A stretch of DNA of 64,000 bases. Origin: Halobacterium litoreum. GTDB taxonomy: Archaea; Halobacteriota; Halobacteria; Halobacteriales; Halobacteriaceae. Position 1 is the first letter of the stretch. Every line of letters starts with the position of its first letter. The stretch is from assembly GCF_021233415.1 (NCBI RefSeq), contig NZ_CP089466.1, positions 930,001 to 994,000 of the forward strand, written 5' to 3'. The position numbers and the translations under genes are program-made. Below the pieces are notes generated by a model. The model did not search any database, was not told the origin of the DNA, and saw only the letters and a list, made by a program, of their open reading frames with translations. Positions 1-64,000 of the stretch are shown in pieces.

Positions 1-382
1 GTTCGGCGCCGCGGTACTCCCGCAGGTACGTGTGGACCGCCTGGTGGGAGACGAAGTCCGCGAGGAGCGCGTCCACGTCCACGCCGTCCCGCGACAGTTC
101 GAGGCGCTTCTGCGTGCGAACGCCCTCGCTCGCGTCGTCGCCAGCCAGCACCTCGTAGGTCGCCGCCACGTCCGCGTCGACCGGGTTCCGGCCCGCGTCC
201 GCGAGCGCCGCGCGGACGAGCCGGCGGTTGAAGTCGTCGGCGAGTTCCCGGAGGCTCGCGCGCGCCTCGCCGTCGGCCGTCCAGCGGCGTTCGAGGTCGT
301 CGCCCGCGTCCTCCAGTCCGTACTCGACGAGCAGGCGCCCGACCTTGCAGTCCGTCTCGTCGCGGTCCTCGGCGCTCGTCAT
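1..382 (-). CDS. rdfA: Rod-determining factor RdfA-like protein (5' part only)
   Basis: The first 127 codons are present and the gene runs off the left edge of the window. The start is the ATG at 382, giving MTSAEDRDETDCKVGRLL. The visible part has the layout I know from haloarchaeal RdfA: a CKVGRLL-EYGL opening, a stretch with SLRELADDFNRRL, then a VRTQKRLELSRDGVD segment and DFVSHQAVHTYL. RdfA was described in Haloferax as a factor needed for rod-shaped cells and has a DNA-binding look (helix-rich, basic 'LADDFNRR' helix). Recognition is from memory of the family. The missing C-terminus cannot be judged. It is transcribed leftward, 48 bp downstream of the exonuclease gene, so the two may be co-transcribed. 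Confidence 0.72.
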   Translation of the reverse strand, partial: MTSAEDRDETDCKVGRLLVEYGLEDAGDDLERRWTADGEARASLRELADDFNRRLVRAALADAGRNPVDADVAATYEVLAGDDASEGVRTQKRLELSRDGVDVDALLADFVSHQAVHTYLREYRGAE

Positions 383-430
383 CGCCTCTGAACTGGCGTG
401 CGCGAGAGAAAAGCGTCGTGGTCGGCGAGA

Positions 431-1177
431 CTACTGCCCGGTGGCCGTCGGGCGCGCCCCGTACTCCGCGTCGAGGCGCTCGCCGCCGAACCCGTCGTAC
501 AACTCGAACAGGACGTCGACGTCGCCGACGGCGTAGTCGTAGAGGAGGTCGCGGAGTCGCCGGTGGGTCGTCGTGTGTTCGATGCCCGCCGCGACGCCGT
601 CGACGTAGCGCTCCCCGAGCACCCGCCCGACGTCGGCGCCGCGGACGAACCCGTACTCGAACTCCTCGGTGACGTGGCCGTCGGGGAACTTGTAGTCCTC
701 GTACCAGATTTTCTCCTCTTCGACGCCGGCCAACTCACAGACCTTCCACAGCGGGAGTATCGGCTGGCCGTCCCGGAGTTCGTCCCGGTAGTCGGCGAGC
801 GCCGGCTCCGCGAGGTCGACGTGCGTCTCGGCGAGCGCGTCGAGGCGCGCGTGCGTCTCCTCGCGGACGCCGTCATCGACCAGCGCCGCCGCCCAGTTTC
901 CCATGTGTTCGAGGTCGAACGCGCTCCCGTTGTACGTCAGCACTCTGTCCACGCTTCTCCCGTCGCACCACGCGAAGAGGCGGTCGAACAGGTCCGCGGT
1001 GTGTTCGTCCGCCCAGTCGCCGTCGCGGAACAGGACGTCGGAGTCGACGTCCGCGTCCGGCGACTCCCGGTAGCCGACCGCGACCGCCAGCCACTCGAAG
1101 CACTCCGTCCCATCGCCGTTCGGTCCCGGCTCCCGAAACGGGCTCGCCGTCTCGATGTCCAGCGCGAGCGTCCCCAT
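431..1177 (-). CDS. PolB-like 3'-5' exonuclease (DnaQ/RNase H fold)
   Basis: 248 aa. The N-terminus MGTLALDIETAS gives the ExoI metal-binding pair Asp7 and Glu9. YNGSAFD at about 82-88 is an ExoII-type motif with its Asp. YAVGDVDVLFELY near 214-226 fits the last (ExoIII) motif with Tyr and Asp. The protein is a stand-alone exonuclease-domain protein of the 'predicted 3'-5' exonuclease related to PolB' type, with no polymerase domain. It probably trims DNA or RNA ends; substrate is unknown. The ATG at 1177 is chosen because the fold starts immediately with the beta strand carrying the DIE motif. It lies just upstream of the RdfA gene on the same strand. Confidence 0.8.
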   Translation of the reverse strand: MGTLALDIETASPFREPGPNGDGTECFEWLAVAVGYRESPDADVDSDVLFRDGDWADEHTADLFDRLFAWCDGRSVDRVLTYNGSAFDLEHMGNWAAALVDDGVREETHARLDALAETHVDLAEPALADYRDELRDGQPILPLWKVCELAGVEEEKIWYEDYKFPDGHVTEEFEYGFVRGADVGRVLGERYVDGVAAGIEHTTTHRRLRDLLYDYAVGDVDVLFELYDGFGGERLDAEYGARPTATGQ

Positions 1178-1314
1178 TCTACCGCGGCCGATACGCAGTC
1201 GACCGTCATGAACGTGTCCGCTCGCGGGGAGTTCGGTCGAACGACCGAGAAGGAGTCTGCGGCCGCAGGCGGCGAGCAGCGAGCGCTATCGATTACCCAG
1301 TCGGGTGACGCGCG

Positions 1315-2271
1315 TCAGAAGCCGAGGGCTCCGAGCGCGCTACTCTGGTTGCCCGACACGACCGTCCCCTCGGCGCTCACGCTCCCTCCGGTGAGCGCGT
1401 CGAGCGTGTCGGTGACGGTGTACCCCGGCGTCTCGACGCGGATCTCGCTGTCTCCGGTGACGTCCACGAACTTCAGGTGGAGTTCGTACGACCCGTCCTC
1501 GCTGATGGTGGTCGCCTCCTTCTGATTCGAGTTCGTGTGGTACGCCCACGCCGTCTCTCCGGCGGCGCTCTGACTCGCTTTACCCGAAATCGTCCACACT
1601 TCGGGCTGTTCCGCGGGCTGGTCGCCCGCCATCGGGTACGACCGCTTCTGCCACTCGGTGTACCCCTCGTCGATGGCGTACACCGTCTCGTATCCCTTCT
1701 CCTGGAGGGACGCCGCGCGGAGTGTCGAGAGGTGGTGCGGGCACGCGCAGTACGTGACGATGCGCTCGTCTTTCGCCCACTCCAACACCGGGTCGTCGGG
1801 GTCCTCCTCGCCGTCGCCCGCCGGGCTGTTCACCGCACCGAGCACGTGGGACTGCTCGTACTCGGTGGCGCTGCGAGTGTCGGCGAAGCGCGCCTCGCCG
1901 CGCACGAACCAGTAGTACGCCACGTCGATGGGGACCAGTGACACCTCGATGCCGTTCCGCGTCGTCGTCTCGAACGACGACGGGTCGACGCTGCGCTCTT
2001 CGAACGTCGCGTCGAACTCCGGCGGGTAGCCGTCCTTCGGCTTCGGGTCCGCGGGCAGGTCGTCGCCGTTGCGCGGCCCCTCGGCCGCCGACTGGGTCTG
2101 CTGGGTGGTCGTCGCGTTCGACTCCGTGGTCGTCGACTGCGTGGTCGACTGCGCTGTCGAGTTCTCCGGACTCTCGGCGTCGCCGCCGGACGAGGAACAG
2201 CCGGCGAGCGCCGTCACCGTCCCCGCGCCGACCGCGGCGAGCAGGTGACGACGAGTCGTTCTGTCTGTCAT
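1315..2271 (-). CDS. Tat-exported rhodanese-like lipoprotein
   Basis: 318 aa. The N-terminus has a twin arginine (TRRHLLAAVG), a hydrophobic stretch and the lipobox LAGC, so it should be exported folded by Tat and anchored through Cys at about position 24. A Ser/Thr-rich linker follows (about 25-75). The middle is a rhodanese domain: RFADTRSATEYEQSHV, then the active-site loop TYCACPHH containing a candidate sulfur-accepting Cys, then EKGYETVYAIDEGYTEW. A C-terminal beta-rich segment of about 90 residues begins WTISGKASQ. The ATG at 2271 is set by the Tat signal and lies 36 bases from the TATA of the shared promoter, so the leader is very short. Export of a rhodanese suggests extracytoplasmic sulfur chemistry; the substrate is unknown. 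Confidence 0.8.
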   Translation of the reverse strand: MTDRTTRRHLLAAVGAGTVTALAGCSSSGGDAESPENSTAQSTTQSTTTESNATTTQQTQSAAEGPRNGDDLPADPKPKDGYPPEFDATFEERSVDPSSFETTTRNGIEVSLVPIDVAYYWFVRGEARFADTRSATEYEQSHVLGAVNSPAGDGEEDPDDPVLEWAKDERIVTYCACPHHLSTLRAASLQEKGYETVYAIDEGYTEWQKRSYPMAGDQPAEQPEVWTISGKASQSAAGETAWAYHTNSNQKEATTISEDGSYELHLKFVDVTGDSEIRVETPGYTVTDTLDALTGGSVSAEGTVVSGNQSSALGALGF

Positions 2272-2300
2272 GCACTCGGTCCGTGGAGCGCACGGGCGTT

Positions 2301-2320
2301 TACTATACGCTGGGTAAGCC
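2301..2320 (-). promoter_or_regulatory. Shared CTTAMC-N-CGTATA promoter, rhodanese gene
   Basis: On the minus strand this reads GGCTTACCCAGCGTATAGTA. CTTA begins exactly 11 bases before TATAG, as in the eight other copies in the locus. TATA to ATG is 36 bases, predicting transcription within about 10 bases of the start. Confidence 0.6.
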
Positions 2321-2386
2321 GGCCGAATCGCCCGAAACCGCACACAACAGTCGCCGACGCCCCCTCGACCGACACCGGTCGGCGTC

Positions 2387-2680
2387 TCAGTGCGCTTCCA
2401 GCGCGTCCGCGTACCCGCGCTGCCAGCACAGCAGGTCCCGTAGCGCTTGCCGTCCGTCCTCGGTGACCGCGTACTCGTTCGTGCGGCCGTCCCGCTCGCC
2501 CTTCGCCACGAGCCCGGCCTCGACGAGCTCGTCGAGATTCGAGTAGAGGACGCCGGGGAGCAGGTCCGTGTCCTGTGACTGCTTGAGTTCCGACTTGATG
2601 GTCTGCCCGCTCGCCGGCCCGACGCCCGCGACGACGAACAGGAGGTCTCGCTGGAGCGCGGAACGCTCGTACATCGCCAT
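2387..2680 (-). CDS. PadR-like winged-helix transcriptional regulator
   Basis: 97 aa. The layout is typical of PadR: a first helix pair (ERSALQRDLLFVVAGV), GPASGQTIKSEL, the recognition-helix region LLPGVLYSNLDELVEAGLVAKG, the wing DGRTNEYAVTEDG, and a C-terminal helix ending CWQRGYADALEAH. Met at codon 3 is an equally possible start. It lies between the rhodanese gene and divergent glmM, so it may act on either, but nothing in the sequence proves a target. A near-copy of the locus promoter motif on the plus strand at 2731-2747 lies in the intergenic region just upstream of this start. Confidence 0.8.
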   Translation of the reverse strand: MAMYERSALQRDLLFVVAGVGPASGQTIKSELKQSQDTDLLPGVLYSNLDELVEAGLVAKGERDGRTNEYAVTEDGRQALRDLLCWQRGYADALEAH

Positions 2681-2770
2681 ACCGGCCCGGAGCCACTCCC
2701 CACCAATGAATCGCCGAGACCGTTGTGGGACTTAACACAGTTGTAAACGCCCCGCGAGCGCCCGAATCCC

Positions 2771-2790
2771 GGCTTACCCCCCGCATAGTT
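2771..2790 (+). promoter_or_regulatory. Shared promoter motif, glmM
   Basis: GGCTTACCCCCCGCATAGTT. It has the same 11-base spacing from CTTA to (T/C)ATA as the other copies. CATAG to the glmM ATG is 34 bases. A weaker second copy, CTTAACACAGTTGTAAA, starts 42 bases further upstream at 2731. Confidence 0.55.
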
Positions 2791-2817
2791 AGGGTGGCTC
2801 GCGTGGACTGCCGTGGC

Positions 2818-4140
2818 ATGTTCGGAACGAGCGGTATCCGTGGGCCGGTCGGCGACGCGGTGACGACGGACCTCGCGGCCGACGTCGGGCGCGCGCTGGC
2901 GTCCGCCGGCTACGAACGCGTCGTCCTCGGGCGCGACCCGCGACCGACCGGCGCGGCGTTCGCCGACGCGCTGTCCGCGGGCGTCCGCGAGTGCGGCGGC
3001 GACGTCTACCGCGTCGGCGTCCAGAGCACGCCGACCGTCGCGCGCAGCGTCGCGTGGTTGGACGCCGACGCCGGCGTGACGGTCACCGCGAGCCACAACC
3101 CCCCGACCGACAACGGCGTCAAACTCTGGCTCCCCTCGGGGAAGGCGTTCGGGCCGACTGAACGCGAGACCATCGCGGAGCGCGTCGAACACGACGACTT
3201 CGCGTTCGCCGCGTGGGATGCGTTCGGGAGCGAGCACGCGCCCGGCTTCGACCCGCGAGCGCGCCACGAGGCCGCGCTCCGCGACGCCGTCTCGCTCGAC
3301 GGGGCGCCCTCCGTCGTCGTGGACGTGGGGAACGGCGCGGGCGGCGTCACCGCGAGCGCGCTCGACGCCCTCGGTTGCGACGTGACGACGCTGAACGCAC
3401 AGGAGGACGGCCACTTCCCCGGTCGCCCGAGCGAACCGACGCCCCAGCACTGCGCCGCACTCGGGCGGTTCCTCGCGCGCTCCGACGCCGACTTCGGGGT
3501 CGCCCACGACGGCGACGCCGACCGCATGGTCGCGGTCACGGGCGACGGCGAGTTCGTCCCCGGCGACGTGTTGCTCGCGCTGTTCGGACGCGACGCGGTG
3601 CCCGCGGGCGGCGCGCTCGCCGCGCCCGTGAACACGAGTCTCGCGGTCGACGACGCGCTCGCCGACCGGGACGCGTCCGTCGCTCGCACCCGAGTCGGGG
3701 ACGTCCACGTCGCCGACCGCCTCGCCAGCGACGACCTCGCGTTCGGCGGCGAACCGAGCGGCGCGTGGATTTGGCCCGCCGAGACGCTCTGCCCGGACGG
3801 CCCGCTCGCCGCCGCGAAACTCGCCGCGCTGGTCGCCGACCGCGGCCCGCTCGCCGACCTCGCGGCCGACGTGCCGCAGTACCCGCTCCGCCGCGAGAGC
3901 GTCGCCGTCGAGGACAAGGCCGGCGTGATGGCGGGCGTCCGCGAGCGCGTCGCGGCGCGCTACGACGACGTGGACGACCGCGACGGCGTGCGCGTGGAGA
4001 CCGACGACGGCTGGTTCCTCGTGCGCGCGAGCGGCACTCAACCGCTCGTCCGCGTGACCGCCGAAGCGCGCGACGAACGGGCCGCGGACGCGCTCCGAGA
4101 CACCGCCCGCACGTTCGTCGAAGCGGCGCGCGGCGAGTGA
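2818..4140 (+). CDS. glmM: Phosphoglucosamine/phosphohexo mutase (GlmM family)
   Basis: 440 aa, the normal length for archaeal GlmM/ManB enzymes. It interconverts hexose(amine) 6- and 1-phosphates. It opens FGTSGIRG. The phosphoserine loop is TASHNPPTDNG with Ser92. The metal-binding loop is DGDADRM near 231-237. The sugar-specificity loop is GEPSGAW, and the C-terminal phosphate-binding loop is RASGTQPLVRV. With GlmS and the GlmU-like protein nearby, glucosamine-6-P to glucosamine-1-P is the most likely reaction, although mannose or glucose phosphates are possible. The ATG at 2818 is supported by the promoter 34 bases upstream and by the FGTSG start. Confidence 0.85.
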   Translation: MFGTSGIRGPVGDAVTTDLAADVGRALASAGYERVVLGRDPRPTGAAFADALSAGVRECGGDVYRVGVQSTPTVARSVAWLDADAGVTVTASHNPPTDNGVKLWLPSGKAFGPTERETIAERVEHDDFAFAAWDAFGSEHAPGFDPRARHEAALRDAVSLDGAPSVVVDVGNGAGGVTASALDALGCDVTTLNAQEDGHFPGRPSEPTPQHCAALGRFLARSDADFGVAHDGDADRMVAVTGDGEFVPGDVLLALFGRDAVPAGGALAAPVNTSLAVDDALADRDASVARTRVGDVHVADRLASDDLAFGGEPSGAWIWPAETLCPDGPLAAAKLAALVADRGPLADLAADVPQYPLRRESVAVEDKAGVMAGVRERVAARYDDVDDRDGVRVETDDGWFLVRASGTQPLVRVTAEARDERAADALRDTARTFVEAARGE

Positions 4141-4157
4141 CGAAACGTCAGGTAGCG

Positions 4158-4178
4158 GGCTTAACGGACGTATAATAA
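4158..4178 (+). promoter_or_regulatory. Shared promoter motif, glmU-flippase operon
   Basis: GGCTTAACGGACGTATAATA. TATAAT starts at 4171, 35 bases before the ATG at 4206, the same distance as for the LpxD-like gene. Confidence 0.65.
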
Positions 4179-4205
4179 ACCCCGGCGGGCGGCTACCGCC
4201 GTGCA

Positions 4206-5387
4206 ATGCAAGTCGTCATTCTGGCCGCGGGCGAGGGAACCCGAATCCGCCCGCTCTCCGCGTCGACGCCGAAACCGCTCCTCCCGGTCGCCGGCCGACC
4301 GCTCGCCGCGCACGCCGCGGACGCCGCGGTGGACGCCGGCGCCGACGAACTCGTGTTCGTCGTCGGCTACGAGGCCGACGCGGTCCGAGACCACTTCGGC
4401 GAGACGTACCGCGGCACTCCCGTCGAGTACGCCGTGCAGACCGACCGGGACGGCACCGCGGGCGCGGTCCGCGCGGCCCGCGAGCACCTCGACGGCGCGT
4501 TCGCCGTGGTGAACGGCGACAACCTCTACGACCGCGAGAGCATCGCGGCGCTGTTCGACGCCGGGCCCTCGGTGGCCGTCCACAACGTCGACGACCCCTC
4601 GAACTACGGCGTCGTCTCCACCGACGGCGGGCGCGCCACGGGCATCGTCGAGAAGCCCGCGACGCCGCCGACGGACCTCGCGAACGCCGGCGCGTACGTG
4701 TTCCCCGCCGAGGCCCGCGAGTGGCTGGACGTCCCGGAGAGCGCGCGCGGCGAGCGCGAACTGACGGACGTGCTCGCCGAGGCAATCGAGCGCGCCGACG
4801 TGACCCCCGTCCCCGTCGACCGGTGGCTGGACGTCGGGCGGCCGTGGGAACTGCTCGCCGCCAACGAGTGGAAACTCGGCGCGCTCGGGCGACACGTCGA
4901 CGGCGACGTCCACGCGGACGCGACAATCGACGGGAGCGTGGTCGTCGAGGACGGCGCGACCGTCGAGTCCGGCGTCACTATCGAGGGGCCGGCTTACCTC
5001 GCCGCCGGCGCGACGGTCGGCCCGAACGCGTACGTCCGCGGCGCGACCTACCTCGGGCCGGACGCACACGTCGGGCACGCCGTCGAGGTGAAAAACAGCG
5101 TCCTGCGCGCCGGCGCGACGGTCGGCCACCTCTCGTACGTCGGCGATTCGGTGCTCGGGACGGACGTGAACTTCGGCGCGGGCACCGTCGTCGCGAACCT
5201 CCGGCACGACGACGCCGACGTCGAACTCACGGTGAAAGGCGAGCGCACGTCGACCGGCCGACGGAAGTTCGGCGTCGTCGTCGGCGACGGCGCCAAGACC
5301 GGTATCGACACCAGCCTCGCGCCGGGCGTGACGCTCTCGCCGGGCGCGCGAACGAACCCCGGCGAGACGGTGACCCGTGACCGGTAA
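4206..5387 (+). CDS. glmU: Bifunctional sugar-1-P nucleotidylyltransferase/acetyltransferase (GlmU-like)
   Basis: 393 aa. The N-terminal nucleotidyltransferase domain starts MQVVILAAGEGTRIRPL, the pyrophosphorylase signature, with TPKPLLPVAG, VNGDNLYD (metal Asp) and VEKP further on. From about 245 to the end there is a left-handed beta-helix made of hexapeptide repeats, with KNSVLRAGATVGHLSYVGDSVLG resembling the acetyltransferase part of GlmU. In archaea such proteins acetylate GlcN-1-P and charge it with UTP to give UDP-GlcNAc. Position after glmM and before the flippase fits supply of UDP-GlcNAc for glycan assembly. A dTDP-glucose-type activity cannot be excluded by sequence reading alone. 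Confidence 0.82.
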   Translation: MQVVILAAGEGTRIRPLSASTPKPLLPVAGRPLAAHAADAAVDAGADELVFVVGYEADAVRDHFGETYRGTPVEYAVQTDRDGTAGAVRAAREHLDGAFAVVNGDNLYDRESIAALFDAGPSVAVHNVDDPSNYGVVSTDGGRATGIVEKPATPPTDLANAGAYVFPAEAREWLDVPESARGERELTDVLAEAIERADVTPVPVDRWLDVGRPWELLAANEWKLGALGRHVDGDVHADATIDGSVVVEDGATVESGVTIEGPAYLAAGATVGPNAYVRGATYLGPDAHVGHAVEVKNSVLRAGATVGHLSYVGDSVLGTDVNFGAGTVVANLRHDDADVELTVKGERTSTGRRKFGVVVGDGAKTGIDTSLAPGVTLSPGARTNPGETVTRDR

Positions 5388-5410
5388 CCGTCACAGACGC
5401 GGGTGATTCC

Positions 5411-7705
5411 GTGGGGCGAACGATAACCTCGGGCGTCCTCTCGGTGGCGGGCACGAAAGTCGTCGTGCTCGTCCTCGGGCTCGCGGCGTCCCCGCTGCTC
5501 ACGCGCCTGCTCGGCGACGGCTACGGCGACTACGCGTTCCTGCTGTCGGCGTTCTCGCTGTTCATGCTGTTCGTGAGTTCCGGCATCACCGAGGGCGTCC
5601 GCAAGTACATCGCGGAAGACCGGGCGCGACCCGGCTGGCAGGACGCCGTCGCGGGCTTCTATTTCCGCGTCGCGCTCGCGCTCGCGCTCGCCGGCGCCGC
5701 CGTCCTCGCCGCCGTCGCGTACACCGGCCTCGCGGCGCGCTTCCTCGGCCCCGAGTTCACCGCGTACTGTTACGTGCTCGCGGCGCTCGTCGTCGCCGCG
5801 CAACTCCGCGCGTACGCCCGCCGGACGCTCATGGGCCTCGGCCTCGAACCGTACTCGGAGTCGCTGAAAGTTCTCCACAAGACGGTGTTCGTCGCGGCGG
5901 GCGTCGGTCTCGCGTGGCTCGGCTACGGCGTCGTCGGCGTACTCGCGGGCCACGTCGTCGCCAGCCTCCTCTCCGCGCTGGTCGGCCTCCTCGTGCTCGC
6001 GCGCCGCGTCAGCCCCGGCGCCGCCGTCCGCCGCCTCCCGACCGGCGTGTCCGGCCGCGAGTTCCTCGCGTTCAACGGCATGAGCGTCGTGCTCGCGCTC
6101 CTCCTCACGTCGCTCTACCAGGTGGATTTGCTGATGTTGCGCCCCATCGCGGGCGCCGAGCAGACGAAGTACTACAAGGTCGCGCTCGTGTTCGCGGAAC
6201 TCCTCTGGTTCGTTCCCACCTCGCTCCAGACTGTCCTCCTGCACTCCACGTCGAGTCTCTGGTCCTCGGGCGACGGCGAGCGCGCGAGCCGCATCGCCGC
6301 CCGCATCACCCGGTACACTGTCCTGTTGACGGCGCTCCTCGCCGTCGGCATCGGCACGCTCGCCGCCGACACCATCCCGATTCTCTACCCCGACGAGTAC
6401 GCCGCCAGCGTCGCGCCGCTCCTCCTCTTGCTGCCGGGCGCCGTCGGGTTCGCAATCGCGCGCCCGATGCTCGCAGTCGGACAGGGCAAGGGCGACCTCA
6501 AGCCCCTCATCGCGGCGACCGGCGTCGCCGCCGTCGTGAACCTCGTCTTGAACGCCGTGCTCGTCCCCCGGTACGGGATGCACGGCGCCGCCGTCGCCAC
6601 GAGCGTCGGCTACGGGTCGATGGCCGTCCTGCACGTCCTCGCCGCGCGCCGCGTCGGCTTCGACCCGCTCGCCGACCTCCGGCCGCTCCGCCTCGCCGTC
6701 GCTGTCGCCCTCGGCGGCGCGGCGACGGTGTGGGTCGCGCGCCTCGTCCCCGGCCCGTGGCCCGCGCTCGCCGTCGTGCCGGTCGCCGGATTCTCGCTGT
6801 TCGCGGCCGCGGCGTTCCTCTCGGGCGCCCTCGACACCGACGAGGTCGGCGGGCTCGCCGGTTCGATGCCCGGACTCTCGCAGATTCTCGCGGGCTCCAC
6901 GGGCGGCGGGCGCTCGTCGCTCGCGTCCGCCGGCGCCGTCGCCCAGAAGACCCTGCTCGCGGTCGGTATCGTGCTGTTCGTCGCGGGCGTCGGCATCGCC
7001 GCGTCCGGCGCCGGCGTCGACGACCTCGACGACCCGCCCGAGGACGCGACGACGCCCGGGACCACCGCGCCGCCGACCACGCAGTCCCCGACCACGGAGG
7101 CGCCGTCGAACGAGACCACCCAGTCGACCACGCAGACGCCGACCACGACTGACCAACCCCCGCCGACGACCGGCGGCCCGCCATCGACGACCACCGAGAA
7201 CACGACCACGACACGGAACACGACCACACCGACGACTACGACGCAGACGCCGACCACGACGACGCAGACGCCGCCAACCACACCGACCACGACGACCACG
7301 ACCGAAACCTCGACGCCGACCACGACGACCCGGAACACGACCACACCGACGACCACGGCAACCACGACCGACACGACGACCCAAACACAGACAACCACGC
7401 AGACGACCGAGCCGACGACGACACAGACCACGACGACGGAACCGACCACTACGCAGACCACGACCACGACCGAGAACACCACCACGACGACCACGACCGA
7501 GAACACCACGACAACCACGGAGAGTACCACGACGACGACTGAGAACACCACCACGACGACCACGACGACTGAGAACACCACGACAACGACGACTGAAGAC
7601 ACGACAACGACCGAGGACACCACCACGACGACCGAGTCGACGGAGAACACCACGACGAGCGACGGCGGACTCTTCGACCGGGTCGAACTCGGTCGCGCGT
7701 CGTAG
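5411..7705 (+). CDS. Wzx/MurJ-like polysaccharide flippase with Thr-rich tail
   Basis: 764 aa, starting at GTG 5411, 23 bases after the glmU-like stop. Residues 1 to about 480 carry roughly 14 hydrophobic segments of a polysaccharide-biosynthesis flippase (opening TSGVLSVAGTKVVVLVLGLAASPLLTRLL, quoted in parts; LGDGYGDYAF follows). It should move lipid-linked glycan across the membrane. Another hydrophobic segment (TLLAVGIVLFVAGVGIAAS) near 515-535 is followed by about 225 residues of almost pure Thr with Asn, Glu, Pro and Gln, ending GLFDRVELGRAS. If the extra segment spans the membrane, the tail would be outside, where it could be O-glycosylated. Ordinary flippases end after the membrane domain, so this is a fusion-like extension. 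No PGF-CTERM signal is seen. Confidence 0.85.
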   Translation: MGRTITSGVLSVAGTKVVVLVLGLAASPLLTRLLGDGYGDYAFLLSAFSLFMLFVSSGITEGVRKYIAEDRARPGWQDAVAGFYFRVALALALAGAAVLAAVAYTGLAARFLGPEFTAYCYVLAALVVAAQLRAYARRTLMGLGLEPYSESLKVLHKTVFVAAGVGLAWLGYGVVGVLAGHVVASLLSALVGLLVLARRVSPGAAVRRLPTGVSGREFLAFNGMSVVLALLLTSLYQVDLLMLRPIAGAEQTKYYKVALVFAELLWFVPTSLQTVLLHSTSSLWSSGDGERASRIAARITRYTVLLTALLAVGIGTLAADTIPILYPDEYAASVAPLLLLLPGAVGFAIARPMLAVGQGKGDLKPLIAATGVAAVVNLVLNAVLVPRYGMHGAAVATSVGYGSMAVLHVLAARRVGFDPLADLRPLRLAVAVALGGAATVWVARLVPGPWPALAVVPVAGFSLFAAAAFLSGALDTDEVGGLAGSMPGLSQILAGSTGGGRSSLASAGAVAQKTLLAVGIVLFVAGVGIAASGAGVDDLDDPPEDATTPGTTAPPTTQSPTTEAPSNETTQSTTQTPTTTDQPPPTTGGPPSTTTENTTTTRNTTTPTTTTQTPTTTTQTPPTTPTTTTTTETSTPTTTTRNTTTPTTTATTTDTTTQTQTTTQTTEPTTTQTTTTEPTTTQTTTTTENTTTTTTTENTTTTTESTTTTTENTTTTTTTTENTTTTTTEDTTTTEDTTTTTESTENTTTSDGGLFDRVELGRAS
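7040..7660 (+). repeat. Low-complexity ACC/ACG (Thr-codon) tract
   Basis: About 620 bp made mainly of acc, acg, act and aca codons with interspersed gag-aac. It encodes the Thr-rich tail of the flippase. The unit GAGAACACCACCACGACG recurs several times. Copy number is likely variable between strains. Confidence 0.85.
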
Positions 7706-7707
7706 CG

Positions 7708-9390
7708 TTACGGGCAGAGAACCGAGTGCGGCGTCCACGACCGGTCCTCGGTCGCCAGTTCGAGCCAGTTTCTCGCGTCGTTCAAGCGGAGTTTCAGGCG
7801 CGCCGGCAGGCCGTGTAGCGACCCGTGTCCGGGGAGGAGCACGTCGTCGTAGTCGTGGCGGTCGTACAGTTCGTCGCGGTTCGGGAGCGGGCTCTGGTAG
7901 GGTTCGAGGCCGGGCACGGTCTCGTGGAGGAACTTCGAAATCTGGTTCCGACGGTACGTCGAGTGCGGGCGGTCGGGGGGATTGTGCCGGAGGACGTCGG
8001 CGTCGAACTGCTTGAGCGCCTCGCAGTACGTCTCGTCGTTCCGGTGTTCCGGCGGCGTGCTGAGATGCCAGTCCACGAGGCCGGCGTCGGCGGCGACGAA
8101 CGACTCCACGAAGTTGTCCGCGAGGTGGAGGCGGAACGGCATCGTCGGCTGGTTCTGGATGCCGAACAGCGCGGCGCCGTCGTGAATCGAGTCGTAGCGG
8201 TCGTCGAGTTTCCCGAGTTCTCGGTCTACCGCGTTGCGCACGAACGCCATCGCGTCGTCCGGGACGCGAGAACACTCGGGGACGGCGTCGACGAACTCGG
8301 GGTGGTAGCCGAACTTCGAGGCGACCGTCGCGGCCACGTCGGGGTCGGGTTCGAGGCGCTGTCGCGGGAGGCGGCGACCGAACAACTCGACGGCGTCCAG
8401 CGGCAGGAAATAACCCCTTAGGAACGTGTCGAAGAGGAGGCCGTGGTAGATGGAGTCGGCGCCCATCTCGTCAGTGTGGCCGCCGTGGTGGACGTGCAGG
8501 GACTCCTTGACGCCGAGCCCGAACTGCGTCGTCTCGGGGTCGGTGATGACGTAGCGCTCGTCGGCGACGAGCGTCTCGTGGCGAGCGCCGTACTGGCTCG
8601 CGATGCGTTCGGCGACCCGGACCTCGTCGGCGTCCGGTTCGCCGACGGTGTAACACGTCTCGACGTCGGGGACGCCGGTGAGCGCCGTCCGCGAGTCGTA
8701 GCCCGCGCTCAACAGGAGGCCCGACTCGCCGGGGAGGTTCCCGCGGCGGTCGAAGGCGGCGCGCAGGCGGTCGGCGAGCTCCGCGGCGTAGTCGAACTCG
8801 CGGTGGTCGTAGACGAACCGGTCGAGCGCGCCGACGCCGCCGGGTTCGAGGTAGCCGTCGAAAGGCACGCGGTCGACGCCGCCGAGGACGGTTCGGTCGC
8901 CGAGGACGACGCCGAGCAACACGAACTCGGTGAGCGCGTCGTCGAGGACGGTGCGGTCGTCCTCGGGGAGGGCGCGCGCGACGGCGGCGGGGTCGGTGCC
9001 GAACACGCGACCGGCGGGGGTGTCGGCGTAGAAACACTCCCATGTGCGCGCCTGGTCAGTGGCGACGACCGGCGGGTCGCCGTCCACGACGGCGACGTAC
9101 GAGCCGTTGAGGCCGTCGAACGCGGCGCGGCCGCGGTCGCGGAACGCGCGGGACAGCCACGCGGCGGCGTCGGCGGCGTCGCTGTCGTCGGGCGCGAACG
9201 CCTCGCCCCAGACGACGCACGCGGGCCCGTCGTCGGCGTGGACGCTGGTGCGTCCGTGGTAACCGAGCGCGCTGTCGCGGACGCCCGCGGTGACGCCGGT
9301 CCCGTCGACCACGCGGTCGAAGAACTCGCTCGCGCGGAGGTCGTCGAAGGCGTCCCGGTCGCCGAACACGCCGAACAGTTCCTTGCGCAT
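7708..9390 (-). CDS. Asparagine synthase-like amidotransferase without the catalytic N-terminal Cys
   Basis: 560 aa. The C-terminal half is an ATP-pyrophosphatase of the asparagine synthase family: LLLSAGYDSRTALTG near 226-240 stands for the usual SGG-D-S P-loop, with one Gly replaced by Ala. The N-terminal 200 residues look like a glutaminase fold but begin MRKELFGVFGD, so there is no Cys2 nucleophile and glutamine hydrolysis there is unlikely. It ends 3 bases from the flippase end (convergent) and is 1 base downstream of glmS on the same strand, so it belongs to the glmS unit. A plausible role is forming an amide on a sugar uronate in the glycan, which is inference. Plain asparagine synthesis is less likely given the context. 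Confidence 0.75.
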   Translation of the reverse strand: MRKELFGVFGDRDAFDDLRASEFFDRVVDGTGVTAGVRDSALGYHGRTSVHADDGPACVVWGEAFAPDDSDAADAAAWLSRAFRDRGRAAFDGLNGSYVAVVDGDPPVVATDQARTWECFYADTPAGRVFGTDPAAVARALPEDDRTVLDDALTEFVLLGVVLGDRTVLGGVDRVPFDGYLEPGGVGALDRFVYDHREFDYAAELADRLRAAFDRRGNLPGESGLLLSAGYDSRTALTGVPDVETCYTVGEPDADEVRVAERIASQYGARHETLVADERYVITDPETTQFGLGVKESLHVHHGGHTDEMGADSIYHGLLFDTFLRGYFLPLDAVELFGRRLPRQRLEPDPDVAATVASKFGYHPEFVDAVPECSRVPDDAMAFVRNAVDRELGKLDDRYDSIHDGAALFGIQNQPTMPFRLHLADNFVESFVAADAGLVDWHLSTPPEHRNDETYCEALKQFDADVLRHNPPDRPHSTYRRNQISKFLHETVPGLEPYQSPLPNRDELYDRHDYDDVLLPGHGSLHGLPARLKLRLNDARNWLELATEDRSWTPHSVLCP

Positions 9391-9391
9391 G

Positions 9392-11212
9392 CTACTGGAC
9401 GGTCACGCTCTTCGCGAGGTTGCGGGGCTTGTCGATGGCGCGGTCGAGCAGTTCCGCGGCGTGGTAGGAGAGCAACTGGAGTTGCACCGCGGCGAGGAGG
9501 CTCGCGCACGTCGGGACGGTGTCGGGAATCGGGAGGTGGTCGTCGGCCACGTCCACCGCGGGGTGGCCGTCGGGCGCGACGGCGACGACGGGCGCGCCCC
9601 GCGACTGGACTTCCTCGACGTTCGTGAGCGTCTGCTCGTCGCCGTCACCGGTGAAGATGGCGAAGACGGGCGTGTCGGGCGTGACGAGCGCGAGCGGGCC
9701 GTGTTTGAGTTCGCCGGCGGCGAACCCCTCGGCGTGCTCGTACGTTATCTCCTTGAACTTCAGCGCGCCCTCCAGGGCGACCGAGTGGGCGGCGCCGCGC
9801 CCGATGAAGAAGTACGCGTCGCTGCCGCGGTAGCGGTTCGCGATTGCGCGCGCGGCGTCGCCGGTCGTCACGTCCCGGACGTCCCCGGGGAGCGCGTCGA
9901 GGCCGTCGAGAATGCCCGCGTCGCCGGGCGCGTCGGCGCCGACGTCGGCCGCGATGCGCCGCGAGAGCAGGCTGAGCGTGGCGACCTGCGAGGTGAACGT
10001 CTTGGTGGCGGCGACGCCGATTTCGGGGCCGGCGCGGATGAACAAGGCGTCGTCGCACTCCCGGGCCGCCGTCGAACCCACGACGTTCGTCACCGCGAGC
10101 GTCTGCGCGCCGGCATCGGCGGCCGCCCGGACGGCGCCGAGCGTGTCCGCGGTCTCGCCGCTCTGAGTCACCGCGACGGCGAGCGTGTCGTCGGCCGACT
10201 CGGGGAGCGAGAACTCGCTCGCGAGTTCGGCGTGCGCGGGAATACCGGCCTGTCGGAGCAACCGAGCGCCGGCGAGCGAGGCGTGGTACGACGTCCCGCA
10301 GGCGACGAGTCGCACCTGCTCGACGTCCGCGAACGCGCCGTCCGGGAGCGACTCGAAGGCCACGCCGCCGTCGCCGGGGTTCACGCGACCGCTGAGCGTG
10401 TCGGTCAGCGCGTCCGGCTGAGAGTGAATCTCCTTGAGCATGTAGTGATCGTAGCCGCCCTTCCCGGCGTCCTCCGAGGACCACTCGACGCGCTCCACGT
10501 CGCGCTCGACGGGCTCGCCTCGCTGGTCGGTGAGTTCGAGGCCGTCCGGCGCGACGACCGCCACGTCGCCGTCTTCGAGGTACATCACGCGGTCGGTCCA
10601 GTCGAGGAACGCGGGCACGTCGCTCCCGAGGAAGTAGGCGTCCTCGCCGACGCCGAGGACGAGCGGCGACCCCTCGCGGGCCGCGAACACGGCGTCGACG
10701 CCGTCGACGAGGACTGCGAGCGCGAAACTGCCTTCGAGGTCGCGGAGCGTCGCGCGGAACGCGTCGGCCACCTCGCTCACCGAGTCGGCGTCGCGCCCGT
10801 CGAGGTGCTGTTCGAGGAGATGGGGGACGACCTCGGTGTCGGTGTCGCTCGTGAACTCACACCCCGTCGCTTCGAGGCGGTCCCGGAGTTCCGCGTGGTT
10901 CTCGATGACGCCGTTGTGGACGACCGCGACCTCGTCGGTCTCGCTCGTGTGCGGGTGAGCGTTCTGGTCCGTCGGCGGGCCGTGAGTGCTCCAGCGCGTG
11001 TGGCCGACGCCGACGTTCCCGGTCGGCTGGTCGTGGCGGAGCGTCGCTTCGAGGTCGGAGACGTCGCCGGACTGCTTGCGCACCGCGAGGCCGGTGCCGT
11101 TCTGGACGGCGACGCCCGCGGAGTCGTAGCCCCGGTACTCCAGGTTCTCCAACCCCGTCACGAGCGCGTCCACGGCGTCGCCGTACCCGACGCGGCCGAT
11201 GATGCCACACAT
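9392..11212 (-). CDS. glmS: Glutamine-fructose-6-phosphate aminotransferase (isomerizing)
   Basis: 606 aa, full length. The start is fixed at 11212 because processing of MCGIIGRVGYG exposes Cys as the N-terminal glutaminase nucleophile; an upstream in-frame ATG at 11284 would destroy this. The glutaminase domain (1 to about 220) shows HTRWSTHG and HNGVIENH. Two SIS sugar-phosphate isomerase domains follow (about 280-420 and 450-590) with CGTSYHA, SQSGETADT and ELKHGPLALV. The protein ends KSVTVQ, the usual tail. It makes glucosamine-6-phosphate, the entry to UDP-GlcNAc, and so feeds glmM and the GlmU-like enzyme. It is transcribed from the shared promoter at 11346-11363 with a long leader that contains a 25-codon ORF. 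Confidence 0.95.
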   Translation of the reverse strand: MCGIIGRVGYGDAVDALVTGLENLEYRGYDSAGVAVQNGTGLAVRKQSGDVSDLEATLRHDQPTGNVGVGHTRWSTHGPPTDQNAHPHTSETDEVAVVHNGVIENHAELRDRLEATGCEFTSDTDTEVVPHLLEQHLDGRDADSVSEVADAFRATLRDLEGSFALAVLVDGVDAVFAAREGSPLVLGVGEDAYFLGSDVPAFLDWTDRVMYLEDGDVAVVAPDGLELTDQRGEPVERDVERVEWSSEDAGKGGYDHYMLKEIHSQPDALTDTLSGRVNPGDGGVAFESLPDGAFADVEQVRLVACGTSYHASLAGARLLRQAGIPAHAELASEFSLPESADDTLAVAVTQSGETADTLGAVRAAADAGAQTLAVTNVVGSTAARECDDALFIRAGPEIGVAATKTFTSQVATLSLLSRRIAADVGADAPGDAGILDGLDALPGDVRDVTTGDAARAIANRYRGSDAYFFIGRGAAHSVALEGALKFKEITYEHAEGFAAGELKHGPLALVTPDTPVFAIFTGDGDEQTLTNVEEVQSRGAPVVAVAPDGHPAVDVADDHLPIPDTVPTCASLLAAVQLQLLSYHAAELLDRAIDKPRNLAKSVTVQ

Positions 11213-11289
11213 CAGCGACACACCCCCGAGTCGACGAGTCGGTGAGAGCGAGCGATGCGTGCAGCGATTGGTGGACTGGAACACGTCAT
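11212..11289 (-). CDS. 25-codon leader ORF coupled to glmS
   Basis: ATG at 11289 is the first ATG after the predicted transcription start of the glmS promoter. The ORF encodes MTCSSPPIAARIARSHRLVD plus five residues and its TGA overlaps the glmS ATG (TGATG). It may couple translation of glmS. It has no recognisable domain and could be a chance ORF. Confidence 0.35.
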   Translation of the reverse strand: MTCSSPPIAARIARSHRLVDSGVCR

Positions 11290-11345
11290 AGTTGTGTCGC
11301 GGCGGAGTGCCGCGGATACCAGTCGATGACGCCGTTCCCCCATTG

Positions 11346-11363
11346 CTATACGTCGAGTAAGCC
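11346..11363 (-). promoter_or_regulatory. Shared promoter motif, glmS
   Basis: Minus strand GGCTTACTCGACGTATAG. The CTTA to TATAG spacing is 11 as in the other copies. TATA lies 61 bases from the leader ORF ATG and 138 bases from the glmS ATG. Confidence 0.6.
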
Positions 11364-11429
11364 GCCGGCTTCCGGCGTTGCTCGCTGTTTCACGCCTGCA
11401 ACAGTCGGGTGTGTCGGCCGGCGCCGCGT

Positions 11430-12959
11430 TCAGTCGTCTTCGAGGGGCGACTTCGTGCCCGGCGGCTCCTCGCCGGGCAGCGAGATGATGTTCTCCCGGC
11501 CGACGTTGATCTTCGTCACCTGTTCGTCGCCCTCCATCTTGGAGAGCAACCGACTCACCTTCGACTTCGACCACCCGGTCTCGTTGACGATGGCCTGCTG
11601 GCGGAGGTAGCCGCCCGCGTCGTCGAGCAGGCGCCGGATTCGGTCCTCGTCGGTGAGGAACGCCTCCGGGCTCTGCGCGTCGAAGCCGTCGGTGGACGCG
11701 CCCGCCGGCGCGGCAGACGCCATCGCGTCCCGTGGCTCCGTCGTCGCGTCATCGCCGTCGGTCCCCTCGGGAACGGTGACCGCTGGCACGGCCACGTCGC
11801 GGTCGAAGTACGTGCGCGTCTCCAGAGACACCTGCGCGCCGGTGACGTACATCCAGGTGCCCGCGGCACCCGCGACGACGAGGAAGAGCGCCGGGAGCGC
11901 CGGCGACAGCGGGTCGTTCGGGTCGCTGCCGATGGCCACTTCCGTGCCGTCGCTGAGCAGGTCGCCGTCGGCGTCGGCGTTCGCGCGCAGCGGGTTCGTG
12001 CCGAGTTCGACCTCTCGGCCGTCGTTCAGGCCGTCGCCGTCGGTGTCCGGGCTCGAAGGGTCGGTCTCGTACGTCTCGACTTCGGCGCCGTCCCAGAGGC
12101 CGTCGTCGTCGCTGTCGGGATTGGTCGGGCTGGTGGCGTACTCGTTGACCTCCTCGCCGTCCAGCAGTCCGTCGTCGTCGCTGTCGGCCGCGTTGGGGTT
12201 CGTGTCGTGGTCGTTGACCTCGGCGCCGTCCGTGAGACCGTCGCCGTCGGTGTCCGGGTCGTTCGGGTCGGTGTTCCGCGTGACCTCCTGTGCGTCGGGG
12301 AGGCCGTCGCCGTCACTGTCCTTCGACAGCGGGTCGGTGTCGTAACTCCGCACCTCTTCGTCGTCCCAGAGCCCGTCACCGTCCGTGTCCTTCCGGGTGA
12401 TGTCGGTGCCGAGTTCGGCTTCGCGGGCGTTCGACAGGTCGTCCCCGTCGAGGTTCCCCTCCTTCGTGACGACGTGGATGGTCGTCGACGCGGTGCCGAT
12501 GTCGCCGCCGTTGAAGCTCTTCGCGAAGCGGACGACGAGTGGCTGTTCGGCCGCCGACTCGTTGGTCGGCGTGTTCGGCCACGATGACACCGTGAGAGTG
12601 ACGTCCTGCGTCGTGTTCCCGGCGATTCGCGGGTTCGTGCAGACGAGTTCGCGTTCGCCCTCGGCCGCCGACGGCAGGTCGACGCAGACCTCGTAGTTCT
12701 GCGTCGACGTGTTCTCGGTCTGGACGGTCGCGGTGACGTCCGTCGCTTCGCCTCGCCAGACGTACGTGCCGTCGTCGTGTGGGTTCTCGTAGACCCCCGC
12801 GCCGGAGAGCGTGACGTTGCTCACGCTCGCGTTCTGGGCGGCGAGGGTGGTGTCGGCCGACGCGCCGGTGGCGCCGGAACTGGCGACGACCGGCGCGGCG
12901 AACGCCGCTGGCGCGCACAGCGAACACACGAGGAGTACGGCGACGATTCTAGCGGTCAT
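11430..12959 (-). CDS. Membrane-spanning calcium-repeat protein with cytoplasmic winged helix
   Basis: 509 aa. An N-terminal Sec-type signal (IVAVLLVCSLCAPAAFA) is followed by a beta-rich ectodomain with N-glycosylation sequons. From about 165 to 345 come about seven thrombospondin type-3 repeats of the form D-D-DGD-GL-D-E, each a calcium-binding loop. One hydrophobic segment (LSPALPALFLVVAGAAGTWM) spans the membrane near 350-370. The C-terminal 80 residues form a winged helix (RRLLDDAGGYLRQQAIVNET, then GWSKSKVSRLLSKMEGDEQV). Outside calcium-binding domain plus inside DNA-binding domain suggests a one-component transmembrane regulator. This is a reading of domain order, not a known named family. 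It lies downstream of the DUF7344-type gene on the same strand. Confidence 0.8.
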   Translation of the reverse strand: MTARIVAVLLVCSLCAPAAFAAPVVASSGATGASADTTLAAQNASVSNVTLSGAGVYENPHDDGTYVWRGEATDVTATVQTENTSTQNYEVCVDLPSAAEGERELVCTNPRIAGNTTQDVTLTVSSWPNTPTNESAAEQPLVVRFAKSFNGGDIGTASTTIHVVTKEGNLDGDDLSNAREAELGTDITRKDTDGDGLWDDEEVRSYDTDPLSKDSDGDGLPDAQEVTRNTDPNDPDTDGDGLTDGAEVNDHDTNPNAADSDDDGLLDGEEVNEYATSPTNPDSDDDGLWDGAEVETYETDPSSPDTDGDGLNDGREVELGTNPLRANADADGDLLSDGTEVAIGSDPNDPLSPALPALFLVVAGAAGTWMYVTGAQVSLETRTYFDRDVAVPAVTVPEGTDGDDATTEPRDAMASAAPAGASTDGFDAQSPEAFLTDEDRIRRLLDDAGGYLRQQAIVNETGWSKSKVSRLLSKMEGDEQVTKINVGRENIISLPGEEPPGTKSPLEDD

Positions 12960-13015
12960 TTTGCGTCGTGCGTGCGCACGAGGACATCCTTGTGCGCTTC
13001 GTAGTTTTCTCTCAT
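12956..13015 (-). CDS. 19-codon leader ORF before the calcium-repeat regulator
   Basis: It encodes MRENYEAHKDVLVRTHDAK and its TGA overlaps the ATG of the next gene (ATGA). An AT-rich TATA-like element (TAATTTAC, minus strand near 13043-13050) could give a near-leaderless start here. A second TATAG at 13023-13027 would start transcription downstream of this ATG, so expression is uncertain. Confidence 0.3.
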   Translation of the reverse strand: MRENYEAHKDVLVRTHDAK

Positions 13016-13128
13016 GCTATCGCTATAGGCCTTTTGCTTCAGTAAATTACGAGTAGAAATGAATTGCCTCGGACAGGTCGGACGACTGCCAGAGCGCCGC
13101 CTCGCGGAACCGGCCGAACTGCTGGTCC

Positions 13129-13713
13129 TCAGTCGCTCTCGCCGTCTGCGGCCGCCTGGAGGAGCGCGACAAGTGCGACGGCTGCCAGGACGACGCCGCC
13201 CGCCACCGCACCCGGCACGGCCGCCAACACCGACGCGTTCGTCAGCGAGCCGGCCAGCAGCACCGACCCGAGGCCCGCCGTCCCGAGGTAGTACCGCGGC
13301 CACGCCGTCTCCGCCTCCTCGAACTCCTCGCCCACCGCGTCCGGCAGGTAGTCGTCGAGTTGGTCCGCGCCGTCGAGTCGCGTGACGACGCCGCGGCTCT
13401 GCTGGTAGTCGATGATGCCCTCGTCGGCGAGCTTCGGCAGGTGGTTCTGGTACAGCGGGATGTACACGCGCTGGCGCTGCTTCGAGGACAGCAATTCGAC
13501 CGTCGTGTCGTGTTCCCACGCGGCGACCTGTTCGGCGAGGTCGCGCATCTTCACCGTGTCCGAATCCGCCAACTGGAGGTAACGGAGCGCGTACCGGCGG
13601 CGTTGGTTCTGGAGCAGGTGGAACACGTCGTCCGCGTCCAAGGCGCCGTCCGTCTCTTCTCCGGACTCCACGGGAGCCGTCGGCGCGGTCTGTGGCTGGT
13701 CGTCTGTGAGCAT
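13129..13713 (-). CDS. DUF7344-type winged-helix protein with two membrane segments
   Basis: 194 aa. After an acidic N-terminus, residues 27 to about 125 form a winged helix of the haloarchaeal DUF7344 type: LDADDVFHLLQNQRRRYALRYL (quoted as LDADDVFHLLQ and NQRRRYALRYL), VKMRDLAEQVAAWEHD, HLPKLADEGIIDYQQSRG. Two hydrophobic segments follow at about 140-160 and 162-185. It should be a membrane-anchored DNA-binding protein. A near-leaderless promoter is visible: TTTAATA on the minus strand at 13740-13746, 33 bases before the ATG. A similar shorter protein is encoded at the other end of the locus (30915-31394). Ligand and targets are unknown. Confidence 0.75.
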   Translation of the reverse strand: MLTDDQPQTAPTAPVESGEETDGALDADDVFHLLQNQRRRYALRYLQLADSDTVKMRDLAEQVAAWEHDTTVELLSSKQRQRVYIPLYQNHLPKLADEGIIDYQQSRGVVTRLDGADQLDDYLPDAVGEEFEEAETAWPRYYLGTAGLGSVLLAGSLTNASVLAAVPGAVAGGVVLAAVALVALLQAAADGESD

Positions 13714-13774
13714 CGTGAGCCGGCATTTCCAGGGACACGTATTAAACCCGGAAACCCGTCGTGAGCCGTTGTAA

Positions 13775-13854
13775 CCGTTGCATATCGTTTCGAGTGGATT
13801 TGTCGACCGCTAAGCCCCGGCGGACCGGCCGGGAGACCGTTGCAGACCGTTTCG
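13775..13854. repeat. Pair of 18-bp direct repeats in the intergenic region
   Basis: CCGTTGCATATCGTTTCG (13775-13792) and CCGTTGCAGACCGTTTCG (13837-13854) match at 16 of 18 bases, 62 bp apart. They lie upstream of the DUF7344-type gene and could be operator sites; function is unknown. Confidence 0.5.
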
Positions 13855-13881
13855 CTTTAAGTCAATCGTGGTAAGTCACCA

Positions 13882-15834
13882 CTACCCGGGCCGCCGACAC
13901 GCCGTCACCTCGCCGTTCGCGTAGACGGTGTCGGCCGTCGGCGGACAGACCGCGCGCTCCGAGAGATACCGGACGTCCGCGCCGCCCGCCTCGAACGCGA
14001 CGTACGCGCCGTCCGTCGCGGCGTACTCCCGGTAGACGAACGTCCCGGAGCCGGTGACGGAGCCGTTCGCCACCGTGATGGGCGTCACCGAGTGGGCGTC
14101 CGTCCGGTCGAACACCGTCTGGTAGGGGTGGTCGGCGTGGAACTCGGTGCCCGTCGGCTCCACGTCTCCGAGCGTGTCGACGGCCGCGAGTTCGGCGTCC
14201 GTGTACGCGTACCGCACTCGCTCGCTCGAAATCACGGGGTTGTCCAGCGTGGCTTCGCTCGACGCCACCATCGCAGCGGGCGTCGCGACGGCGAACACCA
14301 CGAGCACGACGGCCGCGACGCCAGGCCGGACGTTTCGGGCGACGTGCCCGAGGCCGACGACGCCGAGCAGCGCGAGCGGCGCGTACAGGTAGGCTATCCA
14401 GCGTCCCGGCACGAAGTTCCGGATGCCGAACAGCGGCAGGCCGAGCACGAACACGAGCATCACCGCGACCACGCCGACGTAGGTGTACGTCGTCTGGGTC
14501 GCCCACTTCCGGTGGAGGGCGACGAGCGACCCGAGCGTCGCCGCGAACAGCAACAACAGGAACCCGACCGTATCGAGGTAGAGTGCGAGTTCCGCGAGCC
14601 GTGGCGACCCCGCGCTCGCGGCGGCGCTCCCGCCCCCCGCCGCGGCCGACTCCCCGGACGGCCCCGCGAGGTTCAGGAAGCCCGCGGACTCGACGAGCGT
14701 CGACCGCAGGTAGTTGAGGACGGTTTCGAGGAAGGTGTCGCCCTTGTACGGCGTCATCGACCACGCGAACGTGGAGAGCCCGAGGTCGAACGCGAGCAGG
14801 CCCGCGAGGTTCACGGGTTCGGTGCCGCCGAACGACAGCGGGTCGCGGTCGGCGTCGTTCCGGAACACGTCGAAGCGCAAGAGGAGTTGGGCGAGCAGGC
14901 CGACGCCGAGCACCACCAGCACGATGAACGACGAAATCTGGTGGGTGAGCACGACGCCGAACACGAACACGACGAGCAACAGCACGTCCCGGAAGCCGTG
15001 GTCGGTGTGGAGCAGGCGGGTGAGCGTGTACGCGATGGCGAGGAAGAACAGCAGCCCGAGGCTCGTCGGGATGACGTGGATTCCCCAGCGGATGCTGTGG
15101 TCGGCGACCGCGTACAGCGCGGCGGCGGCGAGCGCCCAGCGAACGGGCACGAGCAGGCGGCCGGTGGCGTACAGGAAACAGACCGACAGCGGCATCGCGG
15201 CGCCGACGGTGAGGTAGATGCCGTCCCGGACGCTCACGCCGAACAGGTCGGTGGCGGTGACCGCGAGCAGGTGGAACAGCGGCGACGCGTAGTACTTGCT
15301 CTCGGCGATGGGCGCGAGCGACCCGGCGTCGTGAATCATGCGCGCGTACCGCAGGTGCGACCAGCCGTCGACGCCGATGACGCCGGGCGCGGTGACGAGC
15401 GCGGCGTACCGGAGGACGGCGGCGTACGCGACGATTTGCGCGAGCACGAGGCCGGGTTTCAGGTCGCGGTCCGCGGCGAACACGGACTGCGCGAGGAGGC
15501 CGGTGCCGACGACGGCGCCGAGCGCGTAGAACGCCAGCGTCCGGTGGCCGGCGAGCACCGCGAGCGCCACCATCGCGGCGAGCCCGGCGAACGTCGCGCC
15601 GGGCGCGAGCCGGGTCACCGCGGTCGGGAGCCGCGGGAAGGACCCGGCGTCGTTCCGCCAGCGCACGCTCGCGAGGTAGAGCGCAGCCGCCACGCCGAGC
15701 ACGACCGGGAGCGTGACGATGTATATCTGGTCGGAGAGCAGGCGGAGCGGCGCGAGCGCGACGGCGAGGAGCAACGCGAGCGCCGCCGCGACCACGTCGA
15801 AGCGCGCGTTCGCGACGCGACTGCGGACGGTCAC
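13882..15834 (-). CDS. Polytopic membrane protein, GT-C-like glycosyltransferase or polymerase
   Basis: 650 aa from GTG at 15834, 28 bases after the GT4 stop; an upstream in-frame ATG would run back into the GT4 gene. About 12-13 hydrophobic segments cover residues 8-555, followed by an extracytoplasmic C-terminal domain of about 100 residues ending NGEVTACRRPG. The first large outer loop has GVDGWSHLRYARMIHDAG and SKYYASPLFHLL, with the acidic residue placement seen in the first outer loop of GT-C enzymes (PMT/STT3-like). A role as lipid-linked sugar transferase or glycan polymerase at the outer face fits. It is the last gene of the acetyltransferase-dehydrogenase-glycosyltransferase operon. 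Family assignment is by topology and loop pattern only. Confidence 0.7.
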   Translation of the reverse strand: MTVRSRVANARFDVVAAALALLLAVALAPLRLLSDQIYIVTLPVVLGVAAALYLASVRWRNDAGSFPRLPTAVTRLAPGATFAGLAAMVALAVLAGHRTLAFYALGAVVGTGLLAQSVFAADRDLKPGLVLAQIVAYAAVLRYAALVTAPGVIGVDGWSHLRYARMIHDAGSLAPIAESKYYASPLFHLLAVTATDLFGVSVRDGIYLTVGAAMPLSVCFLYATGRLLVPVRWALAAAALYAVADHSIRWGIHVIPTSLGLLFFLAIAYTLTRLLHTDHGFRDVLLLVVFVFGVVLTHQISSFIVLVVLGVGLLAQLLLRFDVFRNDADRDPLSFGGTEPVNLAGLLAFDLGLSTFAWSMTPYKGDTFLETVLNYLRSTLVESAGFLNLAGPSGESAAAGGGSAAASAGSPRLAELALYLDTVGFLLLLFAATLGSLVALHRKWATQTTYTYVGVVAVMLVFVLGLPLFGIRNFVPGRWIAYLYAPLALLGVVGLGHVARNVRPGVAAVVLVVFAVATPAAMVASSEATLDNPVISSERVRYAYTDAELAAVDTLGDVEPTGTEFHADHPYQTVFDRTDAHSVTPITVANGSVTGSGTFVYREYAATDGAYVAFEAGGADVRYLSERAVCPPTADTVYANGEVTACRRPG

Positions 15835-15862
15835 GCGTCTCCTCCGCGGCGTTCGGCGCGCG

Positions 15863-16783
15863 TCACGCTTCGACCCCTCGGTGTCCGAGTTCGCGCTGGT
15901 AGACGGCGCGCAGGCCGTCGGCCATCCGTTCGAGGCCGAGCGCGTCGATTTGCTCGCGGCCGTCGGCACGTTCGCCGGCGGCGAGCGCGCGCTGGAGGCC
16001 GTCGACGAGTCGGCGGTCGGTGGCGGCGACCGTCGAGTGCGCGACGCCGTCTAGGACGTCGCCCGCGAACCCGACGTCCGTCGAGACGACCGGGACGTTG
16101 CAGGCGGCCGCCTCCTTGACGACCATCGGCCCGCTCTCGCGCTCCGAGGTGACGAGCACGGCGTCGCTCGCGTTCATGTAGACCGGGACGCGGTCGTGGG
16201 GGACGCCGGAAATCCAGCGGAGCGTCGCGTCCGTCTCGGCGACGACGCGCTCGGCGCGCGGGAAGTCCTTGACGGCCCGGTCGGGGTCGTACGGGAACAA
16301 CACGACGCGCTCGTCGGCGTCCCAGCCGAGTTCGGCGCGCGCCTCGTCTCGGGCCATCGGCCGGAAGCGCTCGGTGTCGACGCCGAACGGCACGAGGTCG
16401 GTGTCGCTCTCGACGCGCTCGACGACGCTCCGCGAGGGAGCGACGACGGCGTCGGCGGCCGCGATGCCGGCCCGCGTCACCGCGTCGAGGCGCGCCGAGT
16501 ACCCCATCACTTCCGACCCCCAGATGGTGAGCACGACCGGACGAACCGGCTGGGCGAACGCGAGCGGCCCGAGCAGGCCGTAGTTCGCGTGGACGACGTC
16601 GTAGTCCCCGGTGAGCGTCTCGCGGAGGACGCGCCGGTAGAACGTCGCGAACGACGCGAGCGTCCGGCCGTCCGGGGGCGAGGGAACGGTGACGACGGTG
16701 CAGTCGACGCCCGCGGCTTCGAGCGCGCGCACCTGTTCGGCGAAGAACGGCGAGTCCGTGGTGGCCAACTGGAGGACCTTCAT
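15863..16783 (-). CDS. GT4-family glycosyltransferase
   Basis: 306 aa. It starts MKVLQLATTDSPFFAEQV, typical of GT-B enzymes, and has LTIWGSEVMGYS, then RVVLFPYDPDRAVKDFPRAE. The C-terminal nucleotide-sugar site is SDAVLVTSERESGPMVVKEA, with the E-x7-E pattern of GT4 retaining enzymes, followed by PVVSTDVGFAGDVL. It likely adds one sugar from a UDP donor to the growing lipid-linked glycan in the cytoplasm. The ATG at 16783 overlaps the upstream stop (ATGA). Donor and linkage cannot be read from sequence. Confidence 0.85.
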   Translation of the reverse strand: MKVLQLATTDSPFFAEQVRALEAAGVDCTVVTVPSPPDGRTLASFATFYRRVLRETLTGDYDVVHANYGLLGPLAFAQPVRPVVLTIWGSEVMGYSARLDAVTRAGIAAADAVVAPSRSVVERVESDTDLVPFGVDTERFRPMARDEARAELGWDADERVVLFPYDPDRAVKDFPRAERVVAETDATLRWISGVPHDRVPVYMNASDAVLVTSERESGPMVVKEAAACNVPVVSTDVGFAGDVLDGVAHSTVAATDRRLVDGLQRALAAGERADGREQIDALGLERMADGLRAVYQRELGHRGVEA

Positions 16784-17856
16784 CCGTCGCCTCCGAGAAT
16801 CTGGTCGACGACGACGCCGGTCGTGTCGGTGCGCTCGGCGAGCAGGTCGGCGCGGCGCGCGTCCCAGTCGCGGTCCATCGCGCCGTCGAGGACGGCGGTG
16901 GCGCGGGCGAGCGCGCGGACCTGCCGGTCGGAGCCGTGACACCGGAACAGGAGGCCGTACCGCTCCGCGAGTTCGTCCGTGAGGCCGGTCTCCAGCGTGT
17001 TCACGTAGACGGCGGGCGTGCCGAGCACCGCGCTCTCGGCGGCCATCGTCGCGCCCTCGCCGACGAAGCAGTCGGCGAACGCGAGCAGGTCGTGCATCCG
17101 CTCGGGCGGGACGCTGACGCGGCGGTCCGCGACGGCGTCCGGGAGGTCGGCCTCCGCGGTGACGAGCACCGTCGCGCCCGTGGCTTCGAGGCGCTCGACG
17201 GCGTCCCGGACGTCGAGGAAGCCGGCGTTCCCGGCGTCGTGGGCGGCCGACCACGCGACCGACCGCAGGACGACGAACTGCTCGTCGGCGTCGACGCCCA
17301 CCTCGTCGAGGACGGCGGGGTCGGGGTCGAAGCGGTCCGGGTGGAGGTACGCGAGTTCGTGGTAGCCGTCGTACCGCCGGTGGCTGTCGCCGGCGTCGCC
17401 GCGGAAGCACGCGGGCGTGCAGACGGTGTCCGCGAACGGGAACGCGAGCGCGTTCGAGAGCGTGGCGTGCTCGGTGTCGGTGAACGCGACGCTCCGCGCG
17501 CCAAGCACGCTGGCGACGTGCGAGGTGGAGACGCCGCCGACGCCCGCGAACACGTCCGGGTCGAGGCCCCGGGTCGCGCGCAGCAGCCGCCACTCGTAGC
17601 GCAGTTGGTTCGCGTAGACGCTCCCGCCGTCGGCGTCCAACAGCACCGAGTGGGGGACGTCAGCCGCGTCGAGCAGGTCACAGACCACGGACTTGTCGCG
17701 CACGAACACGTGGACGTCGTGGCCGCGGGCGTCGAGTTCGCGGTACGCGTGCTTGAAGAAGTGGACGTGAGCCGGGTGCTGGACGGACAGCACGACCGTC
17801 TGCGGGTCGTCGGGGCGCGGCGCGTCCGGCGTCGCGGGGGCGCGTGCGTCGCTCAT
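16780..17856 (-). CDS. DUF354 family GT-B fold protein
   Basis: 358 aa. The N-terminus VVLSVQHPAHVHFFKHAYREL (in parts VVLSVQHPAHVHFF) and the Asp/Gly motif VFAGVGGVSTSHVASVLG are typical of DUF354, a group related to UDP-GlcNAc 2-epimerase/MurG GT-B folds and common in archaeal polysaccharide loci. The C-terminal half contains VVLRSVAWSAAHDAG, LLAFADCFVGEGATMAAESAVLGTPAVYVNT (shown as FVGEGATMAAESA), as expected of a nucleotide-sugar site. It could be a glycosyltransferase or an epimerase, for example converting the gluco to the manno form of the diacetamido sugar. Overlapping ATGA junctions on both sides show tight translational coupling. Confidence 0.75.
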   Translation of the reverse strand: MSDARAPATPDAPRPDDPQTVVLSVQHPAHVHFFKHAYRELDARGHDVHVFVRDKSVVCDLLDAADVPHSVLLDADGGSVYANQLRYEWRLLRATRGLDPDVFAGVGGVSTSHVASVLGARSVAFTDTEHATLSNALAFPFADTVCTPACFRGDAGDSHRRYDGYHELAYLHPDRFDPDPAVLDEVGVDADEQFVVLRSVAWSAAHDAGNAGFLDVRDAVERLEATGATVLVTAEADLPDAVADRRVSVPPERMHDLLAFADCFVGEGATMAAESAVLGTPAVYVNTLETGLTDELAERYGLLFRCHGSDRQVRALARATAVLDGAMDRDWDARRADLLAERTDTTGVVVDQILGGDG

Positions 17857-19172
17857 AGTTCGGCGTACTGCACCCCCGTCGATTCGACCGCGCCGCGCTC
17901 GAACAACCCCGGCACGTCCACGAGCAGGGCGTCCTCGCCGAGTTCCCGAGCGAAGTCCGACGGCTCGAACTCCGCGAAGGCGTCGTGTCCGGTCGCGAGA
18001 ACCACGGCGTCGTAGCCGTCCAGCGTCGGGTCGTCGGCGAGCGGCACGTCGAACGCGTCGCGGGCCTCGTCGGGGTCGACGTGCGGGTCGTACCCGACCA
18101 CGTCGACGCCGTACTCGCGGAGTTCGTTCAGGACGCCGTGAACCTCCGAGGTCCGGATGTCCCCGACGTTCGCCTTGTACGCGAGGCCGAGCACGAGCAC
18201 GCGGCTCTCCCGGAGCACCTTCCCGCAGCGGTTCAGGCCCTTCAGCGTCACCTCCGCGGTGTGTTTCGGCATGTACTCGTTGACCTCGCGGGCCTGCAGG
18301 ACGAGTTTCGGCGAGAACCCCTCGTGTTCCGACCGGTGGACGAGGTAGAGGGGGTCGACGGGGATGCAGTGCCCGCCGACGAGGCCGGGCCGGTACTCGT
18401 CGTGGAAGTTCCACTTCGACGCGGCGGCGTCGAGGACGTCCTGCGTGCGGAGGCCGAGGTGGTCACAGACCACCGCGAGCTCGTTCGCGAGCGCGATGTT
18501 CACGTCGCGCTGGACGTTCTCGATGACTTTCGCGGCCTCCGCGGTCTTGACGTTCGGCGCGCGGTAGGTGCCGGCGTCCACGACGCGCTCGTACAGCGCC
18601 GCGAGGTCGTCGCGAACGGCGTCGGTGTCAGCGCTCACGACCCGGGTCACGTCGCGCACGCCGCGTCCGGTCTCGCCCGGCGCGGCGCGCTCCGGCGCGT
18701 ACCCGACGTGGAACTCCTCGCCGACCGAGAGCCCCGAGGCTTCTTCGAGCGCGGGCACGAGCACCTCCTCGGTCGCGCCCGGGTAGACCGTGGATTCGAG
18801 GACGACCGTCGTCCCCGGTGTCATGTGTTCGCCGACCGTCTCGCCCGCGGCCTCGACGTAGTCGAGGTTCGGGTTCTTCCCGTCGTCCACGGGCGTCGGC
18901 ACCGCGACGACCACGTAGTCGGCGGTCGCGATGCCCGCGGGGTCGGCGGTGAACGCGGCGTCGGTCCCCGCGAGTTCGTCGTCGCTGGCGTGCCCGGTCG
19001 GGTCGCGACCCGCGCGCAGGGCGTCGACTTTCGACTCGTCGACGTCGAACCCGAGGACGGAGACGCCCTCCTCGGCGAACGCGAGCGCCAGCGGCAGGCC
19101 GACGTAGCCGAGGCCGACGACGCAGACGCGTTCGGTCTCGCTCTCCGCGACCGCGGTGGCGGCGTCACTCAT
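17853..19172 (-). CDS. Nucleotide-sugar 6-dehydrogenase (UDP-GlcNAc/ManNAc type)
   Basis: 439 aa. The NAD-binding loop is VVGLGYVGLPLALAFAE near 20-36. The central domain has YAPERAAPGE and [19 protein letters not shown]. The catalytic Cys is in VGGHCIPVDPLYL near 270. The C-terminal UDP-binding domain has VLVLGLAYKANVGDIRTSE. The IPVDPLYL and KANVGD patterns resemble WbpA/TviB enzymes that oxidise UDP-N-acetylhexosamine to the uronate. Start at 19172 gives an 8-base overlap with the upstream gene; Met at 19184 is an alternative. It is the first of two consecutive but clearly different paralogs. Predicted product: UDP-GlcNAcA or UDP-ManNAcA. Confidence 0.87.
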   Translation of the reverse strand: MSDAATAVAESETERVCVVGLGYVGLPLALAFAEEGVSVLGFDVDESKVDALRAGRDPTGHASDDELAGTDAAFTADPAGIATADYVVVAVPTPVDDGKNPNLDYVEAAGETVGEHMTPGTTVVLESTVYPGATEEVLVPALEEASGLSVGEEFHVGYAPERAAPGETGRGVRDVTRVVSADTDAVRDDLAALYERVVDAGTYRAPNVKTAEAAKVIENVQRDVNIALANELAVVCDHLGLRTQDVLDAAASKWNFHDEYRPGLVGGHCIPVDPLYLVHRSEHEGFSPKLVLQAREVNEYMPKHTAEVTLKGLNRCGKVLRESRVLVLGLAYKANVGDIRTSEVHGVLNELREYGVDVVGYDPHVDPDEARDAFDVPLADDPTLDGYDAVVLATGHDAFAEFEPSDFARELGEDALLVDVPGLFERGAVESTGVQYAEL

Positions 19173-20553
19173 GGAGGCCGACACCCCGGTAGACGACGGC
19201 GTCGTCGTCGCGCAGTTCCGTGAGTTCTTGCCGTCCGTCGGCGACCACGACCGGTCGGTCGTCGGGACCGAGCGCGGCCACGTCGAGGTCGTCGAAGTCG
19301 TCCTGTTGTGTGACCAGGACGACCGCGTCGAAGGACTCGTCGGCGACCGCGTCGACGGACTCGACGGTCGCGCCCGCGTCCTCGAACGGCGCCGCGTCGG
19401 GCGTGAGCGGGTCGGTCGCCGTGACCGTCGCGCCGGCGTCGGCGAGCGTCTCCACGACGCCGAGCGCCGGCGTCGCGCGAATCTCCTCGACGCCCGGCCG
19501 GTACGTCAGGCCGAGCACGAGCACGTCGGCGTCCTCGGGGCGCGTGCCGACCGACGCGAGGCCGTCGAGCGCGAGGTTCGCGGTGAACGCCGGCATCGCG
19601 TCGTTCACGTCCCGCGCCGTCGAGACGACCGGCGAGTCGCCCTCGACGCGGTTCGTGAGAAAGTGCGGGTAGTACGGGATGCAGTGCCCGCCGACGCCCG
19701 CGCCCGGCTCGTGGAGTTCGCAGTACGGCTGCGTGTTCGCGGCCTCGATGGCCTCCGTCACGTCGATAGCGAGGTCGTCGGCGTGGCGCGCGAGCTCGTT
19801 CGCGAGCGCGATGTTCACGTCGCGGTAGACGCCCTCGTACACTTTCACGGCCTCCGCGGTGGTCGCGTCGGAGACGGCGACGACCGGCTGGTCGGTGAGT
19901 TCGCCGTAGACGAGTTCCGCGACCCGGGTGCTCTCGTCGTCGACGCCGCCGACGACCTTCGGGTGGCCGTCCCGGATGTCGGCGAGCGCGCGCCCGGAGA
20001 GCGTGCGCTCCGGGCAGAACGCGAGCCCGAACTCCGTCCGAGACAGGCCGCTCTCGGCTTCGAGCAGCGGGAGCAGGTCGTCCTCGCAGGTGCGGGGCGG
20101 GAGCGTCGACTCGAACAGCACGGTGTCGCCGGCGTCGAGGCCGCTCGCCAGGTCGCGGGCGACCGACCGCACGACCGAGAGGTCGGGGTCGGACTCATCG
20201 GTGACGAGCGTCGGCACGATGACGACGTGGACGCGCGCCCAGTCGGCGGCCACCGTCGGGTCCGCGACGGCGCGGAGCGCGTCCCGGTCGACGACCTCGG
20301 TCACGAGTTCGTCGAGCCCGGGTTCGCCGACGACGTGCGCGTCGCCGGCGTTCACCGCGTCCACCACGTCGGGGTCGACGTCCGCGCCGACGACGTTCCC
20401 GGTGACGTCCGCGAACGCCGCTGCGAGCGGGAGGCCCATCTTTCCGAGGCCGTACACGGCGACCGGGACGTCGCCGCCAGTGAGCGCGTCGCGCTGGTCG
20501 GCAGTCGTCGCGTCAGCGCCGTAGAGGCCGGGGAGTTCGGTCGTCGCGCTCAT
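19165..20553 (-). CDS. Second nucleotide-sugar dehydrogenase (WecC-like)
   Basis: 462 aa. NAD loop [17 protein letters not shown] near 31-47; [28 protein letters not shown]; catalytic Cys in [13 protein letters not shown] near 285; C-terminal [19 protein letters not shown]. The PYYPHFL and [10 protein letters not shown] patterns are those of WecC/UDP-ManNAc dehydrogenase and differ from the paralog downstream, so the two enzymes probably oxidise different sugars (for example UDP-ManNAc and UDP-GlcNAc). Its ATG overlaps the stop of the acetyltransferase gene by ATGA and its end overlaps the next start, so all lie in one transcript starting near 21245. Confidence 0.87.
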
Positions 20554-21137
20554 TGCGTGTTGGGCGCGTCGAGGTGGTCGGGGAGCGGTTCGTGGGCGGC
20601 GGGCGCGCCGACGGCCAGCGTCTCCGGCGGCACGTCTTCGGTGACGAGCGCGCCGGCGGCGACGAACGAGCGTTCGCCCACCGTCACGCCCGGCAGAATC
20701 GTCGCGTTCGCGCCGACCGACACGCCGCGTTCGAGCGTCGGGCCTTCGAGGTCGGCGTCCGACCGGAGGGGGTAGGGGTCGTTCGTCAGCGTCGCGTTGG
20801 GGCCGAGGAACACGTCGTCTCCGATGGTGGTGTTCGTCGGGACGTAGACGCCGGTCTGCATGCTCACGCGGTCGCCGACGGTCGTGTGGCCGTCCACGAC
20901 GACGTTCGTGCCGACCACCACGTCGTCGCCGACAGTGGTTCCCTCGCGGACGAGCGCGTTGTGGCCCGTGACGAAGCCGTCTCCGACCGTCACGTCGGCG
21001 TAGACGACGGTTCCGGAGCGAACGACGGCGTCGTCGCCGACCTCCGCTGGCGGCGCGTCGGGGTCGTGTTCGCGTCCGACGACGGCGTCGGCTTCGACCC
21101 GCGTGTTCGAGCCGAGGCGGCTCGTCACGACCGCCAC
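20550..21137 (-). CDS. Hexapeptide-repeat sugar N-acetyltransferase (WbpD-like)
   Basis: 195 aa, a left-handed beta-helix protein throughout ([21 protein letters not shown], in parts; [57 protein letters not shown]). The [15 protein letters not shown]-like motif and overall length match WbpD/WlbB, which acetylates the 3-amino group of UDP-2-acetamido-3-amino-glucuronate. The neighbours (dehydrogenases downstream, oxidase and aminotransferase upstream) make this specific reaction likely. It is the first long gene of a six-gene operon. Its start ATG lies inside a 27-codon ORF encoded just upstream (21125-21208). Confidence 0.82.
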
Positions 21138-21208
21138 CCCGCGAGCCGGACGGCGGTCAGTACCAGCGCGATGCCAACGAGTGCGAGCAGCGTCTTGCGT
21201 GCGTTCAT
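21125..21208 (-). CDS. 27-codon hydrophobic leader ORF
   Basis: It encodes a peptide starting [20 protein letters not shown] and ending RLAGWRS: a positively charged start and one hydrophobic helix, like a small membrane protein. ATG at 21208 is the first ATG after the predicted transcription start. The stop overlaps the acetyltransferase start by 13 bases, so translation may be coupled. It may be a real small protein. Confidence 0.45.
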
Positions 21209-21266
21209 GGTGTCCCGCGGGCCGGTGGCCCGCTCGTGGACACCTCTTGACGCCACCACCCGTTCA

Positions 21267-21284
21267 CTATAGGTCGGGTAAGAA
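21267..21284 (-). promoter_or_regulatory. Shared promoter motif, acetyltransferase-dehydrogenase operon
   Basis: Minus strand TTCTTACCCGACCTATAG with 11-base CTTA to TATA spacing. It lies 63 bases upstream of the leader ORF ATG and just past the stop of the oxidoreductase gene, giving the downstream six genes their own start. Confidence 0.6.
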
Positions 21285-21300
21285 ACGGATTATATCGTCT

Positions 21301-22245
21301 CTAAGCGCCGTCTACGGCCGTTTCCTCTGACGGCGGTGTGGCGTCCGCGAGGTCGGCCGCCGCCTCTATCTCGCGCACCACGTCGATGGCGCGGAGCGCG
21401 TCGTCGGCCGAAACCACGGGCGACGCGCCGGTCGCGGCGGCGTCCACGAACGACCGGAGTTCCCGCGTCAGGGGGTCGGCCTCCGTCACGTCGTCGGGCG
21501 CGCCGCCGTCGTCGCGCGTGACCGAGACGGACTGCGCCGCGTAGTCAGCGGTCACGCCACAGCCCTCGGCGTTCACCGCGAGTTCGCGGACGCTGTCGTG
21601 GCTGACGCGACTCGCCGACAGCGTGGCGACCAGCCCGGAGTCGAACTCCAGGGTCGCGACCGCGTACTCGCCGTCCGCCGTCGCCGTCGCGTCCACGTTC
21701 GCGGGGCGCTCGCCCGCCAACTCCAGCACCACGTCCACGTCGTGAATCATCAGGTCGAACACCACCGAATCCGGGATGACGCGGCCGGCGGGCGGCCCGA
21801 GGCGGTCCGCGCGCACGGACACCAACTCGCGGCCCTCGACCGCGTCGAACACCGCGTCGACGACGGGGTTGAATCGCTCGACGTGCCCGACCTGGAGCGT
21901 GACGCCGGCGTCGCTCGCGGCGGCCGCGAGTTCCCGGCCGCGCTCGGGGTCCGCGACGAACGGCTTCTCCACGAGCGCGTCCACGCCGGCGTCGATGCAC
22001 GCGGACGCCACGGCGTCGTGGGCGTGCGTCGGAACCGCCACCGAGACGGCGTCTACCTGCTCCAGCAGGTCGGGGACGGCGTGCGCGTCCGTGCCGAGGT
22101 CGGCGGCCACCTCCGTCGCCCGCGCCTCGTCGGCGTCCGCGACGCCGACCAATTCCGCGTCCTCGACCTCCCGGTAGGTGCGGGCGTGGTGTTGGCCCAT
22201 GCTCCCGACGCCGACGACGCCCACGGACAGCGGCGCCTCAGGCAT
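21301..22245 (-). CDS. Gfo/Idh/MocA family sugar oxidoreductase (WbpB-like)
   Basis: 314 aa. The N-terminal NAD(P)-binding fold shows VGVVGVGSMGQHHARTYREV, in parts VGVVGVGSMGQHHAR. The family's catalytic Lys lies in LVEKPF near 95. The C-terminal sheet domain includes HVERFNPVVDAV and FDLMIHDVDVVLEL, with the conserved His. In the WbpA/B/E/D pathway this class oxidises the 3-hydroxyl of UDP-GlcNAcA to the 3-keto sugar, the substrate for the aminotransferase encoded immediately upstream. The ATG at 22245 gives an 8-base overlap with the aminotransferase gene. The start is chosen for the compact Rossmann opening MPEAPLSVGVVG. Confidence 0.85.
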   Translation of the reverse strand: MPEAPLSVGVVGVGSMGQHHARTYREVEDAELVGVADADEARATEVAADLGTDAHAVPDLLEQVDAVSVAVPTHAHDAVASACIDAGVDALVEKPFVADPERGRELAAAASDAGVTLQVGHVERFNPVVDAVFDAVEGRELVSVRADRLGPPAGRVIPDSVVFDLMIHDVDVVLELAGERPANVDATATADGEYAVATLEFDSGLVATLSASRVSHDSVRELAVNAEGCGVTADYAAQSVSVTRDDGGAPDDVTEADPLTRELRSFVDAAATGASPVVSADDALRAIDVVREIEAAADLADATPPSEETAVDGA

Positions 22246-23332
22246 CGACGACCACCTCCCCGCGGACGGCGTCGGCGATTCGCTCCACGTCACCCGGGTC
22301 GAGCGCGGGGTGGACGGGCAGCGAGAGCACGCTGTCGGCGGCGGCGCTCGCGCGCGGCGCGTCGGCGTCCACGCCGGCGTACGCCGGCTGTTCGTGAATC
22401 GGCGTCGGGTAGTAGACGCCGTACCCGACGCCCGCGTCTTCGAGGCGCGAGACCACCGCCTCGCGGTCCCTGCAGGCGACCGTGTACTGGTGGTACGAGT
22501 GGCGTCGCTCCGGCGGTTCGACCGGCGTCTCGACGGGGGCGTCGGCGAGCGCCTCGGTGAGCGCGGCGGCGTTCTCGCGGCGCGCGGCGACGAACCCGGG
22601 GAGACGCTCCAACTGCGCGCGGCCGATGGCGGCCGCCAGGTTCGTCATCCGGAAGTTGTGGCCGACCGAGACGTGCTCGTAGCCGGCGCTGTCGCGGCCG
22701 TGGTTGACGAACCGCCGGAGTCCCGCCTCGACGTCCGCGCGGTCCGTGGTGACCATCCCGCCCTCGCCAGTCGTCATGTTCTTCGTCGGGTAGAAGGAGA
22801 AACACGCCGCGTCGCCGAGGGAACCGACGCGCTCACCGCGGTACTCCGCGCCGTGGGCCTGCGCGGCGTCCTCCACGAGCGCGATGCCGTAGTCGTCGGC
22901 GAGCGCCGCGAGCGCGTCCACGTCCGCGGGCAGGCCGTAGAGGTGGACGGCGAGAATCGCGGCCACGTCGTCCCGGTCGTCGAGGACGCGTTCGACGCTC
23001 GCCGGGTCGAGGTTGTACGTCGCGGGGTCGACGTCGGCGAAGACGGGTTCGGCGCCGGCGTGCCGAATCGCGTTCGCGCTCGCGACGAACGAGAACGGCG
23101 TCGTCACCACCGTGTCGCCGGGGCCGATATCGAGAGCCTCGAAGGCGGCGTGGAGCGCGGTCGTCCCGTTCGACGTGGCGACGCCGCGCTCGGCGCCACA
23201 GAAGTCCGCGAACTCGTCCTCGAACGCGCGCACCTCCTCGCCGTCCGCGAGGTGGCCGGAGTCCAGCACCTCGCGGACGCGCCGCCGCTCGGCGTCTCCG
23301 ATTTCGGGGGACGCGATAGCGGGGTCGGTCAT
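22238..23332 (-). CDS. DegT/DnrJ/EryC1/StrS sugar aminotransferase (WbpE-like)
   Basis: 364 aa, normal for the family. PLP-binding Lys is in FYPTKNMTTGEGG near 190. Other family marks are GVATSNGTTALHAAFEAL near 62-79, VVTTPFSF, VEDAAQAHGAEY (Asp of the cofactor site), FRMTNLAAAIGRAQLERL and HSYHQYTV. It should transaminate a keto sugar nucleotide with glutamate. Beside the Gfo/Idh enzyme it most likely makes UDP-2-acetamido-3-amino-glucuronate. The ATG at 23332 starts MTDPAIASPEIGDAE; an upstream extension to 23491 encodes low-quality sequence. A 33-codon ORF overlaps the start by ATGA. Confidence 0.87.
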   Translation of the reverse strand: MTDPAIASPEIGDAERRRVREVLDSGHLADGEEVRAFEDEFADFCGAERGVATSNGTTALHAAFEALDIGPGDTVVTTPFSFVASANAIRHAGAEPVFADVDPATYNLDPASVERVLDDRDDVAAILAVHLYGLPADVDALAALADDYGIALVEDAAQAHGAEYRGERVGSLGDAACFSFYPTKNMTTGEGGMVTTDRADVEAGLRRFVNHGRDSAGYEHVSVGHNFRMTNLAAAIGRAQLERLPGFVAARRENAAALTEALADAPVETPVEPPERRHSYHQYTVACRDREAVVSRLEDAGVGYGVYYPTPIHEQPAYAGVDADAPRASAAADSVLSLPVHPALDPGDVERIADAVRGEVVVDA

Positions 23333-23430
23333 CGCTCGCCCCCCGGCCCGCGGTCGGGTGCCGGGTCGCGGCTGGCGGTCACTCGGCTGACGGGACGACG
23401 GTCGGTCGCTGTGCGGAGAACTCCGTGCAT
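23329..23430 (-). CDS. 33-codon leader ORF coupled to the aminotransferase gene
   Basis: It starts MHGVLRTATDRRPVSRVTAS and ends PGGER; the stop is in an ATGA overlap with the aminotransferase start. ATG at 23430 is the first one after the predicted transcription start. It is basic and without a recognisable domain. It could be a coupling leader or chance. Confidence 0.33.
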   Translation of the reverse strand: MHGVLRTATDRRPVSRVTASRDPAPDRGPGGER

Positions 23431-23493
23431 GGTGGTGTGTACTCGGGACGCCCGAGCGTGTGCTGGTGGACGCGTGGCGCGTCCGGGGCATTG

Positions 23494-23511
23494 CTATAGG
23501 CCGGGTAAGCC
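23494..23511 (-). promoter_or_regulatory. Shared promoter motif, aminotransferase-oxidoreductase operon
   Basis: Minus strand GGCTTACCCGGCCTATAG with 11-base CTTA to TATA spacing; TATA is 68 bases from the leader ORF ATG. The divergent DUF1616 gene starts 114 bases to the right. Confidence 0.6.
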
Positions 23512-23624
23512 CGCCGTCGCCCGCGACCGGGCAGCGTTTAGACGGCTGCTATGTCCGGAAGACGACTGTTTCACGCGTGCAACGGTCGCAGCGCCTTTTG
23601 CCCGCGACGCCCCATCCGCGAGTG

Positions 23625-24641
23625 ATGGTACGCAACGCCGCCGCGTGGACGGCCGACCTCGTCGCCGTCCTCGCGGCGACCGCACTCGCGCACGTCGCCG
23701 TCCTCGAACTCGGCGTCCAGTCCCCGCTCGTCCGCACCGCCCTCCTCGCGCCCGTCGTCCTGCTCGGACCGGGGTACGCGCTCGTCTCGACGCTCTACCC
23801 GGAGCGCCGCGAGCCCGGTCCGACCGACAAGCCCGCGGGCTCGCCGGCCGCCGTCTCGAAGCCCTCGACGCGTTCGCTCCCGCCGACCGTCGCCGGCCGC
23901 GTCGCGCTCGCCGTCGCCGCGAGTCTCGTACTCGTCGCGTCGTTCGCGCTCGTCGCCGCGTACACCGTCGGCATCGACTCCGCGCTCGTGTTCTCCGCGA
24001 CCACCGCCGCCACCGCCGGCCTCTCGCTGCTCGCGCTCGCTCGGCGCGCGAACCTCGACGAGCGAGCGCGGTTCACCGTCGCGGAGTTCGACGCCGGCCT
24101 CCCGTTCGGCGCACGGAGCGACTCGCTCGGGCGGGAGAGCGGCGGGCGCGGGCGCGTCGCGAACCTCGCGCTCGCCGTCGGCGTGCTCGCGCTCCTCGGC
24201 ACCACGGCGTTCGCGGCGACCGCCGCGCCCGCCGACGACGACGTGACCGAGTTCTACCTCGCCACGCCCGACGGCGACGGGTCGTTCACGGCCGACGACT
24301 ACCCCCGAGAGTTCCCGGCTGACGACGGCGAACCGGTCGTCGCGCGCATCGGCAACCACGGCGGCGGGGACGCGACGTACACCGTCGTCGCGACGGTCCA
24401 GCGCGTCGACACCGGAGACGGCGGCGTCGAAGTCCTCGAACAGCGCGAACTCGCGCGCGCCGACGCGACGGTCGCGGCCGGCGAGACGGCGAGCGTCGAA
24501 CACGAACCCGCGCCCGACCTGACCGGCGACGACCTCCGACTCGTCTACTTCCTCTACGAGGGCGACGCGCCCGCGACGCCCTCGGCCGACTCCGCGCACC
24601 GCGTCGTCCACTACGGCATCACGGTGGACGGAGGCCGGTAG
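23625..24641 (+). CDS. DUF1616 membrane protein
   Basis: 338 aa. Four hydrophobic segments fall within the first 210 residues (LVAVLAATALAHVAVLELG, LLAPVVLLGPGYALVSTLYP, VALAVAASLVLVASFALVAA and LALAVGVLALLGTTAFAA), then an extracytoplasmic beta domain of about 130 residues (FYLATPDGDGSF, ARIGNHGGGDATYTVV, LRLVYFLYEGDAP). This is the layout of archaeal DUF1616 proteins, which are often found in polysaccharide and cell-surface loci. Molecular role is unknown. The ATG at 23625 directly follows a GTG; either may be used. It is followed one base later by the DUF457-like gene, so they are co-expressed. Confidence 0.8.
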   Translation: MVRNAAAWTADLVAVLAATALAHVAVLELGVQSPLVRTALLAPVVLLGPGYALVSTLYPERREPGPTDKPAGSPAAVSKPSTRSLPPTVAGRVALAVAASLVLVASFALVAAYTVGIDSALVFSATTAATAGLSLLALARRANLDERARFTVAEFDAGLPFGARSDSLGRESGGRGRVANLALAVGVLALLGTTAFAATAAPADDDVTEFYLATPDGDGSFTADDYPREFPADDGEPVVARIGNHGGGDATYTVVATVQRVDTGDGGVEVLEQRELARADATVAAGETASVEHEPAPDLTGDDLRLVYFLYEGDAPATPSADSAHRVVHYGITVDGGR

Positions 24642-24642
24642 C

Positions 24643-25221
24643 GTGTGGCCGTGGGGCCACCTCGCGTTCGGGTACGTCTGCGTCTCCGCGCTCACGCGCG
24701 TCTTCGCGGGTCGGCCGCCGTCCGACCGCGAAGCCCTGCTCGTGCTTCTCGCCACCCAACTCCCCGACCTCGTGGACAAGCCACTCGGCTGGGGGTTGGA
24801 CCTCTACGCGACCGGCTACGGCGCCGCGCACTCGGTGCTCGTCGCCGGCCCCCTCCTGCTCGTCGTGCTCGCGTACGCCGTCCGGAAGCGCTCCGTCGCG
24901 GCGCTCGCGTTCGTCGCGGCGTACGCCTCCCACCCCGCGGGCGACGTGCTGAGCGCGCTCCTCGACGACAACCCGGCGGCGCTCTCCCGCGTGCTGTGGC
25001 CGGTCGCCGACCTCCCGGCCTACGGCACCGAGAGGGGGTTCGCGGAGCGCGCGCTCCACTACTTCGCGGCGTACGCGACCGAACTCGCTGACCCCACTGC
25101 GCTCGCCGCGCTCGCCGCGTACGCCTCCGTGTTCGCGGCGGTCGGCGCGCTCTGGCTCTACGACGGGGCGCCCGGAACCGGGCTGCTCCGAGACGCCGAA
25201 CGGCGCGCTCGACGGCGCTGA
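24643..25221 (+). CDS. DUF457/YdjM-like membrane-bound metal-dependent hydrolase
   Basis: 192 aa from GTG at 24643, one base after the DUF1616 stop. PWGHLAFGY puts a His at position 6, QLPDLVDKPLGWGL supplies the Asp pair, and GAAHSVLVA the second His, the pattern of membrane-bound metal-dependent hydrolases (LexA-regulated YdjM group). About four or five hydrophobic segments follow. In archaea these proteins often sit in surface polysaccharide loci, possibly as membrane hydrolases of lipid-linked intermediates, but no substrate is established. Confidence 0.75.
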   Translation: MWPWGHLAFGYVCVSALTRVFAGRPPSDREALLVLLATQLPDLVDKPLGWGLDLYATGYGAAHSVLVAGPLLLVVLAYAVRKRSVAALAFVAAYASHPAGDVLSALLDDNPAALSRVLWPVADLPAYGTERGFAERALHYFAAYATELADPTALAALAAYASVFAAVGALWLYDGAPGTGLLRDAERRARRR

Positions 25222-25224
25222 CGC

Positions 25225-25242
25225 GGCTTACCAGACGTATAA
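25225..25242 (+). promoter_or_regulatory. Shared promoter motif, LpxD-like gene
   Basis: GGCTTACCAGACGTATAA. TATAAG at 25238 is 35 bases before the ATG at 25273, identical to the spacing at the GlmU-like gene; this favours that ATG over the GTG at 25261. Confidence 0.65.
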
Positions 25243-25272
25243 GTAAGCGCGTAGGGCGTCGTGAACGCGGTA

Positions 25273-26163
25273 ATGCCAGCATCGGACGCCATCGACTCGC
25301 CGGTCGGCGTGGTCGCGCACGCGACCGACCCCGACTTCGACGCGACGGCCGCCGACCTCGCGGCCGTCCTCGACGCCGACCGCGTCGGCCCGAACGTCGC
25401 CGTCTCCGGCGTCGCACCGCTCGACGCAGCCACCGCGACCGACCTCGCGTTCTCCACCTACGACGACCCCGAGCCAATCGCGGACTCCGGCGCGGGCGTC
25501 GTCGTCGTGCCGACCGACGTGTCGATTCCCGCGGGTCGCGCCGCGCTCCGCTCTCCCGACCCGAAACGGGACTTCGTGCGCGTCCTCCGCGAGTACGTCG
25601 GCGACGGCGCGACGCCGGGCGTCCACCCGACGGCGGTCGTCAGCGACGACGCCGAACTCGGCGCCGACTGCGTGGTCGGCCCGAACGCGCACGTCGGCCC
25701 GGGCGTCGTCCTCGGTGACCGCGTCGTCGTCGGCGCCGGGTGTGCGCTCGGCGGCCCCGGATTCGGGTTCGTGCGAACGCGAGACGACGAACTCCTGCGC
25801 CAGCCTCACGTCGGGACGGTGCGGGTGGGCGACGACGCCGAACTCGGCGCGAACTGCACCGTCGACCGCGCGCCGTTCGGCGAGACGGTCGTCGAGCGCG
25901 GCGCGAAACTCAGCGCGCGCGTCCACGTCGCCCACGGCGCTCGCATCGGCGCTGACGCGACCGTGGCGTTCGGCGCGGGCGTCGCCGGCGGTTCGACCGT
26001 CGGCGCGCGCACGACCGTCCACCCGCACGTCGCGGTGGCGACGGACGTGACAGTCGGCGACGACGCCGAACTCGGGATGGGCGCGGACGTACTCGACGAC
26101 GTGCCGAGCGGGGCGCGCGTCGTCGGGTCGCCGGCACGGCGCGTCGACGGGGCCGAGCGATGA
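25273..26163 (+). CDS. LpxD-like hexapeptide acyltransferase
   Basis: 296 aa. The N-terminal 95 residues resemble the small uridine-binding domain of LpxD (ATDLAFSTYDDPEPI). From about 110 there is a left-handed beta-helix with VGAGCALGGPGFGFVRT, matching the GFGF loop of LpxD, and RVHVAHGARIGAD, matching the catalytic-type His of LpxD. Archaea lack lipid A, so the enzyme probably acylates an amino sugar nucleotide in the glycan pathway. The ATG at 25273 is chosen from promoter spacing; GTG 25261 is the alternative. Its TGA overlaps the ATG of the deacetylase-like gene, so the pair is coupled. Confidence 0.78.
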   Translation: MPASDAIDSPVGVVAHATDPDFDATAADLAAVLDADRVGPNVAVSGVAPLDAATATDLAFSTYDDPEPIADSGAGVVVVPTDVSIPAGRAALRSPDPKRDFVRVLREYVGDGATPGVHPTAVVSDDAELGADCVVGPNAHVGPGVVLGDRVVVGAGCALGGPGFGFVRTRDDELLRQPHVGTVRVGDDAELGANCTVDRAPFGETVVERGAKLSARVHVAHGARIGADATVAFGAGVAGGSTVGARTTVHPHVAVATDVTVGDDAELGMGADVLDDVPSGARVVGSPARRVDGAER

Positions 26164-26936
26164 CTCGCGGCGCGACCGAAGACCCGCGCCGGGAGACCGG
26201 CGACGTGGCGTTCACGTTCGACTGGTACGCCGACTTCCTCGACGCGCTCTGCCGGCGCGGACGGCGGTTCAGGTCGTACGACGACGACCTCGAAGCGGGC
26301 GACGTGGTGTTGCGCCACGACGTGGACTGGTCGCCGCGGAACGCGCTCACGACGGCGCGCATCGAGGCCGACCGCGGCGTCACCGCGACGTACTTCTTCC
26401 TGCTGTCGTCGCCGCTGTACAACGTCTTCCACCGCCGGAACCGGCGCATCGTCGAGGAGATTGCGGCGCTCGGCCACCGCGTCGGCGTCCACTTCAGCAC
26501 CTACCAGCACTGGGACCGCGAACCGCCGGAGGGCGTGCTCGCCGAGCGCGTCCGAGACGAGCAGCGCGCGCTCGACACCGTGGTCGCCGACCTCGAACCC
26601 GCGGTGTCGTTCCACCGGCCGCCGGAGTGGGTGCTGGCCAGGGAGTTCGACGCGTTCACCTCGGCGTACGAGCCGCGGTTCTTCGAGTCGGTGGCGTACC
26701 GCGCGGACTCGAACCAGCGCTGGCGCGAGGACCACCCGCTCGCCGGCGGCGTGCCGGAGACGGTACAAGTGCTCACGCACCCGGGGCTGTGGGGGACCGA
26801 GGACGCCGACTACGAGACGCGGCTGGCGGCCCACGAGGACGAAGAGCTGGGGCGCACGCGGCAGTTCATGGACGACCAGTTCGTCGACAAGCGGTACAAC
26901 GCGGCGGAGTTCTGCGAGTTCGAGCGCCGCTACTGA
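26160..26936 (+). CDS. NodB-like polysaccharide deacetylase family protein
   Basis: 258 aa. The metal-binding motif is LRHDVDWSPRNALTTARIE near 51-69, with the Asp-Asp pair of NodB-type enzymes. TATYFFLLSSPLYN and GHRVGVHFSTYQHW follow, with a His suited to metal binding, and SFHRPPEWVL supplies a later His. Enzymes of this group remove N-acetyl groups from sugars. Coupled to an LpxD-like acyltransferase, it could deacetylate a sugar that is then re-acylated; that is inference. It ends one base from the convergent GT2 gene. Confidence 0.78.
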   Translation: MTRGATEDPRRETGDVAFTFDWYADFLDALCRRGRRFRSYDDDLEAGDVVLRHDVDWSPRNALTTARIEADRGVTATYFFLLSSPLYNVFHRRNRRIVEEIAALGHRVGVHFSTYQHWDREPPEGVLAERVRDEQRALDTVVADLEPAVSFHRPPEWVLAREFDAFTSAYEPRFFESVAYRADSNQRWREDHPLAGGVPETVQVLTHPGLWGTEDADYETRLAAHEDEELGRTRQFMDDQFVDKRYNAAEFCEFERRY

Positions 26937-26937
26937 G

Positions 26938-27930
26938 TCAGCGGGCCTCGTCGGCGGTGACGGCGAGGTCGCGGTTCGCGGTGCGGTCGAGTATCATCGC
27001 GAGCACGACGAACAGCGCGCTCGCCGCGAGCACGGCGAACGCGTCGACCGCGCCCTGGACGGCGAACAGGAGCGTGCCGGTGGCGGCGGCGACGCCGACG
27101 CCGGTGCCGAGGATGCCGAGGACGTACAGCAGGGGGACGGGGTACGAGCCGTGGTCGAAGTACTTGGCCTTGAGTCGCCACGCGAAGTCCCGAGCGAGCA
27201 GCGAGGACACCTTCGGGACGTAGGACCGGAGCGAGATGTGGCTGGTCTCGTCCTCGTAGACGGCGCGCCGCGGCACGTCCGCGATGGTGGCGTCGACGGC
27301 GTTCAGGCGGACGAGCAGGTCGTTGCAGTAGCCGTAGTCCTCGTACATCTCCTCGATGTCGACGGCGTTGAGGGCGTCCCGCGAGATGGCCGTCGAGCCG
27401 TTCTGGGGGTCCATCACGTCCCAGTAGCCGCTGGCGACCTTCGTGAGAAAGGAGAGCACGAAGTTCCCGAACTGTCGGTGTCGGGGCATCGCGTCCCGGT
27501 CGCGGTCACCGAGTCGGTTGCCCTTCGCGTAGTCGGCGTCGCCGGCGGCGACGGGTGCGACGATGCGCTCGACGATGTCGGGTTCGGTCTGTCCGTCGCC
27601 CGCGATGACGAGCGTCACGTCGACGCCGTCGGCGAGCGCTCGCTGGTAGCCGGTCTTGATGGCGCCGCCGACGCCGCGGTTCTCCTCGTGGGCGACGGGG
27701 ACGACCCGCGGGTCGAGCGTGACGCCGGTGGCGGTCTCCGGCGCGTCGGTGAGGTGTTCGTTCGCGGCGGCGGCGTGGTCGCGGATGACGCGGAGCGTGT
27801 CGTCGGTGGAGCCGTCGTCGACGACGTACGCGCGGTCCACGAACTCGGGGAGCGTGTCGATGACGCCGCCGATGTGGTCGGCTTCGTTGTACGCCGGGAC
27901 GACGGCGCCGATGGTCTTGCCGTGGTACAT
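26938..27930 (-). CDS. GT2 glycosyltransferase, dolichyl-phosphate sugar synthase type
   Basis: 330 aa. It opens TIGAVVPAYNEADHIGGVID with YVVDDGSTDDTL, ENRGVGGAIKTGY and VIAGDGQTEPD (metal-binding DGQ). DVMDPQNGSTAISRD and YEDYGYCNDLLVRLN follow, then two C-terminal hydrophobic segments (LLYVLGILGTGVGVAAA, AFAVLAASALFVVLAMILD). This is the DPM1/DPG synthase group that loads a sugar from UDP or GDP onto dolichyl phosphate at the cytoplasmic face. The ATG at 27930 is one base after the stop of a 20-codon ORF and the gene uses the shared promoter. Confidence 0.85.
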   Translation of the reverse strand: MYHGKTIGAVVPAYNEADHIGGVIDTLPEFVDRAYVVDDGSTDDTLRVIRDHAAAANEHLTDAPETATGVTLDPRVVPVAHEENRGVGGAIKTGYQRALADGVDVTLVIAGDGQTEPDIVERIVAPVAAGDADYAKGNRLGDRDRDAMPRHRQFGNFVLSFLTKVASGYWDVMDPQNGSTAISRDALNAVDIEEMYEDYGYCNDLLVRLNAVDATIADVPRRAVYEDETSHISLRSYVPKVSSLLARDFAWRLKAKYFDHGSYPVPLLYVLGILGTGVGVAAATGTLLFAVQGAVDAFAVLAASALFVVLAMILDRTANRDLAVTADEAR

Positions 27931-27931
27931 C

Positions 27932-27994
27932 TCAGTGGGTGTCGGCGCGGCGACGGTCGGGCGTCGCCGTCGGTGGGTGGTGTGTCGTGTCCAT
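27932..27994 (-). CDS. 20-codon leader ORF before the GT2 gene
   Basis: It encodes MDTTHHPPTATPDRRRADTH and its stop is one base from the GT2 ATG. ATG at 27994 is the first one after the predicted transcription start (TATA-like element at 28036-28040). It has no domain and may serve only for coupling. Confidence 0.33.
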   Translation of the reverse strand: MDTTHHPPTATPDRRRADTH

Positions 27995-28034
27995 CGTGGC
28001 TGTCCTACGGGAATCCAACGGCGGCGGAGCCTTC

Positions 28035-28053
28035 ATTATGAGTCTGGTAAGCC
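28035..28053 (-). promoter_or_regulatory. Shared promoter motif, dolichyl-P sugar synthase gene
   Basis: Minus strand GGCTTACCAGACTCATAAT. The spacing is conserved; the box reads CATAA instead of TATAA. Confidence 0.55.
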
Positions 28054-28110
28054 GCGGTTCGCGCCCGCCAGAGCGATAGTAGGAAAATGGATACTTCTCG
28101 AGGGTTCGTT

Positions 28111-28127
28111 CGGCGGACATTCCGCCG
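28111..28127. promoter_or_regulatory. 17-bp dyad upstream of the beta-helix gene
   Basis: CGGCGGACATTCCGCCG is a perfect 7-bp inverted repeat with a 3-base centre, in an AT-richer intergenic stretch (28064-28200). It may be an operator for the downstream gene or a short hairpin at the end of a leader. Confidence 0.4.
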
Positions 28128-28200
28128 TGCGACCACAATATTTAGGTGTAACGGCCATTATCCAGTATCTAAGCCACAACATACCGGCTGAATTAAATAA

Positions 28201-29835
28201 ATGAAACGAGAAAATAATTCCGAGAAATTCAATGAATCTGGTACGTCACCGGCTGACTCGGTGACGGGACGCGAACTGAGCCGACGCGACTACCTCGGCA
28301 CCGCCGTCGGCGCGGCCGCCGGTGTCGCCGGTCTCGCCGCGCTCGGCGACCGCGCGCGCGCCGCCGACGACTGGTACGCCGGCTACGCCGACGACTACGA
28401 GACGGTCGTGGACGTCACCGAGGCCGGCGCCGACGACACCGGCGGCGAATCCATCACGGACGTCCTCGAAGCCGAGGCCGGCGACGACACGCTCCTCGTC
28501 TTCCCCGCCGGCGAGTACCGCATGGACGAGCAGTTCCGGTTCACCGGCTTCACGAACTTCGGGATGGTCGGCGACGGCGCGACCATCGTCCCCGGCAGCA
28601 TCGACGCCGTCGACGGCAACGTCGTCACCGCCGGCGAGTTCGACGGCGCCGCGCGCCTCTTCCGCCTCGGCGTCGTCTACGCGCCCGGCGAGGACCTCCT
28701 CGTCGAGGGGTTCGACTTCGACTTCACGGCGGCCTCGACCGGCCTCCGCGCCATCGAGGCCTACGTCGCCGACGACATGACCGTTCGCGACATCGACGTG
28801 GTCGGCGAACACGACACCGGCACCTTCGGCCCCGCCATGTTCTCGGTCACCGACCCCGACGGCATCGCCACCGTCGAGGGGTTCCGTGCCCCCGACGGCG
28901 CCGCGTTCACCGAGGACACCGTCGGCGACATCTCCGTCGGCCCCACGGGCATCCTCGTCCCGCCGAGCCACGAGGGGAAACTCTGGTTCCGCGACTGCGA
29001 ACTCGGGTCGTTCCCCGACAACGGCCTCTACGCGTCCAGCCCCAACGGCCGCGTCGTCGTGCAGGGCGGCACGTTCCGGAACTCCAACGTCTCCAACATC
29101 CGCCTGATGGGAGACTACAGTTACGTCCTCGACGCCACCATCGTCGTCGACGACCTCCTCGACGGACACACCCAGACGGGGATTCGCCTCGACCGCGGCG
29201 AACACCTCTGGGTGTACAACACCACCATCGACGCGCCGGTCCCGAACGGCCCCGTCATCCGCGTTCAGGACGACGCCACCTCGGCGCGCATCCAAGAGAC
29301 CTCGATATCTGTCGGTGACCGCCCGAGCCACGCCATCACGATGTCTCCCGACGCCGGTGTCGTCGACATCTTCGACACGGACATCGAGTTCGACGGCGCC
29401 GGGAACGCCGTCCAAATCAACGGCCACAACGACGACAGCGACTCCCCCGTCACGCTCCGCCGCGTCACCGTCACCGGCGACGCGAGCGGCGACCACGGCC
29501 GGAACGCCATCCGCGTCATGCGACAGGGCTGCCTGCTCGACGACGTGGTCGTCGAACAGCCCGGCACGCACTACCGGCGCGCCCTCGAACTCCACGGCGA
29601 CGACACCACGATAGACGGCGGCACCTACCGGTCCACGCATCACCCCATCGTGAACGTCGCGGACGGCACCGCTCTCGACGGCGTGACCGCGCGGTCCTAC
29701 GACGGCTACCAGGCGCTCAAACTGTACGACGGCTACGCGGACGTCACCGTCACGGACTCCGAACTGTACGAGGGCATCGTCGACCGCGGCGTCCGGAACC
29801 TCGACCTCTCGGGGAACAGTTACCCGGACGCCTGA
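28201..29835 (+). CDS. Tat-secreted parallel beta-helix (pectate-lyase-like) protein
   Basis: 544 aa. Residues 28-60 form a Tat signal: SRRDYLGTAVGAAAGVAGLAAL, in parts SRRDYLGTAVG, with a cleavage-like ARAAD. The mature part is a right-handed parallel beta-helix with repeated short strands (FTNFGMVGDGATI, VEGFDFDFTA, VVVQGGTFRNSNVSNIRL, HLWVYNTTIDAP, VTVTDSELYE). Such folds bind or cleave polysaccharides, so it may process or anchor surface glycan. The first 15 codons (AAA CGA GAA AAT AAT) and the upstream 130 bp are much more AT-rich than the surroundings. No shared-motif promoter lies directly upstream; AATATTTA near 28137 is a TATA candidate. No catalytic residues could be assigned. Confidence 0.78.
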   Translation: MKRENNSEKFNESGTSPADSVTGRELSRRDYLGTAVGAAAGVAGLAALGDRARAADDWYAGYADDYETVVDVTEAGADDTGGESITDVLEAEAGDDTLLVFPAGEYRMDEQFRFTGFTNFGMVGDGATIVPGSIDAVDGNVVTAGEFDGAARLFRLGVVYAPGEDLLVEGFDFDFTAASTGLRAIEAYVADDMTVRDIDVVGEHDTGTFGPAMFSVTDPDGIATVEGFRAPDGAAFTEDTVGDISVGPTGILVPPSHEGKLWFRDCELGSFPDNGLYASSPNGRVVVQGGTFRNSNVSNIRLMGDYSYVLDATIVVDDLLDGHTQTGIRLDRGEHLWVYNTTIDAPVPNGPVIRVQDDATSARIQETSISVGDRPSHAITMSPDAGVVDIFDTDIEFDGAGNAVQINGHNDDSDSPVTLRRVTVTGDASGDHGRNAIRVMRQGCLLDDVVVEQPGTHYRRALELHGDDTTIDGGTYRSTHHPIVNVADGTALDGVTARSYDGYQALKLYDGYADVTVTDSELYEGIVDRGVRNLDLSGNSYPDA

Positions 29836-29840
29836 AGCGG

Positions 29841-29859
29841 GACTTAACAACCGTATAAG
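29841..29859 (+). promoter_or_regulatory. Shared promoter motif, GT2 gene
   Basis: GACTTAACAACCGTATAAG. TATAAG at 29854 is 68 bases before the ATG at 29922, which is the first ATG of the predicted transcript. Confidence 0.6.
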
Positions 29860-29921
29860 CCACTCTCCCGAGATTTACGCCGCAGATAGTGAACTGACTG
29901 GTGTGCCTACGGACGCCCGAA

Positions 29922-30839
29922 ATGCCCACGGTCAGCGTCATCGTTCCGACCTACAACCGCGCGGACTCGCTCCCGCGAACCATCGACAGCGTGCTCGCGC
30001 AGACCCACGACGACCTCGAACTCGTCGTCGTCGACGACGCCTCGACGGACGACACCCGAGCCGTCGTCGAGCGCTACGACGACGACCGCGTCACGTACCT
30101 CGCACACGCCACCAACCGCGGCGGGAGCGCCGCCCGGAACACCGGCATCTGGGAGAGCGACGGCGACTACGTCGCGTTCCTCGACTCCGACGACGAGTGG
30201 CACCCGGAGAAACTCGAACGACAGGTGCGCGAACTCGAATCGCGCTCCGACGACTGGGTGGCCGCGTACTGCGGCGTCGAGATGGTGCGCGAGAACGGAG
30301 AGAACCCCGTCCTCGGGTGGCTCCGCCGCCAGTTCGGGCGCCTCAGCGAGACGGAGGGCGCCGAGGGCGGCGAGGAACTCGTCGCGGACGTGCTCGCCGA
30401 CGACCTCCACACGAGCGCCGGGTCGACGCTACTCGTGGAACGACCGGTCGCCGAGCGCGTCGACGGCTTCGACGAGTCCTTCGACCGCTTCCAGGACCCC
30501 GAGTTCCTCGTTCGCGTGCTCCGCGAGGGGCGACTGGCGTACGTCGACGACCCGCTCGTCTCCCGGTACGCGTCCGGGAACCCGTCCGCCGACGAACTCC
30601 GGGACGCCGACGAGCACTACCTCCGGACGTTCAGCGACACCGTCGAGCGCCTCGAAGCCGGCGGCCGCGACGTCCGCGGCGCGCACGCCTACTTCCTCGC
30701 GAAGTGCTACCTCGCCGAGGGCCGCTTCCGGACCGGTGCCCGGTACCTCCGACGCGCCCGCCGACCGCGCCCCCGCCAGTATCCGGGCCTCGCCGCGAGC
30801 GTGGTCACAGGCGTCGGGAGCGCGGTCGGCGGCCGGTGA
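29922..30839 (+). CDS. GT2 family glycosyltransferase
   Basis: 305 aa. It starts MPTVSVIVPTYNRADSLPRT, a classical GT-A start, with VVVDDASTDDT, NRGGSAARNTGIW and FLDSDDEWHPEKL carrying the DxD metal motif. The acceptor half contains FDESFDRFQDPEFLVRVL. No membrane helix is seen, so it is cytoplasmic or peripheral. It probably adds a sugar to the lipid-linked glycan. An in-frame GTG at 29901 would add seven residues; the ATG is preferred since the fold begins at once. Confidence 0.87.
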   Translation: MPTVSVIVPTYNRADSLPRTIDSVLAQTHDDLELVVVDDASTDDTRAVVERYDDDRVTYLAHATNRGGSAARNTGIWESDGDYVAFLDSDDEWHPEKLERQVRELESRSDDWVAAYCGVEMVRENGENPVLGWLRRQFGRLSETEGAEGGEELVADVLADDLHTSAGSTLLVERPVAERVDGFDESFDRFQDPEFLVRVLREGRLAYVDDPLVSRYASGNPSADELRDADEHYLRTFSDTVERLEAGGRDVRGAHAYFLAKCYLAEGRFRTGARYLRRARRPRPRQYPGLAASVVTGVGSAVGGR

Positions 30840-30914
30840 CGCGGCCACCTTTATGGTCGCGGCGCCCGCGGTACACACCGACGCGACGCCGCCCGCGCGA
30901 CGCGTCCCAGTGAG

Positions 30915-31394
30915 ATGACAGACGCCACGAACCCCTCCGCGGAAGTCGGCGCGCTCGTCGGCGACAGACGCCAGCGCATCGTCGCGATGGTCCACGACCG
31001 CGGCCGCACCGTCACCGTCGACGAACTCGCGGACGCCGTCGCCGAGTGGGAGGCCGACCGCGGCCTCGACAGCGACTGGGAGGACATCCACCAACACCTC
31101 CACGAGGTCGACCTGCCGGCGCTCCACGACGCCGAGTTGCTCGTCTTCGACCCCGAAGAGGGCGTCGTGGACACCCGCCGCACGGTCGCCGACGACTGGC
31201 CGACCGCCGACGACGACGAGTCCTCGGGCCGGTTCTGGCCCGCGTACGTCGTCGCGGCCGCGGGCGCCGGCGGCGCGCTCGTCGCCGCCGCGGCCGCGCT
31301 GCGTCCCGGCGTCCCGGCGTCGGCGCTCTGGGCCGTCTGGGCCGCGGGCACCGTCTCCGTACTCGTCGCCACGCTCGCCGTCGACCAACTCTGA
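30915..31394 (+). CDS. DUF7344-like winged-helix protein with two membrane segments
   Basis: 159 aa. Residues 12-95 are a winged helix: GDRRQRIVAMVHDRGRTVTVDE (in parts), LADAVAEWEADRG, IHQHLHEVDLPALHDAELLVFD. Two C-terminal hydrophobic segments (FWPAYVVAAAGAGGALVAAA; ALWAVWAAGTVSVLVATLAV) anchor it. It is a smaller relative in layout of the protein at 13129-13713. These membrane winged helices are numerous in haloarchaea and mostly uncharacterised. It closes the glycan locus and might sense membrane or surface state; no target can be named. Confidence 0.7.
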   Translation: MTDATNPSAEVGALVGDRRQRIVAMVHDRGRTVTVDELADAVAEWEADRGLDSDWEDIHQHLHEVDLPALHDAELLVFDPEEGVVDTRRTVADDWPTADDDESSGRFWPAYVVAAAGAGGALVAAAAALRPGVPASALWAVWAAGTVSVLVATLAVDQL

Positions 31395-31468
31395 ACGCCG
31401 CAGAAAAACGTCACCGGGGTGGATGACAGTCCCCTGACCGACCGCGAGCCGGCGGTTCGGCGCCGCCG

Positions 31469-31741
31469 TCAGTTCGTGGTGTCCGTGCCGTTGGTGGTGT
31501 CGGTGCTGTTCGTGTCGTTGGTGCTATCCGTTGTTTCTGTGTCGTCGCCGGTCGTGTCGTCACCCGTCGTGTCTGTGCCCCCGACGCCCGTGTCGTCGCT
31601 CGTCGTCACCGGCTCGCCGCCCGTCGTGAGGTCGCTGTCCGTGCCGTTCTGTGCGTCTCCGCCGCCGCCCGGCCCGGCACAGCCCGCGACCACGAGGAGC
31701 AGGCTGACCGCGAGCGCGCCGAGTGCGTAGCGTCGATTCAT
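31469..31741 (-). CDS. Small Thr/Asp-rich lipoprotein
   Basis: 90 aa. The ATG at 31741 gives MNRRYALGALAVSLLLVVAGC with lipobox VAGC, so the mature protein is lipid-anchored at Cys21. The rest is low complexity: GGGG, then repeated DTTGDD and DSTNDTNSTDTTNGT blocks. It resembles the flippase tail in composition and is a likely O-glycosylation or cell-wall spacer peptide. No enzymatic domain. An in-frame ATG at 31846 adds a basic stretch that does not look like a signal. Confidence 0.6.
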   Translation of the reverse strand: MNRRYALGALAVSLLLVVAGCAGPGGGGDAQNGTDSDLTTGGEPVTTSDDTGVGGTDTTGDDTTGDDTETTDSTNDTNSTDTTNGTDTTN

Positions 31742-32022
31742 GCAATCACGCCCTGTGAGGGCATTCGGTTCGTCGGCCCGACGGCGAATAAAGCGGGTCA
31801 GCCGTTGCGCCGGATTTCGACGATTTCGGCCGTTCGAACGGTCCACAACGGTTCAGTCCGGGGGTTTCCGAGAGAACGTCACCGGTAGCGCACAGTCAGG
31901 AAAGCACTACCGAACGGCAACAATCCAGTCAACCGAGTCGCCGGAACGAAATCACCTCGCGCCGGCCCCCGCTCTCGAAGACGAGCAGTATGGATTCGAA
32001 CTGCGCGTATAGAATACGGGTA

Positions 32023-32096
32023 AGCCAAGGGTGGGATTCGAACCCACGTATTCTCGATTACAAATCGAGTGCTTGAACCGCCCAAGCTCCCTTGGC
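32023..32096 (-). tRNA. tRNA-Thr (anticodon TGT)
   Basis: The acceptor stem is GCCAAGG/CCTTGGC, D arm GCTT..AAGC, anticodon arm CTCGA-TTTGTAA-TCGAG with anticodon TGT, T arm GTGGG-TTCGAAT-CCCAC, and discriminator T. No intron; CCA is not encoded. Position 8 reads G in this folding rather than the near-universal T, which is worth noting. Confidence 0.9.
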
Positions 32097-32107
32097 GCAG
32101 TCGGGAG

Positions 32108-32590
32108 TTAGTCGGGGTCCTTTGTGTGCGTGTCGCTTTCGAGCGGTTTCTCCAGTGTGACCCGATGCGGGGCGTAGCCCCGGCGCTCGTAGAGGCGGCG
32201 CGCGGCGGCGTTGTCCCAGAGCGCTTCGACGGCGAGCACGTCCGCGCCCTGCTCGCACAGGCGGGCTTCCGCGCGGTCGAGGAGCGCGGAGCCGACGCCG
32301 TCGCCGCGGGCGTCGGGTGCGACGTAGACGTTGTCGACGACGCCGCGGTCGGCGTCCGTGTCGTAGAGCCCGGTTTCGACGTGGAACATCACGAAGCCGA
32401 CCGGGACGCCGGCGTCCTCGGCGACGAGACAGCCGTCCGCGTGGACGTACTGGCGCACGAGGTCGCGGGCCTGCTCGCGGTTCTCCGCGGCGAGCAGGTG
32501 GGAGCCGTGGTCGCGCTGTTCGTCGGCGAGCGCCACCCAGAGTTCGGTGACGGCCGCGACGTCGTCGCCCGTCGCGGCCCGCACCGTCAT
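32108..32590 (-). CDS. GNAT family N-acetyltransferase
   Basis: 160 aa, the normal size. It opens TVRAATGDDVAAVTELWVAL. The acetyl-CoA loop is APDARGDGVGSALLDRAEARL near 92-112 (R-x2-G-x-G/A), and the C-terminal strand-helix is AARRLYERRGYAPHRVTLEKPL, in parts ARRLYERRGY. Substrate is unknown; the overall type is like RimI/ribosomal-protein or small-molecule acetyltransferases. Its ATG overlaps the stop of pgk, so they are expressed together. Confidence 0.85.
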   Translation of the reverse strand: MTVRAATGDDVAAVTELWVALADEQRDHGSHLLAAENREQARDLVRQYVHADGCLVAEDAGVPVGFVMFHVETGLYDTDADRGVVDNVYVAPDARGDGVGSALLDRAEARLCEQGADVLAVEALWDNAAARRLYERRGYAPHRVTLEKPLESDTHTKDPD

Positions 32591-33786
32591 CGGTCGAGGG
32601 CCTCCACCGCGGCGAGGGATTCGCCGGTGAGCAGGCGGAGCGCCGCGCCGCCGCCCGTGCTCACGTGGTCGAACCCGGAGAGCCCGAACCGCCGGATGGC
32701 GGCCGCCGTGTCGCCGCCGCCGACGATGGTGTACTCGGCGCCGGTCGCGGCGTCGAACACGCCGCGGGTGCCGTCCGCGAACAGGTCGTCCTCGAAGACC
32801 CCCGCAGGGCCGTTCAGGACCGCCGTCCCGGTCTCCGCGAGCAGGTCGCCGTAGGCGGCGATGGTGTCGCTGCCCACGTCCATGACGGCCTCGTCGTCCC
32901 GCGGCGGGAGCTCCGAGACTGCGAGTTCGACGCGTTCGCCGTCGCGCTCGACGGCCACGTCGACCGGGAGGCGGATGCGGTCGCCGTGCTCGTCGAGGAG
33001 GGCGTTCGCGCGCTCGATTTCGCTCTCGTAGCCCCGGTCGTGGATGAACTCGGTGCTCTCCCGACCGACGTCCACGCCGCTCGCCGCGAGGAAGACGTTC
33101 GCGACGACGCCCGTGACGAGCACCGTCTCCGCGAGGCCGTGTTCGAGCGCGTGCTCGGCGACCGTGACGGAGTCCGGCACTTTCGCGCCGCCGACGACGT
33201 ACGTGCGGGGCGTCGGCGTCTCCTCGATGCTCCCGAGCACGTCGAGTTCGGCCTCCATCACGCGGCCCGCGTACGACGGCAGGACCTCGGGGAAGCCGAC
33301 GAGCGACGGCTGAGAGCGGTGCGCGGCGGCGAACGCGTCGTTCACGTACGCGTCGAGCGCGGGCGCGAGCCGAGAGACGAGGAACGTCTCGGCGGCCCGC
33401 GACGGCTCGAACTCCATGTACTCCTCGCTGTAGAAGCGCGTGTTCTCTAAGAGGACCGCCTCGCCCGCGTCGAGGTCCGCGACGGCGTCGCGGGCGTCCG
33501 CGGAGAAGGTGGCGTCGCAGTACGCGACCTCGCGGTCGAGGAGTTCTCCGAGGCGGTCTGCGTGCGGTTCGAGGCGCGCGAACTCGTCGCCGCCCGGCCG
33601 TCCCTGGTGGGCGAGAATCGCGACGCGAGCGCCGCCGTCGAGCAGTTCGGCCAGCGTGTCCACGTGCGCCCGCAGGCGAGCGTCGTCGGCCAGCGTGCCG
33701 TCGTCGGCCAGCGGGCTGTTGATGTCGACCCGTACCCCGACCGCGGTGTCCATCGCGTCGAGGTCGTCGAGGGTCCGTATCGCCAT
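32587..33786 (-). CDS. pgk: Phosphoglycerate kinase
   Basis: 399 aa, standard archaeal length. Substrate-binding residues are in VGVRVDINSPLADDGTLADD (parts: RVDINSPL) and AHQGRPGGDEF. LLENTRFYSEEYMEFEP follows, then FVNDAFAA-like YVNDAFAAAHRSQPSL, VVGGAKVPDSV, and NGPAGVFEDDLF. The nucleotide site is YTIVGGGDTAAAIRRFG. It transfers phosphate between 1,3-bisphosphoglycerate and ADP in glycolysis/gluconeogenesis. The ATG at 33786 is chosen for the MAIRTLDDLD start typical of haloarchaeal Pgk. Confidence 0.95.
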   Translation of the reverse strand: MAIRTLDDLDAMDTAVGVRVDINSPLADDGTLADDARLRAHVDTLAELLDGGARVAILAHQGRPGGDEFARLEPHADRLGELLDREVAYCDATFSADARDAVADLDAGEAVLLENTRFYSEEYMEFEPSRAAETFLVSRLAPALDAYVNDAFAAAHRSQPSLVGFPEVLPSYAGRVMEAELDVLGSIEETPTPRTYVVGGAKVPDSVTVAEHALEHGLAETVLVTGVVANVFLAASGVDVGRESTEFIHDRGYESEIERANALLDEHGDRIRLPVDVAVERDGERVELAVSELPPRDDEAVMDVGSDTIAAYGDLLAETGTAVLNGPAGVFEDDLFADGTRGVFDAATGAEYTIVGGGDTAAAIRRFGLSGFDHVSTGGGAALRLLTGESLAAVEALDR

Positions 33787-33946
33787 GCAGACGTTTCGAC
33801 TTCGCCAGCCTGTAAAGGCGTTACTGTCCGGGGCGTGATTCGTTACTGTCCGAGCGGTGATTCTTCGGGTGTGGCGACGAGCCGAGCGGCGTCGAGTCCG
33901 TCGGCGCGTCGCGAGAAGTGGCCCGCGGGCGGCGGTTCGCGTCGGG

Positions 33947-34552
33947 TCAGACCGACCGGCACTCGGTACAGAGCAGGCGGCCGTTGACGTCCACGAGTTC
34001 GGTGGCGAGACTGCCACAACTCTCGCAGACGCCCTGTTCGGCGTAGTCGTTGGCCGGCGAGTCGGCGTACTCGTCTGCGGGCGCGTCGGCGAACTCGCCG
34101 CTCGGCTCGCTCGACTGGGCGCCGCCGCCGACGGCCTGTGCCTGTGCCGTGCGTTCCAGCGACCGGTCGGCGCGCTCGGTGATTGCGGGCGCGACGTCGC
34201 GGGCTTCGACGATGCCGCGGACGTCGTCGTCCTCGTCGACGACGAGGACGCGCGGGTCGCCGGTCCGCCCCATCACGTCGGCGGCCTCAGCGATGGAGGC
34301 GCCGAGCGGGAGCGACGCGGGCGTGGACTCCATCACGTCAGAGACGGTGACGGTGTCCGCGGCGCCGTCCTCCAGCAGGAAGTCGAAGACGGTGCCGGCG
34401 GTGACGACGCCCACGGGGTCGTTCCCGCGGAGGACGACGGCGCTGGTGGTGTGTTCCGAGCGCATCAGTTCGACTGCGTCGCGGAGCGCGTCGGCCTCGC
34501 TGACCCCGACGAACTCGTGTGACATCACGTCCCTGAGGGCCAAGTGAGTCAT
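33947..34552 (-). CDS. CBS-pair protein with C-terminal zinc ribbon
   Basis: 201 aa. Two CBS motifs occupy residues 5-60 (LRDVMSHEFVGVSEADALRDAVEL, VVLRGNDPVGVVTAGTV) and 68-125 (VSDVMESTPASLPLGASIAEAADVM, RVLVVDEDDDVRGIVEARDVAPA), shown here in parts. After an acidic linker the end is CESCG-x14-CTEC, a zinc ribbon. CBS pairs bind adenosyl ligands and regulate partners; target unknown. The gene stands alone between pgk and the divergent uridine kinase. Confidence 0.85.
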   Translation of the reverse strand: MTHLALRDVMSHEFVGVSEADALRDAVELMRSEHTTSAVVLRGNDPVGVVTAGTVFDFLLEDGAADTVTVSDVMESTPASLPLGASIAEAADVMGRTGDPRVLVVDEDDDVRGIVEARDVAPAITERADRSLERTAQAQAVGGGAQSSEPSGEFADAPADEYADSPANDYAEQGVCESCGSLATELVDVNGRLLCTECRSV

Positions 34553-34730
34553 GTGAACACCTAGCAGTCAAGTGGGCTAAAAGGTATCCCCGAAACGCGT
34601 ATGCCACGCACTCGCGTACTTCACTGGGGCTCGGTCGGCGCGCAGTCGTGTCGGCTCGTTTGCGTGAGTTCGGGCGCGACCGGCGCCGAAACGCTGGATT
34701 CAACACCGCTCGCGCGCGTGCCGTGAAGCA

Positions 34731-35390
34731 ATGACCATCCCGTCGTTCGCCATCGGCATCGCCGGTGGGACAGGCGCCGGCAAGACGACGGTCGCCCGCG
34801 AAATCACCGACAACGTCGGTGAAGCCGTGACCCTCGTCCCCCTCGACAACTACTACGAGGACCTCAGTCACATGGACTTCGAGGAGCGCGCGAACGCCAA
34901 CTACGACCACCCGTCGGCCTTCGAGTGGGAGTTGCTGCGCGAGCACCTCGACGCCCTGCTCTCCGGCCAGACCGTCGAGATGCCCCAGTACGACTTCGAA
35001 GAACACCTCCGCAAAGAGGAACGCGTGACGGTGGAGCCGACGGACGTCATCGTACTGGAGGGGATTCTCGCGCTGTACGACGACGCCCTCAACGACATGC
35101 TCGACCTCCACATCTACGTCGAGACCGACGCCGACGTCAGGATTCTCCGGCGCATCGAGCGCGACGTCGTCGAACGCGGCCGCGACCTCGAAGGCGTGAT
35201 GGAGCAGTACCTCTCGACGGTGAAGCCGATGCACGAGCAGTTCATCGAACCGACGAAGAAAGACGCCGACATCATCATCCCGGAGGGCGCGAACTCCGTC
35301 GCGGTGAACCTCTTAGAGGAGAAAGTGCAGGCCGAGAGCTCCGAGATGGCGGCGTGGGCCGCGCGCGACGACGACCGCTACGAGACCTGA
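34731..35390 (+). CDS. udk: Uridine kinase
   Basis: 219 aa. Walker A is GIAGGTGAGKTTVAREI near 9-25. VPLDNYYEDLSHMDFEERAN carries the substrate-binding DNYY, NYDHPSAFEWELL the YDHP motif, and VIVLEGILALYD the Walker B-like strand. The LID region is RILRRIERDVVERGR. All are typical for Udk, which phosphorylates uridine and cytidine in pyrimidine salvage. The ATG at 34731 fits the family start MTIPSFAIGIAGG. It stands as a single gene. Confidence 0.93.
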   Translation: MTIPSFAIGIAGGTGAGKTTVAREITDNVGEAVTLVPLDNYYEDLSHMDFEERANANYDHPSAFEWELLREHLDALLSGQTVEMPQYDFEEHLRKEERVTVEPTDVIVLEGILALYDDALNDMLDLHIYVETDADVRILRRIERDVVERGRDLEGVMEQYLSTVKPMHEQFIEPTKKDADIIIPEGANSVAVNLLEEKVQAESSEMAAWAARDDDRYET

Positions 35391-35415
35391 ACGCCGGCGG
35401 CGGCGCGGAAACGCG

Positions 35416-35739
35416 CTACTCGGAGGGGTGGTACTCCCACATGTTCGCGCGCCGCATCGCCTTCCCGGTCGCGCGGTGGAAGGCGATTTTCGTCTCGAAC
35501 TCGGCGTCCTCGACGTGCTCGAAGATGTCCGACACGGAGACGACCTTCTTGTGGTTCAGGCGCACCGGCCAGTCGCCGAACTCCTCGACGAACTCGTCTT
35601 TCGCCAGCGGGAAGTCGTCGTCCTCGTCGACCATCTTCGAGAGGACCGCCATCCCGTAGTTTCGGCCGCCCTCGCTCCCCTTCTCCCCGTCCGGGTCGTG
35701 AATCCAGTCGCGCCCCGAGGGGTCTTCCATCTCTGCCAT
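35416..35739 (-). CDS. Small conserved haloarchaeal protein (DUF5785-like)
   Basis: 107 aa, acidic, no membrane segment. It contains GEKGSEGGRNYGMAVLSKMV, DEFVEEFGDWPVRLNHKKVVSVSDIFEHV (parts: FGDWPVRLNHKKVVS) and a C-terminal MRRANMWEYHP. I believe this is the haloarchaeal DUF5785 family but cannot confirm the number. Function is unknown. The start is preceded by a 12-bp inverted repeat (35766-35803) that would overlap the promoter. Confidence 0.7.
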   Translation of the reverse strand: MAEMEDPSGRDWIHDPDGEKGSEGGRNYGMAVLSKMVDEDDDFPLAKDEFVEEFGDWPVRLNHKKVVSVSDIFEHVEDAEFETKIAFHRATGKAMRRANMWEYHPSE

Positions 35740-35765
35740 ACGTCAGTCGTTCCGCGCTGGCCCCA

Positions 35766-35803
35766 AAACGGTTTCTCAATCAGCGCGCCAGGAGAAACCG
35801 TTT
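35766..35803. promoter_or_regulatory. 12-bp perfect inverted repeat, putative operator
   Basis: AAACGGTTTCTC (35766-35777) and GAGAAACCGTTT (35792-35803) with a 14-base centre. It covers positions 27-64 upstream of the small gene at 35416-35739, where TATA/BRE would lie. The rest of 35740-36306 has no other convincing gene. Confidence 0.5.
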
Positions 35804-36157
35804 AGTGGCTGGTCGTTGGACGTTCAGTCGTAGTTGCACACCGCCTTCAGGTCGACCGCGACTCGCTGACTGCTCGGTGATTCGTCGTTTCCGGCTCTCG
35901 ACGATGCCGGCGGTCGCGTGACGCGGTTCGGCCGGCTCGCCGGCTGTGGGCGCCCCGACGACCGACCGCGACGAGCGGTCCGGTGGCTGGGCGTCGCGCT
36001 GTCCGGTACTCGGCACGAGCGCTGCGGGCCCGCAGTTCCGACTGTCTCTCGCCTCGAGCAGTCGCCGTCTTTTGCGCCCCGGAGCGCTCGCTGACCCGTT
36101 CGTCCACCGACGCGAGCCGCCGAACCACGCACATTGCCACGCGACACGCCGACACGA

Positions 36158-36253
36158 CCGCCGCATCGAACACAGACAGAACTGCTGTATCGAACGCCGC
36201 CACGACCGCCGTATCGAACGCCGCTACGACCGCCGAATCGGACGCCAACACGA
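36158..36253 (+). repeat. Four 24-bp tandem repeats
   Basis: Units resemble CCGCCGTATCGAACGCCGCC plus ACGA and repeat four times with drift. Read in the frame of the downstream methyltransferase they give T-A-(A/V/E)-S-(N/D)-x3, eight residues per unit. The stretch lies in a low-complexity region that may or may not be translated. Confidence 0.6.
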
Positions 36254-36306
36254 CCTGCGACGCTCACCGGCCCGCCGCCGAACCGCCGGCGCCCGACGCG
36301 CCCGAG

Positions 36307-37455
36307 GTGGTCGCCGTGACGCGCTCGGGCGAGGAGTTGGCGCTGGAGGCGCGGGTCGACGACGCGCCGCCGGAGTACCGCTTCCGGACCGCGGACGGCG
36401 TCTGCTCGAAGGACGCTTTCCGGCCCGCCGAACTCCTGCTCGCCGACGCGCTCTGGGAGGATGCGTCGGACCGACTGCTCGTCTTGGAGGGGAACTACGG
36501 CGTCGTTCCGACGGTGCTCGCGGGCGCCGCCGGGCGCGTCGCCGTCACCGAGTCGAGCGCCCGCGCTGCGAATCTCTGCGAGCGAAACGCCGCGTCGAAC
36601 GACGCCGACGTGGACGTTTCGCTCGTCGCCGACCCCGCGTCCGTCGGCGGCGAGTTCGACGCCGTGGCGTACGCGCCGAAACCGTACACGCCCCTCGACG
36701 TCGCCGCTCAGCGCATCGCGAACGCCGCGGAACTGCTCGCTCCCGGTGGACGGGTCTACGTCGCCGCCGCGGACGACGCGGGCGCGTCGCGGTACGAATC
36801 GTACCTTGGGGAGGTTCTGGGCGACGCGAGCGAGGTTCTGGCCCACGACAGGTGTCGCGTCCTCCGAGCGACGCGCTCCGAAGCGCCGGGTGCCGGGAGT
36901 GCCGAAGCACCGACGTACGTCGAAGCGCGAGCGCTCGCGCCGACCGTCGACGGCGTCGACCTCGAACTGGTGTCCGTTCCGGGGCTGTTCGCTGCCTCGG
37001 CACTGGACCACGGCACTCGCCTGCTCGCGGAGACGGTGGCCGTCGCCGACGGCGACCGCGTGCTCGACCTCTGCTGTGGGTACGGCGCGCTCGGCGCGTA
37101 CGCCGCCGCGAGCGCGGACTGCGAAGTGTGGCTGACCGACGACGACCGCGTCGCGACGGCCTGCGCCGAGTGCAGTCTCGACGCGACGGGCGTCGAGGGC
37201 ACCGTGGTGACTGCCGACGGCGCGAACGGTGTTCGCGGGCGGACGTTCGACACGATTCTCTCGAATCCGCCGACCCACGCCGGTGACGGCGTCCTGCGGG
37301 AGTTGTTCGCGGGTGCGCGAGACGTGCTGGCGGCGGACGGCGAACTGTGGGCCGTCCACCACCGCGACCTCGACCTGCGGCGGCACCTCTCGGCGTTCGA
37401 GACTATCGAGGAGCGCGAGGCGGGCGAGGAACACGTCGTCTTGCGAGTGTTCTGA
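36307..37455 (+). CDS. RsmC-like class I SAM-dependent methyltransferase
   Basis: 382 aa from GTG 36307. Two methyltransferase-like folds are in tandem as in RsmC/RlmG. The N-terminal one (LLADALWEDASDRLLVLEGN, YGVVPTVLAGAAGRVAVTES) is a degenerate copy. The C-terminal one has the SAM motif RVLDLCCGYGALGAYAA near 250 and the base-flipping motif SNPPTHAGDG, as in 16S rRNA guanine-N2 methyltransferases. The frame stays open upstream to a GTG at 35983, but those 108 codons are Ala/Thr/Arg-rich and contain 24-bp tandem repeats, so the shorter start is preferred. Substrate is presumably rRNA. Confidence 0.75.
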   Translation: MVAVTRSGEELALEARVDDAPPEYRFRTADGVCSKDAFRPAELLLADALWEDASDRLLVLEGNYGVVPTVLAGAAGRVAVTESSARAANLCERNAASNDADVDVSLVADPASVGGEFDAVAYAPKPYTPLDVAAQRIANAAELLAPGGRVYVAAADDAGASRYESYLGEVLGDASEVLAHDRCRVLRATRSEAPGAGSAEAPTYVEARALAPTVDGVDLELVSVPGLFAASALDHGTRLLAETVAVADGDRVLDLCCGYGALGAYAAASADCEVWLTDDDRVATACAECSLDATGVEGTVVTADGANGVRGRTFDTILSNPPTHAGDGVLRELFAGARDVLAADGELWAVHHRDLDLRRHLSAFETIEEREAGEEHVVLRVF

Positions 37456-37518
37456 GTTGGAGCGGCGCCGACTGGTGGCGTAGCGAGCGCTGCGCGACCG
37501 AAATCGAGAGGACGGAAG

Positions 37519-37600
37519 CGGTGAGGATGGGATTCGAACCCATGAGGCTGACGCCACCGGTTTTCAAGACCGGCGCATTAGGCCGCTCTGCCACCTCACC
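37519..37600 (-). tRNA. tRNA-Ser (anticodon TGA)
   Basis: Class II tRNA. Acceptor GGTGAGG/CCTCACC, T at position 8, anticodon arm CCGGT-CTTGAAA-ACCGG with anticodon TGA, a long variable arm, T arm ATGGG-TTCGAAT-CCCAT and discriminator G, the serine identity base. No intron. Confidence 0.92.
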
Positions 37601-37692
37601 GCGCGGTCGGACGTAGCAGGGAGGGACGGTTGAAACTGTCGTTGTCCCCCGGTCGGCGAGCGGGTGGAGAGCGACTCGGTGGGGTTCGTTCG

Positions 37693-37722
37693 CTCCCCCA
37701 CCCCGGATTTCGAGTGTTTCGG
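37693..37722 (-). repeat. ORB-like repeat 1
   Basis: Minus strand: CCGAAACACTCGAAATCCGG followed by GGTGGGGGAG. The core ACACTCGAAAnCCGGGG is shared with the four other copies. It faces the gene from the left. Confidence 0.6.
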
Positions 37723-37821
37723 CGAGAGAGAAGGAGTGATTGTTCGGGAGTGCAGAGAATCGTGGACGAACCGGGCGGTGGAACTGGCAGCGAAACGACA
37801 GGGGGCGACGAGCAGACCACA

Positions 37822-37850
37822 CTCCCACCCCGATTTGCAAGTGTTTTCGG
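37822..37850 (-). repeat. ORB-like repeat 2
   Basis: Minus strand: CCGAAAACACTTGCAAATCG followed by GGGTGGGAG. Same orientation as repeat 1. Confidence 0.6.
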
Positions 37851-38069
37851 ATTCGGAAGCGGGGTCGTTCGGAGGTGGGGAGACGCTCGGAGATGGGAGG
37901 TTCCCAGAGGCGGGAGACGCTCGGAAGTGAGAGATGCCCGGAAGTGGGAGTGGTTAGGGGGTCGAAGGCCGTTCGGCAACGGCCGTCGTTACACGAGCAA
38001 CACGGGAAACTCAAGAAACTCTCGAACCAGTAGTATTATGTGTCGGGTGGTCGAACTGGTGCAGTAGCG

Positions 38070-39263
38070 ATGAAGACGCCGTTCCGCGACCGCGTCGAGC
38101 TGTTCACCAACAAGGACGTCCTGAAAGACCACTACGAGCCCGACGAGATTCTCGAACGGGACGAGGAAATCGACCAGTACGCCAACGCCCTCCAGGACGT
38201 GGTCGACGGCTGGGAGCCCGACAACGTCTTCGTCTACGGGAAGACGGGTGTCGGGAAGACAGCCGTGACGCGGTACATGATGGACGCGCTGGAGTACGAG
38301 GCCGCCGAACGGGACGGCGTCGACAGCGTCGTGAGCGTGGAAGTGAACTGCCACCACCACCCCTCGTCGTATCAGGCGGCAATCGCGCTCGTCAACGAAC
38401 TCCGCGACGACACCGACCGCGACCCTCTGACGACGGGGCTCTCGACCTCGGACGTTCTCAACGCGCTGTTCGACGAAATCGAGGCGCGAGAGGGAACCGT
38501 CCTCATCGTCCTCGACGAAATCGACAACCTCGGGGACGACGACATGCTCCTCTACCAGTTGCCGCGCGCGAAGACGAACGGCAACATCTCGGACTCGCAG
38601 GTCGCGGTGGTCGGCATCTCGAACGACTACACGTTCCGCAACGACCTCTCGCCGAAGGTGCAGGACACGCTCTGCGAGCGTGAAATCAAGTTCCCGCCGT
38701 ACGACGCAAACGAACTCGTCACGATTCTGGACGACCGCGCCGAGCGCGGCCTGCGCGGGGACGTCCTCGACGCGGGCGTCATCCCGCAGTGCGCGGCGCT
38801 CGCCGCCCGCGACCGCGGGAGCGCGCGACAGGCCATCGACCTCTTGCGGGAGTCCGTGAACGTCGCCATCGAGGACGAGCGCGAGACGGTCAGCGAGGGC
38901 GATGTGGACGCCGCCGTCGAGCGCGTCGAGCGCGGCCGCATCAAGGACTCCATCAAGGACCTCACGACCCACGGCCAGTACGTCCTGCTCGCGGTGACAC
39001 AGATGGCCGTCGAGGAGGAGACGCCGGCTCGCGCGAAGGAACTGTACGAGGTCTACGAACAGGTCGCGGCGGAGTACGCCTCCGAACCGCTCAGCCAGCG
39101 CAGCGTCCACGACCACCTCAACGACCTCTCGATGCTGGGATTCCTCCGACAGCACGACCGCAACTACGGCCGGGGCGGCGGCCAGTTCTTCGAGTACGAA
39201 CTCGACGTCGACGCGGAGATGGTCCACGAGGCCATCGCGGACGCGGACGAAGCCGGCGAGTAG
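38070..39263 (+). CDS. orc1: Orc1/Cdc6 replication initiator
   Basis: 397 aa. The AAA+ domain has Walker A VYGKTGVGKTAVTRYM near 67-82, Walker B VLIVLDEIDNLGDDD near 149-163, sensor-1 region VAVVGISNDYTFRNDL and sensor-2-type Arg in RDRGSARQAIDLLRES. The C-terminal winged helix includes YVLLAVTQMAVEEE, LSQRSVHDHLNDLSMLGFL and YGRGGGQFFEYEL. It binds ORB sites and loads MCM. ATG 38070 gives MKTPFRDRVELF. The flanking ORB repeats make this an origin-linked copy of the initiator, expected to fire the adjacent origin. Confidence 0.95.
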   Translation: MKTPFRDRVELFTNKDVLKDHYEPDEILERDEEIDQYANALQDVVDGWEPDNVFVYGKTGVGKTAVTRYMMDALEYEAAERDGVDSVVSVEVNCHHHPSSYQAAIALVNELRDDTDRDPLTTGLSTSDVLNALFDEIEAREGTVLIVLDEIDNLGDDDMLLYQLPRAKTNGNISDSQVAVVGISNDYTFRNDLSPKVQDTLCEREIKFPPYDANELVTILDDRAERGLRGDVLDAGVIPQCAALAARDRGSARQAIDLLRESVNVAIEDERETVSEGDVDAAVERVERGRIKDSIKDLTTHGQYVLLAVTQMAVEEETPARAKELYEVYEQVAAEYASEPLSQRSVHDHLNDLSMLGFLRQHDRNYGRGGGQFFEYELDVDAEMVHEAIADADEAGE

Positions 39264-39305
39264 GTGTCGGCACACCCACTCACACTGCGGGCTCGCTTCC
39301 CGAGG

Positions 39306-39332
39306 CGAACACTCGAAAACCGGGGCCTCCCC
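39306..39332 (+). repeat. ORB-like repeat 3
   Basis: CGAACACTCGAAAACCGGGG followed by CCTCCCC. Its core is identical to repeat 5 over ACACTCGAAAACCGG. Confidence 0.65.
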
Positions 39333-39387
39333 GTGTCTCGCTCAGTCTCTTCCAGTGTGCACACCGACCACCGCTCCCGTTCGCACT

Positions 39388-39414
39388 ATCACTTGCAAAC
39401 CGGGGTGCCCGCCC
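39388..39414 (+). repeat. ORB-like repeat 4
   Basis: ATCACTTGCAAACCGGGGTG followed by CCCGCCC; resembles repeat 2 (ACTTGCAAA). Confidence 0.6.
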
Positions 39415-39447
39415 GTGTCACTGTCCACGTCCCGGCCAGTTACTGAC

Positions 39448-39473
39448 AGAACACTCGAAAACCGGCGTCCCCC
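39448..39473 (+). repeat. ORB-like repeat 5
   Basis: AGAACACTCGAAAACCGGCG followed by TCCCCC, 142 bp after repeat 3. Confidence 0.62.
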
Positions 39474-39510
39474 GGCTAGCCTCGAATACCGCCGGCTTCG
39501 CGTTCGCGTC

Positions 39511-40275
39511 TCACTCCCGGACGAGGAACCGGTCGCCGTCCTCGGCTTCGACGCGGAGGCCGCGGTCCTCGACGAACGCGGTGGTGTACGCCGGGACGAG
39601 GCGGCCCGCCGCGCGGCGCGCCCGGAGTTCCGACACGAGCGAGACCAAGTCCTCGCCCGTGCGAACCCGGCCGACCGACGCCAGGAAGTCGACGTCGCGT
39701 CCGGCGTCGACGGCGCGCGCGTTCACGTTCTCCAGCGCCGGCGCCTCGAACGCGTCCGCGAAGTCTATCGGCTCCCGGAACCCCGCGAAGTAGAGTTGTC
39801 CCTCCCGCGCCGGGCCGAGCACCACCGGACTTCGGCGGAGTTTCATCGCGGCGCTGTCGACGTCCTTCCGGAGGAACAGCGGCGCGTCGGGTTCGAGCAC
39901 CGCCGCGGAGTTCGCGCCCTCCGACTCCAGTAAGTGCGTAATCGTGTTCCCGACGCGCGCCGACTTCGAGGAGCCGACCTGCACCTCGACGCGCGCGTCT
40001 TCGGCTTGCTCGTCGTCGAGCACGTCGTCGACGAGCGCGCGAACCGCCGCCTCGGCGTCCGCGCCCTCGGGGACGTGCTCGTCGGGCAGTTGGTCGTCCG
40101 ACCGGTAGTTCACGAGCAGGTCTCCGCCGCTCTCCGCGGCCGCGAGGAACGCGTCGGCGGCCATGGCCTCGTACAACTCCGTGGCTTCCGACGCCGAGAG
40201 CGGCGACGTTTCGGGGAGCGCGGGCAACACGAGTCCGTCCCGCGGCGGGTCCAGCGTGACAGCGACGACGGTCAT
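39511..40275 (-). CDS. DUF2064-like GT-A fold protein beside the origin
   Basis: 254 aa. MTVVAVTLDPPRDGLVLPAL, a helix SEATELYEAMAADAFLAA, NYRSDDQLPDEH, and later PVVLGPAREGQLYFAGFREP match the pattern of DUF2064/MobA-like nucleotidyltransferase folds (family motif VLGP-DGGYYL-G); here the catalytic-loop Asp is replaced by Glu/Gln residues (AREGQ). The gene runs toward the ORB repeats. In other haloarchaea I recall 'origin-associated' genes next to orc genes, and this may be one, unverified. Start ATG 40275 is chosen by the fold start. Confidence 0.65.
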   Translation of the reverse strand: MTVVAVTLDPPRDGLVLPALPETSPLSASEATELYEAMAADAFLAAAESGGDLLVNYRSDDQLPDEHVPEGADAEAAVRALVDDVLDDEQAEDARVEVQVGSSKSARVGNTITHLLESEGANSAAVLEPDAPLFLRKDVDSAAMKLRRSPVVLGPAREGQLYFAGFREPIDFADAFEAPALENVNARAVDAGRDVDFLASVGRVRTGEDLVSLVSELRARRAAGRLVPAYTTAFVEDRGLRVEAEDGDRFLVRE

Positions 40276-40392
40276 ACTCGGCTGTCGGTGCCCGCGGTGC
40301 TTGAACGCCGTGGTCCGGCGACGACCCCGGCTCCGGCACGTGGCGCCGGGACTCACCCGTGAATCTAAGTCACCGCCACCGGAACCCCCACT

Positions 40393-40602
40393 ATGCACAC
40401 GACGAAACTCCTCGCCGGCCTCGCGCTCGCGTCGATTCTCGGATTCCTCGTCGGCGCCGCCACCGCCCTCCCCGGCGCGGTCGAGACGACCGCCGGCGTC
40501 GCCACCGCCGCGCTCGCCGCGCTGGTCGTCGTCGGCGTCGTGTTCGCCGGTATCGGCGGCGCGGGGCAGGCCGGCGACCGCGGCCGCACGCCGTACTGGT
40601 GA
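40393..40602 (+). CDS. Small two-helix membrane protein
   Basis: 69 aa. Two hydrophobic segments (LLAGLALASILGFLVGAATA and TAGVATAALAALVVVGVVFA) are followed by GGAGQAGDRGRTPYW. It has clean haloarchaeal codon use and stands divergent from the DUF2064-like gene. No known function. Its stop codon lies in the first unit of a 29-bp tandem duplication. Confidence 0.65.
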   Translation: MHTTKLLAGLALASILGFLVGAATALPGAVETTAGVATAALAALVVVGVVFAGIGGAGQAGDRGRTPYW

Positions 40603-40654
40603 ACGACGGCGGCGCCCACCGAAAATGGTGAACGGCAGCGGCGCCCACCGAAAG
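40597..40654 (+). repeat. 29-bp tandem duplication over a stop codon
   Basis: Unit 1 (40597-40625) and unit 2 (40626-40654) start TGGTGAACG and share GCGGCGCCCACCGAAA; 26 of 29 bases match. The first TGA ends the small membrane protein. The whole repeat lies between converging genes. Confidence 0.75.
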
Positions 40655-40665
40655 AACAGTCGCTC

Positions 40666-41298
40666 CTACCGCTTCCGTCGTCCCTTCGTTTGCCGGTAGT
40701 CGGTGTCCTGCAAGTCGAGGAAGAACTCGACCCACTCGTCGGCGCGCTCGTCGGTCAGATTCTCGGGCGCGACCATCGGCACGAGTTCGAACCCCCTCCC
40801 GCGAATCGCCGTCGCGTGGCGCTCGGCCACATTGAGGTCGCCGGCGGGCGTCGTGGTGTACTCCTTCCCGAGTTCGGTGAGCGCGCGCTGGCCGACGGGC
40901 ACCAGAATCTCGGGGTTTATCATGCGCACGTCGGCGTTCAGGTACGGTTCGCAGGTCACGACCTCGTCGTCGGTCGGCTCCCGGTCGGGGTGGCGACACC
41001 GCGTCAGGTACGTCAGGAAGGCATTCTCCAGTTCGGGCTCCTCGCTGTCGGGGAGCGAATAGTTCAGGCCGACACTCCCGAGGACGTGCTGGAAGCGCTC
41101 GTCGGCGTCGCCGCCCGTGAACGGGACGCCCGTGCGCTCGGCGCCCGCGCTCGGCGCTTCGCCGACGAACACGAAGTCCGCGCCCACGTCGCCGTAGCCG
41201 TGGACGACGCGCTCGCGCTCGTCGCAGAGGCCGGGACAGTTCCGGCAGTCCTCGTCCATCCCGTAGGGGTTTTGCTGGGCGTCCTGTTCGGCGTCCAT
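40666..41298 (-). CDS. Uracil-DNA glycosylase superfamily protein (family 4-like)
   Basis: 210 aa. DCRNCPGLCDERERVV supplies Cys residues for an iron-sulfur cluster, with more Cys in TRCRHPDREPTDDEVVTCEPYL (parts: TRCRHPD, CEPYL). The active-site loop is FVGEAPSAGAERTGVPFTGG, the GEAP-G-D/E-G-PF form of families 4/5. NPEILVPVGQRALTEL follows. It removes uracil from deaminated DNA. It has a Lys/Arg tail (QTKGRRKR). Next to the replication origin, a repair gene is a common haloarchaeal arrangement. Confidence 0.8.
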   Translation of the reverse strand: MDAEQDAQQNPYGMDEDCRNCPGLCDERERVVHGYGDVGADFVFVGEAPSAGAERTGVPFTGGDADERFQHVLGSVGLNYSLPDSEEPELENAFLTYLTRCRHPDREPTDDEVVTCEPYLNADVRMINPEILVPVGQRALTELGKEYTTTPAGDLNVAERHATAIRGRGFELVPMVAPENLTDERADEWVEFFLDLQDTDYRQTKGRRKR

Positions 41299-41399
41299 CT
41301 ACCCGAGTGTGGGGCCGCGTTCCGGAAAGCCGCTTCGCTCGCACACTCGTCGAATCGCAGGCGAAACTCGGGAGACTGGCGCGCCGGGCCAGGCCCGCG

Positions 41400-42551
41400 T
41401 CACTCGTTTCGCGGACTGCTCGGGTGGTAGTCGGTGTCGTACTCGCCGGGCCGGTCGTCGAGGCGGTCGGGGTTGATGCGGCCGCCGAGCAGCATGAAGT
41501 CGAGAATCGTGAGATTCAACATCGCCTCCACGACCGGAACGCCGCGGGGCGGCAACACCGGGTCGTGGCGGCCGATTACCTGTTCGGTCTTCTCCTCACC
41601 GGTCTCCCAGTCTACCGTCTCCTGCTCCTTCGGAATCGACGTGGGCGCGTGGAGCGTGACCTCGCCGTAGATGGGTTCGCCCGTCGTGATGCCGCCCTGC
41701 AGGCCGCCGTGGTCGTTCTCCTTCGGAACTGGGTCTCCGTCTTCGCCGAACTCCCAATCGTCGTTGCGCTCCTTCCCGGTGTACGTCCGCGCGTCCGTCC
41801 CGAGGCCGAACTCGAAGGCGGTGGCCGCGGGCACCGACAGCATCGCCTGTCCGAGTCGGGACGACACGCTGTCGAAGCGCGGCGCGCCGAGTCCGCGCGG
41901 GACGCCCTGAATTTCGAAGTAAATCGACCCGCCGATGGAGTCGCCCTCGGCCTGGTACTCCTCGATGCGTTCCTGCATCTCCGCGGCCGTCTCCGGGTGC
42001 GCGCAGCGCACGTCGTTGTTCTCGGTGTGTTCGAGCATCTGCTCGAAGGACACCTCGGGCGCCTCCACGTCCCCGATTTGGTTGACGTGGGCTTTCACCT
42101 GGACGCCCTCCTGCTCCAGAATCTCCTTCGCGATGGCGCCCGCCGCCACCCAGTTCACTGTCTCGCGGGCCGACGACCGGCCGCCGCCGCCCCAGTTCCG
42201 CGTGCCGAACTTCGCGGAGTACGTGAAGTCGCCGTGCGAGGGACGCGGGGCCGTGACGAACGGCTCGTACTTCCCGGACTCGGCGTCCTTGTTCTGGATG
42301 GTCATCCCGATGGGCGTCCCCGTCGTGTAGCCGTCCTGAATCCCCGAATTTATCGTCACCTCGTCGGGCTCGCCCCGGGACGTGGTTATCATCGACTGGC
42401 CGGGCTTCCGGCGGTCGAGTTCGCGCTGAATCGTCTCCTCGTCGAGTTCGAGGCCCGCCGGACACCCCGACACCACCACGCCCATCCCGGGGCCGTGGCT
42501 CTCCCCGTACGTCGTCACCTGGAACAGTCGGCCGAAGCGGTTGCCGTTCAT
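41400..42551 (-). CDS. aroC: Chorismate synthase
   Basis: 383 aa. MNGNRFGRLFQVTTYGESHG is the family start (GESHGP), with RRKPGQSMITTSRGEPDEV (parts), RPSHGDFTYSAKFGTRNWGGGGRSSARET (parts: RPSHGDFTY, GGGGRSSARET), and later FEFGLGTDAR, NDHGGLQGGITTGEPI. It converts EPSP to chorismate with reduced FMN. ATG 42551 is fixed by this start. Other shikimate pathway genes in the window are aroA, shikimate kinase and chorismate mutase. Confidence 0.96.
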   Translation of the reverse strand: MNGNRFGRLFQVTTYGESHGPGMGVVVSGCPAGLELDEETIQRELDRRKPGQSMITTSRGEPDEVTINSGIQDGYTTGTPIGMTIQNKDAESGKYEPFVTAPRPSHGDFTYSAKFGTRNWGGGGRSSARETVNWVAAGAIAKEILEQEGVQVKAHVNQIGDVEAPEVSFEQMLEHTENNDVRCAHPETAAEMQERIEEYQAEGDSIGGSIYFEIQGVPRGLGAPRFDSVSSRLGQAMLSVPAATAFEFGLGTDARTYTGKERNDDWEFGEDGDPVPKENDHGGLQGGITTGEPIYGEVTLHAPTSIPKEQETVDWETGEEKTEQVIGRHDPVLPPRGVPVVEAMLNLTILDFMLLGGRINPDRLDDRPGEYDTDYHPSSPRNE

Positions 42552-42665
42552 TGTCTGAGGATACGGCGCGAGGGGTTTAGTGCTTGCAGTCGGCGCAAGC
42601 GACGCCGGCCGCGACGCGACACCGCCTGTACCGCCCCCGCTCACGAGGCGCCGGTCGCGGCCGCC

Positions 42666-44081
42666 TCAGTCGTCGGTCGCGAACGCGTCGTCGTAGGGCG
42701 CCGTCCGAACGCCACGGAACTCGAAGCGCGCGCCGCCGTCCGCGCTTTCGGTCGCGTCGACGGTCCAGTCGTGGGCGGCGGCGATGTCCGCGACGATGCT
42801 CAAGCCGAGCCCGGAGCCGTCCGAGGCCGTCGTCCACCCCGACTCGAAGACGGACTCGCGTTCCTCGGCGGGGATGCCGGGGCCGTCGTCGGCGACGAAA
42901 AAGCCGTCGTCGGACACGCCGACGGTCACCGCCACGCTGTCGCCGCCGTGCTCTATCGCATTCCGGAAGAGGTTCTCGAAGAGGTGCGTGGCGCGGTTCT
43001 CGTCGGCGTACAGGACGCCGTCGGTCGCCACGGTCAGCGTCGCGTCCGCCGTCGCGACGTTCTCCCAGCACTCGTCGACGACCGCCGCCAGCTCGAGGGG
43101 TTCGACCGCGTTCACCTCGGCGCCGCCCCGCACCATCGTCAGCGCGTCCTCGACGATGTCCCGCATCCGGTCGTGGGCGCGCTCGACGTTCTCCAGTCGC
43201 TCCCAGTCCTCGCTCTCGCGGGCGAGTTCGAGGTTCCCCTCCGCGACGTTCAGGGGGTTGCGGAGGTCGTGGGACAACACCTCCGAGAGGCGCTCCAGTC
43301 GGTCGATTTGGTGGTAGAGGTCGCGCTCGTACCGGCGGCGCTCGGAGACGTCGCGGTACATCGTCACGACGACCGTCTGGTCCTGGAGTTCGGTTCGCTG
43401 CGCGCTCACCTCGACGGGTATCCGGCGCCCGGTCGCCGTCTCGACGAGCAGCGGGTCGTCGTCGCCGAACCGCGCCGCGGTCGTCTGCTCCCCGCGCCGG
43501 TGACTGTCGAACAGCGACTGATACCGGGCCGCGTCCTCGGACGGGTGGAGCGCGGTCTGTGGCCGGCCCACCAGTTCGTCCTCGGTGGCGTCCACGAGGT
43601 CGGTCGCGGCGCGGTTCACTTCCAGAATCTCTCCCGTGTCAGCGTCGGCGACGACCGCCGCGTCCGGCGCCGTCTCCAGCAGCGTCCGGTACTTCCGGCG
43701 CAACCGCTCCTGTTCTGCCGTGTCCCGAACCGCCGCGATGACCTCCGGTTCGTCGCCGGTCGCCACCGGACTCAGGCTGATGTCCACGGGGAACGTCGAC
43801 CCGTCCTTCCGGCGGCCGCGCAGGTCGAGGCCGGCCCCCATCGGGCGCGACGACGGGTTCTCGAAGTACGCGTCGCGGTGCTCGGGGTGGTCGTCGCGGT
43901 CGGCGAGCGGCACGAGGCGTTCGACGGGCGCGCCCTCCAACTCGGTTCGGTCGTAGCCGAACAGTTCGGTCGCGCGGTCGTTCGCGCGCCGAATCTCGCC
44001 GTCCGACCCGACGACGAGAATCGCGTCGGGCGAACTGTTGAAGAAGGCCGCGAGCCGTGTCGCCTCTGTGTCTCCGTTCAT
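42666..44081 (-). CDS. PAS-PAS sensor histidine kinase
   Basis: 471 aa, soluble. PAS 1 (about 8-120: FFNSSPDAILVVGSDGEIRRAN, parts) is followed by PAS 2 (130-255: LLETAPDAAVVADADTGEIL). The HisKA helix is LSEVLSHDLRNPLNVAEGNLEL with the phospho-His. The ATPase domain has NLFRNAIEHGGDS (N box), DDGPGIPAEE (G1) and SGLGLSIVADI (G2). It has no membrane helices, so it senses a cytoplasmic signal. No receiver gene is adjacent, so its partner is elsewhere. Between its start and the next gene lies GGAGATAACTATTCTCC (a 5-bp dyad). Confidence 0.88.
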   Translation of the reverse strand: MNGDTEATRLAAFFNSSPDAILVVGSDGEIRRANDRATELFGYDRTELEGAPVERLVPLADRDDHPEHRDAYFENPSSRPMGAGLDLRGRRKDGSTFPVDISLSPVATGDEPEVIAAVRDTAEQERLRRKYRTLLETAPDAAVVADADTGEILEVNRAATDLVDATEDELVGRPQTALHPSEDAARYQSLFDSHRRGEQTTAARFGDDDPLLVETATGRRIPVEVSAQRTELQDQTVVVTMYRDVSERRRYERDLYHQIDRLERLSEVLSHDLRNPLNVAEGNLELARESEDWERLENVERAHDRMRDIVEDALTMVRGGAEVNAVEPLELAAVVDECWENVATADATLTVATDGVLYADENRATHLFENLFRNAIEHGGDSVAVTVGVSDDGFFVADDGPGIPAEERESVFESGWTTASDGSGLGLSIVADIAAAHDWTVDATESADGGARFEFRGVRTAPYDDAFATDD

Positions 44082-44158
44082 CGCCTGGCGGTCTCTATTG
44101 TCCGACTGTACGGTACATACTGGAGATAACTATTCTCCTTTCACCCAACCGCTGGGAA

Positions 44159-45385
44159 CTACCGAAGCGCGGTCAGGCGCGCCGCCCCGAACGGCACGAG
44201 CATCTCGTCGGGGTGGAGGCCGCCGTGCATGCCGGCGAGCGCCAGTTCTCCGGCTTCGTCGCCCGTCCAGAGCGCGCCCTCGCGTGGGACGACGAGGAGG
44301 TCCCCGCAGTTCCGGTCGAACGCCCCACCCGGCTCGCCGCGGCCCCACAGTCCCTCCGCGAGCGCTTCCGCTCGGGAGAACACGAGCGCGTCGAGGTCGG
44401 CGAGACAGTCGCGGGCGGCGGCTTCGTCGGTCACCCGGAGGTGGACGTTCCGCGGGCCGCCGAGCACGAGGGGTGTTCCCGACCGGTCGGTGGGGACGTG
44501 TTCGAGGACGCCGGTCGCCTCCAGTTCGGTGCCGCCGTCGACGGGCACCTGCCCGTGGTCGGCGACCAGACAGACGACGGTGTTCTCCGCGGTGGCGTCG
44601 TCGAGCGCCCCAAACGCCGTCTCCAGCGCCGCACACACCTCGCGGACGGTCGCGTCGTACTCGGCGCTCTCGGGGCCGTGGTGGTGGCTCGCCGTGTCGA
44701 TACCGGGATAGTAGGCGTACGTGTACGACGGCGCGTCGGCGGCGCGCAGCGCGTCCCGCACGCCGAGCGCGAACCCCGACGCTCCCGCGTAGTGATGGGT
44801 GGTCGCGCCGACGGTGGACGCGTCACCGTACCCCGGTCCGTAGTCGGGTTCGACGACGTGGGAGTCGACGCCCGCGTCGGCGAGGCGCTCGTAGACGGGC
44901 GCACCGTCGAAGAGGTCACCCGGCGCGAGCGATAGGTCGCCGCCGTCCTTCGCGGCGTACGGCAGCGTCTCGTAGACGGTGTCAGCGTCCGGGTCGTAGC
45001 CGTTCCACCCGAGCATCCCGTGTTCGACCGGCTCGCGGCCGGTGTGCATCGTCGTCACGCACGCCGCCGTCTCCGAGGGGTACGTCGACGTGAGCGGCGT
45101 CACCCGTCCCGATTCGACGAACGAGTCGAGGAGCGGCGTCTCGCCCGCGACGCGTTCGAACTGCGCGAACCCCAGCGAGTCGAGGAACAGGACGAGGACG
45201 TGGTCGGCGCTCGCGTCCACGCCGTCGAAGGCGTCCGCGGGCAGGCCGTCGCCGAGGTCCGCGCCGACCACCGACGCGGCCGCCGCCGGCACGCCGGCGA
45301 AACAGTAGCCGCCGTAGTCGGGGCGAACGTAGCCGTCTGCGAGTTCGTCGCGCCGGAGGGCGTCGGCGCGGGCCGAATCGAGCAT
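44159..45385 (-). CDS. Alkaline phosphatase superfamily phosphodiesterase/pyrophosphatase
   Basis: 408 aa. VLVLFLDSLGFAQFE provides the first metal Asp. TPLTSTYPSETAACVTTMHTG holds the Thr/Ser nucleophile region typical of type I phosphodiesterase/nucleotide pyrophosphatases (S-T-x-P-x-T/S). YYPGIDTASHHHGPES gives Asp and His metal ligands, VCLVADHGQVPVDGG the ADHG motif. The final His is in LALAGMHGGLHPDEM. It hydrolyses phosphodiesters or pyrophosphates; substrate unknown (the family also has cofactor-independent PGM-like members). Start at ATG 45385; GTG 45394 is possible. Confidence 0.85.
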   Translation of the reverse strand: MLDSARADALRRDELADGYVRPDYGGYCFAGVPAAAASVVGADLGDGLPADAFDGVDASADHVLVLFLDSLGFAQFERVAGETPLLDSFVESGRVTPLTSTYPSETAACVTTMHTGREPVEHGMLGWNGYDPDADTVYETLPYAAKDGGDLSLAPGDLFDGAPVYERLADAGVDSHVVEPDYGPGYGDASTVGATTHHYAGASGFALGVRDALRAADAPSYTYAYYPGIDTASHHHGPESAEYDATVREVCAALETAFGALDDATAENTVVCLVADHGQVPVDGGTELEATGVLEHVPTDRSGTPLVLGGPRNVHLRVTDEAAARDCLADLDALVFSRAEALAEGLWGRGEPGGAFDRNCGDLLVVPREGALWTGDEAGELALAGMHGGLHPDEMLVPFGAARLTALR

Positions 45386-45454
45386 ATCCGACACGACGCG
45401 GGCGACGGGAAAAACGTCCGGGGTGGCGTGCGGGCGTTTGGCACCGCCCCGAGG

Positions 45455-45982
45455 TCAGTTGTCGCGGTGCGCGTCCCACGCACGTTCGTCCAGTTCCACC
45501 CGTTTCACGTCGTAGACGCCCGATTCGGCCCCCACCACGTCGAGTTCGTCGCCGGCCTCCACGACCGCACACCGCCCGGTGAGCGGTGCGCTGTTGAAGT
45601 CCTCGCGGCCGGCGGTCTCCTCGAAGCACTCGCCGACGTCGCCGGGACTGCCGTCGCAGACGCCGAGTTCGTACTCGACGGCGTCGAACTCCCCGGTCAG
45701 TCGGTCGTGTGTCGCGTCGTCCACGACCACACCTGTCGGGGGTTCCACGGCCGCCGCGACGAGCGCCGGGTCGTAGTAGCCGTGTACGCGCCCGTTGGCC
45801 GCGTCGTGGTTCACGCGGAGAACCCGCGTCGCGCGTTCGCCGCTGGCCGCCTGCCAGCGAACGCGGACGGACTTCGCGTGGACGAAGGCCGCGTGTTGCT
45901 CGTCGAACGTACTCGCACACCCGGCGCAGGCCGCGACGCCCGTCGTTCCGGCCGCGGCGAGGAACTGTCGTCTGGAGGGCAC
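45455..45982 (-). CDS. Tat-exported small lipoprotein of unknown function
   Basis: 175 aa. RRQFLAAAGTTGVAACAGC is a Tat signal with lipobox CAGC. The mature part is about 150 residues and mostly beta, with Cys pairs (VCDGSPGDVGECFEE, LTGRCAVVEAGDELDVVG) that could form disulfides outside the cell. No family recognised. It lies between the phosphatase-like gene and aroA on the same strand. Confidence 0.7.
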   Translation of the reverse strand: MPSRRQFLAAAGTTGVAACAGCASTFDEQHAAFVHAKSVRVRWQAASGERATRVLRVNHDAANGRVHGYYDPALVAAAVEPPTGVVVDDATHDRLTGEFDAVEYELGVCDGSPGDVGECFEETAGREDFNSAPLTGRCAVVEAGDELDVVGAESGVYDVKRVELDERAWDAHRDN

Positions 45983-46027
45983 TACCGCACGGAACCGGGC
46001 GACCGACGTAAAAACACCGAAGCGCGG

Positions 46028-47311
46028 TTACACGTTTACGGCCGCGCCGAGACCGTACAGCGCGTCGAAGAAGTCGGGGAACGACACGTCGACGTGCTCG
46101 GCGCCGTCGATGGTCGTCTCGCCGTCCGCAACGAGGCCGGCGACGGCGAGCGCCATCACGAGGCGGTGGTCGCCGCGGCCGTCGACGTGCGCACCCGAGA
46201 GGTCGCTCTCGCCGCCGCGCACGACCAGTTCGTCGGGGTGTTCCTCGACGCTCGCGCCCATCGACGCCAACTCCTCGGCCATCGCGCTCACGCGGTCGGT
46301 CTCCTTGTACCGGACGTGCTCGGCGTCCGTGATTCGGGTCGTGCCGTCGGCCGCCGCCCCCAGCACCGCGATGGTCGGGAGGAGGTCGGGGGTGTCCGCG
46401 ACGGACACCTCGACGCCCGCGAGCGCCGAGCGCTCGACGGTGATGCGGCCCTCGCTCTCGCGCCAGTCTATCGTCGCGCCCATGTCCGCCAGAATGTCGA
46501 CGATGGCGGCGTCGCCCTGCGCGCTCGGGCGGGCGCCCTCCACGACGACTTCGCCGTCGGCCGCGAGCGCGCCCGCCGCGAGCAGGTACGAGGCCGACGA
46601 GAAGTCACCCGGCACCGCGTACTCGCCGTCGGTCGGTTCGTAGAACTGGTCGCCGGGGACGCGGTAGCCGTCCCGGCGCTCCTCGGCGTCGACGCCGAAC
46701 GCGTCCAGTACGTCCAGCGTGATGTCGACGTACGGCGCGGACTTCAGTTCGGTCGTCAGTTCGACCTCGACGCCGCGGTCGGTGACCGCGCCCGCCATCA
46801 GCAGCGAGGTGACGAACTGCGAGGAGACGTCGCCCGGAATCGACGTGGTGCCGCCCTCGATGGGGCCGTCGACGACGAGCGGCGCCTGCCCGTTCCCGCG
46901 CGTCGAGCGCGCCTGCCCGCCGAGGTCGCCGACCGCCGCCAGCAGTGGTCCGTGGGGTCGCGACCGCAGGGACTCGTCGCCCGTGAGGACGGTCGTGCCG
47001 TCCGCGAGCGCCGCGGCGCCCGTCACGAGTCGCATCGTCGTCCCGGAGTTCGCGCAGTCGATGACGTCCGCCGGTACGTCCGGGCGTCCGCCGAACCCCG
47101 TCACCTCCCAGTCGCCGTCCTCGCGCTCTTCGTCGCCGCCGAACGCGTCCACCGCTCGCGCCGTCGCCTTCGTGTCCGCGCTCACGAGCGGGTCGCGGAC
47201 GAGCGCGCCGTCGGCGTACCCCGCCGCGAGCAGCGCGCGGTGCGTGTAACTCTTCGACGGCGGGGCGCGGGCCGTCCCGCTCACCCGCGAGTTCGTGACA
47301 GTCGCTTGCAT
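46028..47311 (-). CDS. aroA: 3-phosphoshikimate 1-carboxyvinyltransferase (EPSP synthase)
   Basis: 427 aa. Typical sites: [20 protein letters not shown] with the catalytic Lys, [18 protein letters not shown] with [24 protein letters not shown] with the RPM-like loop, [29 protein letters not shown], and [17 protein letters not shown] with RxKETDR. It transfers enolpyruvate from PEP to shikimate-3-phosphate. Start at ATG 47311. The proteins for the next two steps upstream and downstream (shikimate kinase, chorismate synthase) are also in the window but in separate units. Confidence 0.96.
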
Positions 47312-47389
47312 ACGTCGACCGACGGCGGCGGCGACAATCAGGATTCCGGAGGCGGTAGCGTTTAGGCGCCGCCCCGACGACTCGGTGGC

Positions 47390-48559
47390 ATGGACCCCGA
47401 CTTCTCGCGACTGGACGAATTCCTCGACGAGCGCGGCCTCGACGGCTACGCGTTCCACGACGACGACTCGAACTCCGACCTCCTCTACACCACCGGGTTC
47501 GGCGCACCCGACCCCTTCTTCGCCGTCTACACGCCCGAGGCGACGGGCATCCTCGCGTCCTCGCTGGAGTACGGGCGCGCGAAACGCGAGAGCCGCGCTG
47601 ACGCCGTGAAACGCCTCTCGGACTACGACTTCCAGGCGAAGCGCGCCGAGCACGGCCCGGAGGCCGCCCAGCAGTTGGTGCGCGCCGAGTTCCTCGCGGA
47701 CCTCGGCTGCGAGTCCGTCGCCGTCGGGTCGTCGTTCCCGGTCGGCACCGCCGACGGCCTGCGCGACGAGGGCGTCGCCGTCACCGTCGACGCGGACAAC
47801 GTCGTGATGGACATCCGCGCGACGAAGACCGACGAGGAAATCGAACACGTGCGCACCGCCCAGCGCGCCAACGAGGCGGCGATGGCGCGCGCCGAGGAAC
47901 TGATTCGGGGCGCCGAACCGGTCGACGGCGTCCTCCACCACGACGGCGAACCGCTCACCAGCGAGTTCGTCCAACAGGAGATAGAGATAGAACTGCTCCG
48001 CCACGGCTGTGCGCTCGACGACACCATCGTCGCGGGCGGCGCGCAGGCCGCCGACCCCCACGACCGCGGGAGCGGCCCGCTCGCGGCCGACGAGATGGTC
48101 ATCGTCGACATCTTTCCGCGGGACAAGGCGTCGAAGTACCACGCCGACATGACCCGCACCTTCCTCAACGGCGAGGCCTCCGAGACCCAACGCGAGTGGT
48201 ACGACGTGACCGAGAAAGCCCTCCACGCCGCCCTCGACGTTGTGGAGGCGGGCGTCACCGGCGAGGAAGTCAATCAGGCGGTCGTGGACGTCTACGACGA
48301 CCACGGCTTCCCCACCATCTTCACCGACCCCGAGACGGAGACGGGGTTCATCCACTCGACGGGCCACGGCGTCGGCCTCGACGTCCACGAGATGCCCTCC
48401 ATCTCCCACGGCGGCGACGAACTCCGCGCCGGCCACGTCATCACCATCGAACCCGGCCTCTACGACCCGGACGTCGGCGGCGTCCGCATCGAGGACATAA
48501 TCGTCGTCACCGAGGACGGCTACGAGAACCTCACCGACTACGAGATTTCGCTGGTCTGA
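47390..48559 (+). CDS. M24 family metallopeptidase (Xaa-Pro aminopeptidase-like)
   Basis: 389 aa. The N-terminal creatinase-like domain (1-150) starts [20 protein letters not shown]. The pita-bread domain has metal ligands Asp in [20 protein letters not shown] (both Asp), His in [15 protein letters not shown], Glu in [14 protein letters not shown] and Glu in [13 protein letters not shown]. It likely trims dipeptides or N-terminal residues before proline. It is divergent from aroA with 78 bp between. Confidence 0.9.
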
Positions 48560-48560
48560 G

Positions 48561-49520
48561 TTACCGGTCGCGGTCGGCGGGCATCGGCCGCTCGCTCGCC
48601 AACCGCACCGCGTGGTTCACGAGGTCCTCCATGCGGTCCAGCGACGCGGCCACGTCGTCTATCGGCGCGCCCTCGCAGTCACACGCCTCGTCGAGCGCCG
48701 CGACGTCCGCGCGGACCGCGTCGATGGAGTCCGCGAGGTCCGAGGACAACACGTTCGTCAACTCCATCACGGGGTCCTCGCGGGTGGCGTCGGTGTCCGA
48801 GACGACCGACCGGAAGTGGACCGACAGGCCGTCCTCCGAGGGGAACGCGCGCACCGCGAACGTCTTGTCCAGGGGCGGATAGTACTCGTGGACGGTCACC
48901 GGCTCCTGGGTCGCCATCGCGCGGTGGTACTCGGTGTAGAAGTCGCGCTCGATGGCTTCCGGGAACGCCTCCCAGACGTTCTCGCCGACGACCTCGTCGC
49001 TGTCGACCTCCAGTAACTCCTCGGCGGCGGCGTTCAGGTACGTGAACCGCCAGTCCCGGTCGAGCGCGAAGAAGGCGTCCGTCATGCGCTCGTAGACGTT
49101 CCGCGCGAGCTCGTTCAGCATCGCTACGTCGCGCTCGGCGCGGTAACTCGACGCGGCGTCGTGACACGTCCGCGCCACCGCGGCGAGCGCGTCCTCGGCG
49201 TCGCGCTCGCGGACGTACTCGGTCACGTCCAGCGAGATGGCGTCGGCGGCCACCGAGTCGGCGCCCGCGCGCTCGAACACCACGACCGGCACCGCCGGGT
49301 TCGCGTCGCGAACCAACCGCAGGACGGCGAGCGCGTCGCTTCCCGCGCCGTGTTCCGCGAGAACGCAGTCGGCGGGCGCCGCGGACAGCGCGTCGAGCGC
49401 GCCCGCGCCGTCGGCCGCCGAGCGCACGTCGACGGACGCGAACTGCGGGAGCGAGCGCTCGAACGACGCTCGACTCCGCGCGCTCGCGGCGACCGAGAGG
49501 ACGGCCATGCTGTCGCTCAT
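48561..49520 (-). CDS. Pseudo-receiver - PAS - pseudo-HisKA signalling protein
   Basis: 319 aa. Residues 1-115 look like a receiver domain ([40 protein letters not shown]) but the phosphoacceptor region reads [12 protein letters not shown], without the expected Asp. A PAS domain follows at about 140-245 ([25 protein letters not shown], in parts). The last part, [20 protein letters not shown], aligns with HisKA segments such as L-VLSHDLRNPL, with Ser in place of the His, and there is no ATPase domain. So it is likely a sensor or adaptor without phosphotransfer. It lies downstream of the HalX receiver gene on the same strand. Confidence 0.72.
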
Positions 49521-49553
49521 GGCGGCGTTGTCCGTCCTTGTCGGCGTCAACGT

Positions 49554-50138
49554 TTAGTGGCTTTCGGCCGGTTCGTCCTCGCTGAGGTCTTCGAACACCG
49601 CGAGGAAGTCGGACTCGTCGAGGTCCGCGACGAGTTGGTCGAGGCTCTCCCGGCGCGCCTCGATGTCCTCGCAGAGTTCCTGGTAGCGGTCGTCGTCGCG
49701 CAACTCCTCGGCGGTCTTGCTGGTCTCGAGTGTCGCGCGTTTCGCCGCCAGCGAGAAGTACGCCTGGACCTCGTCGCTGTACAGCGACCGCGCGAGCAGG
49801 CGACTCACCAGTCCCGTCAGTTCCGCTCTGTCGACGGGTTTCACCACGTACGCGTCGATGCCGAGTTCCAGCAGGTCGAAGTCCGGGTCGACCGCGGTCA
49901 CCATCGCCACCTGACAGTCGTACCCCTCCTCGCGGACGGTTTCGAGCACGTCGTCCCCGGAGCTCTCCGGGAGCCGTCGGTCGAGCAACACCACGTCGAC
50001 TTCGTCGTCGAGTTCCGCCAGCGCGTCGGCCGCGCTGTACGCGGTCCGCACGTCGTACGTCGCGTCGAGCCAGTCCGCGAACAGGTCGGCGAGTTCGCGC
50101 TCGTCCTCGACGACGAGAACCGTCGCCGTCCGTGTCAT
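49554..50138 (-). CDS. HalX-domain response regulator
   Basis: 194 aa. The receiver domain (6-120) has EDE at the start (VLVVEDERELADLF), the phospho-Asp in VDVVLLDRRLPESSGDDVL, Thr in VAMVTAVDPDFDLL and Lys in AYVVKPVDRAEL. The C-terminal 65 residues are the HalX helical domain (YFSLAAKRATLETSK, ELRDDDRYQELCEDIEAR). It has no DNA-binding domain, so it acts through protein contacts. It lies 28 bases downstream of the histidine kinase gene, suggesting a cognate pair. Confidence 0.9.
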   Translation of the reverse strand: MTRTATVLVVEDERELADLFADWLDATYDVRTAYSAADALAELDDEVDVVLLDRRLPESSGDDVLETVREEGYDCQVAMVTAVDPDFDLLELGIDAYVVKPVDRAELTGLVSRLLARSLYSDEVQAYFSLAAKRATLETSKTAEELRDDDRYQELCEDIEARRESLDQLVADLDESDFLAVFEDLSEDEPAESH

Positions 50139-50166
50139 TCTACGACCACCAAGTCCGGCGGTCGGT

Positions 50167-51537
50167 TTAGTTCTTTCCCGCGTCCGCGCGGAGGACGACC
50201 GTCCCGTCGTCGCGCACGTCGAGGTCGCCGCCCGCGTGCGACACCACCCAGTAGACGAGCCACAGGCCGACGCCAGAGCCGTGTTCGAGTGACGTCTCTT
50301 CGACGCCTTCGAGCGCGCGCCGCTCGTGCTCCGGGATGCCCGACCCGTCGGCCGCGACGCGGACCGTCGGCGGTTCGGCGCGAGCGACGATTGACACGCT
50401 CGCGGCGTCGCCGTCGGCGTGTTCGGCGGTGCTCTCGAGTAGTTCGCGGACCGCGAGCCTGAGGCGGCGGTCGACGGCGGTCTCGCAGTCTACGGTGACG
50501 TCGAAGGCCACGTCCGGGTACTGCTCGCTCGCGTGCTCGGCTTCCTGTGCGACGACGTCGGCGAGCGGGTCCGTCGGCGCGTCCTCGCTGTCGAGCGAGC
50601 GCTCCAACTGCCGGGCTTTCTCGCTGACCGAGAGCAGTTCCTCGGCGGCCTCCTCGATGCTCTCGACGTCCTCGTCGTCCCCGAGTCGGTCGGTGAGGCG
50701 CCGCGCGCGCCCGAGGACGACGTTCAGCGAGTTCCGGACGTTGTGCCGGAGGACGCGGTTCAGCACGCGCAGGCGCTGGTCGCGTTCCGCCCGCCCGGTC
50801 ACGTCCCGGCACACCCACACGTAGCCGCCGTCGTCCAGCGCCGTCACGGAGATGTCCTGTGGGTAGGTGTGGCCGTCGATTCGGCGCGCTGTCACGGTGC
50901 CATGCCATCGGTCGCGGTCGCCCGCCTCGAACTCCGCGAGGACGGCCGCGAACCGGGTCCGGGTTTCGTCGGGGTACGCCGCCTGCCACTGCTCGCCGAC
51001 GAGCGCGCCGGGGCCGTCGGCGCCGCGGGCGTCGGCGAACGCGTCGTTCGCGTACGAGACGGTACCGTCGTCGTCGACCACGGCGATGCCGTCCATCGCG
51101 GCGTCGAGCGCGCGCCGCAGGCGGACGTGTGAGCGCGCCCGCCACCGGTCGCGCTGGCTGTACGTTCCGGCGATGGCGCCGCCGAGCGCGCCGACCGTGG
51201 TGTGCTGGATGAAAATGTGGTCGACCGCCGCCGTCGCGCCGTACGCGTCGACGAGTATCGCCCACAGGTCGAGCGCGAGCACGAGGCCGGCGCCGCCGAT
51301 GGCCCACGCGAACACGGCGTCGCCGCGGGCACCCCGCGGCCGGCGCGCCCAGAACCAGCCGCCGTACCCGAGCAACGCGACGGCCGGCAGCAGGGTCGCC
51401 GCCGCGACGTCCGCCCGCGGGCCGGCGTGCCCGAGGAAGTGCGCGACGGCCGCGCCGAGGAGGAGGACGCCGAGCGCCGGCACTAGCCACGCGCGAGCGC
51501 CACCGGCGTCGGCGAGCCTGTCTGCCGCCCGAGACAT
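50167..51537 (-). CDS. Membrane histidine kinase with PAS domain and altered N box
   Basis: 456 aa. Four or five hydrophobic segments (17-145), then a PAS domain (about 155-270: ALDAAMDGIAVVDDDGTVSYAN, parts), and the HisKA helix RVLRHNVRNSLNVVLGRARRL with the His. In the ATPase domain the N box reads LLESTAEHADGD, where family members have Asn in LLENA-EH; here it is Ser. G1 reads AADGSGIPEHER with the Asp kept and G2 is SGVGLWLVYWVV. ATP binding may be weakened. It is likely co-transcribed with the HalX receiver gene downstream. ATG 51537 gives MSRAADRLAD. Confidence 0.82.
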   Translation of the reverse strand: MSRAADRLADAGGARAWLVPALGVLLLGAAVAHFLGHAGPRADVAAATLLPAVALLGYGGWFWARRPRGARGDAVFAWAIGGAGLVLALDLWAILVDAYGATAAVDHIFIQHTTVGALGGAIAGTYSQRDRWRARSHVRLRRALDAAMDGIAVVDDDGTVSYANDAFADARGADGPGALVGEQWQAAYPDETRTRFAAVLAEFEAGDRDRWHGTVTARRIDGHTYPQDISVTALDDGGYVWVCRDVTGRAERDQRLRVLNRVLRHNVRNSLNVVLGRARRLTDRLGDDEDVESIEEAAEELLSVSEKARQLERSLDSEDAPTDPLADVVAQEAEHASEQYPDVAFDVTVDCETAVDRRLRLAVRELLESTAEHADGDAASVSIVARAEPPTVRVAADGSGIPEHERRALEGVEETSLEHGSGVGLWLVYWVVSHAGGDLDVRDDGTVVLRADAGKN

Positions 51538-51629
51538 AGTTCCGGTGTCGCCACGGGGGGACAAAAATCCACGCGTCCGTTCACGGGGTAGCGAACGCCT
51601 TTTGCCGGCCGGGGCGCTACCGTCTGTCG

Positions 51630-52358
51630 ATGGACGTACTCGTGGTGGGCGCGGGCGCCGTCGGTCGCTGGTTCGCCGACGTGGCGGACGCGCCCGTGGC
51701 GTTCGCGGACGTGGACGCCGACCGGGCACAGCGCGCCGCCGAGGACTACGACGGGCGCGCTCGCGCGGTGGACGTGGACAGCGACGAGTCCTTCGGACTG
51801 GTCGCGGTGGCGGTGCCGATGGGGGTCGCGGGCGACGCCATCGAGCGCCACGCGTCGAAGGCCCAGCGCGCCGTCGTGGACTTCACGGGGGAGATGCGGG
51901 GGCCGCTGGCGGCGATGGCGAAAGCGGCGCCGGCACGCGAGCGCGTGAGTTTCCACCCGCTGTTCGCGCCGGAGCACGCGCCCGGACGGGTCGCGGTGAG
52001 TTCGGGCGCGCCCGGCCCCGGCACCGACCACGTCCGCGAGTGGCTGGAGGCGGCCGGCAACGAACTCGTGGACGTCGAGCCGGGCGAACACGACGACGCG
52101 ATGGCGACGATTCAGGGGCGCGCGCACGCCGCCGTGCTGGCGTTCGCGCTCGCCGCCGACGACGTGCCCGACGAACTCGCGACGCCGGTGTACGAGGACT
52201 TGCGCGCGCTCGCCGACCGCGTGACCGGCGGGAACTCGCGCGTCTACGCCGACATCCAGGACGCGTTCGACGGCGCGGACGACGTGGCCCGAGCGGCGAA
52301 GCGACTCGCCGACGAGAACGAGGCGTTCGCGGAGGTGTACGAGGATGCCGGTCGATAG
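51630..52358 (+). CDS. Prephenate dehydrogenase-like NAD-binding protein
   Basis: 242 aa. GAGAVGRWFADVADAP is the NAD-binding loop near 7-22. VAVAVPMGVAGDAIERHASK, VVDFTGEMRGPLAAM, VSFHPLFAPEHAPGR and EHDDAMATIQGRAHAAVLAF follow the TyrA family (the His in SFHPLFAP and H-D-x-AM). It would form 4-hydroxyphenylpyruvate from prephenate for tyrosine, but it is a short, single-domain version. Its stop overlaps the next start by 14 bases. Confidence 0.78.
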   Translation: MDVLVVGAGAVGRWFADVADAPVAFADVDADRAQRAAEDYDGRARAVDVDSDESFGLVAVAVPMGVAGDAIERHASKAQRAVVDFTGEMRGPLAAMAKAAPARERVSFHPLFAPEHAPGRVAVSSGAPGPGTDHVREWLEAAGNELVDVEPGEHDDAMATIQGRAHAAVLAFALAADDVPDELATPVYEDLRALADRVTGGNSRVYADIQDAFDGADDVARAAKRLADENEAFAEVYEDAGR

Positions 52359-53736
52359 GGACGCGATTCTGGACAGCGCGAAGTACCTCCGGGGCGTGCG
52401 CCCGCTGGACCCCGCGGAACTCCGGGAGTACGTCGCCAGCCAGCCGCGGGCGGCGGTCGTCCGCCAGGTGCTCCGCGAGCACGCCGCCGAACTCGGCATC
52501 GTGGAGCGCGACGACGGCACGTTCGTGCCCGCGAGCGACGACCCGGTCTACCCGAGTTTCGACGGCGTGGACGCGCTCCCGGAGCGCTACGAGCACGCCG
52601 TGGAGGACCTGCTGGTGCGGGAGTGGGGCGCGAACTGGCATCGCGGCGACTCCGGCGACCACCTCCGCGAGACGATTCGGCGGTTCAAGGACGACTACTA
52701 CCGGCGCAACCCCGTGGCGTACGACCGGGACGTGGCGCTCGGGTACGCGGTCTACCACCTCGCGGGCTACTACGCCGCGATTCAGTACGCGCTCGCGGAC
52801 CTCGCTCGCGACGGCCGCATCTCGGGCAATCTGCGCGTGCTCGACCTCGGCGCTGGCGTCGGCGGGCCGGCCCTCGGGCTCTTCGACTTCCTGCCCGAGG
52901 ACGCGCTCGTGGAGTACCACGCCGTCGAACCGAGCGAGGCGGCGGACGTCTTCGACCGCCTGCTGGAGGAGGCGCCCGCGAACGTCCACGCCGAGATTCA
53001 CCGCGAGACCGCCGAGGACTTCGAACCAGACGGCGAGTACGACCTCGTGATGGCGTGTTCGGTGCTGAGCGAACTCGACGACCCGGTGTCGGTCGTGGAC
53101 CGCTACCTCGACTCGCTCGCCGATAGTGGCACCTTCCTCGCGCTCGCGCCGGCCGACAAGAACACGAGCACGGCGCTCCGCGAGGTCGAACGCGAGGTCG
53201 AGTCTCGGGGCGCGACCGTCTACGGGCCGACGCCGCGTCTCTGGCCGGGCGACCGCCCGACAGACGCCGGGTGGTCGTTCGACGAGCGCCCGGAAATCGA
53301 GGCGCCCGCGTTCCAGCGCCGCCTCGCCGAAGTCAGCGAGCGGCCCTCGGAGTTCCTGCACACCGAGGTGCGGTTCTCGTACGCGATGCTCCGCACCGAC
53401 GGCGAGCGAAGCCACGACGTGGAACTCTCCGGCGACCGCCTGCTCCGCCTCGCCGACGCCGACGACTGGGTGGGCAAGCGCGCCGACGCCGTGTTCGCGA
53501 AACTCTCCCGGAACCTCGCGGACGGCGACGCCAACCCCCTGTTCAAGGTCAGCGACGGCAGCGAGACCGAGGACTGTTACGCCGTGCTCGTCCGGCCGAC
53601 GAGTCTGAACCGCGACCTCGAAACCGCCGACTACGGCGACCTGCTCTCCGTGGAGTCGGCGCTCGTGCTCTGGAACGACGACGAGGGAGCCTACAATCTG
53701 GTCGTCGACGAGGAGACGGTCGTCGACCGCGTGTAG
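52345..53736 (+). CDS. Rsm22-like methyltransferase family protein
   Basis: 463 aa. After a helical N-terminal 140 residues (YLRGVRPLDPAELREYV, RRFKDDYYRRNPVAYDRDVALGYAVYHL in parts), the SAM motif is LRVLDLGAGVGGPALGLFDFL near 171, with VEYHAVEPSEAA and YDLVMACSVLSELDD. The order and 'FKDDYYRRNPVAY...Y.AYHLAGYYA' region resemble the Rsm22/ribosome-assembly family, although the usual Cys cluster is not obvious. A role in small ribosomal subunit maturation is likely but unproved. It is coupled by overlap to the TyrA-like gene. Confidence 0.72.
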   Translation: MPVDRDAILDSAKYLRGVRPLDPAELREYVASQPRAAVVRQVLREHAAELGIVERDDGTFVPASDDPVYPSFDGVDALPERYEHAVEDLLVREWGANWHRGDSGDHLRETIRRFKDDYYRRNPVAYDRDVALGYAVYHLAGYYAAIQYALADLARDGRISGNLRVLDLGAGVGGPALGLFDFLPEDALVEYHAVEPSEAADVFDRLLEEAPANVHAEIHRETAEDFEPDGEYDLVMACSVLSELDDPVSVVDRYLDSLADSGTFLALAPADKNTSTALREVEREVESRGATVYGPTPRLWPGDRPTDAGWSFDERPEIEAPAFQRRLAEVSERPSEFLHTEVRFSYAMLRTDGERSHDVELSGDRLLRLADADDWVGKRADAVFAKLSRNLADGDANPLFKVSDGSETEDCYAVLVRPTSLNRDLETADYGDLLSVESALVLWNDDEGAYNLVVDEETVVDRV

Positions 53737-53797
53737 CCGGTCCGGGCGCGCGCCGGCAAGGCGAGTACTTTTGCGGGTTCGTCGGTCAGTGAGAACC

Positions 53798-54277
53798 ATG
53801 ACGCTGGAAGGCCTCGACGAGTTGGACCGGCGAATCATCCACGCGCTCCAGCAGGACGCCAGGGGCGCGTCCTCGCAGACCATCGCGGACGCGGCGGGCG
53901 TGTCCGCGAGCACGGTCCGGAACCGGATTCAGCGACTCGAAGAGAGCGGCGTCGTTCGCGGGTATCACGCGGACGTCGACTACGAGCGGGCGGGCTACCA
54001 GTTGTACACGCTCGTCGTCTGTACGGCGCCGGTGCCGCGGCGCGAGGAGTTGGCGGCGGCGGCCCTGGAGGTGCCCGGCGTCGTGCGCGTCGAGGAGGTG
54101 ATGACCGGCGCGGAGAACGTCCACGTGTTCGTCGTCGGGCGGGACAGCGACGACCTCAGTCGCATCGGGCGGGACCTCGACGAACTCGGTCTGGAGGTCG
54201 TCGACGAGGACCTCATTCGGAGCGTCCACAGCGGCCCGTTCCACGGCTTCGACGTCGACCGACCGGACGAAAGTTGA
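53798..54277 (+). CDS. Lrp/AsnC family transcriptional regulator
   Basis: 159 aa. LDELDRRIIHALQQDARGASSQTIADAAGVSASTVRNRIQRLEESGVV (parts: LDRRIIHALQQDAR, SASTVRNRIQRLEESG) is a complete Lrp-type helix-turn-helix, then a RAM-like ligand-binding sheet (VDYERAGYQLYTLVVC, VPGVVRVEEVMTGAENVHVFVVG). It is followed by the TrkA-N domain gene and an amino-acid permease, so it probably regulates that unit in response to an amino acid. ATG 53798 fits the LEGLDELD start. Confidence 0.9.
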   Translation: MTLEGLDELDRRIIHALQQDARGASSQTIADAAGVSASTVRNRIQRLEESGVVRGYHADVDYERAGYQLYTLVVCTAPVPRREELAAAALEVPGVVRVEEVMTGAENVHVFVVGRDSDDLSRIGRDLDELGLEVVDEDLIRSVHSGPFHGFDVDRPDES

Positions 54278-54388
54278 TTATATTCTCCTTATTCTAGCGA
54301 AGGCGCAGAAAATACAGTCACTTTATGCGGTTCCGTCCAGTACGTTCGGGTATCTGGTGGGGCGCCTCGACGACCTCACCGAACCACC

Positions 54389-54817
54389 ATGACGCCGACC
54401 AACGCGAACCAGACCGACAGCACCGCGACGCCCACGGACGCCCCGACGCTCGTCGTCGGCGGCGGCCCCGCCGGCCGAGACGCCGCCGCGCGCCTCGCGA
54501 CCGCCGGCGAAACCGTCACGCACGTCGACCGCGCGCCGCCGACCGACCCGCCACCCGGCTACGACGTCCGCACCGTCGACTCCCTCGACGCGGCCGACGT
54601 CCGCGGTCTCCGCCTCGGCGACGCGAACGCCGTGGTCGCGCTCGGCGCCGACGACGCCAGCACACTCCTCGTCGCCCAGCACGCCCGCATCGCCGGCGTC
54701 GACCGCGTCCTCGCGCTCGTCACCGACCCCGAGCGGCGCTGCGCGTTCGACGCCCTCGACGTCGAAACAGTCGACGCCGCGTCCGCACTCGGTCGCGCCG
54801 TCGCAGACCGGTGGTGA
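54389..54817 (+). CDS. Stand-alone TrkA-N/RCK-type NAD-binding protein
   Basis: 142 aa. After 20 polar residues: LVVGGGPAGRDAAARLATAG, a GxGxxG Rossmann loop, then HVDRAPP, VDSLDAADVRGLRLGDANAVVALGADDASTL (parts: ANAVVALGADDAS), and VDRVLALVTDPERR. It lacks the RCK C-terminal half, so it is a single N-domain. Such proteins gate or regulate transporters. An AT-rich promoter (CACTTTATG) at about 54317 precedes it. The permease gene follows after 63 bases, including a 19-codon GTG-started ORF whose stop overlaps the permease start. Confidence 0.72.
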   Translation: MTPTNANQTDSTATPTDAPTLVVGGGPAGRDAAARLATAGETVTHVDRAPPTDPPPGYDVRTVDSLDAADVRGLRLGDANAVVALGADDASTLLVAQHARIAGVDRVLALVTDPERRCAFDALDVETVDAASALGRAVADRW

Positions 54818-54880
54818 CGTAGCCGTGACCGACGCACCCACCAGCGACAGCGCAGGCTCCGAGAACGGAGGCGTCCCGCC

Positions 54881-57082
54881 GTGAAGGAACTCGAACGCGA
54901 CCTCGGTCTCGGCGCGGTGTTCGCCATCAGCGTCGGCGCGATGATCGGGAGCGGCATCTTCATCCTCCCCGCGCTCGCCCTGAAGATGGCGGGACCGTCA
55001 GTCATCTTCGCGTACCTGCTCGCCGGCCTGCTCGTCGTCCCCGCCGCGCTCTCGAAGTCCGAGATGGCGACCGCGATGCCGGAAGCCGGCGGCACTTACA
55101 TCTACATCGAACGCGGCATGGGGCCCGTCCTCGGCACCATCGCCGGCATCGGCACGTGGTTCTCGCTGTCGTTCAAGAGCGCGCTCGCGCTCGTCGGCGG
55201 CGTCCCCTACCTCGTGTTGCTGTTCGACCTCCCGGTCAAACCCGTCGCGCTCGCGCTCGCGGCGTTCCTCGTCCTCGTCAATCTCGTCGGCGCGAAACAG
55301 ACCGGGCGACTCCAGACCGTCATCGTCGTCGCGATGCTCGCCGCCCTCGGGTGGTTCGTCGCCGGCAGCGCGCCCCAAGTCCAGCCCGCGAACTACCAGC
55401 AGTTCTTCGCCGGCGGCTGGGAGGGACTGCTCGCCGCGACCGGCGTCGTGTTCGTCTCCTACGCGGGCGTCACGAAGGTCGCCAGCGTCGCCGAGGAGGT
55501 CGAAGAACCGGGGACGAACATCCCGCTGGGCATCCTCGGGTCGCTCGCGTTCACCACGCTCCTCTACGTCGGCATCGTCGCGGTCATGGTCGGCGTGACG
55601 GAAGCCGGCGCCATCGCCGGGTCCGCCACGCCCGTCGCCGTCGCCGCCGAAGCGACACTCGGCGACTGGGGGCGGTACGCCGTCGTCGCCGCGGCGCTCC
55701 TCGCGCTCGTCTCCACCGCGAACGCCGGCATCCTCTCCTCGTCGCGGTACCCGTTCGCGATGAGTCGGGACAAACTCGCGCCGCCGACGTTCGCCGACGT
55801 CCACGACCGCTTTGGCACCCCGACGACGGCCATCACGCTCACCGGCGCCGTCGTCCTCGTGCTCATCGCCTTCCTCCCCATCCTCGAAATCGCGAAACTC
55901 GCGAGCGCGTTCCAGATTCTCGTGTTCGTGCTCGTGAACCTCGCGGTCGTCGCGTTCCGGAACGGCGCCGCCGACTACGACCCCGAGTTCGAGTCGCCGC
56001 TCTACCCGTGGGTGCAGGCGTTCGGCGCGCTCTCCGGCGTCGCGCTCCTCACGCAGATGGGCGTCGTGGCTGTCGCCGGCGCCGCGCTCATCACGCTCGG
56101 GAGCATCGCGTGGTACTTCCTGTACGCCCGACCGCGAATCCGCCGGGAGGGCGCCGCGACGGACGTGCTCCGCCGCCGCCTCGGGCGCGACGTGCTCTCC
56201 GAGACCGAGGACGCCGTCGCCGCCGCCGACGCGCGCTCGCGACCCGACGAAGAAACCGCGGTCCTCGTCGCGCTCACGCGGGACGCCGACGAGGACGAGG
56301 AACGCGACCTGCTCGCGCTCGCCGCGGACACCGTCCGACCGGCCGACGGCCACGTCGTCGTCGTGCGGTTCGACGAAGTCCCCGACCAGACCCCACTCGA
56401 CCACGCAGCGGAGGTTCAGTCCCCCGCCGACGTCCGGTTCGAGGACCAGACCGCGGAACTCGCCGCCGAGTTCGACGTCCCAGTCGAGTACGGCGAAATC
56501 GTCAGCCACGACACCAAACACGCCATCGTGAACTACGCCGAACACCGCGGCGTCGATGCCGTCGTCGCCGAACACGAGCGCCTGCGCCTCCGGTCGCGGC
56601 TGCTCGGCGACCCCATCGACTGGGTGGTGCGCCACGCCGGCTGTGACGTCCTGCTCGTGGAGAACCGCGGCTACGACGAACCGCAACACGTCGTCCTCGA
56701 GAGCGACGGCGGCCCCTACGACCCGTCGACGGTCGCGCTCGCCGACACCATCGCCGGCGAGTCGGACGGCCACGTCACCCTTCAGTTCCCGCTCTCGGGC
56801 GACCAGCCCGAGAAGCGCCGCGAGACCATCCGCGCCTACCAGGACGAACTCGCGGGCGTGCTGTCCGCGCCGGTCCGAACGCACGTCCCGCGCGCCGACG
56901 GTGGCGACCCCGACGCGGTCGACCCCGACCTCGTCGTCCGCACCGGTACGCTGAGTCGCGTCCGCGGCGGCCGCGACGCCTACACCCCGACCGCCGTCGA
57001 CTGCACCGAGGTGACGGTCTATCCGAGGGAGAGCCGGCGGCCCGGGCTGGTGCGTCGCGTCGCCGAACGCCTCGTGTTCTGA
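54881..57082 (+). CDS. APC-family amino acid permease fused to UspA-like domains
   Basis: 733 aa. Residues 1-410 hold about 12 hydrophobic segments beginning LGLGAVFAISVGAMIGSGIF, the APC signature with the GSGIF unwound helix; TGVVFVSYAGVTKVASVAEEVEEPG (parts) follows in helix 6. The C-terminal 310 residues are soluble: AVLVALTRDADEDEERDLLALA, then HAIVNYAEHRGVDAVVAEHERL and GDPIDWVVRHAGCDVLLVENRG, a UspA-like fold with an incomplete second copy. This transporter-UspA fusion is common in haloarchaea. It starts with GTG 54881, coupled to a tiny upstream ORF. It may import an amino acid sensed by the Lrp protein. Confidence 0.87.
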   Translation: MKELERDLGLGAVFAISVGAMIGSGIFILPALALKMAGPSVIFAYLLAGLLVVPAALSKSEMATAMPEAGGTYIYIERGMGPVLGTIAGIGTWFSLSFKSALALVGGVPYLVLLFDLPVKPVALALAAFLVLVNLVGAKQTGRLQTVIVVAMLAALGWFVAGSAPQVQPANYQQFFAGGWEGLLAATGVVFVSYAGVTKVASVAEEVEEPGTNIPLGILGSLAFTTLLYVGIVAVMVGVTEAGAIAGSATPVAVAAEATLGDWGRYAVVAAALLALVSTANAGILSSSRYPFAMSRDKLAPPTFADVHDRFGTPTTAITLTGAVVLVLIAFLPILEIAKLASAFQILVFVLVNLAVVAFRNGAADYDPEFESPLYPWVQAFGALSGVALLTQMGVVAVAGAALITLGSIAWYFLYARPRIRREGAATDVLRRRLGRDVLSETEDAVAAADARSRPDEETAVLVALTRDADEDEERDLLALAADTVRPADGHVVVVRFDEVPDQTPLDHAAEVQSPADVRFEDQTAELAAEFDVPVEYGEIVSHDTKHAIVNYAEHRGVDAVVAEHERLRLRSRLLGDPIDWVVRHAGCDVLLVENRGYDEPQHVVLESDGGPYDPSTVALADTIAGESDGHVTLQFPLSGDQPEKRRETIRAYQDELAGVLSAPVRTHVPRADGGDPDAVDPDLVVRTGTLSRVRGGRDAYTPTAVDCTEVTVYPRESRRPGLVRRVAERLVF

Positions 57083-57182
57083 CTGGCTCCCGCGCCCGCT
57101 CCGCCCTCGGGCGACGGGGGATTCGTTGCGCTCGCCCGCCGGGAGCGACACGCTTTTTCGCCGTCGCGGTGAGTCCCACTCG

Positions 57183-57956
57183 ATGACAGACGCGCCCGAG
57201 ATTCTCGTCACCAACGACGACGGTATCGACGCGCCCGGCATCCGCGCGCTCGCGGACGGCCTCGCGGACGTCGGGAACGTCACCGTCGTCGCGCCCGCCG
57301 ACGACAAGAGCGCGACCGGCCGCGCGATGTCCCGCGAGGTGCGCGTCGAGGACCACGAACTCGGGTACGCAATCGAGGGGACGCCCTCGGACTGCGTGGT
57401 CGCCGGCCTCGAAGCGCTCGGCCCCTACCCCGACGTGGTCGTCGCCGGCGTCAACGAGGGCGCGAACCTCGGGATGTACGTGCTCGGGCGCTCGGGCACC
57501 GTCAGCGCCGCCGTCGAAGCCGCGTTCTTCGGCGTGCCCGCAATCGCGTCCTCGCTGTTCCTCACCAGCGAGGACTTCGGCGAACCGACCCACCCAGAAG
57601 ACTACGAGACAGCAGTCGACGCGACCTGCTACCTCGTCGAGCACGCCCTCGACGCCGGCGTCTTCGAGCACGCCGACTACCTGAACGTGAACGCGCCCCA
57701 CCCCGGCGCCGACGCGTCCGGCGAGATGGTCGTCACGCGCCCCTCTCACGGCTACGACATGGGCGCCGAGCGCAACGGCGAGACGGTGACCCTCCACGAC
57801 CGCATGTGGGACCTGATGGACGCCGGCGAGATTCCCGACCCCGAGGGCACCGACCGCAGGGCCGTCGTCGACGGCCACGTCTCTGTCTCCCCGCTCACCG
57901 CGCCCCACACCACCGAACACCACGACGAACTCGACGCGCTCGCCGCCCGGTTCTGA
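57183..57956 (+). CDS. surE: 5'-nucleotidase SurE
   Basis: 257 aa. ILVTNDDGIDAPGIRALADGL near 7 contains the metal-binding DD, then VAPADDKSATGRAMS (SurE loop), GTPSDCVVAGLEAL with the Asp-Cys motif, and VVAGVNEGANLGMYVLGRSGTVSAAVEA (parts: GVNEGANLG), with the conserved Asn. It hydrolyses nucleoside monophosphates. ATG 57183 gives MTDAPEILVTNDDG. It is a single gene. Confidence 0.93.
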   Translation: MTDAPEILVTNDDGIDAPGIRALADGLADVGNVTVVAPADDKSATGRAMSREVRVEDHELGYAIEGTPSDCVVAGLEALGPYPDVVVAGVNEGANLGMYVLGRSGTVSAAVEAAFFGVPAIASSLFLTSEDFGEPTHPEDYETAVDATCYLVEHALDAGVFEHADYLNVNAPHPGADASGEMVVTRPSHGYDMGAERNGETVTLHDRMWDLMDAGEIPDPEGTDRRAVVDGHVSVSPLTAPHTTEHHDELDALAARF

Positions 57957-58001
57957 CACACTACCGACAAGCACTTGCCGTCGCTGGCTGAATCCGATGT
58001 C

Positions 58002-58748
58002 GTGTCCCGCCGCCGCGCCCTCCTCCTCGGCGTCCTCGGCGTCCTCCTGCTCGTCGGGGGCGCCACGGTCTCCGGGTCCGGTCACGAGACGGTCTACGAG
58101 TACGGCGCCGTCGAAGCCGGCGAACCGAGCGGCCACCTCCAAGTGAACGTCGCCGACTGCGACTGGCGTCCGCTCCAGTCCCGCGACTGTGCGGTCGCGC
58201 GCTACCTCGGAAACGGCAACGAGATTCGCCTCGACAACGAGACCGCAATCTCGGAGACCGTGCTCGCAAACGAGTGGCGGTACGACTACGTCGACCTCCG
58301 CGACGGCTTCTACCGGCCGACGACGACGTACCGGAACGGCACGCTCGTCCTCGGACTCGAACGCGTCCCTACCGAGCGCGCGATGGCGGCGGCCGCGGTC
58401 AACATCACCGAACCGAACGAGGACCTCCACCGCGCAATCGAAGGCGGGACGTTCACGTCCACGGAGGAGGTTCCCGAGTACCGGCGCTACTTCCAACACG
58501 ACGGCGACTACTACCGGCTCAGGACCGTCGCCACCGAGCGCCGCGACACCGGCTCGCTGTCCTTCCTCCCCGGATACGCGCGGGCGCCAGCGAGACTGCT
58601 CGCTGGCGCGGTCGGCGCCGCCCTGCTGTGGCGCGGCGGCGAGGCGAGCGAGCGCGCCGACTCGCGACCCGAACCCGATAAACCGAAGGCGTCGGACGGA
58701 GTCACGACCGACCGAGATGACCGTACTCGCCGACCTCCTCGACGGTAA
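58002..58748 (+). CDS. Membrane-anchored protein of unknown function
   Basis: 248 aa from GTG 58002 (a TTG at 57975 is possible). The start MSRRRALLLGVLGVLLLVGG is one hydrophobic helix; residues 25-180 form an extracytoplasmic domain with Cys pair VADCDWRPLQSRDCAVARY, and a second helix lies near 193-210 (APARLLAGAVGAALLW). The topology is helix, outer domain, helix. No family recognised. It overlaps the carbonic anhydrase gene by 32 bases in another frame, so its acidic/basic tail may be less constrained. Confidence 0.65.
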   Translation: MSRRRALLLGVLGVLLLVGGATVSGSGHETVYEYGAVEAGEPSGHLQVNVADCDWRPLQSRDCAVARYLGNGNEIRLDNETAISETVLANEWRYDYVDLRDGFYRPTTTYRNGTLVLGLERVPTERAMAAAAVNITEPNEDLHRAIEGGTFTSTEEVPEYRRYFQHDGDYYRLRTVATERRDTGSLSFLPGYARAPARLLAGAVGAALLWRGGEASERADSRPEPDKPKASDGVTTDRDDRTRRPPRR

Positions 58749-59397
58749 CGCCGCGCACGCCGACGCCTTCGACGACCGCTTCGACGACGTACAGGACGCC
58801 CAGCATCCGGACGCCGTCACGGTCTGCTGTTCGGACTCCCGCGTCCTCCAGGACGAGATGTGGGGGAACGACGACCCCGGCCACGTGTTCACCGCGAGCA
58901 ACATCGGGAACCGCGTCCTCCAGCGCGCGGACGGCGACGAAGTGGTCTCCGGAGACGTGCTCTACCCCATCGCGCACACCGGCACCGAGACCGCCGTCGT
59001 CGTCGGGCACACCGGCTGTGGCGCCGTCACCGCGACCTACGACGCCCTCACCGGCGACGCGGGCGAGGAACCGCCGGGCATCACCCACTGCATCGACCTG
59101 CTCGCGCCCCACCTCGAACCCGGCGTCGAAGCGCTCCCCGAAGACGCGGACCGCGACGGCGCCATCAACCGCCTCGTCGAGTACAACGTCGACCGGCAGG
59201 TCGAGTTCCTCCGCGACAGCGACGACGTCCCCGCGGACGTCGACGTCTTCGGCGTCGTCTACGACTTCCAGGACGTCTACGGCGGCAAACGCGGCGAAGT
59301 CCACGTAATCAACGCGAACGGCGAACGTGACCCCGAGACGCTCCGCGACGAGCACTCGGACATCGCCGAGCGCGTCCACCGCCTCTGGACGTACTGA
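58717..59397 (+). CDS. Beta-class carbonic anhydrase
   Basis: 226 aa. VTVCCSDSRVLQDEMWGNDDPG gives the first zinc Cys and the Asp-Arg dyad (CSDSR), and VVVGHTGCGAVTATYDAL the His-x2-Cys pair of the zinc site (near 93-96). FTASNIGNRV matches the family's R-N-AN-like strand. It interconverts CO2 and bicarbonate in the cytoplasm. The gene overlaps the end of the membrane protein gene. Downstream lies a copy of the chorismate mutase 3' end. Confidence 0.9.
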   Translation: MTVLADLLDGNAAHADAFDDRFDDVQDAQHPDAVTVCCSDSRVLQDEMWGNDDPGHVFTASNIGNRVLQRADGDEVVSGDVLYPIAHTGTETAVVVGHTGCGAVTATYDALTGDAGEEPPGITHCIDLLAPHLEPGVEALPEDADRDGAINRLVEYNVDRQVEFLRDSDDVPADVDVFGVVYDFQDVYGGKRGEVHVINANGERDPETLRDEHSDIAERVHRLWTY

Positions 59398-59412
59398 CGA
59401 GTCGCGACGCGG

Positions 59413-59445
59413 TCAGCGCGACTCCCGCTGCTCAACTTTGTTTAG
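59413..59445 (-). pseudogene. Remnant of the chorismate mutase 3' end (att-like copy)
   Basis: On the minus strand these 33 bases encode LNKVEQRESR and a stop, exactly the last ten residues of the chorismate mutase at 60179-60508, but with several synonymous base differences. A stop codon (TGA) lies two codons upstream in the same frame, so this is not a gene. It marks the far boundary of the inserted toxin-antitoxin segment. Confidence 0.75.
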
Positions 59446-59500
59446 GTCTCAAACTGTTGTCACACCGTTCGTCGAAATCGTCGCCTTTCTCGAAGTGTAA

Positions 59501-59785
59501 TCAGTCATCGTCGGCGGTGTACGCACCACCACGACGCTTGATTCGGGCAACGACGATGCGTTGTTCGTTCTGGCGGAACGTCACGGCGAGACGGAACTCC
59601 CCGACACGCACTTTCTTGCGTGGACTGTTCTGCAGAGGTTCGCCATAGTCGGGTGGGTCACGCCACGGCGAGTCGACGATTTCGTCGAGTTTGTCGAGAA
59701 TGCGGTCTTGTTCGTGAGGGTCGAGCGCGGCAAGGTCGTCTTGCGCTGTCGGTGTCAGTTCCCACGACCACCCGTCGTTACTCAT
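59501..59785 (-). CDS. RelE/ParE-family toxin
   Basis: 94 aa, normal toxin size. WELTPTAQDDLAALDPHEQDRILDKLDEIV (parts: LTPTAQDDLAALD), then GEPLQNSPRKKVRVGEFRLAVTF (R-VGEFRL is the RelE core strand) and IVVARIKRRGGAY at the end. It would act as an mRNA interferase or gyrase poison; which is undetermined. It overlaps the antitoxin gene by 8 bases, and the antitoxin is first in the operon, as usual. The base composition is visibly less GC-rich than around. Confidence 0.85.
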   Translation of the reverse strand: MSNDGWSWELTPTAQDDLAALDPHEQDRILDKLDEIVDSPWRDPPDYGEPLQNSPRKKVRVGEFRLAVTFRQNEQRIVVARIKRRGGAYTADDD

Positions 59786-60062
59786 CGCCGTCGGTTCCGA
59801 ACTGCTCGCGGGCCTCCTCCGCACTCATCGTTCGCTCCTCACGGATGTCCTCTTCTGCTTGGAGGAGCGCGACGAGCTCGTCGCGGTCGAACGTCGGGAA
59901 TTCGGTCGCGTCGCGCAGCGTGTACCGGATGAACTCGCTCCGACTGTTGAAGCCGCGCCCCTGCCACGTGTCGTCTATCTCGTCGAGGAACGACTGGGTG
60001 ACTTTGAAGTTCACCGTGACTATCTCGTCGTCGCCGTTGTTTCCCGTGGCTGCTCCAGACAT
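59778..60062 (-). CDS. Ribbon-helix-helix antitoxin
   Basis: 94 aa. IVTVNFKVTQSFLDEIDDTW, then GFNSRSEFIRYTLRDATEF is a ribbon-helix-helix DNA-binding domain (SRSEFIR is the typical helix). An acidic C-terminal segment (AEEDIREERTMSAEEAREQF) would wrap the toxin. It should repress its own promoter through the inverted repeat at 60069-60086. The partner is the RelE-like toxin just downstream. Confidence 0.85.
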   Translation of the reverse strand: MSGAATGNNGDDEIVTVNFKVTQSFLDEIDDTWQGRGFNSRSEFIRYTLRDATEFPTFDRDELVALLQAEEDIREERTMSAEEAREQFGTDGDE

Positions 60063-60068
60063 ACTAAC

Positions 60069-60098
60069 GTAATACGCTTGTCTTACCGATAATCGTTT
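60069..60098 (-). promoter_or_regulatory. Promoter and operator of the toxin-antitoxin pair
   Basis: Minus strand: CCGAAACGATTATCGG has a BRE-like CGAAACG and TATA-like TTATC about 30 bases before the antitoxin ATG. GTAATAC-GCTT-GTCTTAC (60069-60086) is an imperfect 7-bp inverted repeat between TATA and the start, where an RHH antitoxin would bind. Confidence 0.55.
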
Positions 60099-60178
60099 CG
60101 GCGAACGATGGTATCTCTGCTGAGAGCCGACTGTAGAGCACGTCTCGATAGAACCGGCTCCGACGACGGCGTTTTCGC

Positions 60179-60508
60179 CTACCGACTCTCGCGCTGCTCC
60201 ACTTTGTTCAGTTCGATGAGCAGTCGGAAGATGGCTTTCACGAGGTTCGGTTCGACGTCGAACGCTTCGGCGTTCTCGCCGGCGCGCTCCATCACGGCTT
60301 CCTCCTGGGATTCGTCGGTGGTCGCCATCCCGCGGTCGGCTTTCACGTCGGCGATGGTCTCGGCGACGTACGTGCGTCGCGCGATGAGGTCGACGATTTC
60401 GCGGTCTATCTCTCTGATTTCGTCGCGCAGTTCCTCGAGGCTCATGTCGTCCGGGCGCCGGTCGTCTGCGTCGTCGTCAGTCGGACCGTCCCGGGGTGTG
60501 TCTTCCAT
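60179..60508 (-). CDS. aroQ: Chorismate mutase (AroQ type)
   Basis: 109 aa. SLEELRDEIREIDREIVDLIARRTYVAETIADVK (parts: LRDEIREIDREIVDLI, RRTYVAETI) is the first long helix with catalytic Arg and Lys, followed by QEEAVMERAGENAEAFDVEPNLVKAIFRLLIELNKVEQRESR (parts). It converts chorismate to prephenate. ATG 60508 lies inside the shikimate kinase gene (67-base overlap). Its last 33 bases are the inner copy of a duplicated segment and differ synonymously from the outer copy, so the C-terminus may have been supplied by the insertion. Confidence 0.9.
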   Translation of the reverse strand: MEDTPRDGPTDDDADDRRPDDMSLEELRDEIREIDREIVDLIARRTYVAETIADVKADRGMATTDESQEEAVMERAGENAEAFDVEPNLVKAIFRLLIELNKVEQRESR

Positions 60509-61296
60509 TGTTCGTGTACCTCCGTGAGTGCGTCCGCGCCGCCGACCGCGACGTAACTCGGGCCGGTGCCCGAGAGGGACGCGCCGTCGGCGTTCGGGAG
60601 CGCGTCCACGATGGGGTCGGCGGGATGGTCGAGCGCCGCGCAGAAGGCGAAGCCGTTTAGCGTCATCGCGGTGCCGTAGTCGCCGCGCTCGGCGAGGGCG
60701 GCGACGTGGTCCGCGATGGGGGCGACGCGCTCGCAGCGCGCGACGTCGGCGTCCGCCGAGAACGACTGCTCGGGCGGCGTCCACACGACGGCGTCCCAGT
60801 CGACTTCGTCCCGGAAGACGAGTTCGTCCTCGCGGTTGTCGGTGAGCGTGAGGCCGCCGAGCATGCTCGCCGTCGCGTCGTCGAACGCGCCGGTGACGGT
60901 GACGCCGACGTCGCGGGCGGCCTGCACGCCGAGTCGCGCCGCGTCCACGCGAGCCACGTCGTCGGCGCGGCCGAGCGCGTCGAGGGTCGCGAGCACGGTG
61001 GCGTTGGCCGCCGCGCTCGAACTCTTCAGGCCGGAGGCGAGCGGAATCTCGCTGTCCGTCTCGACGCGCCCGCCCTCGCCATCGCCGTACCGGTCGGTCG
61101 TCAGCGCGACACAGCGCTCGACGAGCGCGGTGTCGGCGTCCGGGTGGCCGGCGACGTCGCCGGTCACGTCGCCGCCGCTGGCGCCGAGGGTGACCGACGC
61201 CTCCACGTCGAAGTCGAGCGCGAACGCCGAGCCGAGGCCGTTCGCCAGCGCGTTCAACACGGTGCCGGCGGCTGGCGCGACTGCGCGACCGTCCAT
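60442..61296 (-). CDS. aroK: Archaeal shikimate kinase (GHMP family)
   Basis: 284 aa. The archaeal GHMP-type shikimate kinase start MDGRAVAPAAGTVLNALANG, ATP loop ETDSEIPLASGLKSSSAAANA (P-x3-GL-SS-A), a helix DDVARVDAARLGVQAARDVG, TVTGAFDDATASMLGGL and C-terminal LPNADGASLSGTGPSYVAVGG (motif 3). It phosphorylates shikimate, giving the substrate of EPSP synthase (aroA). It overlaps the chorismate mutase gene, so the two are co-translated. Confidence 0.92.
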   Translation of the reverse strand: MDGRAVAPAAGTVLNALANGLGSAFALDFDVEASVTLGASGGDVTGDVAGHPDADTALVERCVALTTDRYGDGEGGRVETDSEIPLASGLKSSSAAANATVLATLDALGRADDVARVDAARLGVQAARDVGVTVTGAFDDATASMLGGLTLTDNREDELVFRDEVDWDAVVWTPPEQSFSADADVARCERVAPIADHVAALAERGDYGTAMTLNGFAFCAALDHPADPIVDALPNADGASLSGTGPSYVAVGGADALTEVHEQWKTHPGTVRLTTTQTTGARTT

Positions 61297-61409
61297 GTGG
61301 AAACCTGCCACGGCCCGTACTTGGGGTTGGCGCTTCGGGCAAACGACCCCCTGGCGCGCCGCGGAACGCAAACGGCGGGCTTTTGCGGGAGCGAGGGGAA
61401 GTCGGTCCC

Positions 61410-61841
61410 ATGAGCGCCCGGAACGACATCGCACCGAGCACGCTCGGCGTCGAACTCGCTGAGGAGGGAGTCTACGTCGAGTACACCGACGGGCGCCGCG
61501 CGTTCTACAACGGCGTCCCCGAGAAGGTCACCGGCACCGTCCGCACGAACCCCGGGAAGGACGTCCACGTCCTCGTCACCGACCCGACGGAGACGGAGGG
61601 CGTGCTCGTCTACGTGAACGACCTGAAGACCCACGACGACATCCTCGAATCGACCGGCGTCGGGCGCGTGCTGCTCGACCCCGGCGAGGAAGAGGAGTTG
61701 TTCCCCGGCGTCGAGGTGCGTGCCGACGGCTACGCCGTGGAAGTCGAGGCCGACCCCGAGGAGGCGCGGGGCCGCGTCTTCGTCTTCGAGGAGGACGAAC
61801 TCGGCGAGTACGCTTACGAACTGTTCGCCGACGACGAGTAG
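61410..61841 (+). CDS. Conserved haloarchaeal protein (DUF5796-like)
   Basis: 143 aa, strongly acidic. STLGVELAEEGVYVEYTDGR, RAFYNGVPEKVTGTVRTNPG, KDVHVLVTDPTETEGVLVYVNDL (parts), GVGRVLLDPGEEEELFPGVEV. No catalytic motif is visible. I recall this as DUF5796; function is unknown. The ATG at 61410 is favoured over 61383. It is divergent from shikimate kinase. Confidence 0.75.
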   Translation: MSARNDIAPSTLGVELAEEGVYVEYTDGRRAFYNGVPEKVTGTVRTNPGKDVHVLVTDPTETEGVLVYVNDLKTHDDILESTGVGRVLLDPGEEEELFPGVEVRADGYAVEVEADPEEARGRVFVFEEDELGEYAYELFADDE

Positions 61842-61901
61842 CGCCCGACGGCGGCCGGCGGTCGACGACGAGTCGCGACGGGGAGAACGGCAGACGACGG
61901 C

Positions 61902-62036
61902 CTACTGCAGGTACGAGGGCTCTTCCGCGTCGCAGTTCGACTCGTGTTGGCGAGCGTCGCCCTCGTCGTCGAACATCAGCCCGCACTCCTCGCAGCGGTA
62001 CCAAACCATGCCGTCCCGCTCTGTCTCCTCGACCAT
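61902..62036 (-). CDS. Small zinc-finger protein, 44 aa
   Basis: It starts MVEETERDGMVWYRCEECGL and ends HESNCDAEEPSYLQ. Cys-x2-Cys and His-x3-Cys about a dozen residues apart form a single C2HC-type zinc finger. Haloarchaea encode many such micro-proteins (DUF7128-like). It lies between the DUF5796-like gene and the ABC transporter. The composition and clean start/stop support a real gene. Confidence 0.8.
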   Translation of the reverse strand: MVEETERDGMVWYRCEECGLMFDDEGDARQHESNCDAEEPSYLQ

Positions 62037-62058
62037 ACAGAGTGGTCCGTCGGCTGAA

Positions 62059-62733
62059 CTAAAAACCGTTACCCCAGTTCGGTTGCACGTCCGCGAGCAG
62101 CCCGTCGTAGGCCGACGCCGGGCCGTCAGAGAGTTCTTCGCGCGCCCACTCGCCGCGCACCGCGCCGTCCACGAGCACGGTCAGCGTCTCGTAGGCGTCG
62201 GCGAACGCGTCGAGATTGTGCGTACACGCGAGCACGCAGTGGTCCTCGGCGTACGCGGTGGCGACGGCGACGAGACGGCGACTCGTCGCGGGGTCTAAGT
62301 CCGCGAGCGGTTCGTCCAACACGAGCGCGTCCGGGCGCTTGAGGAGCGCGAGCGCGAGGTCGAGTTTCTTCCGGTAGCCCCCGGAGAGGTCGGTGGCGGT
62401 CCGGTCGCGCTCCGGGCCGAGGCGCAGGCGCTCGACGAGGCGTTCGCGCCACGCGTCGTCGGCGCCGACGAGCGAGGCGAACACGTCCAGGTTCTCGTCG
62501 ACCGTGAGGTCGGGGTAGACGTTCGGCACCTGGAACGCGTACCCGAACGATTCGGGCGTCGAAACGGTTCCCGTGTCGGGCCGCGTGAGCCCCGCGAACA
62601 CGCGCATCAGCGTCGTCTTCCCGGAGCCGTTCGGGCCGGCCACGCAGTGCAATCCCTCGCCGAACGAGACGCTCACGTCGTCGAGGGCGGTCGTGCCGTC
62701 GTACGTCTTCGTGACGCCGTTGGCTTCCAGCAT
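62059..62733 (-). CDS. ABC transporter ATP-binding protein
   Basis: 224 aa. Walker A AGPNGSGKTTLMRVFAGL near 32, Q-loop YAFQVPNVYPDLTV, signature DLSGGYRKKLDLALALL, Walker B ALVLDEPLADLDPATS, and H-loop ACTHNLDAF. It energises the export of an unknown substrate together with the permease upstream. Its ATG abuts/overlaps the permease stop by one base. Confidence 0.92.
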   Translation of the reverse strand: MLEANGVTKTYDGTTALDDVSVSFGEGLHCVAGPNGSGKTTLMRVFAGLTRPDTGTVSTPESFGYAFQVPNVYPDLTVDENLDVFASLVGADDAWRERLVERLRLGPERDRTATDLSGGYRKKLDLALALLKRPDALVLDEPLADLDPATSRRLVAVATAYAEDHCVLACTHNLDAFADAYETLTVLVDGAVRGEWAREELSDGPASAYDGLLADVQPNWGNGF

Positions 62734-63803
62734 CAGGTTCGCCTCTCGTACAGTTTCACGGACCCGACGAACGCCAGCGCGGCGACGGCGATGGCGCCGA
62801 CGAGACCGAGGAGCCAGTCGGCGTACAGCGCTATCGGGTCGTCGCGCAGGACGAACCCGCGGGTCGCGATGGCCGCGTAGTGCGTCGGGACGTGGCGGAC
62901 GAGCCACCGGCGCGCCGGCGAGAAAAAGCCCACCGGGTACGCCACCCCCGAGAACCCGAGCACGAACAGCATCACGACGAGGTTGGCGATGCGCGCCCAC
63001 GCGCCGAACCCGAGCAGGAACATCACGGTCGCGCCGACGAGACCGAGCAACACGAACAGCAACACCGTCACGAGTAGGGTTCCGGGGCCGAGCACGCGGA
63101 CGTTCGCGCCCGAAATCACGCTCATCGCGTCGAAGGTCAGCAGCGGGACGACCATCAGCGCGGAGAAGAACGTCAGTTTGCTCGCGACCACGGCGTACAG
63201 CGACGACTCGACGCGGAGTCGGTCGAGGACCGCGGCCTCGTTGTCGAACGTGTACGGCAGGTACGCGAGCGCCACCAGCGACACGAGCGTCACGACGAAC
63301 GTCGGCACGAGGTACGTCGACAGCCGGTACTGTTCCCCGACGACCGCCCGGTTCGCGACCGCGCCCCGCGGGAGCGTGCTGTCGAGGCTGTACGAGACGA
63401 TGCTCGTCAATGCCTGCGAGGGCTTGTGGTAGGGGACGACGCTCCCCTCGACGTACACCGTGAACTCCGCCGCGCCGAGTGACTCGTCCGTGAGGTTCGG
63501 CGGCACCGACACGACGGCGTACACCTGTTCGCGGTTGAGCGCGCGCATCGCCGCCGCCTGCGAGTCGAACGTCTGCGGGTCGCTGAAGATGGTGATGGCG
63601 GCGCGCGCGATCGAGAGGTCGCCGGTCGCCACCGCGGCCGTCTGCGGCGCGATGGCGACCGGGGCGTCCGTCGGCAGCACGCTCTGGAAGCCGAACGTCG
63701 CGTACGCGAACGCCGCGGGCAACACCACGAGAATGGTTCCGAGCGCGAGCAGTTTGTGTCGTCCCCACGTCAGCTCCTTGCCGAGCAGGGACGAGAGGTC
63801 CAT
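62733..63803 (-). CDS. ABC-2 type transporter permease
   Basis: 356 aa. One N-terminal hydrophobic segment (LLALGTILVVLPAAFAYATFG), a long outer domain (about 45-165), then five C-terminal segments, the topology of ABC-2/NatB-like permeases. Motifs such as FSALMVVPLLTFDAMS and VMLFVLGFSGVAYPVGFF follow. It forms an exporter with the ATPase downstream. Its ATG directly follows the TAG of the partial upstream gene (no gap). Confidence 0.87.
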   Translation of the reverse strand: MDLSSLLGKELTWGRHKLLALGTILVVLPAAFAYATFGFQSVLPTDAPVAIAPQTAAVATGDLSIARAAITIFSDPQTFDSQAAAMRALNREQVYAVVSVPPNLTDESLGAAEFTVYVEGSVVPYHKPSQALTSIVSYSLDSTLPRGAVANRAVVGEQYRLSTYLVPTFVVTLVSLVALAYLPYTFDNEAAVLDRLRVESSLYAVVASKLTFFSALMVVPLLTFDAMSVISGANVRVLGPGTLLVTVLLFVLLGLVGATVMFLLGFGAWARIANLVVMLFVLGFSGVAYPVGFFSPARRWLVRHVPTHYAAIATRGFVLRDDPIALYADWLLGLVGAIAVAALAFVGSVKLYERRT

Positions 63804-64000
63804 CTATGCCGTCGCCGTCATCGAACCGGCCGAGCCCGTGCTACTGGACGCGCTCCCGGACGCCGACGTGCTGTACATCTCCTCGATGTACTCCTCGAGG
63901 TTCGAGACGCTGTCGGTGAACGTCACCGACACCGTCGCGCCGCTCTGCTCGACGGAGAGTTTGTCGAGCGCTTCCTGCACTTCCTCGCCGCCCACGCCGG
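63804..64000 (-). CDS. C-terminal end of an unidentified protein (partial)
   Basis: Only the last 65 or so codons are in the window. The end contains VSVTFTDSVSNLEEYIEEMY and a Ser/Gly/Ala/Thr-rich tail (TGSAGSMTATA). A GTG at 63995 could start a short version, but the frame stays open to the edge, so it is most likely the 3' part of a longer gene in the ABC transporter operon. Function cannot be told. Confidence 0.55.
   Translation of the reverse strand, partial: GVGGEEVQEALDKLSVEQSGATVSVTFTDSVSNLEEYIEEMYSTSASGSASSSTGSAGSMTATA

Follow-up and report, generated by a model that had tools for sequence, protein, structure and literature searches.

The third gene of a minus-strand signaling run in Halobacterium litoreum encodes a protein that probably acts through binding and not through catalysis, since its phosphotransfer residues are gone and its gene adjoins one intact REC-HalX response regulator in most relatives that have it. 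The best explanation, on which belief and doubt are about evenly balanced, is that this protein partners the HalX regulator under control of its PAS domain and without phosphotransfer. The window, i.e., the whole stretch of 64,000 nucleotides that was analyzed (G000:C1:930001-994000), contains all three genes of the run at the positions given by the first-pass annotation. The run and its flanking genes are as follows:

50167..51537, minus strand: membrane sensor kinase (HK), 456 aa; 4TM-like N-terminus, PAS, DHp and HATPase
49554..50138, minus strand: REC-HalX response regulator, 194 aa, identified by Pfam and ortholog alignment
48561..49520, minus strand: third protein, 319 aa from the ATG at 49520; pseudo-receiver, PAS, pseudo-DHp hairpin, no ATPase domain
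47390-48559, plus strand: flanking Xaa-Pro-peptidase-like gene, named from a reading of its translation
51630-52358, plus strand: flanking tyrA-like gene, likewise named from its translation

An alternative start for the third protein is a TTG at 49550 (ORF 48561-49550); the ATG at 49520 is preferred because the orthologs of the protein start there. Counted from this ATG, 33 bases separate the REC-HalX gene from the third gene, and 28 bases separate the kinase gene from the REC-HalX gene. In an NCBIfam search, the cut-off was reached by a generic PAS-domain model alone and by no full-length family.

Loss of phosphotransfer residues in the third protein

Of 26 Halobacteriaceae genomes, 18 encode the third protein; the arrangement of the locus was mapped in 20 stretches from other genomes of the family. 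Residue counts exclude G015, in which the third protein is split over frames and the HalX gene is cut at a contig end, and refer to 17 readable members. In the window protein, Pfam detects PAS_4, a Response_reg match below the cut-off (17.7 versus 30.2), and neither HisKA nor HATPase; at E 0.01, PAS_4 is found in 17/17 orthologs, Response_reg in 15/17, and HisKA and HATPase_c in 0/17. The first-pass annotation had described a receiver without the phospho-Asp, a PAS domain, a Ser in place of the DHp His (VLSSDLADS) and no ATPase domain, all of which is borne out. It had overlooked that Glu is what replaces the phospho-Asp and that the window pseudo-receiver also lacks the acidic pair, the Thr and the Lys. 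Two codons mark the altered sites, numbered from the ATG:

49353..49355, minus strand: Glu56 codon, at the phospho-Asp position of the pseudo-receiver; Glu in 16/17 members, Ala in G008
48741..48743, minus strand: Ser260 codon, at the DHp His position, followed by D261-L262-x-x-S265; D261, L262 and S265 invariant in 17/17

Neither the phospho-Asp nor the receiver Lys is present in any member (0/17), the Thr is found in two (G024 and G025), and the second residue of the acidic pair is Asp in two and Glu in one, G003 having no letters there. The position of the phospho-acceptor His is occupied by Tyr in eight members, Ser in six, Ala in two and Thr in one, and by His in none of the 17. The Ser is thus not conserved, and its candidacy as a special residue was rejected, Tyr being commoner. 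Conservation is found instead beside the lost His, with Asp at +1, Leu at +2 and Ser at +5 in 17/17 and an acidic residue at +4 in 15/17; the +5 Ser sits where hybrid kinases have Pro. In alignment, D-L-x-x-S is a new motif, invariant next to the lost His. By comparison, DD, D, T, K and H are all retained in each of the nine full-length hybrid kinases from the order that were aligned.

A pseudogene was considered and rejected, given 17 open frames and dN/dS below 1. The ratios, from 0.13 to 0.56 over eight pairs, were obtained by NG86, which gives rough values in GC-rich genes. In the draft genome of G015 (210 contigs), the third-protein gene is broken into three matches and changes frame at least once (L086, G015:C81).

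The C-terminal hairpin was compared with canonical DHp domains using hhalign, which returned a probability of 96.0% and a pairwise E-value of 2.1e-9; the HalX helices gave 0.1% and five column shuffles gave at most 0.3%. This comparison of profiles confirms the hairpin as a former HisKA/DHp, a homologous two-helix element without its His. AlphaFold2, run with a 17-row alignment, predicts a receiver fold (pLDDT ~93), a PAS fold (~75 to 87) and, at lower confidence (block pLDDT 54 to 74), a two-helix hairpin at 250-280 and 285-309. The predictions are of single chains and give no view of a complex. Foldseek matches of the model are receivers, PAS domains and sensor kinases.

A wider search covered 392 genomes of the order, evenly drawn from a larger group. 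At E 1e-60, 70 of them have matches. Matches of at least 440 bits are confined to 17 genomes, all in the family, with a partial match in the broken assembly of G015; the next best match scores 255 bits, and no family member was found outside Halobacteriaceae among the 392 genomes (matches there of at most 255 bits). A further scan of genome contigs gave eight loci, all within the family. Twenty regions were fetched, one of them holding a G018 paralog. Their related REC-PAS proteins all keep the receiver Asp, and 13 are full kinases. Twelve of the 20 entered the residue table (nine full kinases and three proteins without an ATPase domain); the Asp of the remaining eight was read by eye. The three proteins without an ATPase domain (L136:3771-4730, L137:519-1436 and L138:3829-4671, all on the minus strand) come from one genus of another family and combine an intact receiver and a PAS domain with a degenerate hairpin. 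No two-component gene was found beside them among the neighboring ORFs listed. They likely represent parallel loss, and the same architecture may have arisen there independently.

The ancestor of the third protein would have been a hybrid kinase of REC-PAS-HisKA-HATPase layout. Its ATPase domain, DHp His and receiver chemistry were probably lost before the sampled family members diverged, and the protein would afterwards have been kept under purifying selection, nearly always beside one REC-HalX regulator.

The neighboring REC-HalX regulator

The window's HalX gene is an ordinary intact member of the REC-HalX response regulators, and the unusual thing is its neighbor. Pfam detects Response_reg and HalX (73 bits, cut-off 23.2), and the protein has the acidic pair, the Asp, the Thr/Ser, the Lys and the HalX domain. 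The first-pass annotation was right to call the receiver intact, as E11, D12, D53 and K100 are invariant in 18/18 orthologs; dN/dS ranges from 0.11 to 0.47 over 11 pairs. A search for structural relatives of HalX outside the receiver gave no lead. The same genome has a second HalX locus, where an intact REC-HalX protein (L147:5046-5630, minus strand) overlaps an intact GAF/PAS kinase (L147:3152-5068, minus strand). A 177-aa REC-HalX-like protein is also encoded there (L147:2579-3112, minus strand), with a receiver that, by eye, seems to lack the acidic pair and the Thr.

Profile searches of whole genomes separate the orthologs of the HalX gene (at least 289 bits) from its paralogs (at most 242 bits). 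The ortholog is present in 18 genomes including that of the window, plus the partial copy in G015, and none was found anywhere in the genomes of G012 and G023. Across the 26 genomes, the third protein and the HalX ortholog co-occur in 17; the third protein is found without HalX in one, HalX without the third protein in two and neither in six. The orthologous HalX gene adjoins the third gene in 17 of the 18 genomes with the third protein, across four genera, although such synteny tallies are not independent of phylogeny. The occurrence of the third protein alone (G023) and of HalX without it (G013 and G018) means that neither gene strictly needs the other.

The membrane kinase is a less constant neighbor. 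Among the 20 stretches from other genomes, all three genes occur in seven (G007, G008, G010, G011, G014, G016 and G017), the third protein and HalX without the kinase in eight (G003, G004, G005, G006, G009, G019, G024 and G025), the kinase and HalX without the third protein in two (G013 and G018), and the kinase alone (G012) or the third protein alone (G023) in one each; in G015, the presence of the kinase is undecidable. Counted with the window, the kinase is at the locus of the third protein in 8/18 genomes and absent in 9/18, including all genera other than Halobacterium. There is therefore no conserved three-gene "graded" array. Since eight of the 17 loci with the third protein and HalX have no kinase, HalX must there either receive phosphate from a source outside the locus or operate in another way.

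The membrane kinase

Pfam detects PAS_4 and HATPase_c (36.1 bits, cut-off 26.4) in the kinase. The N-box Asn, which serves Mg-ATP, and the G1-box Asp, which serves adenine, are hallmarks of the kinase ATP site. The first-pass annotation correctly read a Ser for the N-box Asn (LLESTAEH); it missed two further changes, so that the full set is N369S, A370T (N-box Ala to Thr) and D396A. The codons concerned, and that of the intact phospho-acceptor, are:

50431..50433, minus strand: Ser369 codon (AGC), replacing the N-box Asn; Asn in 10/10 orthologs
50350..50352, minus strand: Ala396 codon (GCC), replacing the G1-box Asp; Asp in 10/10 orthologs
50743..50745, minus strand: His265 codon, intact phospho-acceptor of the DHp (LRHNVRNSL); invariant in 11/11

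The Asn-Ala pair and the G1 Asp are retained in all 10 other kinase orthologs, which are syntenic, and the changes are private to the window. Six sites that are invariant elsewhere are changed in the window kinase, three of them in the ATP site. A sequencing slip is unlikely because the substitutions hit separate codons in a long open frame, seen in one strain. The window's genome has 24 HATPase_c matches, of which ~20, read by eye, are of the kinase type; among these, only the window kinase lacks the G1 Asp, and one further domain lacks the N-box Asn. The latter (L178, G000:C1:1241966-1242235) has, by eye, Phe at this position and a poor G2 box. Elsewhere in the genome, a kinase ATPase domain extends over two reading frames (L175/L177, G000:C1:1627294-1627589), reflecting a frameshift or an assembly error. 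A literature search on N-box mutants found no paper.

Relative-rate counts compared the window with its sisters G018 and G013 using seven outgroups; the grouping with these sisters has a support of 0.739 in a neighbor-gene tree. Over the whole kinase, the window/sister counts are, e.g., 40/43 (G010 as outgroup), 39/40 and 42/48, and a general acceleration of the window kinase was therefore rejected. In the ATPase region, they range from 16/9 and 17/10 to 14/20. With no excess over the whole protein and with changes in the ATP site, it follows that the kinase has been kept overall and the ATP site has not. dN/dS over seven pairs is 0.15 to 0.56.

On this evidence, the window kinase is a probable lineage-specific pseudokinase, dead-looking in this organism only. 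The gene may instead be starting to decay, with substitutions that have no function of their own, a serious possibility that we nonetheless lean against and that concerns the kinase only and not the third protein. Confinement of the changes to one genome and a dN/dS of 0.34 between window and sisters, versus 0.15 between the sisters, would fit decay, but the frame is open at full length, the relative-rate counts resemble those of the sisters and the DHp and PAS domains are conserved. That the kinase is active despite Ser369 and Ala396 is very unlikely. While the G2 box and His265 are kept and the HATPase score is above the cut-off, both hallmark residues are replaced, in a genome where such losses are almost confined to this protein. 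As a pseudokinase, it would have lost kinase activity along with the two ATP-binding residues; if it acts at all, it probably does so through phosphatase activity, by binding a receiver or by contributing the acceptor subunit to a heterodimer. It would represent a separate input, present at this locus in the genus Halobacterium only.

The first-pass annotation had proposed a graded loss of phosphotransfer residues within one array. This does not hold, as the loss in the kinase is private and that in the third protein is ancestral, making them separate events. Canonical residues in homologs, named there as evidence of a local variant, are found for the kinase (Asn and Asp in 10/10) and count against its part of the claim; the part on the third protein stands, His and phospho-Asp being absent in 17/17. 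An apparent reciprocal loss, in which the window keeps the third protein with a crippled kinase and G013 and G018 lost the third protein and keep an intact kinase, was set aside as an anecdote because seven other genomes have both, with the kinase intact.

A proposed binding role for the third protein

The DHp hairpin is the surface by which kinases hold receivers. Judging from its residues, the third protein cannot donate phosphate through a His in the usual way. Its conserved pairing with the HalX gene favors, as far as gene order can, the suggestion of the first-pass annotation that it is a docking partner for the HalX receiver. The PAS domain would read a cytoplasmic signal and shape a homodimeric pseudo-DHp hairpin, gating and dimerization being suggested by the domain families. 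The hairpin may then dock on the intact HalX receiver as a histidine kinase would, with no phosphate passed, and the third protein, in the manner of DivL toward DivK, could thereby read, hold or compete for HalX or its phosphorylated form (HalX~P). The Glu pseudo-receiver is probably locked in one state, as a dimerization or intramolecular part.

DivL is a Caulobacter pseudokinase with Tyr for His, whose DHp binds the receiver DivK~P and whose CA domain is described as dispensable (PMC4211667). The parallels are a PAS domain followed by a DHp, the replacement of His by Tyr (Ala in one DivL relative), a CA domain that is dispensable in DivL and absent from the third protein (PMC4211667), and pairing with a receiver protein, which for the third protein means gene adjacency in 17/18. 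The third protein is not a DivL ortholog of PASn-DHp-CA architecture, as HATPase_c is matched in 0/17. DivL keeps the CA domain and has several PAS domains, and the description consulted gives it no N-terminal pseudo-receiver (PMC4211667); in the third protein, by contrast, the residue varies among Tyr, Ser, Ala and Thr, and the presumed partner has a HalX output domain. The domain order, the missing ATPase domain and a predicted role in protein-protein interaction are shared with archaeal REC-(PAS)n-HisKA proteins that lack HATPase (PMC5847659). Unlike those proteins as they are described there, the third protein lacks the phospho-residues of both receiver and DHp, has a HisKA invisible to Pfam and has a known conserved neighbor gene. 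Pseudo-receivers with Glu at the phospho-Asp site have likewise lost DD, T and K; the third protein differs from those described in being archaeal and fused to PAS and pseudo-DHp domains (PMC12632262).

Several observations weigh against docking. Gene adjacency could reflect shared transcription only, a two-helix bundle could just self-dimerize, and G023 keeps the third protein without a HalX ortholog, as G013 and G018 keep HalX without the third protein. The failure of Pfam to detect HisKA in any of the 17 members and the lower confidence of the predicted hairpin count on the same side. The third protein might then be a free-standing PAS sensor or dimeric adaptor with another partner, placed beside HalX through co-transcription only. 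We consider this rather unlikely. Its invariant columns, which lie mostly in the PAS domain and the helix ahead of it, are consistent with such a role, as is G023, and the 2018 archaeal census treats the interaction partners of ATPase-less REC-PAS-HisKA proteins as unknown (PMC5847659). However, one HalX ortholog adjoins the gene in nearly every genome that has it, and a DHp-like hairpin with an invariant motif beside the lost His has been retained. We give very little credence to a third reading, in which the protein would influence the membrane kinase through a DHp-DHp heterodimer and HalX is only the end target. RetS-GacS heterodimers of this kind have been described (PMC6944256), and the three genes occur together in the window and in seven further Halobacterium loci, but half of the genomes with the third protein, including every genus other than Halobacterium, have no such kinase at the locus.

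Literature searches, within the paper collection they covered, found no study of the third-protein/HalX pair and none on an HTR-like protein in Halobacterium, and a search on HoxA-like proteins led nowhere. The phospho-Asp is missing from about 10-15% of archaeal receivers, and the 2025 review that gives this figure states, in its treatment of archaeal pseudo-receivers, that its authors are aware of no published functional study (PMC12632262). The 2018 census also gives the function of HalX as unknown (PMC5847659). Natural gene-loss variants (G013, G018, G023 and G009) are available for comparison. The preferred reading extends, more tentatively and with doubt somewhat outweighing belief, to a family-wide archaeal module, where one HalX regulator would have as its dedicated non-catalytic regulator a protein whose phosphotransfer domains are both dead, the receiver frozen with Glu and the DHp lacking His and bearing D-L-x-x-S, an independent instance of the DivL principle that needs no cognate kinase at the locus. 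The conserved two-gene pair joins three gaps, namely how archaeal pseudo-receivers work, what HalX does and which partners ATPase-less REC-PAS-HisKA proteins have.
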